DNA from: an uncultured Bacteroidales bacterium
GTDB taxonomy: Bacteria; Bacteroidota; Bacteroidia; Bacteroidales; Coprobacteraceae
Length of the DNA stretch: 64,000 bases
Reading direction: 5' to 3'
Assembly: GCA_949297285.1 (NCBI GenBank)
Contig: CASFRL010000107.1
Span: 1 to 64,000, forward strand
Under the pieces are notes generated by a model. The model was not told the DNA's origin. It was given only the letters and a program-made list of their open reading frames with translations, and ran no database searches. Position 1 is the first letter of the stretch, and the number at the start of each line of letters is the position of its first letter. Below are positions 1-64,000 of the stretch, piece by piece. Position numbers and translations under genes: made by a program.

Positions 1-574
1 CATAGCAACTCCACATATCGCCGAAGAGACTTTCGAAAACACTCCCGAAACCATAAAAAGGTCTTGGAACTCGTTGAAAGATGCTCTTACAGCAAAAGGA
101 ATCGATCAAGAAATTCAATATTCAGCAGAATATCGAATTGATGATCATTTTATGCATATATTTGAATCCGGCCAATTAATACCTCTCCCGAATAACTATT
201 TATTGGTCGAGAACTCATTTATTCAGGCATTCTGGAATTTAGATGAGTTACTCTTCCAATTGCAGTTAAAAGGATTCAAACCCATTCTTGCACACCCAGA
301 AAGGTATGCCTATTACCACAGGCAAAAGAATATATACACGACATTGCATAGTAACGGTTGCGAATTTCAAGTAAATCTTTTGTCCTTTTCAGGGTACTAT
401 GGAAAAGAGGTAAAAGAGGTAGCCTATTGGCTTGCAGAACAAGGCTATGTCGATTTTTTAGGTACAGATTTACATCATATGAATCATGTTCAGGCTATCA
501 GCAAATTTTTAACTACCAAAGAATACGTCAAATTAGCGAATAGAATCAACATTAAAAACGATATGCTCAAATAA
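1..574 (+). CDS. CpsB/CapC-type tyrosine-protein phosphatase (PHP family), 5' partial
   Basis: The frame is open from the window edge (first full codon at base 2), so the N-terminus lies outside the window. Its second to sixth codons read ATPHI, a metal-ligand motif of PHP-superfamily phosphatases. Further on are HPERY and, near the C-terminus, GTDLHH, which fit the remaining histidine and aspartate ligands. In the CpsB/YwqE family these manganese-dependent enzymes dephosphorylate the tyrosine kinase that controls capsule or exopolysaccharide export. The TTG at base 74 could be read as a start, but the conserved ATPHI upstream shows that the gene begins earlier. No polysaccharide genes are visible on this side, so the partner kinase cannot be identified. 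It ends 10 bases before the lysO pair, so co-transcription is possible. Confidence 0.8.
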   Translation, partial: IATPHIAEETFENTPETIKRSWNSLKDALTAKGIDQEIQYSAEYRIDDHFMHIFESGQLIPLPNNYLLVENSFIQAFWNLDELLFQLQLKGFKPILAHPERYAYYHRQKNIYTTLHSNGCEFQVNLLSFSGYYGKEVKEVAYWLAEQGYVDFLGTDLHHMNHVQAISKFLTTKEYVKLANRINIKNDMLK

Positions 575-584
575 TTTATCTGCG

Positions 585-866
585 ATGTTCAATGTCATGG
601 GCTTTATGGTAGCCGGAATAATCATCGGTTATTTTTTTAAACAACACAAAAAACTATTTAAAGTTATCGAGAAACTGAATGTATGGATTATTTTCCTTCT
701 TCTATTCAGCATGGGACTTTCGATCGGAAACAATAAGCACATTATACAAAGTCTCGACCGTTTTGGAACAACGGCCATAATAATAGGTGTTGCTGCAACG
801 GTCGGAAGTGTACTGTTGTCTATCCCACTTTATAAGTTTCTGTTTAAAAGACAATCCGACAAATGA
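585..866 (+). CDS. lysO: LysO-type lysine exporter, N-terminal half
   Basis: A 93-residue membrane protein with three predicted hydrophobic helices (about residues 3-18, 30-48 and 62-84). It corresponds to the N-terminal third of LysO (E. coli YbjE, DUF340), which exports L-lysine across the inner membrane. The stop overlaps the start of the next gene as ATGA, so the two halves are likely translationally coupled and assemble into one transporter. The two ORFs together total 293 residues, close to the roughly 300 of single-chain LysO. The start at 585 keeps the full first helix; ATG 594 is an alternative. The ATGA join looks like a natural split rather than a frameshift error. Confidence 0.8.
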   Translation: MFNVMGFMVAGIIIGYFFKQHKKLFKVIEKLNVWIIFLLLFSMGLSIGNNKHIIQSLDRFGTTAIIIGVAATVGSVLLSIPLYKFLFKRQSDK

Positions 867-1465
867 AAAGCAGTTTCATTATTCTATGTTGCTTCATTAC
901 AGGAATTTTACTGGCATATTACCAATGTATACCTGAAGTGTTTTTAACACAGGAATACAGCAATTACATATTGCCAATAATGATGTTTTTTGTGGGCATG
1001 GGAATAGGCGGAGACATAAAAAGCTTATATGCCCCTATTAAAAAGTATAAAATAAAAATCATTTTAATCCCTTTAGCAACTATTTTCGGATCGATTCTTA
1101 TTACTATATTTATTTCTCCATTATTTGATATTTCGCTCAAAGAGACTGTCGCAATAGGATCGGGGTTCGGTTATTACAGCTTATCGGCTATTTTTTTAAC
1201 CCAATTAGCCGGGGATGAGATAGGTATGATGGCTCTTATCAGTAACATGTCCCGTGAAATAACGGCACTCCTTTTTATTCCTATTTTAGCTCGTTACTGT
1301 GGAAAACTCGCCCCTATTGCGGCTGCCGGAGCAACTTCTATCGATACGACATTACCTCTCATTGCAAAAAGTTGCGGAGAACAATTCATCGTCATTTCTA
1401 TATTCCACGGAATTTTTGTCGACATTTCCGTCCCTATAATTATCAGTTTATTATATTCTTTTTAG
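863..1465 (+). CDS. lysO: LysO-type lysine exporter, C-terminal domain
   Basis: A 200-residue polytopic inner-membrane protein with about six hydrophobic segments. It matches the C-terminal two thirds of LysO: GSGFGYYSLSAIFLT corresponds to the E. coli stretch ASGFGWYSLSGILLT, and AAGATSIDTTLPLI and FHGIFVDISVPIII follow in family order. It probably forms the lysine path together with the small upstream protein, whose stop codon it overlaps by four bases. Lysine as the substrate is inferred from the family. There is no terminator-like hairpin directly after it; a 140-base gap with a promoter leads to the next gene. Confidence 0.82.
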   Translation: MKSSFIILCCFITGILLAYYQCIPEVFLTQEYSNYILPIMMFFVGMGIGGDIKSLYAPIKKYKIKIILIPLATIFGSILITIFISPLFDISLKETVAIGSGFGYYSLSAIFLTQLAGDEIGMMALISNMSREITALLFIPILARYCGKLAPIAAAGATSIDTTLPLIAKSCGEQFIVISIFHGIFVDISVPIIISLLYSF

Positions 1466-1561
1466 GAAAGGAACTATCAATTCATTGCTTACAGAATAGA
1501 TATTTTTCTATCAAAACACAAACAATTTAACACTATATCGATAATTTATTTACGAAAAATA

Positions 1562-1591
1562 TTGACATTTTTTAAATTTATACTACCTTTG
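1562..1591 (+). promoter_or_regulatory. Promoter of the OmpA-family gene
   Basis: TACCTTTG (1584-1591) matches the Bacteroidetes -7 consensus TAnnTTTG. A TTG at 1562-1564 lies 19 bases upstream, as expected for the -33 element. The start codon at 1652 is about 60 bases downstream. Confidence 0.7.
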
Positions 1592-1651
1592 AGCCATATT
1601 TAGGTGGAATTTAATGCTGATCCCTATCAGCTATATAAAGAACATAACATT

Positions 1652-2827
1652 ATGAAAAAGATTGTATTATTATCACTCTTAGCATTATTCTCTTTCAGCA
1701 TCAATGCTCAAGACACTCCCAAAGATTCTGCTATGACAAACAACAGTTTTGTCGTAACTAAATTTCACGATAACTGGTCTTTAAAATTCGGAGTTAATGC
1801 AAGTAGCTATTTCGGTCAAAATGACAACAAATTAGATTTCGGGAAACGAATTGCTCCCGGATTTACCGTTGCTGCCGGAAAATGGATAACTCCATGGATC
1901 GGTGTTCAATTAGGATTGGACGGAATGCAATTAAAAGGGGCAACTCCCCGGGCAAACGGCCCTTATGTACAAAACGCAGATATGCTTGCCAACGGATTCT
2001 ATAAACAAAAATGGTTTTCATTCATGCCTCATGCCGATTTAATGGTAAATATAGCGAATCTGTTCTTTAAATATAAAGAAAACCGAATATATAGCCCGAT
2101 AATTACAGGAGGTGCCGGATTTATAGCCGACTCCAAAGGAAGTAATTACAGTCAAGCCGTACAATTTGCATTTGTCAACAAATTCCGGGTAAGCGAGGCA
2201 TGGGACATCAACTTAGATTTAAAAGGAGCATGGGTCGGTAATGACTTTGATTCAGAAGGCGGAACAAGAGGTGATGGATTGTTTTCTATTGGGGTAAGTG
2301 CAACCTATCGATTCAAAACTCGTAAATTCACTCCTTATCAGCCGAAGTATATCAAAGATACCAAAGCCGCTGATGAATGGAAAGCAAGATACGATGCAGC
2401 AAACAACAAAGCAAACCGGTTGCAATCGGAAAATACAGACTTAAAAGAAGCTTTGAAAAATGCTAAATCACAAACAACTCCAGTCAAGGAGATTGTAAAA
2501 GAACCGGTAAAACCGCAACTCATCATCTACTATACTGCCGATTCTTATTCGATCAAAGGAAAAGATATGATCTTGCTGAGAGCTCTTGCTAAAGAGATGA
2601 AAAAGAATACTGACAGCAAATATGAAGTATGCGGATATGCCGACAATAAAACCGGAACACCGGAATACAATTCTGCTTTAAGAGAAAAACGTGCAGATGC
2701 GGTGATCAATACGTTGATAAGTTTAGGCGTTGATAAAGATCAATTGATTAAGAAAACAAGTGATCAACCTTTAAATCAATTCGATGCATACGCACTTGAT
2801 AGAGCTGTAACTATTACAAAAATCTAA
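1652..2827 (+). CDS. OmpA-family outer-membrane protein
   Basis: A 391-residue protein. The ATG at 1652 gives a clean Sec signal peptide (MKKIVLLSLLALF... ending near INAQ); a GTG in frame at 1604 would put 16 unlikely residues in front of it and lies in the mRNA leader. About 210 residues of alternating beta-strand character follow, then a short charged coiled-coil linker (about residues 250-285, with many Lys, Glu and Gln). A C-terminal OmpA-like domain of about 110 residues contains NSALREKRADAV, typical of peptidoglycan-binding domains. It probably anchors the outer membrane to the cell wall and may be an abundant surface protein. It has its own promoter and terminator, so it is monocistronic. 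Homologues in gut Bacteroidetes are common; the specific role is unknown. Confidence 0.85.
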   Translation: MKKIVLLSLLALFSFSINAQDTPKDSAMTNNSFVVTKFHDNWSLKFGVNASSYFGQNDNKLDFGKRIAPGFTVAAGKWITPWIGVQLGLDGMQLKGATPRANGPYVQNADMLANGFYKQKWFSFMPHADLMVNIANLFFKYKENRIYSPIITGGAGFIADSKGSNYSQAVQFAFVNKFRVSEAWDINLDLKGAWVGNDFDSEGGTRGDGLFSIGVSATYRFKTRKFTPYQPKYIKDTKAADEWKARYDAANNKANRLQSENTDLKEALKNAKSQTTPVKEIVKEPVKPQLIIYYTADSYSIKGKDMILLRALAKEMKKNTDSKYEVCGYADNKTGTPEYNSALREKRADAVINTLISLGVDKDQLIKKTSDQPLNQFDAYALDRAVTITKI

Positions 2828-2860
2828 AAACAAAATAGAAAGCATTAATTAATTCTGAAA

Positions 2861-2898
2861 AAGCGGCTGTCTTGTAGTAAATAAGGCAGCCGCTTTTC
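2861..2898 (+). terminator. Terminator after the OmpA-family gene
   Basis: AAGCGGCTGTCTT pairs with AAGGCAGCCGCTT (13 pairs including one G-U), separated by 9 bases and followed by TTTT. It lies 33 bases past the stop codon. Confidence 0.8.
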
Positions 2899-3146
2899 TT
2901 ATATTATCATCCCAAACATAGATTAAAAATCAGGTATGGTATTCCTATAAAAGCGTACATCTTTCTTATCAGATTTATTCAATATCAAGAAAAACAAAGA
3001 TACCTCTATTAATAGTTTTTTTATATACACATATATACGCACATAATCAACCTTATAATTATAAAAAGAGGAAGTAATAGACTTGAAAGGGTAAATTTTA
3101 CGAGGACAAAATTATAGAGATATAGAAAAGAGCCTCGACTTTACAT
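2899..3146. other. Intergenic stretch without recognised genes
   Basis: AT-rich DNA between two convergent genes. No ORF with coding character and no TAnnTTTG promoter with a plausible target was seen here. Confidence 0.5.
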
Positions 3147-3177
3147 AAAAACGGGACAGAATCAAGATTCTGTCCCG
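3147..3177 (-). terminator. Terminator of the PBP1A-type gene
   Basis: A 12-bp perfect stem CGGGACAGAATC with an AA loop, followed on the minus strand by a run of five T. It lies about 110 bases past the stop of the minus-strand penicillin-binding protein gene. A second, AT-only inverted repeat at 3235-3257 lies closer to the stop but is weaker. Confidence 0.75.
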
Positions 3178-3288
3178 CAAAACAATATAAAAAAGCGATT
3201 ATTTCCTTCCAAACATCGAAGAGAATTGAACCCAATATCTTTTTTACAAAAAAAGATAGAGCACATCCACTTATAAATTAAAGTCTTA

Positions 3289-5664
3289 TCAATCGAAAAT
3301 ACCCTCTATTGCCTCTGTTGGCTCTGAAGAAAATTCCTCCTCAAGATAAGATTCAGAACTCGTTGCACACGGATCTCGATATTGCTCGGGAATCACAAAA
3401 TCTTCGGTTTCTGAATAACCTAAAGACTTATCGGCATAAACTTTTTTCATAAATATACCATAGATAGGCAATGCCATTGTAGCTCCTTGCCCATCGGCCA
3501 TACTGTCAAAGTGTATCGAACGTTCTTCTCCGCCGACCCAGACTCCGGCAGCCAAACTCGGAGTGAAGCCCATAAACCATCCATCCGAATTATTATTGGT
3601 GGTTCCTGTTTTTCCGCCCATAGGCGCCACAATCTGATGACGATAACGAATACGGCCTCCCGTACCATGATCTATCACGTCTCTAAGCATTGGCAATATT
3701 TTATAATAGGCCTCTTCACTGAAGACCTCTGTCATTCTGGGCGTAAATTCGGAAATGACATTTCCAAAGTTATCTTCGATGCGAGTTACATACAACGGAT
3801 CGACCCGAATACCTTTATTGGAAAAAGCGGTATAGGCGGTTACCATTTCTTCGACAGATACTTCTGCCGGCCCCAAACAGAGAGAAATAACCGGATCGAT
3901 ATAATTACGGATACCAAAAGAGTGCATCAAACGAACTAACGATGCCGGAGATAACCGTTCCATCAAATAGGCAGATATCCAGTTATTGGAGTTTGCCAAT
4001 CCCCATCGTAAAGTAACATCTTCTCCGATACGGGCTTTAGAAGAGTTTCGCGGAGACCAAACTTTACCGGTTGCCGGATCATGAATATGAGGTTGTACAT
4101 TCGGAGCCTTATCACAAGGGCTGAAACCTTCTTCCATAGCCAATGTGTATAAAAAAGGTTTTATGGTAGACCCGACTTGCCGTCTTCCATCGGAAACCAT
4201 ATCATATTGAAAATTACGGAAATCGATTCCACCCACATAAGCTTTGACATAACCCGTTTTTGAATCCATCACCATAAATCCGGTACGAAGGAACGACTTG
4301 CTATACCGAATAGAGTCCATAGGCGTCATCGTCGTATCGATCATCCCATCCCAAGAGAAAACCTGCATATCGACCGGAGTATTGAACGCTTTCTCAATCT
4401 CTCTTTCCGAGGCTCCGGCATTCGACATATACCGATACCGATCACTCTGCTTCATTGCTTTATCAAGAATAGTTTCGATATCCGATTTAGACAAGTTTCT
4501 CGCAAATGGTGCATAACTACGACCTTTCTTCTCCTTAAAAAACCGAGGTTGCAAAAAACCTCCGATGTGTTCCTCAACAGCCTCTTCGGCATATCTCTGC
4601 ATTCGAGAGTCCAATGAAGTATATATTTTTAACCCATCGGTATAGATATTATATTTTGAGCCATCGGCTTTCCGGTTTTTCTCACACCATCCGAAAAGAG
4701 GATTATTTTCCCACGCGATCGAATCATCAATGAATTTTTGCTGCTGCCAGCCCCGGTAATCACGTCTATTCGGTTTTTTTGCCGTCATCATCAAGCGCAA
4801 ATGTTCCCGAAAATAAGGAGCTAACCCCTCTTTATGATCGACACGGTTGAAATGAAGTTTCAACGGTAAGGCTTGCAAAGAATCTCTTTCTTCCCGAGTG
4901 ATATAATCCGATTTATACATCTGCTCCAAAACCGTATTGCGACGGCCACGTGTTCTTTCAGAATGACGAACCGGATTGAAATATGAGGGGTTCTTACACA
5001 TTCCTATCAATGTGGCAGCCTCTTCTATCGTTAATTTATCGGGAGTCGTATTAAAATAAATCTGTGCTGCCGACTGAATACCGACAGCATTATAAAGAAA
5101 ATCGAATTTATTCAAATACATATTCACGATTTCCTCTTTGGTGTAAAAACGTTCCAATTGGACAGCAATTACCCATTCTATCGGCTTTTGAAAAAGCCGT
5201 TCCATGATGCTTTCGGCACTGGGTGAAAATAATTGTTTAGCCAATTGTTGAGAAATCGTACTTCCCCCGCCTGCACTTTTCTGAAAAAACAATCCTCTTT
5301 TAATTACCGCCCTCGCCAAAGCTTTTACGTCGATACCCGAATGATCCATAAAGCGTGCATCTTCTGTCGCGATGAGCGCATTAACCAAGTAAGGAGAAAT
5401 CTCGCTATATTCGACATATACCCGATTCCCTTTACTTTGATAATAACGCCCGATTACCTCCATATCGGACGAATAGATTTCAGAAGCAAATTTATCTTTC
5501 GGATTTTGCAACTCTTCAATAGGCGGCATATAACCAATAAACCCTTTTGCTATAAAAAAGAACAAAAGCGTCAAAGAGAGTACTCCCACACAAAAAAGTA
5601 CCCAAAGACATTTAATTATAGTCCGGGAAACAGATCCTGATTTTTTTTTAGGTGATTCTGGCAT
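3289..5664 (-). CDS. mrcA: Class A penicillin-binding protein (PBP1A type)
   Basis: A 791-residue bifunctional peptidoglycan synthase. A basic cytoplasmic tail rich in Lys and Ser precedes one transmembrane helix at about residues 17-40. The glycosyltransferase family 51 domain follows, with ATEDARFMDHSG carrying the catalytic glutamate near residue 97, and GGGSTISQQLAKQLF. The transpeptidase domain has the serine in GSTIKPF near residue 500 and the KTGTT box near residue 685. It polymerises lipid II and cross-links the glycan chains in the periplasm. Length and domain order fit the family. The acidic C-terminal tail (many Glu and Ser) is variable in homologues. It is monocistronic, with a minus-strand -7 element upstream and a hairpin downstream. 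The symbol reflects the family rather than proven orthology. Confidence 0.92.
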   Translation of the reverse strand: MPESPKKKSGSVSRTIIKCLWVLFCVGVLSLTLLFFFIAKGFIGYMPPIEELQNPKDKFASEIYSSDMEVIGRYYQSKGNRVYVEYSEISPYLVNALIATEDARFMDHSGIDVKALARAVIKRGLFFQKSAGGGSTISQQLAKQLFSPSAESIMERLFQKPIEWVIAVQLERFYTKEEIVNMYLNKFDFLYNAVGIQSAAQIYFNTTPDKLTIEEAATLIGMCKNPSYFNPVRHSERTRGRRNTVLEQMYKSDYITREERDSLQALPLKLHFNRVDHKEGLAPYFREHLRLMMTAKKPNRRDYRGWQQQKFIDDSIAWENNPLFGWCEKNRKADGSKYNIYTDGLKIYTSLDSRMQRYAEEAVEEHIGGFLQPRFFKEKKGRSYAPFARNLSKSDIETILDKAMKQSDRYRYMSNAGASEREIEKAFNTPVDMQVFSWDGMIDTTMTPMDSIRYSKSFLRTGFMVMDSKTGYVKAYVGGIDFRNFQYDMVSDGRRQVGSTIKPFLYTLAMEEGFSPCDKAPNVQPHIHDPATGKVWSPRNSSKARIGEDVTLRWGLANSNNWISAYLMERLSPASLVRLMHSFGIRNYIDPVISLCLGPAEVSVEEMVTAYTAFSNKGIRVDPLYVTRIEDNFGNVISEFTPRMTEVFSEEAYYKILPMLRDVIDHGTGGRIRYRHQIVAPMGGKTGTTNNNSDGWFMGFTPSLAAGVWVGGEERSIHFDSMADGQGATMALPIYGIFMKKVYADKSLGYSETEDFVIPEQYRDPCATSSESYLEEEFSSEPTEAIEGIFD

Positions 5665-5764
5665 TTCAAATTTTGTTTCGAAACATATTCTTTTAGCAAT
5701 ATCTCAAAATATATCCGTATCAAGCACAGATCGATGAATCATCAGATTCTCATATATTCCGGGT

Positions 5765-5772
5765 CAAAGGTA
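5765..5772 (-). promoter_or_regulatory. -7 element for the PBP1A-type gene
   Basis: CAAAGGTA on the plus strand reads TACCTTTG on the minus strand, matching TAnnTTTG. It lies about 100 bases upstream of the start at 5664. No clear -33 element was seen. Confidence 0.5.
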
Positions 5773-5834
5773 ATATAAATATTTCATTTATAAATTGAAT
5801 AGGACAGAGAACAAGAAAATTTAAGCAGAAAAGC

Positions 5835-5864
5835 TTTGATATAGACTTTTTTTTTATATTTTTG
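5835..5864 (+). promoter_or_regulatory. Promoter of the pyrBI operon
   Basis: TTTG at 5835-5838 and TATTTTTG at 5857-5864 match the -33 and -7 elements, with 18 bases between them. The predicted transcript has a leader of about 165 bases before pyrB. Confidence 0.65.
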
Positions 5865-5961
5865 TAGTGTAGATGAGACAAAACGCAAAGAAATATAAAC
5901 ATTTCGATTTCATACACTTACAAAAGTGTAAGAAATATAAATATTCGATCAGGAATTATAG

Positions 5962-5998
5962 ATAGACCGATTTGACTTTTTATGCCAAAGCGGTCTAT
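5962..5998 (+). promoter_or_regulatory. Hairpin in the pyrBI leader
   Basis: ATAGACCGATTTG (5962-5974) pairs with CAAAGCGGTCTAT (5986-5998) with one mismatch and an 11-base loop; T/A-rich sequence follows. It lies 38 bases before the pyrB start. It could be an attenuator or an mRNA-stability element. The U-tract is imperfect, so termination is uncertain. Confidence 0.45.
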
Positions 5999-6036
5999 TT
6001 ATTATATAATCTATATTCTTAAAAACATACCACAAT

Positions 6037-6951
6037 ATGAGAAGCGAGAGTTTAGTATCTATCACCGACTACTCAAAAGAAGAGATTCTGGACTTGTTGG
6101 AGCAAGCCAAAAAGTTTGAAGAAAATCCGAACAGGAAAGTTTTGGAGGGAAAAGTTATTGCAACTTTATTTTTTGAGCCTTCGACTCGTACCCGCCTTAG
6201 TTTCGAGACAGCAGTCAACCGATTAGGAGGACGGGTTATCGGGTTCTCCGACGCATCGACAACAAGTTCGACCAAAGGTGAAACTCTCAAAGACACCATC
6301 ATGATGGTCAGCAACTATGTAGACCTCATCATCATGCGCCACTATTTGGACGGGGCTGCACGATATGCATCCGAAGTTTCTTCGATACCCATTATTAACG
6401 CTGGAGACGGAGCCAATCAACACCCCTCTCAAACAATGCTCGACCTCTATTCCATATATAAAACACAAGGGAAATTAGAGGGCCTCAATATTACCATGGT
6501 AGGAGACTTGAAATATGGGAGAACCGTGCATTCTCTTCTTATGGCCATGTCTCATTTCAAACCGACATTTCATTTTGTCGCCCCGGAAGAACTAAAAATG
6601 CCCGAGGAATATAAAATATACTGTAACAAACTGGGTATTCCTTATCAAGAACACCAGGACTTCACGGAAGATGTTATAAATCAAGCCGATATTCTATACA
6701 TGACCCGTGTACAACGAGAACGTTTTACCGATTTAATGGAGTACGAGAAAGTAAAAAACATATACACCCTGCACAACCAAATGCTGGAAAACAGCAAGCC
6801 GAACTTACGGATACTGCATCCGCTTCCTCGAGTAAACGAAATCGCATACGACGTGGACGATAACCCCAAAGCATACTATTTTGAACAGGCAAAGAACGGA
6901 CTATACGCCCGACAAGCAATCATATGCAAAGTTTTAGGTATTGAAATTTAA
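6037..6951 (+). CDS. pyrB: Aspartate carbamoyltransferase, catalytic subunit
   Basis: A 304-residue enzyme that condenses carbamoyl phosphate with aspartate to N-carbamoyl-aspartate, the committed step of pyrimidine synthesis. The carbamoyl-phosphate site [12 protein letters not shown] lies at about residues 46-57, [12 protein letters not shown] near residue 128, and the late HPLPRVNEI motif near residue 265. Length fits the family (about 305). It is followed after 25 bases by pyrI, so the operon encodes an allosteric holoenzyme of the E. coli class. The start at 6037 is well supported by homology; the long leader with a hairpin suggests regulated expression. Confidence 0.97.
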
Positions 6952-6976
6952 ATTCTTAAGCAAAAAACGATAAACC

Positions 6977-7438
6977 ATGGCAGTACATAAAAAAGAGCTT
7001 GAAGTAGCGGCATTAGAGAACGGAACTGTTATCGACCATATTCCGTCGAATCAATTATTTAAAGTTGTATCGCTTCTTGGGCTGGAACATATCAACAAAA
7101 GCATTACTATCGGTAACAATCTGATAAGCAAAAAAATAGGGCATAAAGGAATTATAAAAATCGCCGATACCTTTTTTAAAGAAGATGAGATCAACAAAAT
7201 CGCATTAATTGCCCCCAATGCCAAAATCAATATTATCAAAGATTATCAGGTTATCGAAAAAAGAGTCGTCACCTTACCGGATGAGTTGATCGGCATTATT
7301 CATTGCAATAATCCCAAATGCATTACCAATAACGAACCGATGAATACTGTCTTTCGGGTAATCGACAAAGAAACCATAACGGTAAAATGCAAGTATTGCG
7401 AACGGGCCATTTCTCAGAAAGACATAGAAATTCGTTGA
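6977..7438 (+). CDS. pyrI: Aspartate carbamoyltransferase, regulatory subunit
   Basis: A 153-residue subunit that binds the nucleotide effectors CTP, ATP and UTP and links catalytic trimers. The N-terminal part ([12 protein letters not shown] onward) forms the nucleotide-binding domain. The C-terminal zinc domain has four cysteines, CNNPKC and CKYC, that clamp the catalytic subunit. Its stop codon overlaps the next start as TGATG, so the flavin reductase gene is translationally coupled. Length equals the E. coli protein. Confidence 0.96.
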
Positions 7439-8025
7439 TGACAAACAGGGTAAAACAGAATTGGAAACCGGGGACAATGATTTATCCATTGCCGGCAGTA
7501 TTGGTCAGTTGCGGAAATTCACCCGAACAATATAACTTATTTACAGTTTGTTGGGTGGGAACGATTTGCACCAATCCGCCCATGTGTTACATTTCCGTAC
7601 GTCCCGAACGTCACTCCTATTCTATATTAAAAGAAAACAAAGAGTTTGTCATCAATCTGACTACTGAAGATATGGCCAAAGCAACAGATTGGTGCGGTGT
7701 CCGTTCGGGAAAAGATTATGACAAATTTACAGAAAGCCGACTCACACCTATCCCGTCAAAAAAAGTAGCAGCGCCCTATATCGAAGAATCCCCATTGTGC
7801 ATCGAATGTAAAGTTAAGGATATCATTCATTTAGGGTCTCACGATATGTTTATATCCGATGTTGTCAATGTGATTGCCGATGAAGAATATATCAATCCCG
7901 ATACCGGGGCTTTCGATCTTGAGAAAGCACGATTATTAGTCTATTCACACGGGCACTATTACGGACTCGGGAAAGAGATAGGAAAATTCGGCTGGTCGGT
8001 ACAAAAAAAGAAAAAGAAAAAATGA
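7438..8025 (+). CDS. Flavin reductase family protein (FMN-binding split barrel)
   Basis: A 195-residue protein. The start at 7438 overlaps the pyrI stop codon; the in-frame ATG at 7387 would run far into pyrI. The N-terminal half (KPGTMIYPLPAVLVSCG, then NPPMCYISVRPERHSY and EFVINLTTEDM) follows the flavin reductase-like FMN-binding fold. Such proteins reduce or bind FMN; the substrate here is unknown. The C-terminus ends in six lysines encoded by a run of A with two G, just before the overlapping start of the next gene. Its place in the pyr operon may be only a Bacteroidales arrangement; a role in pyrimidine metabolism is not shown. Confidence 0.82.
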   Translation: MTNRVKQNWKPGTMIYPLPAVLVSCGNSPEQYNLFTVCWVGTICTNPPMCYISVRPERHSYSILKENKEFVINLTTEDMAKATDWCGVRSGKDYDKFTESRLTPIPSKKVAAPYIEESPLCIECKVKDIIHLGSHDMFISDVVNVIADEEYINPDTGAFDLEKARLLVYSHGHYYGLGKEIGKFGWSVQKKKKKK

Positions 8026-8747
8026 GATCAAAAATCCTATTTTTATTTTGTACATACCTATTTATTACCGGCACCGTGTCGGCACAATCCGATACATTGA
8101 AAAAAGATCTTTTCAGTTGGGGTATCCGTGCCGGAGTCAACGCCCCTTTTGTCGATATGCGCGAAAGCCAAATTAACGGAATAAAGATAGAAGATCCGTC
8201 TTCAAACTCAAAAATGGGAATTCTCATCTCGTTGTTCAGCCGGATCAATTTTAATCGACATTATCTCCAACTCGAAGCTGAGACCTATTATATGCGTTAT
8301 CGAATGAGCCCAAGACCGGGGACTGTCATTACTTCCGAGCCTAATATCTCGATCAATGATATTACGATTGGCAACAAAATCTATTCTTTAGATATACCTT
8401 TATTATATGGATATAACTTCATCAAACAGAGTCCATACGAACTATCATTTTTCGGGGGGCCCAAATTAAAATATCTGTACAAAAAAAAGAGTGAGATCTC
8501 GGTAACGGAACCGTATGAACTTATCATGGACGAACGAATCCGTCCTTTGACAGCAAACTTTGTTTTAGGATTAGGAACCTCAATTTCTCGTTTTTTTATC
8601 GATTTCAGATATGAATTCGGAATCACCAATCTCACCCGCCCAACGACATATACTTTTTATAAAGACGGAACAAATATTTCTGAAGGAAGTATATACTTGA
8701 AACGGGGAATTAATCTTCTCAGTTTTTCGGTCGGTATTATTTTATAA
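8022..8747 (+). CDS. Outer-membrane beta-barrel protein, PorT-like
   Basis: A 241-residue protein with a Sec signal peptide ([17 protein letters not shown], cleavage near VSAQ), followed by strands of alternating hydrophobic and polar residues and a C-terminal strand ending [10 protein letters not shown]. Size and the early motif SWGIRAGVN resemble PorT, an outer-membrane-associated factor of the type IX secretion system in Porphyromonas gingivalis. The assignment is a family-level inference; generic porin-family barrels of this size look similar. The start overlaps the previous stop (ATGA), so it is the fourth gene of the pyrBI transcript. A GldH gene elsewhere in the window would be consistent with gliding or T9SS-related machinery. 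Confidence 0.6.
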
Positions 8748-8764
8748 GAACCATTAAAAAGCAG

Positions 8765-8772
8765 TATATTTG
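8765..8772 (+). promoter_or_regulatory. -7 element for glyA
   Basis: TATATTTG matches TAnnTTTG and lies 40 bases upstream of the glyA start. The -33 region is AT-rich without a clear TTTG. Confidence 0.55.
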
Positions 8773-8812
8773 CAAATCGAAAAATAAAAAACATCTTATA
8801 TCAAGCACAACA

Positions 8813-10093
8813 ATGAAAAGAGACAATGCTATTTTCGACATCATCGAAAAAGAACATCAAAGACAATTAAAAGGAATCGAGCTTATCGCTTCGGAAAACT
8901 TTGTAAGCGACCAAGTAATGCAAGCTATGGGATCTTGTCTAACTAACAAATACGCAGAAGGCTATCCCGGGAAAAGATACTATGGCGGATGCGAAGTAAT
9001 TGACCAAAGCGAACAAATTGCCATAGAACGAATCAAAGAAATTTTCGGAGCAGAATGGGCAAATGTGCAACCACATTCCGGAGCTCAAGCCAATATGGCT
9101 GTCTTCATGGCCGTACTGAATCCCGGAGACAAATTTCTCGGATTAAATCTGTCTCACGGAGGCCACCTTTCTCACGGGTCGCCCGTCAACTTCTCGGGAC
9201 TGATGTTCCAACCGTTGGAATACGGGGTAAAAGAAGATACCGGATATGTTGATTATGATATGATGGAAGAAGTCGCCCTTCGCGAACGTCCGAAATTGAT
9301 CATCGGTGGAGCTTCGGCCTACTCACGTGAATGGGATTATGCCCGTATGCGTAAAATCGCTGACGAAATAGGTGCTATTCTTATGATCGATATGGCTCAT
9401 CCTGCCGGACTGATTGCTGCCGGATTATTAAATAACCCACTAAAATATGCTCATATAGTAACATCAACGACACACTAAACTTTACGTGGCCCTCGTGGAG
9501 TAATTATTTTATTGGGAAAAGATTTCGACAATCCTTGGGGAAAAACGACACCCAAAGGAGAAATCAAAAAAATGTCGGCATTGCTCGACTCAGCCGTGTT
9601 CCCCGGAGTCCAAGGCGGTCCGTTGGAACATGTCATTGCCGCTAAAGCCGTTTCGTTCGGTGAAGCATTGCAACCCGAATACAAAACATACCAAACCCAA
9701 GTCAAGAAAAATGCAGCCGTTATGGCCCAAGCATTTATGGATAAAGGATACAAAATCATTTCAAACGGTACGGACAATCACTGTATGTTGATCGACCTTC
9801 GTACAAAATTTCCTGAATTGACGGGTAAAGTTGCCGAAAAAGTTTTGGTTGAAGCAGATATTACGGTCAACAAAAATATGGTTCCGTTCGACAGTCGTTC
9901 TCCGTTCCAGACATCTGGTATCCGTATAGGAACTCCGGCAATCACGACACGTGGAGCAAAAGAAGACCTGATGCTCGAAATCGTAGAAATGATCGATACG
10001 GTATTGGCCCATCCTGAAGATGGAAATGTTATCAAAGCTGTTCGTGAAAAGGTAAATCAAACCATGAAATCTTATCCGATTTTTGCGTATTGA
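8813..10093 (+). pseudogene. glyA: Serine hydroxymethyltransferase with an in-frame TAA at the PLP-lysine codon
   Basis: The frame from 8813 to 10093 encodes a full-length serine hydroxymethyltransferase (426 codons, normal for the family), interrupted once by TAA at 9476-9478. The enzyme converts serine and tetrahydrofolate to glycine and 5,10-methylene-tetrahydrofolate, the main one-carbon source. The context reads TSTTH, stop, TLRGPRG. Family members read THK-TLRGPRG, where the lysine forms the Schiff base with pyridoxal phosphate. One A-to-T change of AAA would explain it. No base is gained or lost, and both sides are otherwise well conserved ([27 protein letters not shown], and later SNGTDNH). 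The first part alone (222 residues) lacks the lysine and cannot be active. Possible explanations are a sequencing error or a real null allele. It is a single gene with its own -7 element and a strong terminator. Confidence 0.9.
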
Positions 10094-10135
10094 TTTTGTT
10101 TGATCCTAACACAATTTCATTAACTTATAAATCAT

Positions 10136-10182
10136 AACAAGAGCGAGGGAGAATTCTAAGAATTCTCCCTCGCTCTTTATTT
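10136..10182 (+). terminator. Strong terminator after glyA
   Basis: A 16-bp perfect stem (GAGCGAGGGAGAATTC) with a three-base TAA loop, followed by TTTATTTG. It begins 48 bases past the glyA stop and separates glyA from the convergent GH31 gene. Confidence 0.88.
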
Positions 10183-10252
10183 GAAAACTTCCACAAATAT
10201 TGCTAAAAAACCAGATTTTATCTCATAGAGACAAAAAACAATAATATTTGTT

Positions 10253-13156
10253 TTACAATTTAACGATTATTTTTTCTCCAGTATATTTAACGATTTTATC
10301 AGGAGAATCTTGCTGCATGCCTATCCCTTTCTCCGGAGAGACTCGAATAATGCGAAACTCTCTTTCTTTTGACATACCTTTATATGCTCCTTGCCGCTTT
10401 CCAATAGTCAAACTCTGTTCTTTCTCATTCCAAACAAAAGGTATTAAACTATATTCTCCTCGCTCACAGTCAAATGTTTCACCGTCATCCTCATACAATT
10501 CAAACTGTCCATTTGCCCCTTGATATATACGAACTTCAATTGGGGCATTAGAAGCAGGATCTTTTAATAGTGATATATGCATCGGAATAATCGATCCGGA
10601 TGGTACATATATAGGAATACGTTCTATTGGAGCTTTAGCAATAATTGTTTGTCCACCCTCAAAAATATCTCCCGACCAAAAATCGACCCACCTTGTCGTT
10701 GCCGGAAGATATACCTGACGAGAACGTTCTCCAGGATTCAAAAGCGGACAAACCAAAAAAGAGGGCCCATACATAAATTGGTCTTTACAATCCAAGACTT
10801 TTTTATCTTCAGGAAAATCAAAAGCCAATAAACGCATCGGAGTATAATGCTCCCGAGTCACCTTTGCAGTCAATGTATAAATATAAGGGAATAACGCATA
10901 GCGTAGATTAATAAAATCTGTACATATTTTCTGAGCTTCAGTTCCATACGCCCACAATTCGTTCGGAGCTTTTGTATCTCCCGGATAACGTCTTCCATGA
11001 GCCCTGAATACTGGACAAAAAGTACCATATTGAAACCATCGAGTAAACACTTCGCGATAATTTTCATCCGAAGGATCTCCTCCCGAATAACCGCCGATAT
11101 CGGTAGTCCAATAAGGAATACCACACGCCACAAAATTTAAACCGGCTGTTACTTGCTTCCGTAATTCATCAAAAGTCGTCGGTATATCTCCCGACCACAC
11201 AGCAGTACCGACTTTTTGTTGTGAGGCCCATGCACAGCGGGTCAATATATAAGGGCGCTGATTAGGACGAGCTTTCAACAATCCGTTATAAAACGTTGTA
11301 GCATGCACCAGCGGATAAAGATTTCTGACTTTCAGTGCCGTTCCATCATGTGTTACGGCCGGTAAAAAAGAATTCACTTGATCAGGCTCGCAGCCATCTA
11401 AGAACCAGCCGTCAATACCTAAATCGACTAAAGGCTTCACCTGTTTCCAATAAATCTCGGCAGCTTTCGGATTAAAAGCATCATAAATAATACCATCCAA
11501 AGCTTTAACTCCGTCAAGTAATAATCCTGCGTTTTTGAATTCTTCATAATTAGGAATTCCCGGACGAAATGTAGGCCATATAGTAACTACAACTCGGGTA
11601 TTATAATCTTTATGCAAAGATTTCAACATTCCCGGGACATCTGGAAAAAGATTTTCATCGAAACGATGAGAGCCCGTACCATACTTCTGCCAATAAAAAT
11701 AGTCGACGAAGATCGTACTCATCGGAATATTTTCCTTATGCATTCTCTCCGCAATACTCATAACTTCTTGTTGTGTGGCATATTTATTCCGACTTTGGTG
11801 ATATCCCAAAGACCAATAAGGAATCATAGGTGCTTTACCCGTAAGAGAACGGTAAGATGCAATCAAATCATCTAATCGATCACCCACAAAATAATAATAA
11901 CTGATCATATCCCCTACGTCAGACTGAAAACTCATGCCTGTTTCACTATCTTGAAAGATAGTCCGAGATGGATTGTTCCAAAATAACCCCCACCCTTTTG
12001 TAGAATAAACAACCGGAATAGCTGCTTGTGTATTAAATTGCACTAATTCTCTTTTCTTTCCCCTCAAATTCAAGGCATTATCCCGGAATTGACCTAATCC
12101 ATAAAGAGCCTCATCCGATGACAACTTGAAACGGCAAGCGATCTTTTCTCCATTCCCGATTTCAGAACGTCCGCCTCCCGGATACTCCTGAACCAGCAAT
12201 TCTCCTTGACGGTCATATAAACTGATTTGACCCGTAAGTTTTTCTATTACAACTTTAAAACGGTCTGTTTTCAGTAAAATGTAAGAGTTATCTTCTCTTA
12301 CCGAAAATTTTGCACCTAAGGGATCCTGATCAACCGCATAATTTTTCTCCGATTCGATGGTTTCAGCCGTTCCCAATTGAACAGCAAGTGCTCCAAAATC
12401 ATATGGTTTCAGACGTAACAACCCGGATTTTGTATTTATCCACAAAGCATCTTTTTCTTTTTTCCATGAAAGGACAGGCTGTTTTCCGGTAGGTCTTAAA
12501 TTATCGTCCGACTTACGGGGAAAAACAACTTCTGCAAATTGTTCGCCAACAACAAGACGACTAAATTCTCCGATATTTCCTTTTTCACACAGAAACATGA
12601 TTTGATCAAAAGCAAAATCTCCAGATAAAATCATGGATGCTCCTTCTACATCAGGAACCGAGGCCAATGGCGGATCTACAAATAAATAGGCTTTACTTCC
12701 TATATCTGAAAAATCGATTCTCAAGATCAACTGAACTGCATTATCTATCTTTTCACGAGATTTTTCCGTACCGAGAAAAAGGGTATTGTCTTGACCGGAA
12801 AAACCGACAAATAACTTTTCCTCTGCTTTTTCTAACAACGACAACCCAAAACGTCCATTTCCAGAAATTTTACGCAATGAAACACTCATCCATAAAGTCT
12901 TCTTATTTCGATATTCATCGGACAAATCTCGGAAAAGTTTAACATCCTGGTTTTTAGCATCCAAAAACATTCTGTTTTTATAAATGGCAACTCCCGACAC
13001 ATCCAAACCGGGTTCCATAACTTTCACTTCTGAGCGATCACCCTTCCAATCCGATTTCCAGCCTCTCTCGTCTTGTCCATGAACAACATAAAACGGCATA
13101 AAACAAAACAGATAGGAAAAACTCAAAAAACAAAAAATGATAAATTTGTTTTTCAT
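10253..13156 (-). CDS. Secreted glycoside hydrolase family 31 protein
   Basis: A 967-residue exo-acting glycosidase with a Sec signal peptide (about 27 residues, to VHGQ). Residues of about 30-210 form a lectin-like beta-sandwich of unclear family. The GH31 N-terminal sandwich and TIM barrel follow. The nucleophile region WFLDGCEPD is near residue 587 and the acid/base region WSGDIPTTF near residue 654; TDIGGYSGGD is also typical. A C-terminal sandwich domain (DUF5110-like) follows. GH31 enzymes remove alpha-glucose or alpha-xylose from chain ends; the C-E-P variant of the nucleophile motif leaves the substrate open. It lies 36 bases downstream of the polysaccharide deacetylase gene on the same strand, so the two likely form an operon. 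It ends close to the glyA terminator. Confidence 0.9.
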   Translation of the reverse strand: MKNKFIIFCFLSFSYLFCFMPFYVVHGQDERGWKSDWKGDRSEVKVMEPGLDVSGVAIYKNRMFLDAKNQDVKLFRDLSDEYRNKKTLWMSVSLRKISGNGRFGLSLLEKAEEKLFVGFSGQDNTLFLGTEKSREKIDNAVQLILRIDFSDIGSKAYLFVDPPLASVPDVEGASMILSGDFAFDQIMFLCEKGNIGEFSRLVVGEQFAEVVFPRKSDDNLRPTGKQPVLSWKKEKDALWINTKSGLLRLKPYDFGALAVQLGTAETIESEKNYAVDQDPLGAKFSVREDNSYILLKTDRFKVVIEKLTGQISLYDRQGELLVQEYPGGGRSEIGNGEKIACRFKLSSDEALYGLGQFRDNALNLRGKKRELVQFNTQAAIPVVYSTKGWGLFWNNPSRTIFQDSETGMSFQSDVGDMISYYYFVGDRLDDLIASYRSLTGKAPMIPYWSLGYHQSRNKYATQQEVMSIAERMHKENIPMSTIFVDYFYWQKYGTGSHRFDENLFPDVPGMLKSLHKDYNTRVVVTIWPTFRPGIPNYEEFKNAGLLLDGVKALDGIIYDAFNPKAAEIYWKQVKPLVDLGIDGWFLDGCEPDQVNSFLPAVTHDGTALKVRNLYPLVHATTFYNGLLKARPNQRPYILTRCAWASQQKVGTAVWSGDIPTTFDELRKQVTAGLNFVACGIPYWTTDIGGYSGGDPSDENYREVFTRWFQYGTFCPVFRAHGRRYPGDTKAPNELWAYGTEAQKICTDFINLRYALFPYIYTLTAKVTREHYTPMRLLAFDFPEDKKVLDCKDQFMYGPSFLVCPLLNPGERSRQVYLPATTRWVDFWSGDIFEGGQTIIAKAPIERIPIYVPSGSIIPMHISLLKDPASNAPIEVRIYQGANGQFELYEDDGETFDCERGEYSLIPFVWNEKEQSLTIGKRQGAYKGMSKEREFRIIRVSPEKGIGMQQDSPDKIVKYTGEKIIVKL

Positions 13157-13192
13157 GATATCAAAAACATAAAAATATTATCTATTAAACGA

Positions 13193-14194
13193 CTATTTCC
13201 GCCAATGAATCTTTACAGGAGCATCGCCGGGCATAAAGTCTATACAAACTTTATCCGAACTTATTTTTACCGGGAGTCTCTTTTTGTTTTGGGTAGCTTT
13301 GACAGATTTTACTCCGGCTATTTCTACTACCAAAGTAAGAGGTTCGGTAAATAAATTTTTATCCAAGTCCATTTCCGTTTCACAGATTACTCCGTTTTTT
13401 TGAGGAAGCACAGACAACCGAACATTTTCGACCTCCTTGACATAACTGGCAATCTCAAGGAATGTTGCAACCCAGATACTATCTTCTTTCGACTTCACAT
13501 ATGTCCAATGATTTTTCAATACGTCTGCCGACGGAAAAGCATCGAATCCCTTAATAATAGCATGTATCATAGGTATCCCCCACTCTCTCTTTTCAATCAA
13601 TCCGTCAGCCCATTTATTCATCCACTGGGTTGTGGTACGATATCCCCATCCCAAACAACGAGTACGAGTATCCACTCGATTTTCCATAGCAATAGCAAGG
13701 ACTTTCTCGTTATATGCATTATACGGATAACAGAATGTACGAGGTCTCTTTCCTATTTTCAATTCAATCAGACTATCGGCTTTTTCTATTTCGGCACGGA
13801 TCTCTTGCTCAGATTTTAACTGAACAAGATTTTTATGCGACCAACTATGATTGGAAATTTCATGACCGTTATCCGACATTTCTTTCAATCTTTTCCAAGT
13901 AATGCCACTCCATTTTTTATTAGGATTTTCAATGATGTCTTCTTCTGTATCTGGGACGGTTGACGGTATCGCCCAAAAAGTTCCTCGAAAGCCCAATGCT
14001 TCAAGCATAGGGACAGCCAATTCGCTTTGGTCTTTAATTGCATCGTCAAAAGTATAACTGATCGCACATGCTTTATCATCTTTATAAGAAGCAATGCGTA
14101 CTACTGGAGAAAGGATCGTCTGTCCGGCAATTTCTGACGAAAGCAAAAACAACAAAAACTGCCCCAGAAATTTCATATATTCTTTTCTCATCAT
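13193..14194 (-). CDS. Secreted polysaccharide deacetylase (NodB/CE4-like)
   Basis: A 333-residue protein. A hydrophobic leader (MKFLGQFLLFLLSSEIAG from the third methionine, or six residues longer from 14194) marks it for export. The NodB homology domain shows the first motif as YTFDDAIKDQ, with the TFDD aspartates that serve as catalytic base and metal ligand. The second is HEISNHSWSH, with the HxxxH metal ligands, and CYPYNAYNEKV lies in the third-motif region. Enzymes of this fold remove acetyl groups from sugar amides or esters. The C-terminal region of about 100 residues is a small beta domain. It is the upstream gene of a probable two-gene operon with the GH31 gene; its substrate is unknown. 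Confidence 0.85.
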   Translation of the reverse strand: MMRKEYMKFLGQFLLFLLSSEIAGQTILSPVVRIASYKDDKACAISYTFDDAIKDQSELAVPMLEALGFRGTFWAIPSTVPDTEEDIIENPNKKWSGITWKRLKEMSDNGHEISNHSWSHKNLVQLKSEQEIRAEIEKADSLIELKIGKRPRTFCYPYNAYNEKVLAIAMENRVDTRTRCLGWGYRTTTQWMNKWADGLIEKREWGIPMIHAIIKGFDAFPSADVLKNHWTYVKSKEDSIWVATFLEIASYVKEVENVRLSVLPQKNGVICETEMDLDKNLFTEPLTLVVEIAGVKSVKATQNKKRLPVKISSDKVCIDFMPGDAPVKIHWRK

Positions 14195-14351
14195 CTAAAA
14201 AATTAGTTTTACGAATATTTCATTTTTATTCTCAATTCTATAAAAGTTATAGTGCCACAATTACCCGTTTTACCATTATTTACTTCAGAAAAAACAGATG
14301 CTTCTATATCATCCTGTCATCCTTATAGAAAATTTTACCGAAAGCCAAAGA

Positions 14352-14736
14352 CTAATTAATCAAACTCTTCAACATGTTAACCAGTAATTTACCAGCAATA
14401 GGATCTGTATCCGCTTTATCCATACAAATAGATGAAACAATAGATTTCCCTTTCTCTTCATTTATTTCCAACAATATGAAACCTTTTAAATTTTCGGTCA
14501 TTTTAAATCGGTCGGCAGCGTCTATTTGAGAGAGATAACCATGAATGTTCATCTGGCCAGCCAATTCGGTAACATGAGCATCACGATTTATTTTAAATCT
14601 ATAACGACAAACCGAAGGCATCTCTCTCTTATTATTATTAAAATACCGTAAATCTAAAACATCAATCTCATTAAATACAGGATGGTCGCAAAGCTACAAT
14701 AAATAAAAACAATAGAAGTTTAAACCATTTTTGCAT
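14352..14736 (-). pseudogene. Relic of a secreted glycosidase-like gene (signal peptide fused out of frame to a C-terminal fragment)
   Basis: From 14736 the minus strand reads MQKWFKLLLFLFIVAL, then RPSC, which looks like a lipoprotein signal peptide. The frame stops at 14671 after 21 codons. In the next frame, open from about 14691 to 14352, lies a protein tail: DHPVFNEIDVLDLRYF, later MNIHGYLSQIDAADRF, GFILLEINEEKGKSIV and ADTDPIAGKLLVNML. This resembles the extreme C-terminus of large Bacteroidetes glycosidases (GH2-like; a resemblance judged by eye). The simplest reading is an internal deletion that removed the catalytic middle and shifted the frame. The 89-residue ORF from ATG 14621 has no early start of its own. 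It lies in same-strand order among carbohydrate genes, which fits a lost enzyme of that cluster. Confidence 0.55.
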
Positions 14737-14972
14737 AATCTCTATAATATCAAAGATTAAAGGATCAAACCAAACGACAATTATTATCAGATTAAATATC
14801 CAAGTGCTTTTTACACTAATTTCTTGTTAAATTATTCCGATACATAATCTCATAATCAAAAAATATATTTTCATTCACATCGAAAAATGTAATTATCAAT
14901 TATCCCTACAAGTTGTGCTCCCGAGATCACTCAAATCGATAATCATGTTTCTCTCCTAATTTACAACCATAC

Positions 14973-15956
14973 TTATCGCAAAATCTCCCGCGCTTTTTCC
15001 AACACGTGAATCATCATATCCTCATAAATATCAGAACCTCCTATAAACCCGGCATGCGAATAATAATCTTTATAGTGAGTCTCTACTTGAGCATTATGAT
15101 CTTTCAACGCTTTTTCAAAACGAGGCATCTGATCTTGATCGACCAAATAATCACCTCCACTATATGTAAGTATCACATAAGGAGGATTCTTCGGTACTTT
15201 ATTTACCGGAGAAGCTGCTGCCCGTTGAGCATCTGTCGTACCGAAATAGGTAAAATCTTTTTGAGGAACAAATCCTGGTTTGACATGTTCGATATCATAT
15301 ATACCGTTAAATGCAACCAACAATTTAGTGCCTTTGGTTGTCATAGCCATATAAGAAGAAAGATGTCCTCCGGCAGAATGTCCTCCGAATCCGAAATTTT
15401 TCTCATCAAGATTCCATTCTTTAGCATGTTTACGAATAAACTTCAATGCATCTTTCAAATCTTGATAAGAGTCATCAAAATCAGAGCCATCGGACGGGAA
15501 AGAATATGAGACCCGAATACCAGCAATACCGTGAGAAGCCAAATAAGTAGATATACCTTTATGTCCCAGGCAATCTCCACCATGCCATCCTCCTCCATGA
15601 ATCCAGATCATATAAGGGAACTTTTCGGTCTTATTGGTTGGTAAATCAACCTCAATTACCAGTTTATGATTAGGGTACTCCTTAAATATATAGTGTAATG
15701 TCGTACACCGCTTAAAATCTTCCGGTCTGAGCTTTTTCATTTTATGTTTATAGGGGACAAACATATCAGCCGGAGCTTTCTCTATGTCAAATATTCCTAA
15801 ACGTTCGATTGTTGCGGCATCTTTCAAGACATAATTATTGCCTTTCTTTTCCAAAGCTAATCCATAGCGGTTATTTTCATATTTTTGTGCCATAGATTTA
15901 TTGGCTGCAATAATAAATAAGGCCAATGTAATGGTTATCGATATTATGTTTTTCAT
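14973..15956 (-). CDS. Secreted alpha/beta-hydrolase, esterase type
   Basis: A 327-residue protein with a Sec signal peptide (MKNIISITITLALFIIAAN, cleavage near SMAQ). It follows the alpha/beta-hydrolase plan of the BD-FAE/hormone-sensitive lipase type. The oxyanion motif is IHGGGWHGGD, the nucleophile is in GGHSAGGHLSS, an acidic residue lies in GGDYLVDQDQ, and the catalytic histidine is in YYSHAGFIGG. It probably cleaves small ester groups such as acetyl or aromatic esters from polysaccharides in the periplasm, suggested by its place among glycosidases. The true substrate is not visible. A minus-strand -7 element sits 20 bases upstream, so it may be transcribed alone. Confidence 0.85.
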   Translation of the reverse strand: MKNIISITITLALFIIAANKSMAQKYENNRYGLALEKKGNNYVLKDAATIERLGIFDIEKAPADMFVPYKHKMKKLRPEDFKRCTTLHYIFKEYPNHKLVIEVDLPTNKTEKFPYMIWIHGGGWHGGDCLGHKGISTYLASHGIAGIRVSYSFPSDGSDFDDSYQDLKDALKFIRKHAKEWNLDEKNFGFGGHSAGGHLSSYMAMTTKGTKLLVAFNGIYDIEHVKPGFVPQKDFTYFGTTDAQRAAASPVNKVPKNPPYVILTYSGGDYLVDQDQMPRFEKALKDHNAQVETHYKDYYSHAGFIGGSDIYEDMMIHVLEKAREILR

Positions 15957-15975
15957 GTGATATTGAATTATAGGA

Positions 15976-15983
15976 CAAAAATA
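15976..15983 (-). promoter_or_regulatory. -7 element for the esterase gene
   Basis: CAAAAATA on the plus strand reads TATTTTTG on the minus strand. It is 20 bases upstream of the start at 15956, giving a very short leader. The -33 element is unclear. Confidence 0.4.
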
Positions 15984-16122
15984 GGCTGAGAGCCTTAAAA
16001 AACTTCTTAATTCGGTATTAACTTAAGACATTAATTTCTATTAAATTATAATTAATCAATATGGATACCCAAAAGGCAAATCATTTCAAACTTGTAAACA
16101 GGAAATAATCGCAAGAACAATA

Positions 16123-16171
16123 TATCAAAAAAAATAAAGCCTTAAGAAAAATACACTTAAGGCTTTATTTT
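16123..16171 (-). terminator. Terminator of the GH92 gene
   Basis: A 16-bp perfect stem (AAAATAAAGCCTTAAG with its complement) and a 9-base loop, followed on the minus strand by eight T. It lies 14 bases beyond the GH92 stop. Confidence 0.88.
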
Positions 16172-16184
16172 ACTTTATTTCAAA

Positions 16185-18449
16185 TTACATTAAAGGCTTT
16201 TTTGCAGAAGGGGGAACATTGTTCAAGTTGCTTCCCCAAGTTTTATTTGCTTTATTACCCATTTTGAGTACAAGTTTCGCACCATTGACTATATCGCTAT
16301 GACTGAACCAGGGCTGATTCAATTCTTTACCGTTCAAGGTCGCACTCTGAATGTATTTATTCTCGTCACTACAATTCTCTGCAATAATTTCGAAAGTATT
16401 TCCATTACTCAAAAATATTTTCACATACGGGAACATCGGACTACCGATATTATAAGTCGGACTTCCCGGAGTTACCGGATAAAAGCCCATAGAACTGAAT
16501 GCAACAAAAGCCGACATACCACCACCGTCTTCATCCCCCGGTACTCCCATAAGATCGTTACGGAACCATTCTTTCAACAAGGTGTGAATACGTTTCTGGG
16601 TCATCCATGGCTGACCGGCATAATTGTATAGATACGGAATATGAAGACTTGGTTCGTTTGCCATGGAAAATTGTCCGACATTGCCTGTGTGATCGGGTAA
16701 TTGCGCGTAAAAAGCATATTTTCCTCGTCCCAACGGTTCACGAAAAGTTTGATTGAGATTTTCAATAAAATGATCGGCCCCCCCCATCATTTCGACCAAA
16801 TCTCCGACATTATGCGGAACATCCCAACGATATACCCACGCATTATTTTCTCCATAATATTCACGGGCTCCTTGACCTCCCGAGAAACGATAATCAAATG
16901 GTTCTATAAATTTTCCATTTTTATCTTTCGGGTGGAAAAACTGTGTTTCAGGGTTATAAACATTTCTATAATTATAAGAACATTTCAAATAATGCTCGGC
17001 ATCTTCGTTTTTTCCTAAATATTCTGCGATTTGCGAGAGACACCACTGGTCGTAACTGGTTCCTAAAGTTACGGCAATCGGTTGACGCTTTTCAAAAGGA
17101 TGGACTTCGGGAACGGTTTCTTTTTCACCCGGAGCCAAAGCCGGAATATAACCGTTCTTTTTATAAAAATCATCTAACCACCCGGCAGGCTTTCCGCTCC
17201 ACGGAGCCAATGTTTTTTCTTCTATACCTTTTTTACATACCAAATAAGCTTTTTCCAAATCAAATCCACGTAAACCTTTTGCATAAGCATCGGCTACAGT
17301 AGCCACAGCATGGTTAGAATTCATACGTCGCGAATCACCGGTAATCTCTGGGAAAGTAGGCATCCACCTATTACCCATTTGCTCAGCCATCAATATATAA
17401 GACCGAATTATGTTGGTCTCGGTCAATGTATCTATCAATACTCGCAGAGGATGTGTTGCCCGATAGGTATCCCATATCCAATCGTCGGTATAGAAAGGTT
17501 GCCCTCCATCTTCATGAATCTTACCATCAAAAGCACTGAAATATTTTCCATCTTCACTTATATTGACAGGTCGCTCATAGCAACGATAGAGCGAAGTATA
17601 AAATATAGTTTTTTGATTTTCATCGGGACTCTGTATTTCTATTTTACCCAATGCGTCATTCCACAATTGTTTTCCTGCGTCAGCCAACGCCATCACATCA
17701 TACGCTTTTTGCTCACGCTCCATATTTTTTTTCGCCTGTTCTTCACTGATAAAAGAGACTCCATAACGAATTTTTTGTGTCTGGGATTTATCTCCGAAGT
17801 ACAAGACAACACAGGCATTGTTTCCGGTAACGGTTGTCAACGCAGTATTCAATTTGCTATTTTCCAATACGCCTACCTCTTCAGGCATAGTCTCCGTTTC
17901 GAGATAAAGATATACTCGAGTATTATTTTCGAGTTGCTGATAACCGCTTACCTTGTTACCATCTACTGTCATCGCTCCGTTTTTACTATTCAAGATCAAA
18001 TATGTCGGAGAATCATTTTCATAAAAAATCTCATATTGAGCCGATTGATGACTTGGGGCATATTTTACATCGGTATTCTGTTCGTCAAGATATACGCTAT
18101 AATAATAAGGTTTTATGATTTCATTATCATAGGTATAATTTATAACCGGTTTTAAAGTTGACTCATCACCTTGATATGGACTCAAATTAAAGGCGCTGCT
18201 ACCACGATGGCTTGTCACGATCAAAGGCAATCCCTTAATTTGATCGGCAGTATAGTCAGAACGTTCCGGATATACTCTCAACATCGAATTCGGTAAATGT
18301 ACAGTCGGATATGTCGGGACTAATAAATGACTGATATTTCCCATATAAGGATTTACATAATCGACCGGCGTTTTTTCTATACTTCCCGGCTTACTGCATG
18401 AGACCAACAAGGCTAACGTTCCCAATAAAAATTTCCGGATGTTTTTCAT
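16185..18449 (-). CDS. GH92 alpha-mannosidase, lipoprotein
   Basis: A 754-residue protein with a lipoprotein signal (lipobox LLVSC, lipidated Cys18), so it is probably anchored on the outer membrane or in the periplasm. The N-terminal sandwich begins VDYVNPYMGNISHLLVPTYP. The (alpha/alpha)6 barrel has DDWIWDTYRATHP and the calcium/catalytic region GDEDGGGMSAFVAFSSMGFY near residue 640. The closing part PGSPTYNIGSPMFP is a strong GH92 signature. GH92 enzymes are calcium-dependent exo-alpha-mannosidases that trim alpha-1,2, 1,3 or 1,4-linked mannose from N-glycans or yeast mannan. The linkage preference cannot be told here. It has its own terminator and a -7 element upstream, so it is probably monocistronic. 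Confidence 0.92.
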   Translation of the reverse strand: MKNIRKFLLGTLALLVSCSKPGSIEKTPVDYVNPYMGNISHLLVPTYPTVHLPNSMLRVYPERSDYTADQIKGLPLIVTSHRGSSAFNLSPYQGDESTLKPVINYTYDNEIIKPYYYSVYLDEQNTDVKYAPSHQSAQYEIFYENDSPTYLILNSKNGAMTVDGNKVSGYQQLENNTRVYLYLETETMPEEVGVLENSKLNTALTTVTGNNACVVLYFGDKSQTQKIRYGVSFISEEQAKKNMEREQKAYDVMALADAGKQLWNDALGKIEIQSPDENQKTIFYTSLYRCYERPVNISEDGKYFSAFDGKIHEDGGQPFYTDDWIWDTYRATHPLRVLIDTLTETNIIRSYILMAEQMGNRWMPTFPEITGDSRRMNSNHAVATVADAYAKGLRGFDLEKAYLVCKKGIEEKTLAPWSGKPAGWLDDFYKKNGYIPALAPGEKETVPEVHPFEKRQPIAVTLGTSYDQWCLSQIAEYLGKNEDAEHYLKCSYNYRNVYNPETQFFHPKDKNGKFIEPFDYRFSGGQGAREYYGENNAWVYRWDVPHNVGDLVEMMGGADHFIENLNQTFREPLGRGKYAFYAQLPDHTGNVGQFSMANEPSLHIPYLYNYAGQPWMTQKRIHTLLKEWFRNDLMGVPGDEDGGGMSAFVAFSSMGFYPVTPGSPTYNIGSPMFPYVKIFLSNGNTFEIIAENCSDENKYIQSATLNGKELNQPWFSHSDIVNGAKLVLKMGNKANKTWGSNLNNVPPSAKKPLM

Positions 18450-18494
18450 AAATTATTTTTGTATTTATTTGCATGTATATTTTTTAATCTGATA

Positions 18495-18502
18495 CAAAAG
18501 TA
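18495..18502 (-). promoter_or_regulatory. -7 element for the GH92 gene
   Basis: CAAAAGTA on the plus strand reads TACTTTTG on the minus strand, matching TAnnTTTG, 45 bases upstream of the GH92 start. Confidence 0.45.
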
Positions 18503-18636
18503 AACGACCTGACTTAAATTTTAAATAATAAAAAATTAATTTGATCCTAAAATTCATATAAATTCATATTTAATAAAACAATATTTTTTATTTTACTTTT
18601 TATTTCTATAAAAATAGATACGAATCTAAATTAGTA

Positions 18637-18678
18637 GATACTGAAATAGGCTTGTATCTACAAGCCTATTTCAGTATC
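18637..18678 (-). terminator. 18-bp perfect hairpin that contains the stop codon of the 43-residue gene
   Basis: GATACTGAAATAGGCTTG (18637-18654) is perfectly complementary to 18661-18678, with a 6-base loop. The last codons and the TAG stop of the small basic protein lie inside the hairpin arm. No long T-run follows on the minus strand (TACTAATTTAG), so it may act as a weak terminator or an mRNA 3'-end stabiliser. Confidence 0.55.
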
Positions 18679-18797
18679 CGATTACGTGCATTATCTGCTT
18701 TCTCCGGACGGGATTTTCCAATTCTTTTACCGCTATTCTTAGCCGGTCGAGTACCATTTCTTTTGGGTCTTTTCGGTTTTTTCGTTTTTTCTTCCAT
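18666..18797 (-). CDS. 43-residue highly basic small protein
   Basis: The minus-strand frame starts at ATG 18797 and reads MEEKTKKPKRPKRNGTRPA..., ending NARNRILK. Fifteen of 43 residues are Lys or Arg and there is no Cys, Trp or Phe. A good -7 element (TATATTTG) lies 120 bases upstream and a perfect hairpin covers the stop, so it has the layout of a real single gene. The composition suggests a nucleic-acid- or ribosome-associated protein, but no family is recognised and no function is claimed. It lies between the GH92 and GH2 genes without obvious link to them. Confidence 0.5.
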   Translation of the reverse strand: MEEKTKKPKRPKRNGTRPAKNSGKRIGKSRPEKADNARNRILK

Positions 18798-18916
18798 ATC
18801 TTATATTTTATTTGCCTATATTCAAAATCCTCTATCTACCGAATGAATTTATTCTATGTCTTTATCCCCTCCCACCAATTGGGAAAACCTGCATAACACA
18901 GATAAGAAATTTGTTG

Positions 18917-18924
18917 CAAATATA
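18917..18924 (-). promoter_or_regulatory. -7 element for the 43-residue gene
   Basis: CAAATATA on the plus strand reads TATATTTG on the minus strand. It would give a leader of about 115 bases. No other gene feature was seen between it and the GH2 terminator at 19060-19093. Confidence 0.5.
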
Positions 18925-19059
18925 GTGAAAGGCAAGGGCAAAATGAAAACAAAGTTTTCAAGTTCGACGCTGCTGAGCCGTATCCTATATTCTACCAATA
19001 TAAGGAAGCCATCAAAATAAATCTTCTTTTCAGTCGATAGAAATCAAATAAAAACCGAT

Positions 19060-19093
19060 AATATAAAGAGAGGAAGATAAAAATCTTCCTCTC
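19060..19093 (-). terminator. Terminator of the GH2 gene
   Basis: A 10-bp perfect stem GAGAGGAAGA with a 6-base loop, followed on the minus strand by TTTATATT. It lies 48 bases beyond the GH2 stop. Confidence 0.7.
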
Positions 19094-19140
19094 CGATCTA
19101 TGTTCAACCGACCCAATTATAAGAATTTGCGTCGCATCAC

Positions 19141-22634
<3,494 letters not shown>

Positions 22635-22670
22635 TTGTAACTTCATTGTAACATCTTTTTCATTCCTTTG
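22635..22670 (+). promoter_or_regulatory. Pho-box-like direct repeat and -7-like element before the phosphate transporter
   Basis: TTGTAAC occurs at 22635-22641 and again at 22646-22652, with a 4-base spacer, so the period is 11 bases. A -7-like element TTCCTTTG (one mismatch to TAnnTTTG) follows 10 bases later at 22663-22670. Two 7-base repeats separated by 4 bases, ending 10 bases before the -10 region, is the layout of PhoB binding sites in E. coli. The gene downstream imports phosphate. Binding by a PhoB-type regulator is an inference. Confidence 0.5.
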
Positions 22671-22700
22671 CGTCCGTTAAGAGTACAAAAAAGAAGTTAT

Positions 22701-24941
22701 ATGGAAACATTCTATTTAGGAATCGTTATTTTTCTTTTTCTATTAGCTATATTCGATTTAGTAGTCGGAGTAAGTAATGATGCCGTTAATTTTCTTAATT
22801 CGGCAATAGGTGCAAAAACTGCACCATTCAAAGTAATCATGGGCATTGCTGCCATCGGGATTTTTGTCGGAGCCTCTCTCTCTAACGGAATGATGGATAT
22901 TGCCCGTCACGGGATTTTCCAACCTGAGCATTTCTATTTTACCGAAATCATGTGCATTTTCATTGCAGTCATGCTAACAGATGTCGTACTCCTCGACATG
23001 TTTAATTCATTGGGAATGCCAACTTCAACTACAGTATCTTTAGTTTTTGAACTGTTAGGCGGAACATTTGCTTTATCTATCATAAAGATTGCCAGCGACA
23101 ATACGTTGGAATTCGGTCAATTACTGAATACCGACAAGGCACTTTCGGTTATTCTCGCCATCTTTGTTTCCGTCGCTATTGCATTCTTTTTCGGTACGAT
23201 AGTACAGTATATCGCCCGTCTTATTTTTACTTTCAACTACAAAAAGCAGATGAAATATTTTGCCGGGATCTTCGGCGGAATCGCATTGACAACAATCATT
23301 TATTTCATTCTGATCAGTGGCCTGAAAGAATCTTCATTCATGACTCCCGATCATAAATTGTGGATAAAAGAAAATACGGGTTCTCTCGTATTATACTGCT
23401 TTATCGGATCGACCATATTGATGCAAATATTCCAATGGATTCATATCAACGTATTCAAGGTAGTCGTTCTGGTAGGCACATTTGCTTTAGCATTAGCCTT
23501 TGCAGGCAATGATTTAGTGAATTTTATCGGAGTACCTCTTGCCGGATATTCATCATTTATCGATTTTAGTTCTCAAGCCGGAGCCAACCCCGATACATAT
23601 CTTATGACCTCTCTTACCGGATCGGCTCATACGCCATGGTATTTTCTGGTATCTGCCGGAATCATTATGGTTATTGCATTATTTACTTCAAAAAAGGCTC
23701 ATAACGTAGTAAAAACTTCTGTCGATTTGTCTCGTCAAGAAGAGGGAGAAGAGGCTTTCGGAACTTCTCCGGTTGCCAGAGTTATCGTTCGGGTATCGAG
23801 TTCTATCAGTTCAAGTCTCTCCAATATCATTCCAGACAAAACAAAGCGATGGATAGATGCCCGTTTCAATACTGACGAAGCAATTTTAGCAGAAGGTGCA
23901 GCTTTCGACTTGGTAAGAGCCTCTGTAAATTTGGTATTGGCAGGGTTCCTGATAGCTATGGGAACAGCACTCAAGCTGCCGCTCTCTACCACTTACGTAG
24001 CATTCATGGTGGCTATGGGAAGTTCTCTCGCAGACCGGGCATGGAGTCGCGAAAGTGCAGTATATCGTATTACCGGAGTATTATCCGTTATTGGAGGATG
24101 GTTCATTACAGCAGGAGCGGCATTTTTCATCTGCTTTTTTGTTACTTCAGTCATACATTTCGGAGGGACAATCGCTATTCTGATATTCATAGGATTGGCA
24201 ATCTTCAGTCTTATCCGCAGCCAATTGGTTTATAAAAAAGCCTTGACAAAACAAAAAGGTGATCCTACCGTACAAAAATTGATGAGTAGCCATGATACTC
24301 AAGAAGCTCTATCTTTACTTCGAAAACATACCCGGGAAGAGCTTGGCGCTATCCTCGAAGTCGCTTCCCAAAGTTTTGAAAAAACAGTAAATTCTTTTAT
24401 AGATGAAAGCTACCGGGGACTGCGTAAAGCGATGAATCTCATCGACGATGAAAAAGATCATATCAAAAAAGTAAAACGTATCGGTACTTTAGGGGTAGCC
24501 CATCTCGATAATAATACGGCAATAGAAAAAGGTCTATATTATTATCAAGGAAATGATTTTATCAGCGAAGTCATATACAGTATCGGACGTATATGCGAAC
24601 CGTGTCTGGAACACACCGACAACAATTTTAATCCGCTGCAAGATGCCCAAAAAACAGAATTCAAACATATTGCTAACGGCATTGTCGATTTTCTCGAACA
24701 TGCACGGAATATTATTCTACAAAATAATTATGAAAATTTTGAGGATGCCATAACTACCGCAAATCAATTGATAAACAACCTTTCTCAATTGAAACGTATT
24801 GAATTGAAACGCATTCAAGGGCAAACGGGAAGTTTGAAAGTAAGTATGGTATACCTCACAATGATACAAGAGGCTCAAAATGTTGTCGCTTATACCAGCA
24901 ATTTATTAAAAGTAAGCCGAAAATTTCAAATAGAAGATTAA
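22701..24941 (+). CDS. Inorganic phosphate transporter, Pit family
   Basis: A 746-residue inner-membrane phosphate symporter. The start at ATG 22701 avoids 11 unlikely residues from a TTG in frame at 22668, which falls in the promoter. The two inverted Pit repeats are seen as GVSNDAVNFLNSAIGAKTAP (about residues 20-39) and AFAGNDLVNFIGVPLAGYS (about residues 270-288). There are about ten membrane helices. The last 200 residues are cytoplasmic and helical, resembling a PhoU-like domain, as is usual for long Bacteroidetes Pit proteins. The 11-base direct repeat upstream suggests control by phosphate. A strong hairpin ends the transcript. Confidence 0.92.
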   Translation: METFYLGIVIFLFLLAIFDLVVGVSNDAVNFLNSAIGAKTAPFKVIMGIAAIGIFVGASLSNGMMDIARHGIFQPEHFYFTEIMCIFIAVMLTDVVLLDMFNSLGMPTSTTVSLVFELLGGTFALSIIKIASDNTLEFGQLLNTDKALSVILAIFVSVAIAFFFGTIVQYIARLIFTFNYKKQMKYFAGIFGGIALTTIIYFILISGLKESSFMTPDHKLWIKENTGSLVLYCFIGSTILMQIFQWIHINVFKVVVLVGTFALALAFAGNDLVNFIGVPLAGYSSFIDFSSQAGANPDTYLMTSLTGSAHTPWYFLVSAGIIMVIALFTSKKAHNVVKTSVDLSRQEEGEEAFGTSPVARVIVRVSSSISSSLSNIIPDKTKRWIDARFNTDEAILAEGAAFDLVRASVNLVLAGFLIAMGTALKLPLSTTYVAFMVAMGSSLADRAWSRESAVYRITGVLSVIGGWFITAGAAFFICFFVTSVIHFGGTIAILIFIGLAIFSLIRSQLVYKKALTKQKGDPTVQKLMSSHDTQEALSLLRKHTREELGAILEVASQSFEKTVNSFIDESYRGLRKAMNLIDDEKDHIKKVKRIGTLGVAHLDNNTAIEKGLYYYQGNDFISEVIYSIGRICEPCLEHTDNNFNPLQDAQKTEFKHIANGIVDFLEHARNIILQNNYENFEDAITTANQLINNLSQLKRIELKRIQGQTGSLKVSMVYLTMIQEAQNVVAYTSNLLKVSRKFQIED

Positions 24942-24945
24942 TTCC

Positions 24946-24990
24946 ATTAAAATATGCCCGGTTTTGTTCATAAACCGGGCATATTTATAA
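24946..24990. terminator. Bidirectional terminator between the Pit gene and the winged-helix gene
   Basis: A 15-bp perfect stem AAATATGCCCGGTTT with a 7-base loop (24950-24986) between two convergent genes. T-rich flanks occur on both sides. It starts right after the Pit stop codon. Confidence 0.85.
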
Positions 24991-25035
24991 GCAAGAATTC
25001 ATTATCTCCAATAGGATAGAAATATTCCCGGCCTA

Positions 25036-25263
25036 TTATCCAAAGTGAAAATATCCTTGAATATACTTATTACTGAAAAACAATTCATCATCTTGCTTTC
25101 GGCAATATATTTTTCCTTCACGAGCCAACCAGCCAACAGCAGCAAAAACGTCATCTCTTGTCATGTTCAATCTAGAAGTCAATTGATTAACAGAAAATTC
25201 GGAACCACTCTCCAAAAGAGTCCATAATTTCCCGGCATTTTCTCCGATGGGTATTATTTCCAT
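25036..25263 (-). CDS. Winged helix-turn-helix protein (DUF2582-like)
   Basis: A 75-residue protein. The pattern GKLWTLLESGSEFSVNQL, then RDDVFAAVGWLAREGKI, fits a small winged helix-turn-helix fold, with the recognition helix around residues 35-48 and the wing (KIYCRKQDDELFF) after it. It resembles the DUF2582 family, common in Bacteroidetes and of unknown role. It may bind DNA, but nearby targets are not visible. It has no partner gene on its strand. Confidence 0.75.
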   Translation of the reverse strand: MEIIPIGENAGKLWTLLESGSEFSVNQLTSRLNMTRDDVFAAVGWLAREGKIYCRKQDDELFFSNKYIQGYFHFG

Positions 25264-25400
25264 AGTAATATCATTTTTGAAGTTAACGCTTGAATATAAC
25301 CTTATTTGTTCAAAAAAGCAAATTTTTATATAAAAATGTATTCAAAAATTTCATAAACGTCAAATATAAAAATCAAGACCACTTTCCCCGTACAATATCG

Positions 25401-25408
25401 TATCTTTG
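25401..25408 (+). promoter_or_regulatory. -7 element for the first EamA gene
   Basis: TATCTTTG matches TAnnTTTG, 55 bases upstream of the start at 25463. The -33 region lacks a clear TTTG. Confidence 0.5.
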
Positions 25409-25462
25409 CAATTGTTTTCGACAATCGTAGGACACGACGAAATGAATTCGAAATAAAAACAG

Positions 25463-26413
25463 ATGAATACAAAAACCAAAGGATATATTTTAGGTATTAT
25501 CGCAGCTGCCGCTTATGGGATGAATCCCCTATTTGCACTTCCGTTATATAAAGCCGGGATGAATCCTGACTCGGTACTCTTTTTCAGATATTTATTCGCC
25601 ATCCCAATTTTAGGGATCATGATCAAGGTTCGTGGACGTAACTTTACAATAAAAAAAAGAGAGCTATTGTTATTGGTTATTATGGGGTTATTAGTTGCAC
25701 TCTCTTCTTTAGCCCTATTTTTAAGTTACAACTACATGGATGCCGGCATTGCGTCAACGTTGCTATTTGTCTATCCGATTATAGTCGCATTGATCATGTC
25801 TTGCCTATACAAAGAGAAATTGACTACTCTCACTGTTCTCTGTATTTTATTGGCATTAGGGGGTATCGGCCTCCTTTATAAAAATGGGAATGGGACAACA
25901 CTCAATGCAACCGGTGTCTTTTTAGTAATGGTATCGGCTCTTTCTTATGCCATATATATTGTCGGAGTAAACAAGTCTGCATTAAAAGACATTGCGACCC
26001 TTAAAGTAACTTTCTATGTTTTATTATTCGGGATGACTTTATTTTTAGTACGAGTCGACTTCGGGCAAAGTTTATGTTGGGTTGATACATGGTATCTCTG
26101 GGGAAATCTAATTGCATTAGCTATTTTTCCGACAGCCATATCTTTCCTTTGCACGACCAAGGCCGTTCAATATATAGGCTCTACTCCAACTGCGATTCTC
26201 GGAGCATTAGAACCTTTAACGGCCGTATTTTTCGGTGTAACAGTCTTTGGTGAGATTTTGACGCCAAGACTGAGTTGTGGAATCATAATGATCATTCTGG
26301 CTGTAACATTTATCATTGCCGGGGGAAACATAACTGTTTATATGGTACGTTTCAGAAAGCTTTTTCCTAAACTTCCCATAAAAAAACGGAATCTGCCAAA
26401 TCAAGAAATTTAA
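25463..26413 (+). CDS. EamA-family (DMT) transporter
   Basis: A 316-residue inner-membrane protein with ten hydrophobic helices in two EamA repeats. The second repeat has the family motif GSTPTAILGALEPLTAVFFG near residues 242-261. DMT transporters export or import small metabolites such as amino acids or nucleobases; the substrate here is unknown. A similar gene is at 31465-32382, sharing TPTAILGALEPLTAV-like sequence, so the two are paralogues. The last codons overlap the arm of a hairpin that terminates the convergent thioredoxin gene. Confidence 0.85.
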   Translation: MNTKTKGYILGIIAAAAYGMNPLFALPLYKAGMNPDSVLFFRYLFAIPILGIMIKVRGRNFTIKKRELLLLVIMGLLVALSSLALFLSYNYMDAGIASTLLFVYPIIVALIMSCLYKEKLTTLTVLCILLALGGIGLLYKNGNGTTLNATGVFLVMVSALSYAIYIVGVNKSALKDIATLKVTFYVLLFGMTLFLVRVDFGQSLCWVDTWYLWGNLIALAIFPTAISFLCTTKAVQYIGSTPTAILGALEPLTAVFFGVTVFGEILTPRLSCGIIMIILAVTFIIAGGNITVYMVRFRKLFPKLPIKKRNLPNQEI

Positions 26414-26427
26414 TCCGGCAGATTCCG
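26380..26427 (-). terminator. Terminator of the thioredoxin gene, reaching into the EamA coding end
   Basis: CGGAATCTGCC (26387-26397) pairs with GGCAGATTCCG (26417-26427) across a 19-base loop, followed on the minus strand by seven T. It contains the last codons and stop of the convergent EamA gene. Confidence 0.65.
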
Positions 26428-26451
26428 TGAAAAACATTTATAATACTTACA

Positions 26452-26859
26452 CTATTTCTTATCTGTATATTTCAGAACCAAATCTTTCAATACATTTTTT
26501 TCAACTGCTCCGATCATCTGATCGACTTTCTTCCCGTCTTTAAACACAATAAATGTCGGTATCGATCTTATCTGATATTTTGTTGCCAATTCTTTATTCA
26601 AATCGACATCAACTTTTCCGAACTTTACTTTCCCCTTAAGCTCTCCTGCTATCTCCTCAACAATCGGAGCCATCTGCCGACACGGAGGACACCAAGTCGC
26701 CCAAAAATCGACCAGAACAACACCTTTCGAAATCTCTGCACTAAAATTCGAAGCATCCAGAACCTTCACATTTTCTTTTTTGTCAGATTTGTTTTCTGCT
26801 TGGGCAAAAAACGGGATAAACATCATTAATAATAGAAGCTGACCTACAATTTTTTTCAT
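26452..26859 (-). CDS. Exported thioredoxin-family protein
   Basis: A 135-residue protein with a Sec signal peptide (MKKIVGQLLLLMMFIPFFAQ) and then one thioredoxin domain. The active site is DFWATWCPPC, cysteines 57 and 60, and the cis-proline loop is SIPTF near residue 105. In the periplasm it would reduce disulfides or support cytochrome maturation; the partner is unknown. The W-C-P-P-C variant differs from the W-C-G-P-C of cytoplasmic thioredoxins. It is a single gene transcribed away from the cardiolipin synthase gene. Confidence 0.9.
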   Translation of the reverse strand: MKKIVGQLLLLMMFIPFFAQAENKSDKKENVKVLDASNFSAEISKGVVLVDFWATWCPPCRQMAPIVEEIAGELKGKVKFGKVDVDLNKELATKYQIRSIPTFIVFKDGKKVDQMIGAVEKNVLKDLVLKYTDKK

Positions 26860-27083
26860 ACGATCTTATCTTTTTCTAAATTATTCGGTAAAGATATGCT
26901 TTTCGTTCGATAATCTTTCCTTTAAAATGAATTATTAACAAAGTGGGTATAAAAGTAAGAAATCGACCGATCAACAATCATTCGTATATTTTTTGTAAAT
27001 TACAATATTCTCAACATAAATATTGATAAATTCATTTTTTCTCTCTAAATTAGCTTTTAAATAGCTGCAACAACCAAGAATTC

Positions 27084-28532
27084 ATGCTTTATCTGAATAT
27101 AATAATTCAAAATATCGACCAATGGGTATATAACAGTTTATATGTAATATACCTGATCACGATTATCGGTACGATTCTGGTTATTGTATCGGAAAACCGC
27201 AATCCGGTGAAAAGCATTGCTTGGATAGTCGTCTTACTTTTCCTTCCGATCGTAGGTCTTGTATTTTACTTTTTTTTCGGTCAAGAATACAGAAGGCAGC
27301 ACATGATTTCCCGTAAAGGGAAAAGAAAATTGCAACAACTGATAGAAGATCCCGATACCGACCTGAAAGAGATCTCTTTATCGGAAGAGAGCAAACAACA
27401 AATACGCTTGGCATACACCCTTGGAAAATCGGGATTGCATACCGGAAACGAAGTGACTATTTTTACCAACGGAAAAGAGAAATTCGATTCGCTGATCGAG
27501 GATATAAAAAACGCAAAAAAATTCATCCATTTGCAATATTACATTTTTGCCGATGATAAACTGGGAAATACGATCAAAGATCTTTTAATCGATAAGGCCA
27601 AAGAAGGAATAATCGTCCGGGTCATTTACGATGATGTAGGCTGCTGGAAAGTAAAAAAACACTTTTACAACGAAATGGAAGCTGCCGGAATTATTGTACG
27701 GCCGTTTCTAAAGGTGACTTTTCCGCAATTGGCCAACAAGTTGAATTACCGGAACCACCGGAAGATAGTCGTTATAGATGGTAAAATCGGTTATGTCGGC
27801 GGCATGAATATTGCCGACCGATATATCGACGGCGTAACATGGGGAATATGGCGAGACACCCATATCCGGGTCGTGGGCTCTGCCGTATATGGGCTGCAAA
27901 CGGCATTTTCGATAGATTGGAGTTTCACTACAAGAGAATTGCTGTCAGACAATCTCTATTTTCCTCCGGTACCTCATACAGGAGATATAAATATTCAAAT
28001 TCTCACAAGCGGTCCGATAGGCGAATGGAAAAGCATCTCCCTCTCGTTTCTGAAAGCCATCTCCAATGCCAAACATCGGATATACATACAGACCCCTTAT
28101 TTCTTACCGACCGAAAGTTTGACGAAAGCGCTGCAAGTTGCAGCTCTTTCTAAGGTCGACGTAAGATTAATGCTGCCCGAACGATCGGACTCCTCGATTT
28201 TACAATTGGCATCACACTCTTATTTAACTTCTATGCTGAAAGCCGGCATAAAAATATATTTCTACCAGAATGGTTTTCTGCATGCCAAAAGCATTACGAT
28301 CGACGAAGAATTTTCGACAGTAGGATCGACAAATTTAGATTTCAGAAGTTTCGACCACAACTTTGAAATAAACGCATTTATATATAACAAAGAATTTGCG
28401 GCACAAATGAGAAATATCTTTTTAGACGATCAAAAGAAGTGCAAACGCATCACCTTAAAGTCCTGGAAGAAACGGCCACTGTGGAATAAAATCTGTGAAT
28501 CGGTAGTACGGCTATTAAGCCCTGTATTATGA
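27084..28532 (+). CDS. cls: Cardiolipin synthase
   Basis: A 482-residue membrane enzyme of the phospholipase D superfamily. Two N-terminal helices (about residues 15-35 and 45-66) anchor it in the inner membrane. Two HKD motifs follow: NHRKIVVIDGKIGYVGGMN near residue 222 and LHAKSITIDEEFSTVGSTN near residue 400. It joins two phosphatidylglycerol molecules into cardiolipin and glycerol. Length is normal. It converges on the helicase gene with only seven bases between the stop codons, leaving no room for a terminator between them. Confidence 0.92.
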   Translation: MLYLNIIIQNIDQWVYNSLYVIYLITIIGTILVIVSENRNPVKSIAWIVVLLFLPIVGLVFYFFFGQEYRRQHMISRKGKRKLQQLIEDPDTDLKEISLSEESKQQIRLAYTLGKSGLHTGNEVTIFTNGKEKFDSLIEDIKNAKKFIHLQYYIFADDKLGNTIKDLLIDKAKEGIIVRVIYDDVGCWKVKKHFYNEMEAAGIIVRPFLKVTFPQLANKLNYRNHRKIVVIDGKIGYVGGMNIADRYIDGVTWGIWRDTHIRVVGSAVYGLQTAFSIDWSFTTRELLSDNLYFPPVPHTGDINIQILTSGPIGEWKSISLSFLKAISNAKHRIYIQTPYFLPTESLTKALQVAALSKVDVRLMLPERSDSSILQLASHSYLTSMLKAGIKIYFYQNGFLHAKSITIDEEFSTVGSTNLDFRSFDHNFEINAFIYNKEFAAQMRNIFLDDQKKCKRITLKSWKKRPLWNKICESVVRLLSPVL

Positions 28533-28539
28533 TAAATGA

Positions 28540-29958
28540 TCAGTCTTCCATGAAGTCTTGCCCGAGATTGATCAAATAGAGATGTTCGGTAGCTCGCGTA
28601 AAAGCCGTATAAAGCCATCGAAAGAAATCTTGATCGACACCTTCGGTACGAATATATCCCATATCGATAAATACATTTTTCCATTGTCCCCCTTGTGCTT
28701 TATGACAAGTAACGGCATAAGCATATTTTACTTGCAAGGCATTAAACCAAGGATCGACTTTGATTTTCTTTATTTTTTCCCGTTTAGAAGGCACATCATA
28801 ATAATCTTCCATAATGCGGGTAAAAAGAAGATTATTCATCTCTGCCGTTAGCGAAGGGGCATCGGACATCAACGTATCGAGAATAACTTTAGAATCGATC
28901 TCAACATCATAGTCGGGGAAATACAATGCAACATCGGCAAAACGAAACCCATACATCTCTCGGACATTTCTTACTTTGACAACTCGAGCGACATCTCCGT
29001 TGGCGATAAAATCAAGTTCTTTATACTCCCGATTCCAGAAATAATTATTTTTTGCTATCAGAAGCAAATCGCCCGAGGTGAGTTCCTCTTCACGATAAAG
29101 AATCTGGTTCCGGATGCCTTGATTAAAAACTCCGGCGCGTTTATTCGAACGGGTTATAACAATCGTCTCATCCATCCCATCCCTGCTATATGCCGAAGAT
29201 AATGTTTCAATCAGGTCTTCACCCCCTACCCGTTGTATGTCGGCATAGTCTTTTAAATGAATTTTAGGCAGGGCAAACAAGCCTTCTTCCATCAATTCCC
29301 GCAAACGGGTAGCATTAAAAAGGATTCCCGAATCATTCGATTGCCGAACAACTTGACATAAGGAGAAATCGATCACCGATAACCCATACCCGGTCAAACA
29401 GTTCTTCTCCAGTGCTGGGCTCTGGATTTGCCCTACCGGAGGCAACTGCGCCGGATCTCCCAACAAAATCAAACGGCATCCTTCTCCCGAATAAACATAC
29501 TCGATCAAATCATCCAATAACCGTCCCGAGCCATAATATATTGTCCGCTCTCCTTCACCATTAGAGATCATAGAGGCTTCATCGACAATAAACAACGTAT
29601 CTTTATGCAGATTATCGGTTATGCAAAAACCTTCATAATCGGCCGAAAAGGCTTTTTGCCGATATATTTTTTTATGAATGGTATAGGCCGAATGCGCCGC
29701 ATAACCCGAAAAGACCTTTGCAGCCCTTCCTGTCGGTGCCAACAAAACGGTCTTTCGTTGAAATCCGGACAAAGTCTGCACCAACGCTCCGACCAAAGAT
29801 GTTTTACCCGTACCGGCATACCCTCTTATCAGAAACAGAGAACGAGAGTCTTGATCGAAAAGAAAATCAGCAAGCCGGGCAATCAAATCGGCTTGTTCCT
29901 CGGTAGGCTGATAAGGAAGATTCTCAGCAAATTTCTGAATAAAGAATTCGTTTATCAT
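28540..29958 (-). CDS. RecD-like ATP-dependent DNA helicase
   Basis: A 472-residue SF1 helicase. The Walker A site is GYAGTGKTSL near residues 45-54, the Walker B is LFIVDEASM, and LGDPAQLPPVG is motif III. The C-terminal domain has AVTCHKAQGGQWKNVFIDMG. This is the short type with a UvrD_C-like C-terminus seen across Bacteroidetes, related to RecD and to Dda-type helicases. It may act in DNA repair or replication restart. It has no RecB or RecC neighbour, so it works outside a RecBCD complex. Confidence 0.88.
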   Translation of the reverse strand: MINEFFIQKFAENLPYQPTEEQADLIARLADFLFDQDSRSLFLIRGYAGTGKTSLVGALVQTLSGFQRKTVLLAPTGRAAKVFSGYAAHSAYTIHKKIYRQKAFSADYEGFCITDNLHKDTLFIVDEASMISNGEGERTIYYGSGRLLDDLIEYVYSGEGCRLILLGDPAQLPPVGQIQSPALEKNCLTGYGLSVIDFSLCQVVRQSNDSGILFNATRLRELMEEGLFALPKIHLKDYADIQRVGGEDLIETLSSAYSRDGMDETIVITRSNKRAGVFNQGIRNQILYREEELTSGDLLLIAKNNYFWNREYKELDFIANGDVARVVKVRNVREMYGFRFADVALYFPDYDVEIDSKVILDTLMSDAPSLTAEMNNLLFTRIMEDYYDVPSKREKIKKIKVDPWFNALQVKYAYAVTCHKAQGGQWKNVFIDMGYIRTEGVDQDFFRWLYTAFTRATEHLYLINLGQDFMED

Positions 29959-30075
29959 CTTTTTAAAAATAAAGTAGAATACAAAAATAGCTCTTCCGGT
30001 TTTATTTTTCTATTTTTGTAATCGGAATATGATTTTAAATACATAAAAAAACATAGTATCATCCGAAACGAAAAT

Positions 30076-30909
30076 ATGGGAGAACAGACATCCAAAACAA
30101 TATTCCCTGAACAAACGGGAGATTATACTTTGTCGATTCGCTTGCGAAACGACGGATGTTATTTTTCAATCTCGAACCCGAAGATCAACAACTCCTATAC
30201 CGGACAAAACATCATATTCTCGCCGAGTGGAAACACGCCTCTACAATCTATCGAAGAAATGGTGTATAATCACCCTGTCTTATTGAAGAAATTTCAAAAA
30301 ACATATATAATCATACAATCCTCCCGGTTTACCTTTGTCCCTAAATCGATCGAACCGGAAAAGGACAAACTGAATGTATATTACGATTTTTGTTTCCCTT
30401 CCCATACCGATAAAATCCTTTGCAATGAATGGAAAAGAAACGGGTTATACAATCTATTTGGTGTCGATAAAGATATTTATGCTTTTCTGAAAAGGACTTT
30501 CGACACACCGTTATTTTTACATCAACTGACACCGTTGTGCGAATACTTTTTCGGCCGAAGCCAAATCGGAAACAACTCGAAAATGTATGTTCATTTACAA
30601 AAGGGATGGATAGACATCGCTTGTTTCAATAAAACCGGACTCCTCTTTGCCAACTCATTCGAATACGGTGATATTCATGATGCGGCATACTATATTCTCA
30701 ATGTCTGGGAACAACAAGGATTCAATCAGGAAAAAGACGAGCTGCAACTTACGGGAGACAAAGGGCCTCGCCAAACGATAACCCGTATAGCCCAAGAATA
30801 TATCCGTCAGGTAATGCCCTCGATTTTCCCTCCCCAACTGTTTAAATTAGGGAAAGAGACTCTTGAAGCCCCTTTCGACTTAATGGTTATACCTCTATGC
30901 GAATTATAA
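30076..30909 (+). CDS. DUF3822 family protein
   Basis: A 277-residue cytoplasmic protein with no signal or helix anchor. It matches the DUF3822 pattern, with GDYTLSIRLRNDGCYFSI near the start and FNKTGLLFANSFEY near residues 189-202. The fold resembles the actin-like ATPase superfamily weakly. Its role is unknown, but it often lies just before rsmD in Bacteroidetes. Here its coding end overlaps the rsmD start by 13 bases, so the two are probably translationally coupled, followed by an EamA gene that overlaps in the same way. Confidence 0.8.
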   Translation: MGEQTSKTIFPEQTGDYTLSIRLRNDGCYFSISNPKINNSYTGQNIIFSPSGNTPLQSIEEMVYNHPVLLKKFQKTYIIIQSSRFTFVPKSIEPEKDKLNVYYDFCFPSHTDKILCNEWKRNGLYNLFGVDKDIYAFLKRTFDTPLFLHQLTPLCEYFFGRSQIGNNSKMYVHLQKGWIDIACFNKTGLLFANSFEYGDIHDAAYYILNVWEQQGFNQEKDELQLTGDKGPRQTITRIAQEYIRQVMPSIFPPQLFKLGKETLEAPFDLMVIPLCEL

Positions 30910-31478
30910 GCGGAAAATACGGAAAAAGAAGATTCGACGTACCTTCTCATATCAAAGCACGTCCAACGACTGATTTTGCCCGAGAAAATTTGTTCAATGT
31001 ATTGTCAAACATGATCGATTTTGACGGGGTGAACGCCCTCGACCTGTTTGCCGGGACAGGAGCTATCAGTTTCGAATTGTTATCACGGGGATGCGCCAAA
31101 GTCGTTTGTGTCGAGAATTATCCGGTACAATACAACTTTATCCGTAAAGTCATGCAACAGCTGCACGACGAAAATTTAATTCCGATAAAAGGCGATGTGT
31201 TCAAGTTTGTCCCTACTTGTAAAGAAAAATTTGATCTTATATTTGCCGATCCTCCTTATAATTTGCCTAACTTCGGAACAATCCCCGAACTCATCCTTAA
31301 CTCAGGGTTACTCAACCCCGGAGGCATTTTCATTATCGAACACTCTAAATCGTATGATTTCTCCATGCTACCGGGATTTGATCAAAAACGGACATACGGC
31401 AGCGTAAATTTCAGCATTTTCAGTCCGGATTCTGAACCTGCAGAAAAAGAAGAGGGAAAAGACGATGAACAATATTAA
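30897..31478 (+). CDS. rsmD: 16S rRNA (guanine-966 N2) methyltransferase
   Basis: A 193-residue SAM-dependent methyltransferase. It starts MRIISGKYGKR and RPTTDFARENLFNVL as in the RsmD family. The SAM-binding loop is DLFAGTGAISFE near residues 47-58, and the catalytic FADPPYNLP is near residue 116. It methylates G966 of 16S rRNA during small-subunit assembly. The C-terminal tail is acidic and lysine-rich. Its start lies inside the upstream DUF3822 gene and its end overlaps the next gene by 14 bases. Confidence 0.93.
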   Translation: MRIISGKYGKRRFDVPSHIKARPTTDFARENLFNVLSNMIDFDGVNALDLFAGTGAISFELLSRGCAKVVCVENYPVQYNFIRKVMQQLHDENLIPIKGDVFKFVPTCKEKFDLIFADPPYNLPNFGTIPELILNSGLLNPGGIFIIEHSKSYDFSMLPGFDQKRTYGSVNFSIFSPDSEPAEKEEGKDDEQY

Positions 31479-32382
31479 AGGCTTTTTCTTCGGCATTTTA
31501 TCATCTGCAACATTCGGTCTTATCCCGCTTTTCACGCTTCCTGTAATGGAGCAGGGAATGAGATTCGATTCGATCTTATTCTATCGTTTCTTGTTAGCAA
31601 GCATTGCCATAGGCATTGTTCTTCTGATAAGGAAACAATCGCTTAAAATCCGACTTTCAGAAATACCGGCATTATTCTATCTGAGCATCTTTTATGTCGT
31701 GTCGGCTCTATTTCTTTTCTGGGGATACAACTATCTCCCCAGCGGCATCGCAACAACGATACATTTCCTATATCCGGTATTCGTCACACTTATCATGACC
31801 ATTGCCTATCATGAAAAAAATTCTATCCTAAAAATCACGGCCATCCTAATGGCAATATGCGGCGTTGCCTGTTTATCGATCGGAGAAAACGACCGGGAAA
31901 TCAGTCTTGTCGGAATAGGGATAGTTCTCGTTTCGGCCATAGGTTATGCCCTTTATATTGTCCGGGTAAACAAATCAAGAGTAAAGAATATGCCCGGAAT
32001 GAAACTTACGTTTTATGTGTTCCTTTTCGGATCGGTTCTCTTTTTACTCAACACTCAAATCAACGGGGGATTACAGGTTATCTCCAACGGAAATATCGCC
32101 GTAAATTTAGCCATGTTGGCCATTATTCCGACAATAATCTCCAATCTTGCGCTGGTGCAGGCCTTGAAAAACATAGGGTCTACCCTAACAGCAATACTCG
32201 GTGCTATGGAACCTTTAACGGCTGTATGTGTCGGGATTATCGTGTTTCACGAACCCTTCTCCGTTTCTCTTGCAACAGGATTTATACTTATTATCACAGC
32301 CGTGACCCTCATCATATTGTCACATCCATTAGAAAAGGTCATACGCCAGTTACAAACCCGTATTTATCGCAAACAAAAATAA
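31465..32382 (+). CDS. EamA-family (DMT) transporter, second copy
   Basis: A 305-residue inner-membrane protein with ten helices and two EamA repeats. NIGSTLTAILGAMEPLTAV (near residues 236-254) parallels the transporter at 25463-26413, and the N-termini also align. The substrate is unknown. It is the third gene of an overlapping set with DUF3822 and rsmD. It converges on mutY with only three bases between the stop codons. Confidence 0.85.
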   Translation: MNNIKGFFFGILSSATFGLIPLFTLPVMEQGMRFDSILFYRFLLASIAIGIVLLIRKQSLKIRLSEIPALFYLSIFYVVSALFLFWGYNYLPSGIATTIHFLYPVFVTLIMTIAYHEKNSILKITAILMAICGVACLSIGENDREISLVGIGIVLVSAIGYALYIVRVNKSRVKNMPGMKLTFYVFLFGSVLFLLNTQINGGLQVISNGNIAVNLAMLAIIPTIISNLALVQALKNIGSTLTAILGAMEPLTAVCVGIIVFHEPFSVSLATGFILIITAVTLIILSHPLEKVIRQLQTRIYRKQK

Positions 32383-32385
32383 TGG

Positions 32386-33474
32386 CTATCCCCATAACGT
32401 CTGTTCTTTGATATGCCTCATCTGCTGTTCGACATAAATATGGGTCAACCGGGAAATGGCAAAATGGTCGAGTTCTTCATAAGGAATGCGCATATATTCG
32501 GACAATCCTTCCGGGATATTTTCGATCTCAAGTGTATAAAAACAGGCATTTATAATGCGATGCGACAAGACATGGCGTTTTTGCAAGGGCAAGGCTGTTA
32601 TCTTGATATGTCCGGCTCCCCTAAACAAACGGTCATACTCTTCGGTATGCTGCAATTCCTCAAAAGAATACTCCCGGTCTGTTTCGATCAAAACAAATTC
32701 ATATAAATTTTTCCATATATCCTCTCCGGTACGTTGCCTTATCCAAATGTCTTTTCCATAAAAGACACAAAAATAGTTGAAGAAACGAGGTTTTACGACA
32801 GGTTTCGATTGTTTTACCGGCAGTTTATCCACACGTCCCGAAACAACAGAAAGGCACTTCGACACCAAAGGACATAACTCACAACGGGGAGACCGCGGGA
32901 CACATTGCAACGCACCCAACTCCATAATTGCCTGATTATATAGATCGGGATGCTTTTTATCGAGAAGTTCTGAAGCCAGTTTTGCAAAGATTTTTTTCCC
33001 TTGTGTAGAATCTATCGGAACGTCAATATCAAAAAGACGGGCCAGAACACGATACACATTTCCGTCGACAACGGCATAAGGCTGACGGTATGCAAACGAG
33101 CAAATCGCCGCAGCGGTATATTCTCCGATCCCTTTCAATGAGCGAACCTCTTTATTATTATCGGGGAAACGTCCACCGAAATCTCGTACAATCTGCCGGG
33201 CTGCCGTATGCAAATTGCGGGCACGACTATAATACCCCAGGCCCTGCCAATATTTCAAGACCTCATCTTCTTCGGCTTCTGCCAAAGAAACAACATCCGG
33301 AAAACGGGACATGAAACGGTTAAAATAGTCGAGACCTTGCGCCACTCGTGTTTGTTGAAGTATTATCTCCGACACCCAAATGACATACGGATCGGTCGTG
33401 TCGCGCCAAGGCAAATTCCGCTTATTTTTTAAATACCACTTTTCTAAAGGAAGAGCAAATTCCATATTTTCCAT
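32386..33474 (-). CDS. mutY: A/G-specific adenine glycosylase
   Basis: A 362-residue base-excision enzyme that removes adenine mispaired with 8-oxoguanine. The helix-hairpin-helix DNA glycosylase domain has LPWRDTTDPYVIWVSEIILQ, containing the catalytic glutamate, and then KGIGEYTAAAICSFAYRQPY with VVDGNVYRV. The iron-sulfur cluster loop is CVPRSPRCELCPLVSKC. A C-terminal NUDIX-like domain, which recognises 8-oxoG, completes the protein. The start chosen is ATG 33474; GTG 33483 and ATG 33465 are also in frame. No terminator fits between it and the convergent EamA gene. Confidence 0.93.
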   Translation of the reverse strand: MENMEFALPLEKWYLKNKRNLPWRDTTDPYVIWVSEIILQQTRVAQGLDYFNRFMSRFPDVVSLAEAEEDEVLKYWQGLGYYSRARNLHTAARQIVRDFGGRFPDNNKEVRSLKGIGEYTAAAICSFAYRQPYAVVDGNVYRVLARLFDIDVPIDSTQGKKIFAKLASELLDKKHPDLYNQAIMELGALQCVPRSPRCELCPLVSKCLSVVSGRVDKLPVKQSKPVVKPRFFNYFCVFYGKDIWIRQRTGEDIWKNLYEFVLIETDREYSFEELQHTEEYDRLFRGAGHIKITALPLQKRHVLSHRIINACFYTLEIENIPEGLSEYMRIPYEELDHFAISRLTHIYVEQQMRHIKEQTLWG

Positions 33475-33590
33475 ACCGGACACACTTTTTATGATCAGAT
33501 CTTTGTCTTAACCCGACACAAGATTCTCTCAAAATCGAAAACAAAAGTAAAAAAATAGGATGAAAAATCATGATACACATTATCAAAGCA

Positions 33591-33621
33591 TTGTAGAATT
33601 AACTATTAATACGTAAGTTTG
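33591..33621 (+). promoter_or_regulatory. Promoter of the DUF3843 gene
   Basis: TTG (33591-33593) and TAAGTTTG (33614-33621), 20 bases apart, match the -33 and -7 elements. The start codon is 18 bases downstream. Confidence 0.6.
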
Positions 33622-33638
33622 CAAACAAAAAACTGTCT

Positions 33639-34976
33639 ATGGCAAAGAAAAAACAAGCGATATACAGCACCGATTGGGCTGCACTCCACCCCTACCAAGG
33701 ATCGGCCAATACCGATTTTTATTACACGACGATTGCCAATAAAATCTATGATGTCATCGATACTCTTTCAGGAGACAACTCATCGGAAAACGATTTGTTT
33801 TTTCTGGAAGATGAAGAAAAAAAACAACTGGCATGCACGCTGGCTTCCTATTTCGAAGATGTTATATCCTCGGTCGGGATCTTCAGGACATTCACCCAAG
33901 AACATAACCGGAGATATAATTCTCCGCTTCCTTTTTTCTCCTGCAATGATTACGTTGACGATGAGATCAACGGAGAAGACATTCAATTTCTGATTTGGCA
34001 CTACTTCATGCAGTTGAACCGTGACCAGGTTCCGTTCTCTCCGAAAGCACCTCTTTTTTCTGAAATGGCAGAAAAAATAATGGAAATTCTGGACGAAGAA
34101 TATGAGTCGGCTCCAGAAAATGAAAAGCTCAAGTCATTTTTCACATTATCCGAAAAAGAGTGTACCAACTTATATTCTTTACAAGCCCGTTTTACATGGT
34201 TGGCAACAGAATCTTATCTTTTTCAGTTCAATGGCAGACAAATGCAAGAGGAGATAAACCAATTAGTAGAGACAGCAAAAGAAGAGGGTACAGAAGAGTA
34301 TCTCCCGGACATGGTAAATTCACTCTGTAACGACTTCGTATATAATCACATTACCGAGTTTATGCAACTTACCGCGGCTCAATGGCTTGCTCTTCTGTTA
34401 GGAGAAAGACATCCGGCCTATGATGCCCTGAAAAATTTGTCCCGCAAATATTCAGGATATTTCGATTTTGTGGACGAGGACGAACACTATGTCCGTTTTC
34501 GACATATCATTACCGGGAAAATCATTGAAGCCTCACAAAAATCTTTAAAAGGATTTCCCAAAGATATGAAAAGCGATAAAGTCAGCCTATATGCGGGATT
34601 TGTGCAATGGCAAAATGAATGGTGGATCATGGGTGTAGTAAATACATACCCTAAATCAGAAACTTTAACGGAAGAAATCGATAAACGGGCTGAAGAAGAA
34701 TTCGAAATTTTCGAAGAGAAGAAAGAGCTGCCGGAGAATGAACAAGAGATTATCTTGAAGGATATTTTAGAGGATACGGCTCTCGAAGAGGGTGAGGAAC
34801 CCTTGACTCCTGAAGAAACGGCATGGATAGCTGTATTGAGCGATGAACTGAGTGTTTCTTTTATGGAAAAGGCTGTACAAGAAGGGAAAATACCCGGATT
34901 ACGATTCGACGGAGAAAACGGTTTCGAATTATTACAGAATAACTTGGATTTCGTACTCCGTTATGTTAAACGTTAA
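33639..34976 (+). CDS. DUF3843 family protein
   Basis: A 445-residue soluble protein without signal peptide. It opens MAKKKQAIYSTDWAALHPYQ, which fits DUF3843, a family of unknown function in Bacteroidales. It is acidic, with Glu-rich stretches near residues 345-385. A mid-section (about residues 270-330) contains DFVDEDEHYVRFRHIITGK and WQNEWWIMG, a pattern of beta strands. I recognise no catalytic motif. It has its own promoter; the esterase gene follows after 36 bases and may be co-transcribed. Confidence 0.72.
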   Translation: MAKKKQAIYSTDWAALHPYQGSANTDFYYTTIANKIYDVIDTLSGDNSSENDLFFLEDEEKKQLACTLASYFEDVISSVGIFRTFTQEHNRRYNSPLPFFSCNDYVDDEINGEDIQFLIWHYFMQLNRDQVPFSPKAPLFSEMAEKIMEILDEEYESAPENEKLKSFFTLSEKECTNLYSLQARFTWLATESYLFQFNGRQMQEEINQLVETAKEEGTEEYLPDMVNSLCNDFVYNHITEFMQLTAAQWLALLLGERHPAYDALKNLSRKYSGYFDFVDEDEHYVRFRHIITGKIIEASQKSLKGFPKDMKSDKVSLYAGFVQWQNEWWIMGVVNTYPKSETLTEEIDKRAEEEFEIFEEKKELPENEQEIILKDILEDTALEEGEEPLTPEETAWIAVLSDELSVSFMEKAVQEGKIPGLRFDGENGFELLQNNLDFVLRYVKR

Positions 34977-35012
34977 TCATCGTGTCTATTATTTATTCAA
35001 CACATTATAATC

Positions 35013-35816
35013 ATGAAAAAAATATCAAGTTTTTTGCTTCTTTTTTGTTTGGTATTGTCAGTACAAGCCGAAACAATCAAAACCAATGTGAGAAGTGATG
35101 CCATGGATAAAGATATTCCATGCGTGATCATCACACCGGATAATTATAACCCGAATGAAACTTATCCGGTTATCTATTTACTTCACGGATATAGCGGGAA
35201 CCAGAATTCTTGGCCGGATCTAAAAAAAGACCTCCCGGAAATAGCGACACAAGACAGCATAATTTTTGTGTGTCCTAATGGCGAAAACAGTTGGTATTGG
35301 GACAGTCCGCTTAATAAAGATTCGCAATTCGAAACATTTGTATCGAAAGAACTGATCTCCTTTATCGACAAAAACTTTTCTACCCAAAACGATAGAACAG
35401 GTCGGGCTATTGCCGGATTAAGTATGGGCGGACATGGAGCTTTATGGCTGGCTATACGTCATCAAGATGTATTCGGTGCTGCCGGAAGCACCAGCGGCGG
35501 AGTAGATATTCGCCCGTTCCCCGACAAATGGGAAATGAAAAAACAATTGGGAGAATACGAAAGCAATAAGGACAGATGGAATAGTCATACGGTTATTAAC
35601 CAAATCGACAAACTGCAAAATGGCAATCTTGCAATTATCATCGACTGCGGATTTAATGATTTCTTTTTCGAAGTAAATAACAATCTCCACGATGCGTTAT
35701 TAAAACAAGGTATCGATCATGACTATATTGTACGTCCCGGAGAGCATAATTCAAAATATTGGAACAACTCCATCGATTACCAAATACTATTTTTCAAAAA
35801 ATATTTCAAACGATAA
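35013..35816 (+). CDS. Secreted esterase D-like alpha/beta-hydrolase
   Basis: A 267-residue protein with a Sec signal peptide (MKKISSFLLLFCLVLSVQ, cleavage near QAET). It follows the esterase D / feruloyl esterase-like fold. YPVIYLLHGYSG is the oxyanion region, GLSMGGHGALWLA carries the nucleophile serine near residue 135, an acidic residue lies near DCGFNDFF, and the catalytic histidine is in RPGEHNSKYW near the end. It probably hydrolyses small ester groups; the substrate is unknown. The gene lies 36 bases after the DUF3843 gene and 100 bases before a predicted small RNA. Confidence 0.82.
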   Translation: MKKISSFLLLFCLVLSVQAETIKTNVRSDAMDKDIPCVIITPDNYNPNETYPVIYLLHGYSGNQNSWPDLKKDLPEIATQDSIIFVCPNGENSWYWDSPLNKDSQFETFVSKELISFIDKNFSTQNDRTGRAIAGLSMGGHGALWLAIRHQDVFGAAGSTSGGVDIRPFPDKWEMKKQLGEYESNKDRWNSHTVINQIDKLQNGNLAIIIDCGFNDFFFEVNNNLHDALLKQGIDHDYIVRPGEHNSKYWNNSIDYQILFFKKYFKR

Positions 35817-35896
35817 ATGCTCAATGTAAAAAACAGTAAATAGTTAAAATATACACATAAATATTGTTAACGAAAACGTTTTTTTTACATAAACAC

Positions 35897-35927
35897 TTGT
35901 AAAAAAAATAGATGACCTTTATATTTG
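35897..35927 (+). promoter_or_regulatory. Promoter of the predicted small RNA
   Basis: TTG at 35897-35899 and TATATTTG at 35920-35927, with 20 bases between, are close to the consensus. No protein gene follows on this strand before the convergent oxidoreductase. Confidence 0.65.
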
Positions 35928-35930
35928 TAC

Positions 35931-35999
35931 TATGTTTTTTCATAGTATTAGATTTAAGGTTTACAAAGATTGGTTGTCGGGAGACAACCTTTTTTTTTG
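35931..35999 (+). ncRNA. Predicted free-standing small RNA of about 70 bases
   Basis: Downstream of a near-consensus promoter lies a short transcript with two hairpins. The first is ACTATG, loop TTTTTT, CATAGT (35929-35946). An AT-rich single-stranded stretch (35947-35971) follows. The last is GGTTGTC, loop GGGA, GACAACC, followed by nine T (35972-35998), a textbook intrinsic terminator. No ORF of useful length fits between promoter and terminator. It lies between two convergent genes, so it is not a leader of either. I do not recognise the family. It could also terminate the esterase transcript. Confidence 0.6.
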
Positions 36000-36203
36000 C
36001 CCACTCCCCCCCGCTCTTCTCGAATGAGAAAATCATTTCTTGCTCTCAATAAAGATTTTTTTATTCCCGTTAACCGGATACGAAATTGACAACGATAATT
36101 ATGTAAAAAACGCATGGTAAAAACAGCGGATATGCACGACCAATCTATATTCTGTTTTTAATGAATATAAAAACTAAAAAAGGCACCTTCCCCTTTGGCG
36201 TTT

Positions 36204-37301
36204 TTATTTCTGCAAACGAATTGCTTTCCCTTTTTTCGCACTTTTTACGGCAGCTTCAAGAATCTCTACCACAATCATATTATTCTCCAATGAAGAGAGA
36301 TTATCCGGTGTAACTTGAATCTCTTTACGAACAGCGGCCTTTAAAAAATAGAACGGATCATTATACGGCTTTTCTAATGGAGGGGCAACCCATGAATTCT
36401 CCTCTCCTTCCGTATATACCCGCATTTGGGTTGGGGTATCTTGATAGACATATCCCCGGGAACCATATATATGCATATCTTTTCTATTCATCGGCCAATT
36501 CCACGAAGCCATAATCTGAACCGTTGCCGAAGGATATTCAAGAATAATCGTCGCATCGTCATCGACTTTAGGATATACATGAGGCTTTTGACGCTTCAAA
36601 ATCGCATACACGCTAACAGGTTTTTGGTTGTCAAAGAACCAAGTAGACAGATTGGCTCCATAACAGCCGAAATCGGTCACAGCACCTCCACCATTCAACA
36701 CAGGATCGGTCAACCAACGAAGGAATTCTCCACTGCATTTAATCTCGACAGGTCCTTGATGCCCATCATAAACCTCCATACGAGTTATATCCCCTATGTT
36801 TTTTTGTCTTTTGATCAAATTATAAGCCTCATGATTGGTATTATACCATGTTGTTTCATAATTGGTCAGCAACAAGATATTATTTTCCCGTGCAAGTTTT
36901 GCCATACGATCGGCATGCTTCACACTCACGGCAAGCGGTTTTTCAACCATAACATGTATACCTCTCGGAGCACAGGCTTCCACAACCCGCAAATGATCAT
37001 AAATAGGCTCATACACGATAACGGCCTCGGGATGTGTTTTATCGAGCATCTCTTCCAAGTCTTCATAAAATAAAGAAGAATCTACTTTCTCACGCAATGG
37101 GGATTTTTCTCTAAGGGCCGCATCTCTCTCGGCAACTCCGACAATACAAAAATCGCCTCTGTCGATCCGGACCAATATTTCATGTAAATGAGAATGGGAA
37201 AGGCCTACAACTCCCAACCGCAACGGGGCATTATCTTCGGCTTTCAATGATACGAAACAAACTAAAAAAAACGACAACACGACTGCTCGATATGCTTTCA
37301 T
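36204..37301 (-). CDS. Exported Gfo/Idh/MocA-family oxidoreductase
   Basis: A 365-residue protein. A Sec signal peptide (MKAYRAVVLSFFLVCFVSLK) precedes a Rossmann domain with LRLGVVGLSHSHLHE as the dinucleotide loop. EKPLAVSVKHADRM is the conserved family motif near residues 121-134; the C-terminal part is the alpha/beta domain with GSRGYVYQDTP. Such proteins oxidise or reduce sugars with NAD(P), sometimes with bound cofactor. Export of this family is common in Bacteroidetes and suggests a periplasmic glycosidase or sugar oxidoreductase role; the substrate is unknown. It is a single gene. Confidence 0.83.
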   Translation of the reverse strand: MKAYRAVVLSFFLVCFVSLKAEDNAPLRLGVVGLSHSHLHEILVRIDRGDFCIVGVAERDAALREKSPLREKVDSSLFYEDLEEMLDKTHPEAVIVYEPIYDHLRVVEACAPRGIHVMVEKPLAVSVKHADRMAKLARENNILLLTNYETTWYNTNHEAYNLIKRQKNIGDITRMEVYDGHQGPVEIKCSGEFLRWLTDPVLNGGGAVTDFGCYGANLSTWFFDNQKPVSVYAILKRQKPHVYPKVDDDATIILEYPSATVQIMASWNWPMNRKDMHIYGSRGYVYQDTPTQMRVYTEGEENSWVAPPLEKPYNDPFYFLKAAVRKEIQVTPDNLSSLENNMIVVEILEAAVKSAKKGKAIRLQK

Positions 37302-37559
37302 GATAAAAGTTATTACAGGTAAATATCTTATTTTTTTTCGATGATAAAAGTAATAAAAACAATCTGAAAATAGCTGGAGTCTTTATCTAAAATTGTGTAT
37401 CCTTCGACCATCAACTGCCGATAAAACATTCACCGATAATATGTGCTCATCCAAAAGTCCTGTTATAACTCGAATATTCGAGCAATTTTATGTTATCATA
37501 ATTCTGGCATCTACCGAAACTGCTGTTTTCAAAGAGTGATGTATTGCAATTATTAACGC

Positions 37560-37587
37560 GCAATTTGTATTTTTGCATGCAAATTGC
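37560..37587 (+). promoter_or_regulatory. Promoter flanked by an inverted repeat, upstream of the B3/B4 gene
   Basis: TATTTTTG (37568-37575) is a -7 element; a TTG lies 21 bases upstream (37544-37546). It sits exactly between two 8-base inverted arms, GCAATTTG (37560-37567) and CAAATTGC (37580-37587). This is a candidate operator covering the promoter; the gene starts 12 bases later. Confidence 0.5.
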
Positions 37588-37599
37588 AGAATAAAACCA

Positions 37600-38274
37600 A
37601 TGGAAATGCAACTCTCTATCTCAAATATTATCAAACAGGCATGCCCGTCATATATTGCGGGTGTGATCTGCGCGCAGGTAAAAAACAGCTTGCACGACGA
37701 ATCTCTTTGGAAAGAAATCGAGCATGAAACGGCTCTTTTACAAGAAAAATACCCTTTAAATGCAATCAACAAAAGGGAAAACATATCGGCAACCCGCGAA
37801 GCATACAAAATCTTAGGGAAAGACCCGAACCGTTACCGTCCATCGGCCGAGGCTCTATGTCGCCGATTGATCAAAGGACTCGGACTTTATCAGATCTCGA
37901 CATTGGTCGATCTTATCAATATGGTCTCGATCCGTACGGGATATTCTATCGGCGGATTCGATGCAGATAAAATCGTCGGTCAACTCTCTTTAGGGGTAGG
38001 TACAGAAAATGAGTTATTCCATGCAATAGGCCGAGGAGTTTTAAATATAGAGGGCCTTCCTGTATATAGGGATGAGTCTGGCCCTATCGGCACACCGACC
38101 AGCGATGAAGAGAGAACCAAACTGTCTTTGGACACGACGCGAATACTGATCATTATCAATGGTTATTCAGGAAATAAAGAGGATGTCGAGAACGCTATAA
38201 CATTAACAGCCGACTTGTTAAGCCGCTATGCCTGCGCTCAAGATATCGAGATCGACTATTTTGGAGCTATCTGA
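37600..38274 (+). CDS. B3/B4 tRNA-binding domain protein (PheT-like)
   Basis: A 224-residue cytoplasmic protein. The start at ATG 37600 is preferred because a TTG in frame at 37573 lies inside the promoter. It matches the B3/B4 domain of the phenylalanyl-tRNA synthetase beta chain: RYRPSAEALCRRLIKG near residues 85-100, then LVDLINMVSIRTGYSIGGFD and a late LSLDTTRILIIINGYSG. Stand-alone proteins of this type may hydrolyse mischarged tRNA or bind related substrates; its role is unproven. The gene is single, in opposite orientation to gldH, and ends 28 bases before it. Confidence 0.85.
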   Translation: MEMQLSISNIIKQACPSYIAGVICAQVKNSLHDESLWKEIEHETALLQEKYPLNAINKRENISATREAYKILGKDPNRYRPSAEALCRRLIKGLGLYQISTLVDLINMVSIRTGYSIGGFDADKIVGQLSLGVGTENELFHAIGRGVLNIEGLPVYRDESGPIGTPTSDEERTKLSLDTTRILIIINGYSGNKEDVENAITLTADLLSRYACAQDIEIDYFGAI

Positions 38275-38301
38275 CAAAGGGATTTTCTCGGTTTTTACCC
38301 C

Positions 38302-38820
38302 TTACCGAGAAACAGCCGCCTCTTTCGGGGTGATTTTTATGCCGACATCGGTAATTCCCTGAATTACATCATCCCGCATTCCCTGCTGAACAGAAATAGA
38401 ATATTTTCCTTTACGAGGGAAAGTAAAACCCTCTTTATACGGAATCGTCTGCTGATACGTGGCTCCCCAACCCGAACCGAACCATTTTCCGTATTCATCG
38501 GCAAGAATGCAGTTAAGCGTGTCGGTGATCACTTCCCCGGTTTCAGCTTTGCAGGTAATGAAAAGCCATAAATTCCGAAAATCATAATCATTGGTATATC
38601 GCAACGACACGTCTATATCATACAGACACAACGTATCCTCAATTACCGGCGAAAAACGTTCTATCACACGTTTATCCCACCCTCGGGCAGGGATATGATT
38701 AAACGTATAATACACATCCTTTGTATTGCAGGAAAGGCCTGAGATCAATAATCCCAACAGCAGTATTATCTTACTCAGGCGATACTTCTTCAGACGGTCG
38801 GTTATTATTGTTTTTGCCAT
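38302..38820 (-). CDS. gldH: Gliding-motility-type lipoprotein GldH
   Basis: A 172-residue lipoprotein. The start at 38820 gives a basic n-region, a hydrophobic core and the lipobox GLSC with lipidated Cys31; a longer in-frame ORF extends upstream but lies inside the ricT-like gene. After a spacer come YYTFNHIPARGWDK near residues 39-52 and later YSISVQQGMRDDVIQGI, as in the GldH family. GldH is needed for gliding in Flavobacterium, but it is also found in non-motile Bacteroidales where its role is less clear. Its start codon overlaps the 3' end of the upstream gene by 50 bases, so translation may be coupled. Confidence 0.83.
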   Translation of the reverse strand: MAKTIITDRLKKYRLSKIILLLGLLISGLSCNTKDVYYTFNHIPARGWDKRVIERFSPVIEDTLCLYDIDVSLRYTNDYDFRNLWLFITCKAETGEVITDTLNCILADEYGKWFGSGWGATYQQTIPYKEGFTFPRKGKYSISVQQGMRDDVIQGITDVGIKITPKEAAVSR

Positions 38821-40042
38821 TGTTATTATTGCCATTGCGATTGTTATTTCCCCGATTTCCGTTTTGCGAAGAGTTATTTTGAGCAGCTCCGGACGCATCG
38901 CCTCCGTTGCCCTTTTTCAAATTCGACTTTTTACGACGATTATTGGATTTTCCGCCATTTGCATTATTTCCCCCCCGCTTTTTATTTTTATCAAAACGAG
39001 TCAGGCTGTCTTGTCCTACAACATCTTCAAAATCTTTACGCTGAGGTTGTTGATCATCTACGAGCTCCAACTTATCAGGTTTGATTCCTCTTTTATTCAA
39101 AGCAATAACCTCAAAAACCCGAGAAGCGTCTACGGTAACCAAATTTGCCGCAATCTCTTTACTCGTAGAATAGGTCATTTGCCGTTTGAATATATCGGTT
39201 TTGAAATGATAGTAAGTGTTATCGGCCGTTTCAAGGGCAATTTCCCGAGAAGGTAATTTTTTCTGTCCTTCGACATAAGCATCGACCTCAAAATTCAAAC
39301 AACATTTCAGTTTTGCACACTGTCCGGCAAGTTTCTGGGGATTTAACGATATATCTTGATAGCGGGCGGCACTTGTCGCTACCGAAACAAAATTGGTCAT
39401 CCATGAAGAGCAACACAACTGACGACCGCAAGGACCTATTCCTCCGATCCGTCCGGCTTCTTGCCGTGCCCCGATCTGCTTCATTTCGATGCGTACCCGA
39501 AATACCTCTGCCAACACTTTAATCAACTGACGAAAATCGACACGATCATCTGCAATGTAATAGAAGATTGCTTTGTTGCCATCCCCCTGATATTCGACAT
39601 CACCGATTTTCATATCCAAATTCAGGTCTTCGGCAATTTTTCGTGCCCGCAACATCGTATCGTGTTCACGAGATTTTGCCTCTTCATACTTTTCCAAGTC
39701 ATTCGGCTTTGCTTTCCGATAGACTCTTTTAAGATCGGGATTATCCAGTTTTATTCCATTTTTTTTCATTTGGAGTAAAACAAGGCGACCCGTCAAGGTA
39801 ACCTCTCCTATATCATGCCCCGGATTTCCCTCCACAGCGACAATATCGCCTTTTTCAAGATGAATATGGGTAGAGTTTTTATAATATCCTTTCCGTGTAT
39901 TCTTAAACTGAACCTCCACCAAATCGGTCTCATTATGAGACTCGGGCAAATCGGACAGCCAATCGTAACATTCAAGTTTATTGGCTCCGTGTTTTTTTTT
40001 CGAGGTCGGAATATTTTCGTTATTGTCTGGCATATTGTTCAT
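38771..40042 (-). CDS. ricT: PSP1/RicT-like protein with an Asn-rich tail
   Basis: A 423-residue protein. The PSP1 domain holds a dense cysteine signature, GRIGGIGPCGRQLCCSSW and then CAKLKCC, near residues 215-275, the pattern of RicT/YaaT. In Bacillus, RicT forms part of the Y-complex with YlbF and YmcA, which binds iron-sulfur clusters and directs RNase Y. The rny gene next to it, on the same strand, fits that link. The last 70 residues are low-complexity, rich in Asn, Gly and Lys, and likely disordered. The symbol is by family. The gene and gldH overlap by 50 bases. Confidence 0.85.
   Translation of the reverse strand: MNNMPDNNENIPTSKKKHGANKLECYDWLSDLPESHNETDLVEVQFKNTRKGYYKNSTHIHLEKGDIVAVEGNPGHDIGEVTLTGRLVLLQMKKNGIKLDNPDLKRVYRKAKPNDLEKYEEAKSREHDTMLRARKIAEDLNLDMKIGDVEYQGDGNKAIFYYIADDRVDFRQLIKVLAEVFRVRIEMKQIGARQEAGRIGGIGPCGRQLCCSSWMTNFVSVATSAARYQDISLNPQKLAGQCAKLKCCLNFEVDAYVEGQKKLPSREIALETADNTYYHFKTDIFKRQMTYSTSKEIAANLVTVDASRVFEVIALNKRGIKPDKLELVDDQQPQRKDFEDVVGQDSLTRFDKNKKRGGNNANGGKSNNRRKKSNLKKGNGGDASGAAQNNSSQNGNRGNNNRNGNNNNGKNNNNRPSEEVSPE
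38774..38985 (-). repeat. Asn-rich low-complexity coding repeat in the ricT-like gene
   Basis: The plus strand shows imperfect repeats of ATTGTTATTATTGCC, encoding runs of Asn with Gly, Arg and Lys at the C-terminus of the ricT-like protein. Such AAT/AAC tracts can change length by slippage. No terminator or IS boundary lies nearby. Confidence 0.6.
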
Positions 40043-40161
40043 ATAACCTGTTTTATCAAAAAAGAGCTACAGCCAGCACTCAAGAATCATAGATTTTGGT
40101 GAAGCCTGCAGCCCATAAGTCTAAATATTTATCTTTGCAGATATGGCTATTGTCTCACTTT

Positions 40162-41703
40162 TTATTTAGCGAAGCTCACTGCACGGGTTTCACGAATGAC
40201 TGTAATCTTCACTTGTCCCGGATAGGTCATTTCGTCTTGAATGCGTTTAGCAATTTCTGTCGATAGATTTTCGGTTTCGGTATCATCGATCTTATCGGCT
40301 CCGACGATTACCCGCAATTCGCGACCGGCTTGTATTGCATAAGTCTTCAAAACTCCCGGATAGGAAAGTGCCAATTGTTCCAAATCATTAAGTCGCTTGA
40401 TATATGCCTCTACTACTTCACGACGGGCTCCGGGACGGGCTCCCGATATTGCATCGCAAACTTGCACGATCGGAGCAAGCAAACTTGTCATTTCGGTCTC
40501 GTCATGGTGAGCACCCACCGCGTTGCAGATATCCGGTTTTTCTTTATATTTCTCAGCCAATTTCATTCCCAACAAAGCATGTGGCAATTCCGGCTCTTCA
40601 TCAGGTACTTTACCAATATCATGCAGCAAACCTGCACGCTTTGCTTTTTTGGGATTCAAACCAAGTTCCGAAGCCATTATAGCACAAAGATTTGCTGTTT
40701 CTCGCGAATGTTGCAACAGATTTTGTCCGTAAGAAGAACGATATTTCATTTTGCCGACCAATCGGATCAATTCGGGATGCAATCCGTGTATTCCCAAATC
40801 TATGGCTGTACGCTTTCCGGTTTCGATGATCTCTTCTTCGATCTGTTTTCTTACTTTGGCAACCACTTCTTCGATACGGGCCGGATGGATACGACCGTCC
40901 GTCACCAATTGATGTAGCGCCAAACGGGCTATTTCACGACGAACAGGATCGAAAGCCGACAAGACAATCGCTTCGGGAGTATCATCGACGATTATTTCTA
41001 CGCCTGTTGCAGCTTCCAACGCTCTGATATTACGACCTTCCCGACCAATGATACGACCTTTTATCTCGTCCGAATCGATGTGGAATACCGTAACCGAATT
41101 TTCGATTGCCGTTTCGGTCGCTACCCGTTGAATACTTTGTATTACAATTCGTTTAGCTTCTTTATTGGCCGTCAGTTTGGCTTCATCCATGATATCATTG
41201 ATATAAGATGCCGCTTGGGTTTTGGCTTCTTCTTTCAAGGATTCGATGAGTTTTTCTTTTGCCTCCTCGGCCGAAAGTCCGGAAAGATGTTCCAAACGTT
41301 CCACTTCGGCTTTATGCAAACGTTCGAGCTCGACTTTTTTCTTTTCTACTATTTCGATTTGCGCATCCAGATTGGCTCGTATTGCATCAGATTCCACTTT
41401 CCGGCGTTGCAATTCCTGTTGTTGCTGATTGAGTTGTAATTCCCGCTGTTTAGCTTTCGCTTCTATCGACTGCAATTTTGCATTACGGGCATTTGCCTGT
41501 TTCTCCATATCGGATTTCAAATGCAAAAACTTTTCCTTTACTTCGAGCAACTTATTTTTCTTAATTACTTCAGCTTCTTTTGCAGCCTCCTCTATAATCG
41601 ATTGTGCCCGTGCTTTCAACAACGTCTTTCCAATCACAAAAACCGCTGTCGCACCCACCAACAAACAAACGAGACCTGTAATTACCAATGATATAATTTC
41701 CAT
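40162..41703 (-). CDS. rny: Ribonuclease Y
   Basis: A 513-residue endoribonuclease that starts mRNA decay. The N-terminal membrane helix is followed by a long coiled coil (about residues 25-180), rich in Glu, Lys and Gln. The KH RNA-binding domain shows [19 protein letters not shown] near residues 211-229. The HD domain has [12 protein letters not shown] near residue 361 for divalent-metal catalysis. Its neighbours, ricT-like and zapA, fit a widespread Bacteroidales gene order. A hairpin with eight T lies between zapA and rny, so rny may have its own promoter or depend on readthrough. Confidence 0.95.
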
Positions 41704-41722
41704 TTGTCTTTATTTAATTATT

Positions 41723-41768
41723 AAAAAAAATGCACCACATCAAAGGCTATAAGCCCTGTTGTAGTGCA
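41723..41768 (-). terminator. Hairpin and T-tract between zapA and rny
   Basis: TGCACTAC (minus) pairs with GTGGTGCA, enclosing a smaller AGGGCT/AGCCTT hairpin; eight T follow on the minus strand. It starts 27 bases after the zapA stop. It looks like an intrinsic terminator with an internal bulge; it could also be the 3' end of a short RNA. Confidence 0.6.
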
Positions 41769-41794
41769 GGAATATGTCTCTTTAAAAATAAAAT

Positions 41795-42094
41795 CTACTT
41801 CCGGTTCAGATAGTTATCAAGCTCTTCATCCATTTCCCGAACAATTTCGGTAAAAATTTCAACATCTCGTGTCTCTCTAAGCCTTAGATATGCATGGGAT
41901 AAATCAATCGCCGTCATCGCTAAAAAATCATATACAGATTTTGATTTATCTTTACTAAACTGCTCTCTATATGTCGCAAGTTTTCTATTTACCAATGCCG
42001 CCGCCTGTCGTACAACTTCCTCATCTTCTCGTTTAATATTCAAAGGATATTTGCGTCCGGCTATTTCCAAGTGAATTTTAAATTTATCGTTCAT
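41795..42094 (-). CDS. zapA: Cell division protein ZapA
   Basis: A 99-residue protein. The N-terminal globular part IHLEIAGRKYPLNIKREDEE and the long C-terminal coiled coil fit ZapA, which bundles FtsZ filaments at the division site. It follows the coiled-coil gene after 5 bases, so both are co-transcribed. Length fits the family. Confidence 0.85.
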   Translation of the reverse strand: MNDKFKIHLEIAGRKYPLNIKREDEEVVRQAAALVNRKLATYREQFSKDKSKSVYDFLAMTAIDLSHAYLRLRETRDVEIFTEIVREMDEELDNYLNRK

Positions 42095-42099
42095 AGCAT

Positions 42100-42393
42100 C
42101 TATTCATTTAATAAAGAGATGCATTTATCGATTTCCCGCACCAATTTACCGATCCTGCTCCGGGCTGTTTTGACATCACCCTCACCGAGAGCCAACCCTT
42201 TTGCAGTCAATAAATTTTCATATTTGATATTCATCTCATTCAAATCCTTTTGCAAGGTTTCAATAGTATTTTCCTGTTCCTTAATGCGTTTTTCCAACTC
42301 TTCATTTTCGCGTTTCAGAACATTAAAACGATTCATCAACTCTTGTATATGAAATCGTAAAGTATCCAGTACCCGCTTCGGATTATCCGCCAT
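42100..42393 (-). CDS. Short coiled-coil protein upstream of zapA
   Basis: A 97-residue protein, mostly one coiled coil (residues 15-70, with heptads such as FNVLKRENEELEKRIKEQEN), followed by a short basic tail. It resembles the ZapB type of division proteins by size and shape but shares no clear motif. Its place directly before zapA suggests a role in division. A TATATTTG element lies 19 bases upstream. Confidence 0.7.
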   Translation of the reverse strand: MADNPKRVLDTLRFHIQELMNRFNVLKRENEELEKRIKEQENTIETLQKDLNEMNIKYENLLTAKGLALGEGDVKTARSRIGKLVREIDKCISLLNE

Positions 42394-42411
42394 TTTATAT
42401 CAAATTCTATA

Positions 42412-42419
42412 CAAATATA
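42412..42419 (-). promoter_or_regulatory. -7 element for the coiled-coil/zapA operon
   Basis: CAAATATA on the plus strand reads TATATTTG on the minus strand, a full match to TAnnTTTG, 19 bases upstream of the start at 42393. Confidence 0.6.
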
Positions 42420-42758
42420 GAGATTTTGATCGAATATAGAAACATATCTATGGTTATTTTTTAGTATATCTATAAATTTATTATCAGGGGAAAGGGCTTA
42501 AGCCCGACACAAGAGCCTATACAAGCAATTAACAGTCAATATTTTATAGCATTAACAAATATTCATATACAGATACCCGAGCATTATCATTTCAAACAAA
42601 AGTTATGCTGATTGTTTTTATTGGTGCATAATAAAAAAACGAGTAAAAAAAGAGCCGCTTTTACCGAATAATATATGAATCGGCCACATCTGGCAGGCGT
42701 CAGAGAATCAAAATGTTTTTATTCGATATGATATTCTGTAAAATAACCCAGCTATTTG
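42420..42758. other. Divergent intergenic region without recognised gene
   Basis: AT-rich DNA between the coiled-coil gene and the radical SAM gene. It contains a perfect 12-base palindrome GGGCTTAAGCCC at 42494-42505. I saw no coding frame and no known RNA family; 6S RNA was considered, but nothing supports it. Confidence 0.4.
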
Positions 42759-42766
42759 TATCTTTG
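42759..42766 (+). promoter_or_regulatory. -7 element for the radical SAM gene
   Basis: TATCTTTG matches TAnnTTTG and lies 23 bases upstream of the start at 42790. Confidence 0.55.
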
Positions 42767-42789
42767 CAATCGGTTAAAGGCGATATGAC

Positions 42790-44415
42790 ATGAAAATTCT
42801 CTGGATAGATTTAAACAGTTCTTATGCGCATGCATCGTTGGCATTACCGGCAATTCATGCCCAAATAAAAGAGAATTCAGGAATCGAATGGGAAACCGTA
42901 TCTTGCACTATTAATGAAAATGTGGGGATGATCGTAAAATCAGCAATACAATACAATCCCGACATTATTGCTGCGACGGCATGGCTATTCAACAGAGAAA
43001 TTCTACTCCACATCGTCTGCCGGTTAAAGGTTTTGTTTCCAAAAAGTAAAGTCATTTTGGGCGGCCCCGAATTTCTGGGAGATAATAAAGATTTTTTGTT
43101 TGCAACCCCATTTGTCGACTGCGTATTTCGAGGAGAAGGTGAAGAGAATGTCCCGCGCTGGTTACAGGTATGGGATATGCCCGAACAATGGCATGAGATA
43201 AAAGGGTTGTGTTTTATCGACCAGCACCGACACTACATTGATACAGGAATCGCCCGAGTTCTGGACTTCGAAAAATTAACCCCTCCCGAAGAAAGCAAAT
43301 TCTTTAATTGGGAAAAACCTTTTGTCCAACTGGAAACGACACGGGGATGTTTCAACACTTGTGCGTTCTGCGTAAGTGGAGGCGAAAAGCCGGTGCGCAC
43401 CATCGATATTGCTTGCATACGAAAACGATTGCAAATAATACGGCAGCACCAAATAAAAAATGTCAGAATACTGGACCGTACATTCAACTACAACAGCAAA
43501 CGAGCCAAAGAATTGTTGTTTCTTTTTCGGGAATTTCCTGAAATTCGGTTTCATCTCGAAATTCATCCGGCACTGCTGACTGAAGAATTAAAAACTTTAT
43601 TGGCCGATATGCCGACAGGAAGTTTACACCTCGAAGCCGGCATACAAAGTTTACATGAAAATGTCCTTGCCCAAAGCCAAAGATTAGGCAACTTGCAACA
43701 ATCTCTCGACGGATTGAGATATTTATGCTCGTTAACAAATATTGAAACCCATGCCGATTTGATCGCCGGACTTCCGCTATATAGCATTAAACAAATATTT
43801 GATGACATACATACCCTTGCGTCACTCGGCGCAGCAGAAATACAACTCGAGTCATTAAAGGTATTGCCCGGAACCGAAATGCGGAGACGTGCCGAAGAGT
43901 GGGGAATCAGATATTCGCCTTATCCCCCATACGAAGTGCTGAAAACGAACGAAATAAGTACGGAAGAGTTGCAATATGCAAGGCATCTTTCGCGGTTGCT
44001 CGACGGTTATTACAACTCACCGGTATGGCAAGAAGTCATACGCCGATTTATGTTAGAAGAATCCGAATTTCTGAAAGACTTCTTAAACTTCTTAATCGTC
44101 GCCGACGTCATCGACAAGCCCTTGAGCATCGAAAAAAGAGGTCTGCTTCTTTATGAATTCTGCAAAAAAACTTACCCCACGCGCCTTACCGAAGTATCTA
44201 TCGCATGGATCATTGCCGGACTTTCCTTAAAAAAAGCTCCTGCAGAAAAAGTTATGACAAAACATCAGAATCCGCCATCAGCATGGGAAATCATACAAGG
44301 AGAATACAAGGATGACTTAAAACTTTGCAGACTCCCATACCCATCGGGAAATTATTGGTTCGGATTCGAGCCAGACACCCAAAAACACACGCCGGTCTTT
44401 ATTGCAAAAAACTGA
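42790..44415 (+). CDS. B12-binding-domain radical SAM protein (DUF4080 type)
   Basis: A 541-residue protein. The N-terminal 150 residues form a cobalamin-binding-like fold with LNSSYAHASLALPAIHAQ and later KVILGGPEFLGDN. The radical SAM core has TTRGCFNTCAFCVSGG, with the CxxxCxxC cluster ligands near residues 190-200. The C-terminal part resembles DUF4080. Such enzymes use SAM and often B12 to modify small molecules, RNA or lipids; the reaction here is unknown. It has its own promoter and is followed by the Crp/Fnr-type gene after 95 bases. Confidence 0.85.
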   Translation: MKILWIDLNSSYAHASLALPAIHAQIKENSGIEWETVSCTINENVGMIVKSAIQYNPDIIAATAWLFNREILLHIVCRLKVLFPKSKVILGGPEFLGDNKDFLFATPFVDCVFRGEGEENVPRWLQVWDMPEQWHEIKGLCFIDQHRHYIDTGIARVLDFEKLTPPEESKFFNWEKPFVQLETTRGCFNTCAFCVSGGEKPVRTIDIACIRKRLQIIRQHQIKNVRILDRTFNYNSKRAKELLFLFREFPEIRFHLEIHPALLTEELKTLLADMPTGSLHLEAGIQSLHENVLAQSQRLGNLQQSLDGLRYLCSLTNIETHADLIAGLPLYSIKQIFDDIHTLASLGAAEIQLESLKVLPGTEMRRRAEEWGIRYSPYPPYEVLKTNEISTEELQYARHLSRLLDGYYNSPVWQEVIRRFMLEESEFLKDFLNFLIVADVIDKPLSIEKRGLLLYEFCKKTYPTRLTEVSIAWIIAGLSLKKAPAEKVMTKHQNPPSAWEIIQGEYKDDLKLCRLPYPSGNYWFGFEPDTQKHTPVFIAKN

Positions 44416-44479
44416 AATACGAACGCCTTTTTATAGATGTTTTTAAGAAGAAGTTGCATTCTTTACCGTTTACATTCGC

Positions 44480-44487
44480 TATATTTG
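44480..44487 (+). promoter_or_regulatory. -7 element for the Crp/Fnr-type regulator
   Basis: TATATTTG matches TAnnTTTG, 23 bases upstream of the start at 44511. A possible -33 TTG at 44454-44456 is 23 bases away, slightly long. Confidence 0.55.
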
Positions 44488-44510
44488 CAAATAAACAACA
44501 AATAGAGCAC

Positions 44511-45098
44511 ATGGAGTTAAAATACAACATTATTGATTATCTGGATGAGTCAATCTCTGTTTTATCCCATGAAGACAAAGAAAAACTAAGATCTTTATTG
44601 TCAGAAAATTTCTATAAAAAAGGAGATATAATCAGCAATATAAAAGAAATAGAGGAGCACATATACATCATCTTTCAAGGCGGGGCAAGAGTTTTTTATC
44701 TTAAGGACGGCAAAGAAATTACATTTTCGTTTGCATTCGACCAAGATTTGATCCTTTGCCTAAACTCACAAGCCAACAAGCCGGAACTGCCTAAGGTTAT
44801 CGAATTTCTCGAAGACTCTCATGTCATAACCATAAACATCAATTTATTCTCGCAACCTTCAAAAATCAAAGACATCGCAACGGCACAACGCATCAATCGT
44901 ATATTGCTCGATTACAGCTACTTTTTAGAAGAACGAATCATCAATCTGCAATGCCGGAGTGCTCGTGAAAGATACAAATGGGTAGTAACCCGTTATCCTC
45001 GCTTATTGCAGCGTGCCACATTGGGGCAAATCGCTTCATTTTTAGGAATTACCCAAGAGACAATCAGTCGGATACGCTCTGAAAAATACCCCCTTTAA
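44511..45098 (+). CDS. Crp/Fnr-family transcriptional regulator
   Basis: A 195-residue protein. The start at 44511 gives the usual Crp/Fnr size; a longer ORF from 44325 runs into the radical SAM gene. The N-terminal sensor domain is a cupin-like fold (EEHIYIIFQGGARVFYL near residues 43-59) with no cysteine cluster, so it cannot bind an FNR-type iron-sulfur cluster and probably senses a small ligand or nothing obvious. The C-terminal winged helix ends with GQIASFLGITQETISRI. The recognition helix carries E183, S186 and R187, the E-x-x-S-R set by which E. coli FNR reads TTGAT. A matching FNR-like box sits at 45189-45202, before the next operon. Confidence 0.85.
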   Translation: MELKYNIIDYLDESISVLSHEDKEKLRSLLSENFYKKGDIISNIKEIEEHIYIIFQGGARVFYLKDGKEITFSFAFDQDLILCLNSQANKPELPKVIEFLEDSHVITININLFSQPSKIKDIATAQRINRILLDYSYFLEERIINLQCRSARERYKWVVTRYPRLLQRATLGQIASFLGITQETISRIRSEKYPL

Positions 45099-45188
45099 AT
45101 AATTTAACCTATATGTTAATTTATAGCCTTGAAAATTGTTAATTTAACACACCATTTAACGAGATTTACAATCTCGAGGGAGAAAATT

Positions 45189-45202
45189 TTGACATATATC
45201 AA
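45189..45202 (+). promoter_or_regulatory. FNR-like operator upstream of the RND efflux operon
   Basis: TTGACATATATCAA matches the FNR consensus TTGATnnnnATCAA at 9 of 10 defined positions. Its centre is about 42 bases upstream of the start predicted from the -7 element at 45225-45232, the classical position for activation. The Crp/Fnr-type gene just upstream carries E-x-x-S-R in its recognition helix. Binding is an inference. Confidence 0.55.
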
Positions 45203-45222
45203 ATTTTAACTCCTTTTATCAC

Positions 45223-45236
45223 GGTACATTTGTACC
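45223..45236 (+). promoter_or_regulatory. Promoter of the RND operon inside a palindrome
   Basis: TACATTTG (45225-45232) matches TAnnTTTG and lies inside the palindrome GGTACATTTGTACC. A small hairpin, CGAGATT/AATCTCG at 45159-45175, is also in this 279-base gap. The leader to 45378 is about 140 bases and carries three direct AGGTTA repeats (45244, 45262, 45273). Confidence 0.5.
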
Positions 45237-45377
45237 CGATTTTAGGTTATTTGAATTTTTAAGGTTATAGAAAGGTTAATAAGATTATGCTAAAGAATTC
45301 ACCTTTGGGCAGCACAAAAAGTTGATTTTCCTTTCAAAAAGAACAATAGGTATTAAGATAATCAACATTAGATAAAT

Positions 45378-46565
45378 ATGAAAATTAGGAAAACTATGAT
45401 TATTCAATCACAACGAGTAATTTTATCAACAGCAATATGCTTGTCACTCTTTTCATGCGGTAAACAACAACAAGGTGGTCTCAACATGGTAAAAGAGTAT
45501 CCTGTAACGACATTACAACCTACATCGACAGAGTTAAAGACCTCTTATCCGGCAACTATCAAAGGACGCCAGGATATCGAAATCAGACCGAATGTAAGCG
45601 GATTTATCACCCAATTATGTGTAGATGAAGGAGCAATCGTTCGTAAAGGACAACTTCTATTTGTCATTGATCCTGTTCAATACGAAGAAGCTGTAAAAGT
45701 AGCTGAAGCTGCTGTCGAAGTAGCAAAAGCCAATGTAGCAACAGCACAATTAACAGCTGACAACAAAGCTGAATTAGCGAAAAAGAACATCATCAGTGAA
45801 TATGACAAACAAATGGCATTCAACACTTTGGCAACTCAAAAAGCAACATTAGCCCAAGCTCAAGCCCAACTCATCAATGCCAAACAAAATTTGTCATATA
45901 CTAAAGTTGTCAGTCCTTCGAATGGCGTTGTGGGTACCATTCCCTTACGGGTAGGAAGTTTGGTAAGCCCAAGTTCGGCAACACCATTAACGACAGTATC
46001 CGACAACTCGGAGATGTATGCTTATTTTGCTTTAAATGAAAAACAGATTCTTGATTTAGCCCGCGAACACGGAGCCAACAATCTTGTGGAGAATCTTCCT
46101 GAAGTAGAATTAAAATTGTCTGACGGAACAATCTACAATCAAAAAGGAAAAGTTGTTACCATAAGCGGAATAATAGAACAAACGACAGGTACATCGAATT
46201 TGCGTGCAGCATTTCCAAATCCTGACCAATTGCTTCGCAGCGGAAATACAGGAAATATTCTTATACCTATCAAAGCAGATTCTGTAATTCTGGTTCCGCA
46301 ATCCGCAACTTACGAAATGCAGGATAAACGATTTGTTGCGGTTGTACAAGATGATTCGACCGTAAAAAGTACAGAAATAAAAATCTTAAGTATAAACGAC
46401 GGTAAAAACTTTGTCGTAACATCTGGATTAAAAGCCGGAGATAAAATTGTTCTTGAAGGAGCAGGAACGTTAAAAGATGGAGCTCAAATAAAACCGATCT
46501 CTCCTGAAGAAGCTGCGGCTAAGCTGAAAGCAATGACACAAACACAACCTGCCGAAAAAAAATAA
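45378..46565 (+). CDS. RND efflux periplasmic adaptor, lipoprotein
   Basis: A 395-residue membrane fusion protein. The signal peptide ends in the lipobox LFSC with lipidated Cys27, anchoring it on the inner membrane. It contains the lipoyl/barrel-sandwich part (PNVSGFITQLCVDEGAIVRKG near residues 70-90), an alpha-helical hairpin rich in Ala and Gln (about residues 110-170), and a beta-barrel and membrane-proximal domain. It links the AcrB-like pump to the TolC-like channel. First gene of the operon, 26 bases before the pump. The class resembles AcrA/MexA adaptors. Confidence 0.92.
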   Translation: MKIRKTMIIQSQRVILSTAICLSLFSCGKQQQGGLNMVKEYPVTTLQPTSTELKTSYPATIKGRQDIEIRPNVSGFITQLCVDEGAIVRKGQLLFVIDPVQYEEAVKVAEAAVEVAKANVATAQLTADNKAELAKKNIISEYDKQMAFNTLATQKATLAQAQAQLINAKQNLSYTKVVSPSNGVVGTIPLRVGSLVSPSSATPLTTVSDNSEMYAYFALNEKQILDLAREHGANNLVENLPEVELKLSDGTIYNQKGKVVTISGIIEQTTGTSNLRAAFPNPDQLLRSGNTGNILIPIKADSVILVPQSATYEMQDKRFVAVVQDDSTVKSTEIKILSINDGKNFVVTSGLKAGDKIVLEGAGTLKDGAQIKPISPEEAAAKLKAMTQTQPAEKK

Positions 46566-46591
46566 ATAACATTAAATCGTAAGCTAAGATT

Positions 46592-49500
46592 ATGAAGTTA
46601 GATAGATTTATAAACCGCCCTGTGCTTTCGACGGTTATTTCCATTTTGATAGTCATTTTGGGAATATTAGGGTTGGTATCCTTACCTATTACACAATATC
46701 CGGATATTGCGCCTCCTACTGTTCGTGTATCGGCAACCTATACCGGAGCCAATGCTCAGACCGTACTAAACAGTGTAATTGCACCGTTGGAAGAGCAAAT
46801 AAATGGTGTAGAAAACATGATGTATATGACTTCGACGGCCTCTAATAACGGAGAAGCCAGTATCGAAGTTTATTTCAAACAAGGGACAGATCCGGATATG
46901 GCTGCGGTAAACGTACAAAACCGTGTTACTAAAGCGCAAGGATTTTTGCCATCTGAGGTTACCCAAATTGGTGTAACAACACAGAAACGGCAGACCAGTA
47001 TGTTGATGGGTTTTGCCATTTACAGTGAAGATGACAGCTATGACATAAAGTTCCTTGAGAACTATGCCAATATCAACATCATTCCTGAAATCAAGCGAAT
47101 ACCCGGTGTCGGAGACGCAATGGTTATGGGTGCCGACTACTCTATGCGTATTTGGCTAAAACCAGATATTATGGCTCAATATAAATTGATGCCGACCGAT
47201 GTCTCAGCGGCTTTGGCAGAACAAAATATTGAAGCGGCTCCCGGTCAATTCGGAGAAAACGGAAATCAATCGTTCCAATATATCATGCGGTATAAAGGAC
47301 GTCTACAAACCGAAGAAGAATTTGGCGACATTGTTATAAAGGCAACAGAAAACGGAGAAATTTTACGGTTGAAAGATATTGCAACCATAGAACTCGGCCG
47401 ACTCACTTACGGGTTTAATAACCGTGTCAACGGACATAATGGTGTAACTTCTATGATCTTCCAGACTGCCGGATCAAATGCGACACAGATCATTAAAGAC
47501 ATAGAAGCCTACCTTGCCCAAGCCGAGAAACAATTCCCGACAGGGATAAAGACCGAGATCTTGTTGAATACCAATGACTTCCTTTTTGCTTCTATCGAAG
47601 AGGTTGTCAAGACTTTAATCGAAGCCTTTATTCTGGTGTTCTTTGTTGTATATGTATTCTTGCAAGATTTCCGTTCTACTTTAATTCCGGCAATTGCCAT
47701 TCCGGTGGCGCTTATCGGAACATTCTTCGCATTGTACCTGATCGGATTCAGCTTGAACCTGTTGACTTTATGTGCTTTGGTACTTGCTATTGCGATAGTC
47801 GTCGATGATGCGATAGTCGTCGTCGAGGGCGTCCATGCGAAACTTGACCAGGGATATAAATCGTCCCGCAAGGCATCCATCGACGCCATGAGTGAATTAG
47901 GCGGAGCTATCGTTTCTATTACATTGGTGATGATGTCGGTATTTATACCGGTAAGTTTTATGGGAGGTACGTCGGGTACTTTCTACCGCCAATTCGGATT
48001 GACCATGGCGATCGCTATTGGTTTCTCTGCAATCAACGCTTTGACCCTTAGCCCGGCATTGTGTGCCTTGTTCTTAAAACCGCACCAAAAAGAAGGTGAA
48101 AAGAAAATGTCCTTGATCGATCGTTTCCATACATCTTTCAACACGGCATACGATATTGTATTGAAAAAATATAAACACAACACATCTTTCTTTATAAAAC
48201 ACAAATGGTTGTCTTTAGGAACCGTTGTTGTAAGTGTTGTTATTCTGGTCTTCTTGATGAGATCGACTCCAACCGGACTCGTACCGAACGAGGATACAGG
48301 AACAATTTTTGCCATGGTATCCATGCCTCCCGGCACATCAATGGAACGGACCGATGCCATGATGCAGAAAGTTGACAGTATAATTGCCGCAATTCCGGCT
48401 GTAAAAGGACGTACCCAAATTACCGGATATAACTTCGTTGCCGGACAAGGGAACTCTTATGGTTCGATTATCGTCAAATTAAAAGATTGGAAAGAACGTA
48501 GTGCAGAAGAAAGCTCAGATAACATTATCAAGATGTTATACGGGAAAACAGCACAAGCGTTCAATGAAGGACAACTTCTCTTTTTTGCACCGCCTATGAT
48601 TCCGGGATACGGGGTAAGTAGTGGTTTTGAGTTTAATTTGCAAGACAAAACCGGAGGTGACTTGAATGAATTTTACAAGATCGCACAGAACTTCCTCGCA
48701 AAATTAAATGCACGTCCTGAAATCGCTGCGGCCCAAACATCATTCAGCCCGGTATTCCCTCAATACATGATCGATATCGATGCTGCCAAGTGTAAACAAG
48801 CCGGTATCAGCCCGAAAGATATTCTCACAACATTGCAAGGATATTATGGAGGTTTGTATTCTTCGAATTTCAACCGGTTCGGGAAACTATACCGTGTTAT
48901 GATACAAGCCGATCCTCAAAGTCGTATCAGCCCTGAAACATTAAACAATATAAAGATACGTAACGGCAATGAAATGGCGCCTATCACCCAATTTGTATCG
49001 TTGAAGAAGATCTACGGACCTGACAACATTACCCGTTTCAACATGTACACATCCATGAAAGTAAACGGATCTCCGGCAACAGGAATTAGTTCGGGTGAAG
49101 CCATTAGAGCCATAGAAGAAGTTGCAGCAGAGACCTTACCGGTCGGATACGGATATGAATTCTCCGGTATAACAAGGGAAGAGCAAAGTACAGGAGCAAA
49201 CACGACCGTAATCATCTTTATTCTGTGTCTTGTCTTTGTATATTTGTTATTAAGTGCTCAATATGAAAGTTACATTCTTCCATTGTCTGTAATACTTTCC
49301 ATACCTTTCGGATTGGCAGGAAGTTTTATTTTCGCACAGATAATGGATGTTGAAAACAACATTTACTTGCAAATATCCTTGATTATGTTGGTAGGATTGT
49401 TGGCGAAAAATGCGATCCTTATCGTAGAGTTCGCTCTCGACCGAAGAAAGACCGGTATGAGCATCGTCGATGCAGCCATACAAGGAGCTGCAGCTCGTTT

Positions 49501-49762
49501 ACGTCCTATTCTTATGACTTCGTTGGCAATGGTTATCGGACTTCTGCCTATGATGTTTGCCCACGGTGTAGGAGCTAACGGAAACAGCACATTGGGAACC
49601 GGTGCCGTAGGAGGAATGTTTATCGGTATGATTTGCCAAATCTTCATCGTACCTGCCCTTTTCGTTGTATTTGAAATCATACAAGAGAAATTCAAACCGA
49701 TCGAATGGCATGACACAGACAACCGTGAAATCGAGGCGGAAATCGAACAATATACCAAATAA
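46592..49762 (+). CDS. RND multidrug efflux pump, HAE1 (AcrB-like) family
   Basis: A 1056-residue inner-membrane pump with twelve helices and two large periplasmic loops. It begins with LDRFINRPVLSTVISILIV; helix 4 has AIAIVVDDAIVVVEGVHAKL with the paired aspartates of the proton relay. The C-terminal half has MLVGLLAKNAILIVEFALDR. It drives efflux of toxic compounds, possibly bile acids or drugs, by proton motive force. Its stop overlaps the next ORF's first ATG, but the likely start there is 27 bases later. Confidence 0.95.
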   Translation: MKLDRFINRPVLSTVISILIVILGILGLVSLPITQYPDIAPPTVRVSATYTGANAQTVLNSVIAPLEEQINGVENMMYMTSTASNNGEASIEVYFKQGTDPDMAAVNVQNRVTKAQGFLPSEVTQIGVTTQKRQTSMLMGFAIYSEDDSYDIKFLENYANINIIPEIKRIPGVGDAMVMGADYSMRIWLKPDIMAQYKLMPTDVSAALAEQNIEAAPGQFGENGNQSFQYIMRYKGRLQTEEEFGDIVIKATENGEILRLKDIATIELGRLTYGFNNRVNGHNGVTSMIFQTAGSNATQIIKDIEAYLAQAEKQFPTGIKTEILLNTNDFLFASIEEVVKTLIEAFILVFFVVYVFLQDFRSTLIPAIAIPVALIGTFFALYLIGFSLNLLTLCALVLAIAIVVDDAIVVVEGVHAKLDQGYKSSRKASIDAMSELGGAIVSITLVMMSVFIPVSFMGGTSGTFYRQFGLTMAIAIGFSAINALTLSPALCALFLKPHQKEGEKKMSLIDRFHTSFNTAYDIVLKKYKHNTSFFIKHKWLSLGTVVVSVVILVFLMRSTPTGLVPNEDTGTIFAMVSMPPGTSMERTDAMMQKVDSIIAAIPAVKGRTQITGYNFVAGQGNSYGSIIVKLKDWKERSAEESSDNIIKMLYGKTAQAFNEGQLLFFAPPMIPGYGVSSGFEFNLQDKTGGDLNEFYKIAQNFLAKLNARPEIAAAQTSFSPVFPQYMIDIDAAKCKQAGISPKDILTTLQGYYGGLYSSNFNRFGKLYRVMIQADPQSRISPETLNNIKIRNGNEMAPITQFVSLKKIYGPDNITRFNMYTSMKVNGSPATGISSGEAIRAIEEVAAETLPVGYGYEFSGITREEQSTGANTTVIIFILCLVFVYLLLSAQYESYILPLSVILSIPFGLAGSFIFAQIMDVENNIYLQISLIMLVGLLAKNAILIVEFALDRRKTGMSIVDAAIQGAAARLRPILMTSLAMVIGLLPMMFAHGVGANGNSTLGTGAVGGMFIGMICQIFIVPALFVVFEIIQEKFKPIEWHDTDNREIEAEIEQYTK

Positions 49763-49788
49763 TGGTTTTCAATATTAAAGACAGAAAA

Positions 49789-51177
49789 ATGAAGAAACAA
49801 ATAATTTTATATACTATATGTTTGACAGCTATGATGAGTAGCTGTCACATATATAAGGCTTATGATCGCCCCGAAATAAATACTCAAGGGTTGTATCGCG
49901 ATCCGATATCGGATCAAGACACCCTTATGTCGGACACGACCAATATGGGGAATCTGCCTTGGGAACAGGTTTTCACCGATCCACAATTACAAGCTCTGAT
50001 TCGATTAGGATTGGAACAGAACTCCGATCTGCAAACTGCTATACAAAATGTAAAAGCAGCCGAAGCCGGACTTTTATCGGCTCGATTGGCTTATGCTCCG
50101 TCTCTTGCACTTGCGCCACAAGGAGGTGTAAATCATGTAGAAGGGTCAAAAAGCAGTTGGACTTATACGCTTCCGGTATCGGCCAGTTGGGAAATCGATC
50201 TATTCGGTAACCTTTTGAACTCAAAACGGGGTGCAAAAGTCGCTCTATTGCAAAGTCAGGCCTACAAGCAAGCTGTGCAAACACAAGTGATTTCAACAAT
50301 CGCCAATTGTTATTATACCCTGCTCATGCTGGATAAACAATTGGCAATAACGGAAGAGACTTCTGTCCTCTGGGACAAAAGTGTCGAAACCATGCGTTCG
50401 ATGAAAGAAGCCGGTATGGTAAATGAAGCGGCTATCGTACAGAGCGAAGCCAGCAGCTACATGATCAAGGCATCAATACCAGACTTGAAACAACAAATCC
50501 GGGAAACAGAGAACTCTCTTTCTCTGGTACTTAAAGAGGCTCCTCAAAAAATTGAGAGAGGAACTTTAGACGGACAAAAACTTCCGGAAGTGCTTAATTC
50601 GGGTATCCCCGTTCAACTTTTATCGAACCGACCTGACGTAAAAGCCGCAGAAATGTCCTTGGCTGCAGCCTATTACAGCACAAATCAAGCACGATCGGCT
50701 TTTTACCCGCAAATATCAATAACCGGGACACTGGGCTGGACAAACAGCATTACCGGAATGCCTATTCTTGATGTTCCTAAAATGATCATGTCTGCTCTCG
50801 GGACGTTGACCCAACCCTTATTTTATCGGGGAGCTAACTTGGCAAAACTTAAGACGGCCAAGGCTCAACAAGAGATCGCTGCAATCAATTTCCAACAGAC
50901 GATTTTAAATGCCGGAAGTGAAGTCAGCAATGCTCTTTATCAATACCAAGCAGCCAACGAAAAGACAATCCAGCGCGAAAAACAGATAAATTCTTTAGAA
51001 AAATCTGTTGAATATACACAGCAATTGCTAACTTTAGGGACCTCTACTTATTTGGAAGTTCTTACAGCCCAGCAATCATTGCTCAGTGCTCAACTATCCG
51101 GAATATCGGATGAATTTCAGAGAATACAGGCTGTCATAAACTTATACCACGCATTAGGTGGAGGACGAACAGAGTAA
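49789..51177 (+). CDS. TolC-like outer-membrane efflux lipoprotein (NodT family)
   Basis: A 462-residue protein. The start at 49789 gives the lipoprotein signal MKKQIILYTICLTAMMSSC; the ATG at 49762 would add nine residues. It contains two outer-membrane efflux repeats: PWEQVFTDPQLQALIRLGL near residues 55-73, and SNRPDVKAAEMSLAAAYYS with ARSAFYPQISITGTLGW. It forms the trimeric exit duct of the tripartite pump encoded by the previous two genes. The following lpxA-like gene is 16 bases downstream. Confidence 0.93.
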   Translation: MKKQIILYTICLTAMMSSCHIYKAYDRPEINTQGLYRDPISDQDTLMSDTTNMGNLPWEQVFTDPQLQALIRLGLEQNSDLQTAIQNVKAAEAGLLSARLAYAPSLALAPQGGVNHVEGSKSSWTYTLPVSASWEIDLFGNLLNSKRGAKVALLQSQAYKQAVQTQVISTIANCYYTLLMLDKQLAITEETSVLWDKSVETMRSMKEAGMVNEAAIVQSEASSYMIKASIPDLKQQIRETENSLSLVLKEAPQKIERGTLDGQKLPEVLNSGIPVQLLSNRPDVKAAEMSLAAAYYSTNQARSAFYPQISITGTLGWTNSITGMPILDVPKMIMSALGTLTQPLFYRGANLAKLKTAKAQQEIAAINFQQTILNAGSEVSNALYQYQAANEKTIQREKQINSLEKSVEYTQQLLTLGTSTYLEVLTAQQSLLSAQLSGISDEFQRIQAVINLYHALGGGRTE

Positions 51178-51193
51178 ATTAACCTTAAAATCC

Positions 51194-51979
51194 ATGTATA
51201 TGATTAGTCCTTTAGCTTATATCGATTCAAACGCAAAAATCGGGGAAAATGTCACTATTCACCCGTTTGCCTATATCGATAAAAATGTAGAAATAGGTGA
51301 CAATTGTACGATTATGCCTTATGCCAGCATTCTGAATGGGACTCGCATGGGCAGCAACAATATTGTATATCAATCGGCCATTATCGGTGCAACACCGCAA
51401 GATTTCAAATTTAAGGGTGACGACACTCTTTTAATCATCGGCGACAACAATACCATTCGAGAAAAAGTAATTATCAACCGTGCTACCAACAAAGGAGATA
51501 GCACAGTTATCGGAAATGGGAACTTTCTGCTCGAAGGTGTGCATGTTGCACATGATACCCATATCGGAAACAATTGTATCTTAGGAAACGGTACTAAAAC
51601 CGCCGGGAACTGCAAACTCGACGACAATTCGATTTTGGGAAGCGGTGTTATTCTAAAACATGGTTGCCATGTGGGGAGTTGGGCTCTTTTGCGAGACGGA
51701 TGCCGTGCCAATAAAGATGTTCCGCCCTTTATCGTAGCAGCACACAATCCGATCACGTATTATGGCATCAATGCAATATTGATGACTAAAACCGGAGGAT
51801 TTAAGGATGATATCGTAGACGATATCGCCAAAGCATATCGCCAAATTTATCAGTGTGGAACGAGCCTTGAAAATGCTCTTATGAGAATCAAGGAACTGAT
51901 ACCGGAAAGTCCTGAAATAAAATATTTGATTCATTTTGTAGAAAACTCCGATAAAGGAATCATCGGTATTACAATTTGA
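51194..51979 (+). CDS. LpxA-like UDP-GlcNAc acyltransferase
   Basis: A 261-residue left-handed beta-helix protein built of hexapeptide repeats (IGENVTIHPFAYID and many more). VHVAHDTHIGNN contains the histidine expected for acyl transfer, and the C-terminal helical part ends with ENSDKGIIGITI, as in LpxA. The usual GLRRRGF region reads LMTKTGGF and the usual HQFCHVG reads KHGCHVG, so it is divergent. It may be a second copy of LpxA rather than the canonical one, which usually lies with lpxC/fabZ (not seen here). It lies 16 bases after the TolC-like gene and before a strong terminator, so it is the fourth gene of the efflux operon. Confidence 0.78.
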   Translation: MYMISPLAYIDSNAKIGENVTIHPFAYIDKNVEIGDNCTIMPYASILNGTRMGSNNIVYQSAIIGATPQDFKFKGDDTLLIIGDNNTIREKVIINRATNKGDSTVIGNGNFLLEGVHVAHDTHIGNNCILGNGTKTAGNCKLDDNSILGSGVILKHGCHVGSWALLRDGCRANKDVPPFIVAAHNPITYYGINAILMTKTGGFKDDIVDDIAKAYRQIYQCGTSLENALMRIKELIPESPEIKYLIHFVENSDKGIIGITI

Positions 51980-52000
51980 CCGAAAGAATACAAGGAGACA

Positions 52001-52037
52001 AAAAACGGGAAGCCTTTTTCAAGGTTTCCCGTTTTTG
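52001..52037 (+). terminator. Terminator of the efflux operon
   Basis: AAACGGGAAGCCTT pairs with AAGGTTTCCCGTTT (14 pairs, one G-U) across a 4-base loop, followed by TTTTT. It lies 22 bases past the lpxA-like stop. Confidence 0.85.
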
Positions 52038-52163
52038 TTTTTATTTATAAAAAGAATTCTTTTAAGCGATTTATCTATAAAAAAACGAGCTACATCTATT
52101 TCGGTTGTAAAAAAGGCCGAATATAAATATTTTTACATGCAAAATTAAAAACATGACATATAA

Positions 52164-52682
52164 ATGAAAAGTAAAATTTTATTCGCTTTATTGGGGCTGC
52201 TTTGTTGCACTATCGTATCTGATGCAACAGCTCAACCGTTAGAAAAAAAAGGGCCACAAAAACATTTATCTCCGGAGCTAATCGCCCGTAGGAAAACCGA
52301 ACAGATGGATAAACTTTTACAACTAACGGAAAAACAGTTCAAGAAAATATTCAAACTAAATCTGAAAGAGGCCAAGTCGATCGAAGCCCAACGAAAAGGG
52401 CGTCATGAGGGTATGCCTCCCATGCCGGGTATGGGACCTAAACATTTATCGGACCGACCCCCTATGCGAGGAGAAGGACGGCCACCTATGGACGACCATT
52501 TTAGAGGAAGGGGTGATATGAACAGGCCACATCCGGAAGCGCCGAAAGATCCTGAAACATTGAAAAAAGAAGCGCAAAAGAGAGAGAAAAAACTCAAAAA
52601 GATACTGACTAAGGATCAGTATAATATATGGATAGAACACCAAAAAAAAGGACCAATGCCCAAACCTGAAAAAGAGTTATAA
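52164..52682 (+). CDS. Small exported protein, DUF4890/Spy-like
   Basis: A 172-residue protein with a Sec signal peptide (MKSKILFALLGLLCCTIVSD, cleavage near ATAQ). The mature part is mainly helical, with KTEQMDKLLQLTEKQFKKIF near residues 44-63 and LKKILTKDQYNIWIEH near the end, the two helices seen in DUF4890 and CpxP/Spy-like proteins. A Met-, Pro- and Gly-rich segment (about residues 82-122) lies between them. It may act as a periplasmic chaperone or metal-responsive protein; this is inferred from the family only. Strongly basic. It is a single gene. Confidence 0.6.
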   Translation: MKSKILFALLGLLCCTIVSDATAQPLEKKGPQKHLSPELIARRKTEQMDKLLQLTEKQFKKIFKLNLKEAKSIEAQRKGRHEGMPPMPGMGPKHLSDRPPMRGEGRPPMDDHFRGRGDMNRPHPEAPKDPETLKKEAQKREKKLKKILTKDQYNIWIEHQKKGPMPKPEKEL

Positions 52683-52690
52683 AAGAAAAA

Positions 52691-52735
52691 ATTGCGGCAA
52701 GGTTAGTATTTACAATTACTGAATCTTGCCGCAAT
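52691..52735. terminator. Bidirectional terminator between the DUF4890-like and C_GCAxxG_C_C genes
   Basis: ATTGCGGCAAGGTT pairs with AATCTTGCCGCAAT (14 pairs, one G-U) around a 17-base loop that itself pairs AGTA with TACT. On the minus strand it is followed by TTTTTCTTTT. Confidence 0.8.
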
Positions 52736-52756
52736 CTTATTTTCATGCATTATCGT

Positions 52757-53221
52757 TTATTCCTTGCTATTCAATCTTTCTCCGACAAGTCGGGCGGCAG
52801 TAGCAACGTAGTCGGCACATGGACGCCTTTTATAATAGGCCTCTGTCCTATCCGAAGGTTCCGGAGCATCCTGCTTATGATCAAGCCCCAATAACTCCCG
52901 ACACACAATAGAACCGTTTTTTGCACGAAACTCGGCAGCCAGTTCTTGAACCGCTGCATAATTACGGGTCTTTGCCGCTTTATCTTCCGGATTATTGGAC
53001 GGATACTTGAAGCCGATGATGATAAATGATGCCGAAACAGCACCGCAAACTTCCCGTAAACGTCCCATACCGCCTCCTAAAGGAGCCGACAATGTAGCGG
53101 CTAAAGTATCTTCTATTCCCAAAATATCATTATATGCAAGGAAAACCGATTGTGAGCAGTTATAGCCTTTTTTAAAAAGGGCAACCGCTTTTTGTACTCT
53201 CTCTTCTATATCTATATTCAT
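52757..53221 (-). CDS. C_GCAxxG_C_C family protein
   Basis: A 154-residue protein with the family's cysteines: YNCSQSV near residue 21, CGAVSASFIIIG near residue 59, VCRELLG near residue 104, and PCADYV near residue 132. The second motif ends S instead of the usual G. These small proteins are thought to bind metal or act in redox transport and are often near transporters or anaerobic enzymes. The function is not established. It ends 4 bases before the start of ung on the same strand; the two could be co-transcribed from the ung promoter. Confidence 0.8.
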   Translation of the reverse strand: MNIDIEERVQKAVALFKKGYNCSQSVFLAYNDILGIEDTLAATLSAPLGGGMGRLREVCGAVSASFIIIGFKYPSNNPEDKAAKTRNYAAVQELAAEFRAKNGSIVCRELLGLDHKQDAPEPSDRTEAYYKRRPCADYVATAARLVGERLNSKE

Positions 53222-53225
53222 TTTT

Positions 53226-53888
53226 TTACCATTGAATAGGTTCTATACCATGTTCTCTTAAATATGCATTCGCTTTACTGAAATGTCCATTGCCGAAAAA
53301 TCCCCTATGTGCCGATAAGGGTGAAGGATGCGGAGATTTCAAAACCAGATGTTTCGACGGGTCTATAAAATCGCCTTTACGTTGGGCATACGAGCCCCAT
53401 AAAATAAATACTAAATGCTCTCGTTCTTCGGCCAACCGATGGATAACGGCATCGGTAAACTGTTCCCAACCTTTGTTTTGATGAGATCCGGCCTGGTGCG
53501 CCCGTACGGTCAATGTGGCGTTCAAAAGCAAAACCCCTTGATCGGCCCATCGGGTCAAGTCTCCATTTTTCGGCATCGGAATACCAAGATCGGACTCTAT
53601 TTCCTTGAATATGTTAAGTAGTGATGGAGGGAACGGCACACCTTCATTTACCGAGAAACAGAGGCCATGCGCCTGATGAGGTTCGTGATAAGGATCTTGC
53701 CCCAAAATAACGACTTTTACCTGATCAAAAGGGCATATATCAAAAGCTCTGAACATCTGGTTCCCAGGAGGATATACAGTGAATGTACGGTATTCTTGGC
53801 GCACGAAATCGGTAAGTTTTTCAAAATACGGTTTATCAAATTCACTTTGTAATCGCTCTTTCCAACTCTTCTCTATACGAACATCCAT
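53226..53888 (-). CDS. ung: Uracil-DNA glycosylase, family 1
   Basis: A 220-residue enzyme that removes uracil from DNA. The water-activating motif GQDPYH is near residues 63-68 and the DNA-binding loop [13 protein letters not shown] lies near the end (about residues 186-198). Length fits the family. The start at 53888 or 53894 cannot be told apart; both give the same fold. A -7 element CAAAGCTA (plus strand) lies 35 bases upstream, diverging from the tRNA promoter. Confidence 0.95.
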
Positions 53889-53919
53889 AAGCATTAAAAA
53901 AACTTTTCGTAAAAACTTT

Positions 53920-53949
53920 TTGCAAAGCTATAAATATTTCTTACTTTTG
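53920..53949 (+). promoter_or_regulatory. Promoter of the tRNA-Arg gene
   Basis: TTG at 53920-53922 and TACTTTTG at 53942-53949, 19 bases apart, match the -33 and -7 elements. The tRNA begins 11 bases later. Confidence 0.65.
53923..53930 (-). promoter_or_regulatory. -7 element for ung
   Basis: CAAAGCTA on the plus strand reads TAGCTTTG on the minus strand, a match to TAnnTTTG. It overlaps the spacer of the divergent tRNA promoter. Confidence 0.5.
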
Positions 53950-53959
53950 CCACGCATTT

Positions 53960-54032
53960 GGCCCCGTAGTTTAGTGAATAGAACGTCAGATTCCGGTTCT
54001 GAAGGTCACAGGTTTGAGTCCTGTCGGGGTCA
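53960..54032 (+). tRNA. tRNA-Arg, anticodon CCG
   Basis: A complete cloverleaf. The acceptor stem is GGCCCCG with CGGGGTC (one G-U), the D arm is GTTT/GAAC, and the anticodon stem-loop is TCAGA-TTCCGGT-TCTGA with anticodon CCG. The T arm is ACAGG-TTTGAGT-CCTGT and the discriminator base is A. No CCA is encoded. A T-run follows at 54034. It reads CGG arginine codons. Confidence 0.93.
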
Positions 54033-54172
54033 CTTTTTTTTTTAGCTTCCCCCCTTATTAAAATCAGCATAGTTTTTTATCATCGATTCTGTTTTCCCCT
54101 TGTTCTTGTGACTAAACAGAAAATTTTTCCGTTATCCACAACAGACGTTTCTAAACAGTCGGATATTCAATA

Positions 54173-55153
54173 TTATTTTCCGCTTAAAATCATATCCATA
54201 ACTCTGGCAGTACGGGCTCCGCTCTCGTCTGTCGAAGGAGAAGCCCCTACTCCTCTCAATTCATCGACAATCGTCTGAATCAAAGGCTGCTCGATATGTT
54301 CAGGAGGAGCACATTCGAAAAGCCGGGTACCTGAACCTGTTTCTACCCGTATCGGTGCAAAAGCAAATATGCTAAAAACGATTTTTCCTTCTGTTCCGAT
54401 TATTTCTACGGTATCCTGCTCCTTATCGGGTGCGACGACAAAACTCCACTGCCCAGAGCCCAATACTCCCGATTTGAAACGGAATGAAGCGACAAGAGTA
54501 TCTTTTGCCTCATAAAAACCGGCACGATTCGAAGAAAAACCGCTTGCATCTTCTATCTCGCCCAAGAGAAAATCCAAAATATCTAACGTGTGAGGCGCCA
54601 AATCATAGAAATAGCCCTCTCCGGCAATACGACGATCTACCCGCCATGAATGTTTATCGGGAACGAGATCTGTATCCAAAGGCGCTTTATAATGTGTGAC
54701 GGCAACCAAAAGAAGTTTTCCGATAACCTGCTGCTCAAGTAACGATTTGATTTGAAGGAAATAGGGCAATGCCCGCCGATAGAAAGCCGGAAAAAGTTTT
54801 TGTCCGGTCGCCCGAGAAACGGCGATCATCTCCAAACATTCCTTATAATTCATTGCCATCGGTTTTTCTACATATACCGACTTACCTGCACGCATTGCTC
54901 TTATCGCATACTCTTTATGTGTACTCGGAGGAGTGGCGACATAAACGGCATCGATATTCGGATCGGCGATAATATCTTCGGCGTTTGTCGTGTATCGCGG
55001 CACATGATGCCTTCGGGCAAAATCCTTTACCTTTTCCTCATCTCGTCTCATCACGACATCCAATGCCGAATGTTCTATTTTGTAAAAGGCCGGTCCGCTT
55101 TTCTTTTCACAGACATCGCCACAACCTATAATTCCCCAACGAATCATATCCAT
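54173..55153 (-). CDS. Gfo/Idh/MocA-family oxidoreductase, cytoplasmic
   Basis: A 326-residue protein without a signal peptide. The Rossmann nucleotide loop is WGIIGCGDVCEKKSGPAFY near residues 6-24 and the family motif EKPMAMNYKECLEM is near residues 96-109. It oxidises or reduces a sugar or polyol using NAD(P); the substrate is unknown. It is 12 bases downstream of the peptidase gene on the same strand, so the two form an operon. Confidence 0.85.
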   Translation of the reverse strand: MDMIRWGIIGCGDVCEKKSGPAFYKIEHSALDVVMRRDEEKVKDFARRHHVPRYTTNAEDIIADPNIDAVYVATPPSTHKEYAIRAMRAGKSVYVEKPMAMNYKECLEMIAVSRATGQKLFPAFYRRALPYFLQIKSLLEQQVIGKLLLVAVTHYKAPLDTDLVPDKHSWRVDRRIAGEGYFYDLAPHTLDILDFLLGEIEDASGFSSNRAGFYEAKDTLVASFRFKSGVLGSGQWSFVVAPDKEQDTVEIIGTEGKIVFSIFAFAPIRVETGSGTRLFECAPPEHIEQPLIQTIVDELRGVGASPSTDESGARTARVMDMILSGK

Positions 55154-55165
55154 ATCATACTGTTT

Positions 55166-56566
55166 TTATTCTTCCGGAGCAAACATCGGATCCCAAGCCG
55201 GTAAACGTACCGGTGTCTGATTTAATATTTCCAATATCTTTTCGGGAACGTATTTCTTTTCCAATACCAAACGAAACATATACTCATCGAACCAACGATC
55301 GGTCATAATCAAGTGTCCTTTATATCCATTGGTAGCGCCCCAACTATTCTCTAACAACCATTTTTTCGGATTGCCCGAATCATCGAGATCGACAGCGACC
55401 AAAGTCATGGCATGGGATGATCCGCTGGCAAAAGATTGTATGCGTTGTTTTTTATTCATACCGAAAGTCGTTCCCATCAATGACTCATAGTCATAATTAT
55501 CCAAATCTAAAGTCCCCTTATCTCGATTCAGAAATTTAATTACATCACAAGAAAAATACATCGCGGTACTATCTTTTATCGATGCTATTGCCATTGCCTT
55601 TATCTCTTCGACCGGCAGATTTATATATTTCCAATTATAGCCGTCATACATGTGACGGTCATAGTCGATCTCATACAATTTATAATATTCCCGTGTAGGA
55701 TCATTCATTAACATAACGTATCCGTTTGTCAAATCTTTTCCGACATACTCGTCATAGAACGATTTTGGAGTATATTGTTTAGTCTCTACCGGATTTCCGT
55801 CGGCATCACGCCTTGTCCAAGTAAATTGAGTCGGAGGCTCTCCCAAATTCAACGCCAACATCCGGTATATGGTTCCCAACATTTCGGTCTTTTTCTTTTG
55901 TATTTCCTTATTATCGGCCTGAACGGGTAATTCCCGAAGTTGCAAACCAAACTCCCGCAACTTGAGTTTCAACAAGGATGCCATTTGCGAAGTATTATTA
56001 CTGGAAAAGGTTTCGTTCATAACTTCTTTCGGCACGACACCATATTTTCCGATAATATCAGATATTCCGGTAAATTGACCGCCATCGCTCAAAGGATTCT
56101 TAAACAACCATTCGACCATTTGGTCGGTCATAGGTTTTTGTCGAGTGTCGATAACTCCTTGAAGGAATAAATTGGCTTTCTCCAGTTGGTCATAAAAAAA
56201 GTTATAATTTACCGAGAACTCAAATTCCGATAGCTTATATTTATCGATTATTTTTGCCCGAAACACATTTAATCCGGTAAACAGCCAACAACGCCCCGAT
56301 GATTTCTGGTCGGTTATTCCTCGGGAATAGACCCGATCCGAAAAATAGCCGTCTATAACATCGGACTGATTTGCATTTACTGCCAGTTTCTGGATACCTC
56401 CGGCATTCAAGGCATTGCGTATAGCTTTATCCGAAGGCGTATTTTTATAGGCTGTTTTTATTTTCTGCAACATATCATTATCGATTCCGCCCTTACCTTG
56501 AGCAAAAATGGCTCCGGTTCCTACGGAAATTATGAGCAATAAAAAAATGTATGTTTTCCGGTTCAT
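55166..56566 (-). CDS. pepC: Exported C1-family aminopeptidase (PepC / bleomycin hydrolase type)
   Basis: A 466-residue protein with a Sec signal peptide (MNRKTYIFLLLIISVGTG, cleavage near IFAQ). The catalytic cysteine is in DQKSSGRCWLFTGLNVF near residue 92, the histidine in SSHAMTLVAVDLD near residue 385, and the asparagine in ENSWGATNGYKG near residue 407, the C1B order. It cleaves N-terminal residues from peptides. Cytoplasmic PepC lacks a signal, so this copy is adapted to the periplasm. The symbol is by family. First gene of a pair with the oxidoreductase. Confidence 0.9.
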   Translation of the reverse strand: MNRKTYIFLLLIISVGTGAIFAQGKGGIDNDMLQKIKTAYKNTPSDKAIRNALNAGGIQKLAVNANQSDVIDGYFSDRVYSRGITDQKSSGRCWLFTGLNVFRAKIIDKYKLSEFEFSVNYNFFYDQLEKANLFLQGVIDTRQKPMTDQMVEWLFKNPLSDGGQFTGISDIIGKYGVVPKEVMNETFSSNNTSQMASLLKLKLREFGLQLRELPVQADNKEIQKKKTEMLGTIYRMLALNLGEPPTQFTWTRRDADGNPVETKQYTPKSFYDEYVGKDLTNGYVMLMNDPTREYYKLYEIDYDRHMYDGYNWKYINLPVEEIKAMAIASIKDSTAMYFSCDVIKFLNRDKGTLDLDNYDYESLMGTTFGMNKKQRIQSFASGSSHAMTLVAVDLDDSGNPKKWLLENSWGATNGYKGHLIMTDRWFDEYMFRLVLEKKYVPEKILEILNQTPVRLPAWDPMFAPEE

Positions 56567-56602
56567 AATTTATTTTAATTTACTGTTTTTGATATATGCA
56601 CA

Positions 56603-56610
56603 CAAATGTA
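56603..56610 (-). promoter_or_regulatory. -7 element for the pepC-like gene
   Basis: CAAATGTA on the plus strand reads TACATTTG on the minus strand, a full match to TAnnTTTG, 37 bases upstream of the start at 56566. Confidence 0.55.
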
Positions 56611-56678
56611 GGAAAAGATTAAGATTTATTCTCTTTTCAAACATCTAAATGCATTTAAATTTTTTCGTAGCAAATATT

Positions 56679-56722
56679 TAACTTTGTATTAATATCATAC
56701 TTATTTTTACTTATTAACTTTG
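56679..56722 (+). promoter_or_regulatory. Two tandem -7 elements before the alkaline phosphatase gene
   Basis: TAACTTTG occurs at 56679-56686 and again at 56715-56722. Both match TAnnTTTG. No clear -33 fits either. A Pho-box-like 11-base repeat as clear as the one at 22635 was not found here. Confidence 0.45.
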
Positions 56723-56762
56723 CTTTTATCAAAGTCTCATAAACACTTTTAATTATCTAATT

Positions 56763-57920
56763 GTGAAAAATAAGATTATTGCTTTTTTGCTTGTCTTTTT
56801 CTGTACCGCAACAATGTTTTCTCAGAATAAGGAAAAGACAGAAGCTCCGTCTTCGTATCAAAATACCGAATTTCAAACAGCGTACACCCCCAGTTATAAA
56901 AACGACGGATTAAACAAACCTGTCAAAAACGTAATTTTATTAATCGGAGATGGAATGGGACTGGCACAGACAACAGCAGGGATGTATGCAAATCATAACG
57001 CTCTGACAATCACAAACCTTAGAAATATAGGGTTAGTAAAGACATTCTCTCTTAGTAATTTTATTACCGATTCAGCCGCTTCAGGGACAGCTTATGCCAC
57101 AGGTAAAAAGACCAAAAACGGGTGTATCGGTGTAGATTCTTTGGGTAATGAAATGCCCAATATGACAGAAATATTGGCTCCTCTGGGTTATGCAACAGGG
57201 ATTATAACTACGGATAAAATAAGCGGAGCTACCCCGTCGGCTTTTTATGCACATCAGATAAAGAGAAGCATGACAAAAGAGATATTAGAAGATTTGGTGG
57301 ATACCAAGGCGCTGTTCATTGCAGGAAGCAGTATCTCTGATCTCAAGAAGGAAGGGGCAGATGTTTTAAACGCCTTAAAAGAAAAGAATTTCAATATATT
57401 GCAAAACTACAAAGATTTGGCATCATCAATACAGGCAGAAAAGATTGCCTTAATCTGCGATGATGAGAATGCTAAATTTATCAGTGAAGGCCGTGATCGG
57501 GATTATTTAAAAGAAACGACTTCTCAAGCGATTAAGTTCTTGTCTGAGAAATCGAAAAAAGGTTTTTTCCTTATGGTTGAAGGTGCTCAAATCGATTGGG
57601 CAAGCCACAATAATGTCATTGAAAATGTAGTGCGAGAAGTTCTCGATTTTGACAAGGCTGTAGAAGAGGCTCTAAGATTTGCCGATAAGAATGGCGAAAC
57701 TTTAGTCATTATTACTGCAGATCACGAAACCGGTGGAATGTCTTTACAAGATGGAGATATAGAAAAAGGAACTATCAAGGCTCGTTTTGCAAGCAGCGGA
57801 CACAGTCCCATTATGGTTCCGGTTTATGCATACGGGCCACAGGCTCAATTGTTCAGAGGAGTACAAGATAATACCGAAATTTTTTCCAAGATATTGGAAG
57901 CATTACGTATAAGGAAATAA
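56763..57920 (+). CDS. Alkaline phosphatase, exported
   Basis: A 385-residue metal-dependent phosphomonoesterase. The GTG start at 56763 begins the Sec signal peptide (cleavage near FSQ). The metal site starts LLIGDGMGLAQTT near residue 60. The nucleophile serine is in TDSAASGTAYATGKKTKNG near residue 103. EGAQIDWASHNN, ADHETGGMSL and SGHSPIMVPVYAYG complete the metal ligands. It releases phosphate from organic esters in the periplasm, which may support the Pit phosphate transporter at 22.7 kb. It is monocistronic and ends at a strong terminator. Confidence 0.93.
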   Translation: MKNKIIAFLLVFFCTATMFSQNKEKTEAPSSYQNTEFQTAYTPSYKNDGLNKPVKNVILLIGDGMGLAQTTAGMYANHNALTITNLRNIGLVKTFSLSNFITDSAASGTAYATGKKTKNGCIGVDSLGNEMPNMTEILAPLGYATGIITTDKISGATPSAFYAHQIKRSMTKEILEDLVDTKALFIAGSSISDLKKEGADVLNALKEKNFNILQNYKDLASSIQAEKIALICDDENAKFISEGRDRDYLKETTSQAIKFLSEKSKKGFFLMVEGAQIDWASHNNVIENVVREVLDFDKAVEEALRFADKNGETLVIITADHETGGMSLQDGDIEKGTIKARFASSGHSPIMVPVYAYGPQAQLFRGVQDNTEIFSKILEALRIRK

Positions 57921-57995
57921 GTTCGGAATAACATTGCTTAGATTTAGATTTTTAAACGATTATCACCATAACCTATTTCATAACATTAAGATACA

Positions 57996-58027
57996 AAAAT
58001 ACCCGAGGCAGTTGCCTCGGGTATTTT
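57996..58027. terminator. Bidirectional terminator between the alkaline phosphatase gene and nqrF
   Basis: A 15-bp perfect stem AAAATACCCGAGGCA with a GT loop. It lies between the convergent alkaline phosphatase gene and the nqr operon and has T-rich tails in both directions. Confidence 0.9.
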
Positions 58028-58043
58028 AATATTTGAACTGTTT

Positions 58044-59306
58044 TTATGAACCGAAATCATCATACATCAACATTTCACGGGGAACGCCCAAATCCCATAA
58101 CATTTTCTTTACAGCACTGGCCATAGGACCAGGACCGCACATGTAATATTCGATATCTTCAGGAGCTTCATGATCTTTCAAATAATGGTCATAAATAACC
58201 TGATGGATAAAACCGGTATAACCGGTCCAATTATCTTCCGGCTGAGGATCGGACAATGCAATATGGAAAGAGAAATTCGGGAATTCACGTTCTATTGCTC
58301 TAAAATCTTCTTCATAAAAAATCTCCCGCCGAGAACGAGCGCCATACCAATAGGAGATTTTACGGTCTGTCGTTTTCAAGGTCTTGAACAAATGCAACAG
58401 ATGCGAACGCAATGGAGCCATACCTGCACCTCCACCGATATAGAGCATTTCTCTCTTCGTATTTAAAATATGGAATTCACCATAAGGACCCGAAATGGTA
58501 ACTTTATCGCCCGGCTTACGAGAGAAGATGTAAGAAGAACATATTCCGGGTTTTATCCCCGCAGCCCATGTCCCGGTATTGCGATCGAACGGAGGTGTCG
58601 CAATACGGATATTCAACATAACGATATTTCCTTCGGCCGGATGGTTTGCCATAGAATAGGCTCGATAGGTCTCTTCATCATTTTTGCAAACCAAACCCCA
58701 CATTTTGTATTTGTCCCATTCATCGCGATATTTTTCATCGATATCCATATCGGTAAACTTGATATCATATTTAGGAACATCGATCTGGATATAACTTCCG
58801 GGGAGGAAGTTCAAGGTCTCACCTTCCGGAAGACGAACCACAAACTCCTTGATAAAAGAGGCTACATTATGATTCGAAACTACTTCGCACTCCCATTTCT
58901 TAATTCCTAATATCGCTTGCGGTATTTTGATTTTCAAATCATTTTTCACCTTAACCTGACAGGCCAGACGATAATGATCTTTTATCTGCTTACGGGTAAA
59001 GAACCCGACTTCGGTAGGCAATATTTCACCGCCACCTTCTTCAACCTGACAACGGCACATACCACAACTTCCACCGCCACCACAAGCCGATGGCAAGAAT
59101 ATTTTATTTGCAGCTAAGGAGGACAATAACGTAGAACCGGCCGGGGCCGTTACCTCCTGCTCTCCATTGATGGATATTTTCAATTCTCCCGACGGAGTCA
59201 ACTTAGCTTTGGCGAACAATAATATGGCAACCAATAGAAGTGTCAATATCAAAAAGATAACGACTGCTGCCAATATAGTGAGATTACTCATCATCAATTC
59301 GATCAT
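58044..59306 (-). CDS. nqrF: Na+-NQR subunit F
   Basis: A 420-residue NADH-oxidising subunit. One N-terminal membrane helix anchors it. The 2Fe-2S ferredoxin domain has CGGGGSCGMCRC near residues 75-87 and a fourth cysteine in LACQVK. The FAD domain has YRAYSMANHP, and the NADH domain has YIGGGAGMAPLRS and YMCGPGPMASAV. It passes electrons from NADH via FAD and 2Fe-2S into the complex. Length is close to known NqrF (about 407-420). Last gene of the nqr operon. Confidence 0.96.
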   Translation of the reverse strand: MIELMMSNLTILAAVVIFLILTLLLVAILLFAKAKLTPSGELKISINGEQEVTAPAGSTLLSSLAANKIFLPSACGGGGSCGMCRCQVEEGGGEILPTEVGFFTRKQIKDHYRLACQVKVKNDLKIKIPQAILGIKKWECEVVSNHNVASFIKEFVVRLPEGETLNFLPGSYIQIDVPKYDIKFTDMDIDEKYRDEWDKYKMWGLVCKNDEETYRAYSMANHPAEGNIVMLNIRIATPPFDRNTGTWAAGIKPGICSSYIFSRKPGDKVTISGPYGEFHILNTKREMLYIGGGAGMAPLRSHLLHLFKTLKTTDRKISYWYGARSRREIFYEEDFRAIEREFPNFSFHIALSDPQPEDNWTGYTGFIHQVIYDHYLKDHEAPEDIEYYMCGPGPMASAVKKMLWDLGVPREMLMYDDFGS

Positions 59307-59318
59307 CGTTTATAATTT

Positions 59319-59933
59319 TTAAAGTTTAATCCCCAGAAAACTCATAAAGGCAATTCCCATCAATCCGGTTACGATAAAAGTAATGCCGATGCCTTTCAGC
59401 GGAGCCGGGACGTTTGAATAGGCCAACTTCTCCCGAATCGCAGCAATCCCGACAATGGCAAGCATCCACCCGATACCGGAACCGATACCGTAAATCGTTG
59501 CCGTGCCGACATTCGGGAATTCGCGTTGCTGCATAAACAGCGAACCGCCAAGAATGGCACAGTTTACCGCGATCAAAGGAAGGAATATACCTAATGACGC
59601 ATACAATGAAGGGGAATATTTTTCGACTATCATTTCCACCAACTGCACCATAGATGCAATAACGGCAATAAACAAGATCAGACTTAAGAAACTTAAATCG
59701 ACATTTTTATATTGTTCTCCCAACCAAGAAAGAGCGCCAGATTTCAATATATAATTTTCGAGCAAATAATTTACAGGCAGGGTTATCGTCAAGACAAATG
59801 TCACAGCTATACCTAAACCGATTGCTGTTTTCACATTTTTAGAGACTGCCAGATAAGAACACATACCTAAAAAGTAGGCGAATATCATGTTGTCTATAAA
59901 AATAGACCGGATAAATAGATTTAAATTTTCCAT
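59319..59933 (-). CDS. nqrE: Na+-NQR subunit E
   Basis: A 204-residue inner-membrane protein with six helices. It contains [20 protein letters not shown] near the start, with the conserved cysteine that in V. cholerae takes part in iron ligation with NqrD, and later [18 protein letters not shown]. It forms part of the sodium channel core. It lies 12 bases upstream of nqrF in transcription order. Confidence 0.95.
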
Positions 59934-59956
59934 TTTCTACTGTGTTTAATTATGTG

Positions 59957-60580
59957 TTATTTCTCCTGCAAATCTTTATTCCGAGAACGGTGTATCCAAA
60001 TAATGCAGGCAACCGTAATCAATGCCATCGGAGGCAATATCATCAATCCGTTATTTTCATATCCCCATTTATAGAATATTTCCGGAATAACCGGATATCC
60101 CCAAAGAGTACCCGATCCCAATAATTCACGGAAAAAAGCGACGATAATCAGAATCAAGCCATAACCGATACCATTACCGATACCATCGAGGAAAGACTCC
60201 CACGGACCATGACCTAACGCAAAGGCTTCGAGGCGTCCCATCAATATACAATTGGTTATGATCAATCCCACAAATACCGAAAGTTGTTTACTCACATCGT
60301 AAGCATAAGCCTTCAGCACCTGATCAACGATGATCACCAACGCCGCCACAACGACCAACTGAACAATAATGCGGATGCTGTTGGGGATCGTATTACGTAA
60401 CAGTGAGATTATTACATTGGCAAAAGCAACAACAGCCGTTACAGAAATTGCCATAACAAAAGCCGGCTCCAATTTTGCCGTTACAGCCAAGGCCGAACAG
60501 ATACCCAATATCTGAACAATGACCGGGTTGTTTTTGGAGAGCGGACCTAAAAGGATTTCTTTATTTTTCTTGGATAACAT
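59957..60580 (-). CDS. nqrD: Na+-NQR subunit D
   Basis: A 207-residue inner-membrane protein with six helices. It contains [20 protein letters not shown] near the start and [19 protein letters not shown] in the middle, both characteristic. It pairs with NqrE around the intramembrane iron site. The gap to nqrE is 23 bases. Confidence 0.95.
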
Positions 60581-60596
60581 ATCTTATTTCTCCGCT

Positions 60597-61298
60597 TTAT
60601 TTTAATGACTTAAAAAAATTCTGATACGGTTCAAGACTGTTTTTCATCATATCTTGTACACCTTTACTTGTGATTGTCCCGCCTGAAATCGCATCGACAT
60701 ATTCAGCTCCGTCAATAGGTTTCTGACCTTTTTTCTCCACCGCAATCGATTTAAACTCACCATCGATAAACAAGTGTTTACCTTTGTATTGGTCTGAAAA
60801 CATAGGTTTTTCGATCTCGGCACCCAATCCCGGTGTTTCTCCCTGATGAGCGAAATAGGCTCCGTAAATGGTGTTTCCATCTTGATCGACCGAAACATAT
60901 CCCCAAATAGGGCCCCACAATCCGGCGCCATTCATCGGGACGATATACTTTTCAGAACCGTCTTCCAGCCGACAGACAAAAATCGGTAATTCCCGATCTG
61001 CAAAATCTTTCTTTACCTGATTTGCAGTATTTACATCAAAAGCATTCACGCCGTCGATTTTTTCTCCGGCAGCATTGATGACATACGTTTCTACGATGTA
61101 CTTTTTATATAACTCCTGAGCATTGGTAGCATCGGATGCCACATTTACCGAACTTAAGATCTGCTTCATTTTGTCTATTTCCACATTTTTGGTCTGCGGT
61201 TCTTTCAACAATAAAGCGGTATAAGCCAATACGGCGGCAACAACGATCACCATCACCGAAGCATATACTATTGTATATACATTACTCTGCTTGTTCAT
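60597..61298 (-). CDS. nqrC: Na+-NQR subunit C
   Basis: A 233-residue periplasm-facing subunit with one N-terminal membrane helix. The covalent FMN site is in DAISGGTITSKGV near residue 206, matching the S-G-x-T-x-T-S pattern where the second threonine carries FMN. It moves electrons between NqrD/E and NqrB. It lies 16 bases before nqrD. Confidence 0.95.
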   Translation of the reverse strand: MNKQSNVYTIVYASVMVIVVAAVLAYTALLLKEPQTKNVEIDKMKQILSSVNVASDATNAQELYKKYIVETYVINAAGEKIDGVNAFDVNTANQVKKDFADRELPIFVCRLEDGSEKYIVPMNGAGLWGPIWGYVSVDQDGNTIYGAYFAHQGETPGLGAEIEKPMFSDQYKGKHLFIDGEFKSIAVEKKGQKPIDGAEYVDAISGGTITSKGVQDMMKNSLEPYQNFFKSLK

Positions 61299-61309
61299 GA
61301 TTCTCTTTT

Positions 61310-62527
61310 TTATGCGTTAGTTTTAGCTCTTTTCAATCTTCTTCTCACATTCGCTTCCACAACGAAATAGTCGATCAAAGGAGCGAAAACGTTCATTAAC
61401 AATACGGCCAACATTGCACCTTCGGGATAACCGGTATTATAGACACGGATAATTATGGCGATGACTCCGATCAAGAATCCGTATATATATTTACCCAATG
61501 TCGTTCGTGCACCGGTCACCGGATCGGTAGCCATAAATACTGCTGCAAAGGCAAATCCGCCCAAACAAATTTGTTCTAACGGAGAAAGGAACGAACCGGG
61601 ATATGTCGGCGACGCAAAACAGTTGGCAATATACCCCATAAACAATCCGCCGATAAAGACCGAAAGCATGATTCGCCAGTTGGCGATTCCTGTAAAAAGA
61701 AGGATTGCCGCCCCGATCAATATGGCCAATGTAGAAGTTTCTCCGATAGACCCGGGGATAAATCCTATAAATGAGTCGAGCAAAGAGATTTTTTCGCCCA
61801 AAATATTTACCAATGTCAAATCTCCGCTGGCTGCGGTATGTGTCGCTACCTGTCCCAGAGGAGTTGCGCCCGAAAATCCTTCTACCACTTGACCGGCTCC
61901 CAATCCGAAAGTATCGGATGTGCGGACGAAGACAGAATCGCCCGACATTTTGGAAGGATAGGCGAAAAAGAGAAATGCCCGGGTAATCAAAGCGACGTTG
62001 AACACGTTCATCCCCGTACCGCCAAATACCTCTTTGGCAAAAATAACGGCAAAAGCCGTAGCGACAGCAACCATCCACAATGGCGTATCGATAGGAATAA
62101 TCATCGGGATAAGAATTCCCGAAACCAAAAATCCCTCCTGAATCTCATGTCCGCGTATTTGCGCCACAGTAAATTCTATGCCTAATCCTACCACGTAAGA
62201 AACGATGATTTTAGGAAGTACGGCTAAAAAACCAAAAAGGAAAGTCATCCAGAAACCGGTCTGGGCTAACTCACCTATTGCCAAATAGTGCTGGTAACCT
62301 ACATTATACATTCCGAACAACAATGCCGGAAGCAAAGCAATAATCACAACGGTCATGGTACGCTTCGTATCGATGCTGTCATGAATATGCACGCCTGATT
62401 TTGAAGTTGTATTCGGGACAAAAAGGAATGATTCGAATCCTTCAAAAACGGACTGAAACATTGCGAATTTTCCTCCCGGTTCAAAATTAGGTTTAATTTT
62501 ATCGATATAATTTCTTAAAGCTTTCAA
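61310..62527 (-). CDS. nqrB: Na+-NQR subunit B
   Basis: A 405-residue integral membrane subunit with about ten helices. The covalent FMN site is GFSGATPLGQ near residue 217, where the threonine of S-G-A-T carries FMN. It also holds riboflavin and the main sodium path in the V. cholerae complex. Length fits. The next gene is 11 bases downstream. Confidence 0.95.
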   Translation of the reverse strand: MKALRNYIDKIKPNFEPGGKFAMFQSVFEGFESFLFVPNTTSKSGVHIHDSIDTKRTMTVVIIALLPALLFGMYNVGYQHYLAIGELAQTGFWMTFLFGFLAVLPKIIVSYVVGLGIEFTVAQIRGHEIQEGFLVSGILIPMIIPIDTPLWMVAVATAFAVIFAKEVFGGTGMNVFNVALITRAFLFFAYPSKMSGDSVFVRTSDTFGLGAGQVVEGFSGATPLGQVATHTAASGDLTLVNILGEKISLLDSFIGFIPGSIGETSTLAILIGAAILLFTGIANWRIMLSVFIGGLFMGYIANCFASPTYPGSFLSPLEQICLGGFAFAAVFMATDPVTGARTTLGKYIYGFLIGVIAIIIRVYNTGYPEGAMLAVLLMNVFAPLIDYFVVEANVRRRLKRAKTNA

Positions 62528-62558
62528 TGTGAATCTTATTTAATAGGTTTATGTCTGC

Positions 62559-63908
62559 TTAATTCATCTCTTTCATTAATTGATCGAGCCCGTTACGGAT
62601 GATCTTTTGTATCTCGAGTTTCGATGTATCGACAAATTCACACAATGCGAAATCTTCTGGCGCAACTTCATAAATACCGAGATTTTCCATCTTGTCAATA
62701 TCGAAAGCGATCACGGCTTTAATCAAAAATTCGGGAAGAATATCCATCGGAAATACCTTGTCATACTCTCCCGACATGATAATAGCCCGTTCTCCCCCAT
62801 GCAGGCGGGCATCTAAGACATATTCTTTTTTCCGGCCCAACAACCAAGTAAAATAACTGTGGCTCACACTGTATTTATCGAGTCCGGGAGTCGCCCATCC
62901 GAAAAATTCATTGCAGTCATCACCTTCAGGAATAACAGTTATCTGACTATGAGGCATCCGTAAATATCCCATCGGATCTACTTGAGTACCGGTGAGCACA
63001 TTCCCGCTTATAAAGCGCTGATTGTATCCGCTTTTCTTAACATTGTCTCCCAGTATGCTATCCAATCGTGCACCGGCGATCGTACGCACATACTTGGGCT
63101 TAACGATTTCTGAACCTGTAACAGCTACAATACGGGAAAAATCGACTTTCCCGGTGTTAAAGAACCGACCGATAAGCAAAACGTCAAATGCACTTAATGT
63201 CCAAACGACTTCGCCTTTATTGACAGGGGCTATATGCTGTATCTGCACGCCAACGTTACCGGCAGGATGCGGACCGTCGAAAAGCACGGCTTCTACACCT
63301 GAAACATTAACCGGATTTTGTGCCGACATACCGACGTAAACTTTACCGGACGTCATTTTTTTCAACATATCCAACCCTACTTGAAAAATTTTCTCTTCTC
63401 CGGTCAACACGAATGCAAAATCCGGAGCCAATGGAGCCGAGTCCCAAGCCGAGACAAAAATATCACGTGGAGAAATAGCCGGATCAGCAATTATATCGTA
63501 AGGGCGTTGCTTGATAAAAGGAAATAATCCGGCATTAAGGATAAGTTCTTTTACTTTTTCTCCAGCAATTTCGTTCAAATCGAATTTACCGAAATCGACA
63601 AAAGTCTCTTTCCCGTCAGACTTTATGGTTATATCCAGCACTTTACGACGCTCACCCCGATTTACCGCCACCACTTCTCCGCTAACCGGCGAAACGAATT
63701 TTACTTCGGGATGATTCTTGTCATACATCAATGGAGAACCTGCATCTACATGATCTCCGGCTTTCACGATTACTTTCGGGATTACCCCATGAAAGTCGTC
63801 CGGTATCAGCGCATAATACTCGCTTTTCTGAGCATTTGCAACCTCTTTGACCGGCTTCCCTTCCAACGGAATATCCAAGCCTTTCTTTAACTTTATCACA
63901 TTCGCCAT
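62559..63908 (-). CDS. nqrA: Na+-NQR subunit A
   Basis: A 449-residue cytoplasmic subunit, first gene of the operon. The start at 63908 (MANVIKLKKGLDIPLEGKP) fits the family; a longer frame from 63968 runs through the promoter. It interacts with ubiquinone/menaquinone near NqrB. FPFIKQRPYDIIADP and WDSAPLAPDFAFVL are typical. Together the six subunits couple NADH oxidation by menaquinone (the usual quinone in Bacteroidales) to sodium export. Confidence 0.95.
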   Translation of the reverse strand: MANVIKLKKGLDIPLEGKPVKEVANAQKSEYYALIPDDFHGVIPKVIVKAGDHVDAGSPLMYDKNHPEVKFVSPVSGEVVAVNRGERRKVLDITIKSDGKETFVDFGKFDLNEIAGEKVKELILNAGLFPFIKQRPYDIIADPAISPRDIFVSAWDSAPLAPDFAFVLTGEEKIFQVGLDMLKKMTSGKVYVGMSAQNPVNVSGVEAVLFDGPHPAGNVGVQIQHIAPVNKGEVVWTLSAFDVLLIGRFFNTGKVDFSRIVAVTGSEIVKPKYVRTIAGARLDSILGDNVKKSGYNQRFISGNVLTGTQVDPMGYLRMPHSQITVIPEGDDCNEFFGWATPGLDKYSVSHSYFTWLLGRKKEYVLDARLHGGERAIIMSGEYDKVFPMDILPEFLIKAVIAFDIDKMENLGIYEVAPEDFALCEFVDTSKLEIQKIIRNGLDQLMKEMN

Positions 63909-63940
63909 GTTGTAATAAATAGATTTTAAAATTTTTCGTG

Positions 63941-63948
63941 CAAAGATA
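63941..63948 (-). promoter_or_regulatory. -7 element of the nqr operon
   Basis: CAAAGATA on the plus strand reads TATCTTTG on the minus strand, matching TAnnTTTG, 33 bases upstream of the nqrA start. The -33 region is AT-rich and unclear. Confidence 0.55.
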
Positions 63949-64000
63949 ATAATTCTGTTATAAAACATTTATAAAATAAAGAATTTTTTCCGTAATTAAT

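Follow-up and report, generated by a model that had tools for sequence, protein, structure and literature searches.

The question raised by this locus is whether a Crp/Fnr-family regulator encoded immediately ahead of an RND efflux operon serves that operon alone and, if so, through which site and promoter. The locus lies in a 64,000-nucleotide stretch (the window) of the genome of an uncultured Bacteroidales bacterium of the family Coprobacteraceae, a gut-dwelling member of the genus Coprobacter. The regulator gene (44511..45098, + strand; ATG at 44511, 195 aa by translation) is followed on the same strand by genes for an RND periplasmic adaptor (MFP; 45378..46565; TIGR01730), an RND permease (46592..49762; PF00873, TIGR00915), an outer-membrane efflux protein of the NodT/TolC type (49762..51177; PF02321, TIGR01845) and, directly after this outer-membrane factor, a second LpxA-type acyltransferase (51194..51979; NF003657/TIGR01852). 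The family assignments indicate an RND efflux system with adaptor, permease and outer-membrane factor in one operon, of which the LpxA-type gene is probably the last gene. The order adaptor-permease-outer-membrane factor-lpxA is conserved as far as the Muribaculaceae. The LpxA paralogue is a second copy in all five Coprobacter genomes, each of which also has a canonical lpxA near lpxD, and its presence in the operon suggests that the pump may have a function connected with the envelope.

An AlphaFold2 model of the regulator (pLDDT 83.8) has the Crp/Fnr fold with a helix at residues 182-189, and its top matches in the PDB (Foldseek) are to FNR of Aliivibrio fischeri, with further FNR/CRP matches. 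The sensor domain resembles PF00027 (E = 8.7e-05), yet remains under the gathering score, the curated cut-off for this family. The modelled architecture, with a cNMP-binding-like beta-roll, a long dimer helix and a C-terminal HTH, is that expected of a member of the CRP/FNR superfamily. The recognition helix corresponds, by translation, to residues 182-189 (QETISRIR). The initial annotation had singled out E183, S186 and R187, and the translation bears this out, the segment 182-187, which begins with Q182, reading Q-E-T-I-S-R. These three residues are the counterparts of E209, S212 and R213, the FNR residues named for DNA specificity (PMC4505428), and, together with the TTGAY-N4-RTCAA site described below, they point to an FNR-type DNA specificity. 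The ExxSR helix alone is weak evidence, because it is generic in the subfamily (70/85 relatives), and it was dropped as a stand-alone argument. The cysteines of the oxygen-sensing cluster are missing, as had also been noted: the N-terminal set that ligates [4Fe-4S] in FNR was sought in the 195-aa sequence and not found, the only cysteines being Cys83 and Cys148. An FNR-type Fe-S cluster is excluded by this lack, and the regulator is not FNR proper, the oxygen sensor. Canonical control by cAMP is unlikely.

The predicted operator, TTGACATATATCAA (45189..45202, + strand), agrees with the FNR consensus TTGAT-N4-ATCAA at nine of ten positions, the value given in the initial annotation. A pattern search for further sites, proposed at the same time, found TTGACATATATCAA once in the 2.9-Mb genome, with no matches to reversed-pattern controls, and the site is kept at all Coprobacter orthologous loci. 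The Bacteroidota -7 promoter element TACATTTG (45225..45232, + strand), the sole TAnnTTTG within the intergenic region 45099-45378, begins 22 bp past the operator, with identical spacing in relatives. The operator centre lies 29 bp before this element, or about -42 relative to a start site predicted a few bases after it, in agreement with the distance of about 42 bases originally suggested. No TTTG was found 19-21 bp upstream of TACATTTG, where a -33 box would be expected, and the operator does not overlap the -7 element. The pump promoter thus has a class II geometry, with a predicted site near -41.5 and the upstream core element missing. Two other inverted repeats are present in this intergenic DNA. 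GGTACATTTGTACC (GGTACA-TT-TGTACC, 45223-45236) covers the -7 element and was rejected as an alternative operator, being kept in the closest relative only. The repeat CGAGATT-TAC-AATCTCG (45160-45176), common to the window and its closest relative only, was rejected as a terminator or operator; it has no T-run and is not kept in more distant Coprobacter.

The four other Coprobacter genomes retain the regulator (47-91% identity) and the pump, with sites reading TTGACATATATCAA, TTGATAAAAATCAA, TTGACAAATATCAA or TTGACAAAAATCAA, each 22 bp before TAnnTTTG. The combination of TTGAY-N4-RTCAA and TAnnTTTG is, therefore, found at an identical 22-bp gap in 5/5 Coprobacter genomes, within intergenic DNA that has otherwise diverged. 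The exact architecture (TTGAY half-site, zero mismatches) occurs once per Coprobacter genome, at the pump only.

The association of regulator and site extends well beyond this genus. Eighty relatives were retrieved purely by protein similarity and, with the addition of loci from genome searches, 70 loci encoding an ETxSR helix were available for analysis. The pattern TTGA-N6-TCAA, sought between -10 and +350 of the regulator stop codon, was present just 3' of the regulator gene in 64 of these 70 Bacteroidota loci, as against 0.9 loci expected from first-order shuffles and about 1.6 from the rate in flanking DNA. In 56/65 sites, the distance from the site centre to the start of a -7 element (at least five of six positions matched) is exactly 29 bp, versus none in the reversed control. 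The full strict site-plus-promoter pattern was detected at 36 loci, with no matches in shuffles or in 1.36 Mb of flanking DNA (both strands). The genes downstream of ETxSR regulators vary, and include genes for YiaAB-domain proteins (the largest group) and amidases, among others, and, in the Coprobacter group, RND adaptors; what stays the same is thus the regulator-operator-promoter unit, and what varies is its cargo. The largest group of adjacent targets in Bacteroidota (L052, L055, L058-L060 and others) encodes a functionally uncharacterised YiaAB two-helix membrane protein. Sampled evenly, 198 Bacteroidota genomes yielded about 40 exact matches and no reversed controls, and in 5 of 29 loci examined from this sample the site directly follows the end of a Crp/Fnr gene, so the same geometry serves non-adjacent targets too.

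The site also changes with the protein. The RND-associated regulators group together in one clade of an 85-protein tree (support 100/98), in which the S-type Coprobacter proteins are basal and proteins with a KETLYR helix are nested. The KETLYR loci have no adjacent TTGA site and carry ATGAY-N4-RTCAT instead, with a gap to TAnnTTTG that is the same as in Coprobacter or, in a sister family, one base longer (N22/23). The change of the helix from Q/P to K and from S to Y, a single event on the tree, accompanies the change of the half-site from TTGA to ATGA. Rodionov et al. (2005; PMC1274295) described how CRP positions 180 and 181 co-evolve with the motif. In the present case, the change to Lys at CRP-180 goes hand in hand with that to Tyr at FNR-212, so the effects of the two on the site are inseparable; Tyr186 alone was rejected as the cause of the site change, because Lys182 changes alongside it in every case.

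In 14 of the 15 KETLYR genomes, ATGAY-N4-RTCAT-N22/23-TAnnTTTG has exactly one match genome-wide (control matches, 0), and all 14 matches lie ahead of the gene for a pump-adaptor orthologue (about 50-60% identity); the search found no match in the genome of L050, which encodes a KETLYR protein. At least 7 of the 14 matches are located apart from the regulator gene, whereas linkage cannot be judged for an eighth, in which site and regulator are both at contig ends. The TTGA version, where present in KETLYR genomes, is not located before the pump. A family of the Muribaculaceae type provided a broader comparison, the regulator being present in 27 of its 149 genomes. The site was found before the pump adaptor in 24/27 genomes with the regulator and in 0/122 without it (Fisher p = 9e-25, a value that ignores shared ancestry); the exact site was not found in the other 3 of the 27. 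Regulator and site lie within 1.5 kb of each other in just 5 of the 24 genomes, and 17 are clearly unlinked (at least 23 kb apart, or on separate contigs with at least 1.5 kb of regulator-free upstream DNA), the site being too close to a contig end for linkage to be judged in the remaining 2. In this family, the site is still found at the pump when the regulator gene is located elsewhere, and is missing where the regulator is missing. It is slightly more likely than not that two base-reading substitutions (Q/P to K at CRP-180, S to Y at FNR-212) shifted the specificity for the half-site at its first base, from T to A, and that the pump promoter followed, even when unlinked. If true, this would be a natural two-residue specificity switch within a circuit of one regulator and one operon, with the rigid class II geometry (operator, 22 bp, TAnnTTTG) that is common to much of Bacteroidota.

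Several other explanations for this arrangement merit consideration. The site may be real but read by another, global, Crp/Fnr protein, the adjacent gene being a bystander. The genome encodes at least four more Crp/Fnr-like proteins; the one on contig C33 carries the helix GVTPETVSRIR and has a TTGACAATTGTCAA next to its own gene. The same promoter geometry also occurs at non-adjacent genes elsewhere in the phylum. However, the exact site and promoter are found in Coprobacter at the pump only, the site sequence shifts with the helix of the adjacent protein, the co-occurrence of site and regulator (24/27 vs 0/122) extends to unlinked pairs, and the recognition helices differ in the other paralogues examined, making a global reader of the site very unlikely. 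The regulator might, alternatively, repress the pump and be released by a pump substrate, in the manner of BmeR, a TetR-type protein of Bacteroides fragilis. Repression is frequent among local regulators of RND pumps, BmeR5 is known to repress bmeABC5 (PMC4790292), and the position of the site, taken alone, is compatible with this mode of action. Nevertheless, repression seems very unlikely, given that the site is centred at the distance expected of a class II activator, that its 22-bp gap hardly varies, that the -33 TTTG box is missing and that the site is clear of the -7 element.

A functionless palindrome arising by chance has practically no probability left. The intergenic DNA is AT-rich and one half-site departs from the FNR consensus, but this origin is contradicted by the conservation (64/70 vs 0.9) and spacing (56/65 vs 0) statistics, and it was rejected on the basis of the shuffle, flank and reversed-control counts. 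The dedicated local activator of the RND pump proposed in the initial annotation has comparative support: the site is adjacent to the regulator gene and in register at the activator position, changes with the helix and co-occurs with the regulator even when the two are unlinked.

The protein encoded at 44511-45098 is, hence, very probably a one-component Crp/Fnr-type activator, switched by a ligand, acting at a class II site and dedicated to the RND operon that follows. Judging from its sequence and those of its relatives, it appears to be an activator that is reserved for the pump and usually has a single target. We infer binding, activation and ligand control as follows. A dimer of the regulator would read TTGAC-ATAT-ATCAA via the helix QETISRIR and would occupy the place of the missing -33 contact, in the class II position, with its centre at about -42. 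The bound dimer may then recruit the Bacteroidota primary-sigma polymerase to a TAnnTTTG promoter lacking the -33 TTTG. The regulator would be switched on by a ligand of the N-terminal beta-roll, which would not be an FNR-type [4Fe-4S] cluster and is probably not canonical cAMP. Once activated, it would raise the expression of the adaptor, permease and outer-membrane factor, and probably that of the LpxA paralogue. The ATGA and TTGA architectures recur at further promoters elsewhere in Bacteroidota, so this geometry is shared by additional Crp/Fnr proteins, and some cross-regulation may occur.

The predicted system resembles E. coli FNR and its class II promoters in its CRP/FNR fold, its E-xx-S-R recognition residues and a near-identical box (TTGAT-N4-ATCAA) centred at about -41.5. 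It differs in that the regulator has no cysteine cluster, ends just past the recognition helix (AlphaFold2 model) and appears local and mostly single-target, whereas FNR is global; the promoter here is of the Bacteroidota type, with TAnnTTTG. Regulators of the HcpR/DNR type likewise lack Fe-S cysteines and control small local regulons, the HcpR1 motif (TTGAC-N4-GTCAA) belongs to the same class as the site described here, and their helix residues 180/181 co-evolve with the motif (PMC1274295). Their targets are hcp or denitrification genes rather than an RND pump, and the changes reported here are to Lys at CRP-180 together with Ser to Tyr at FNR-212. BmeABC of B. fragilis is likewise an RND pump of the Bacteroidales with a local regulator dedicated to it, but this regulator, BmeR, is a TetR-type repressor, unlike the Crp/Fnr-type activator predicted here (PMC4790292). 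No description of this regulator-pump pair was found in the open-licence literature. CRP/FNR class II activation is of a known kind; the new elements would be its dedication to a single pump and a traceable change in specificity.

Promoters and regulators are poorly mapped in this phylum, for which these results suggest a testable wiring rule: a Crp/Fnr site 22 bp upstream of TAnnTTTG would mark an activated promoter, and the helix sequence would predict the site. They also indicate that, in gut commensals, for which the local pump regulator described is a TetR-type repressor, an RND pump probably has a dedicated activator, and the circuit would tie this pump to a second LpxA.

Two further sets of sites were observed. 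In Bacteroidales, ATGAY-N4-RTCAT-N22-TAnnTTTG (L174-L203) has about 60 matches in 344 genomes, versus 2 for controls, many of them preceding genes for ArsR-type regulators, glutamate dehydrogenase or redox functions; these matches probably represent a distinct Crp/Fnr regulon that shares the geometry. A second ETxSR Crp/Fnr protein of the genome from which the window is derived (L010, 1281-1980) has TTGACAATTGTCAA 34 bp after its stop codon, only 15 bp before TACTTTTG and upstream of a gene for a small secreted protein, a spacing unfit for class II activation.
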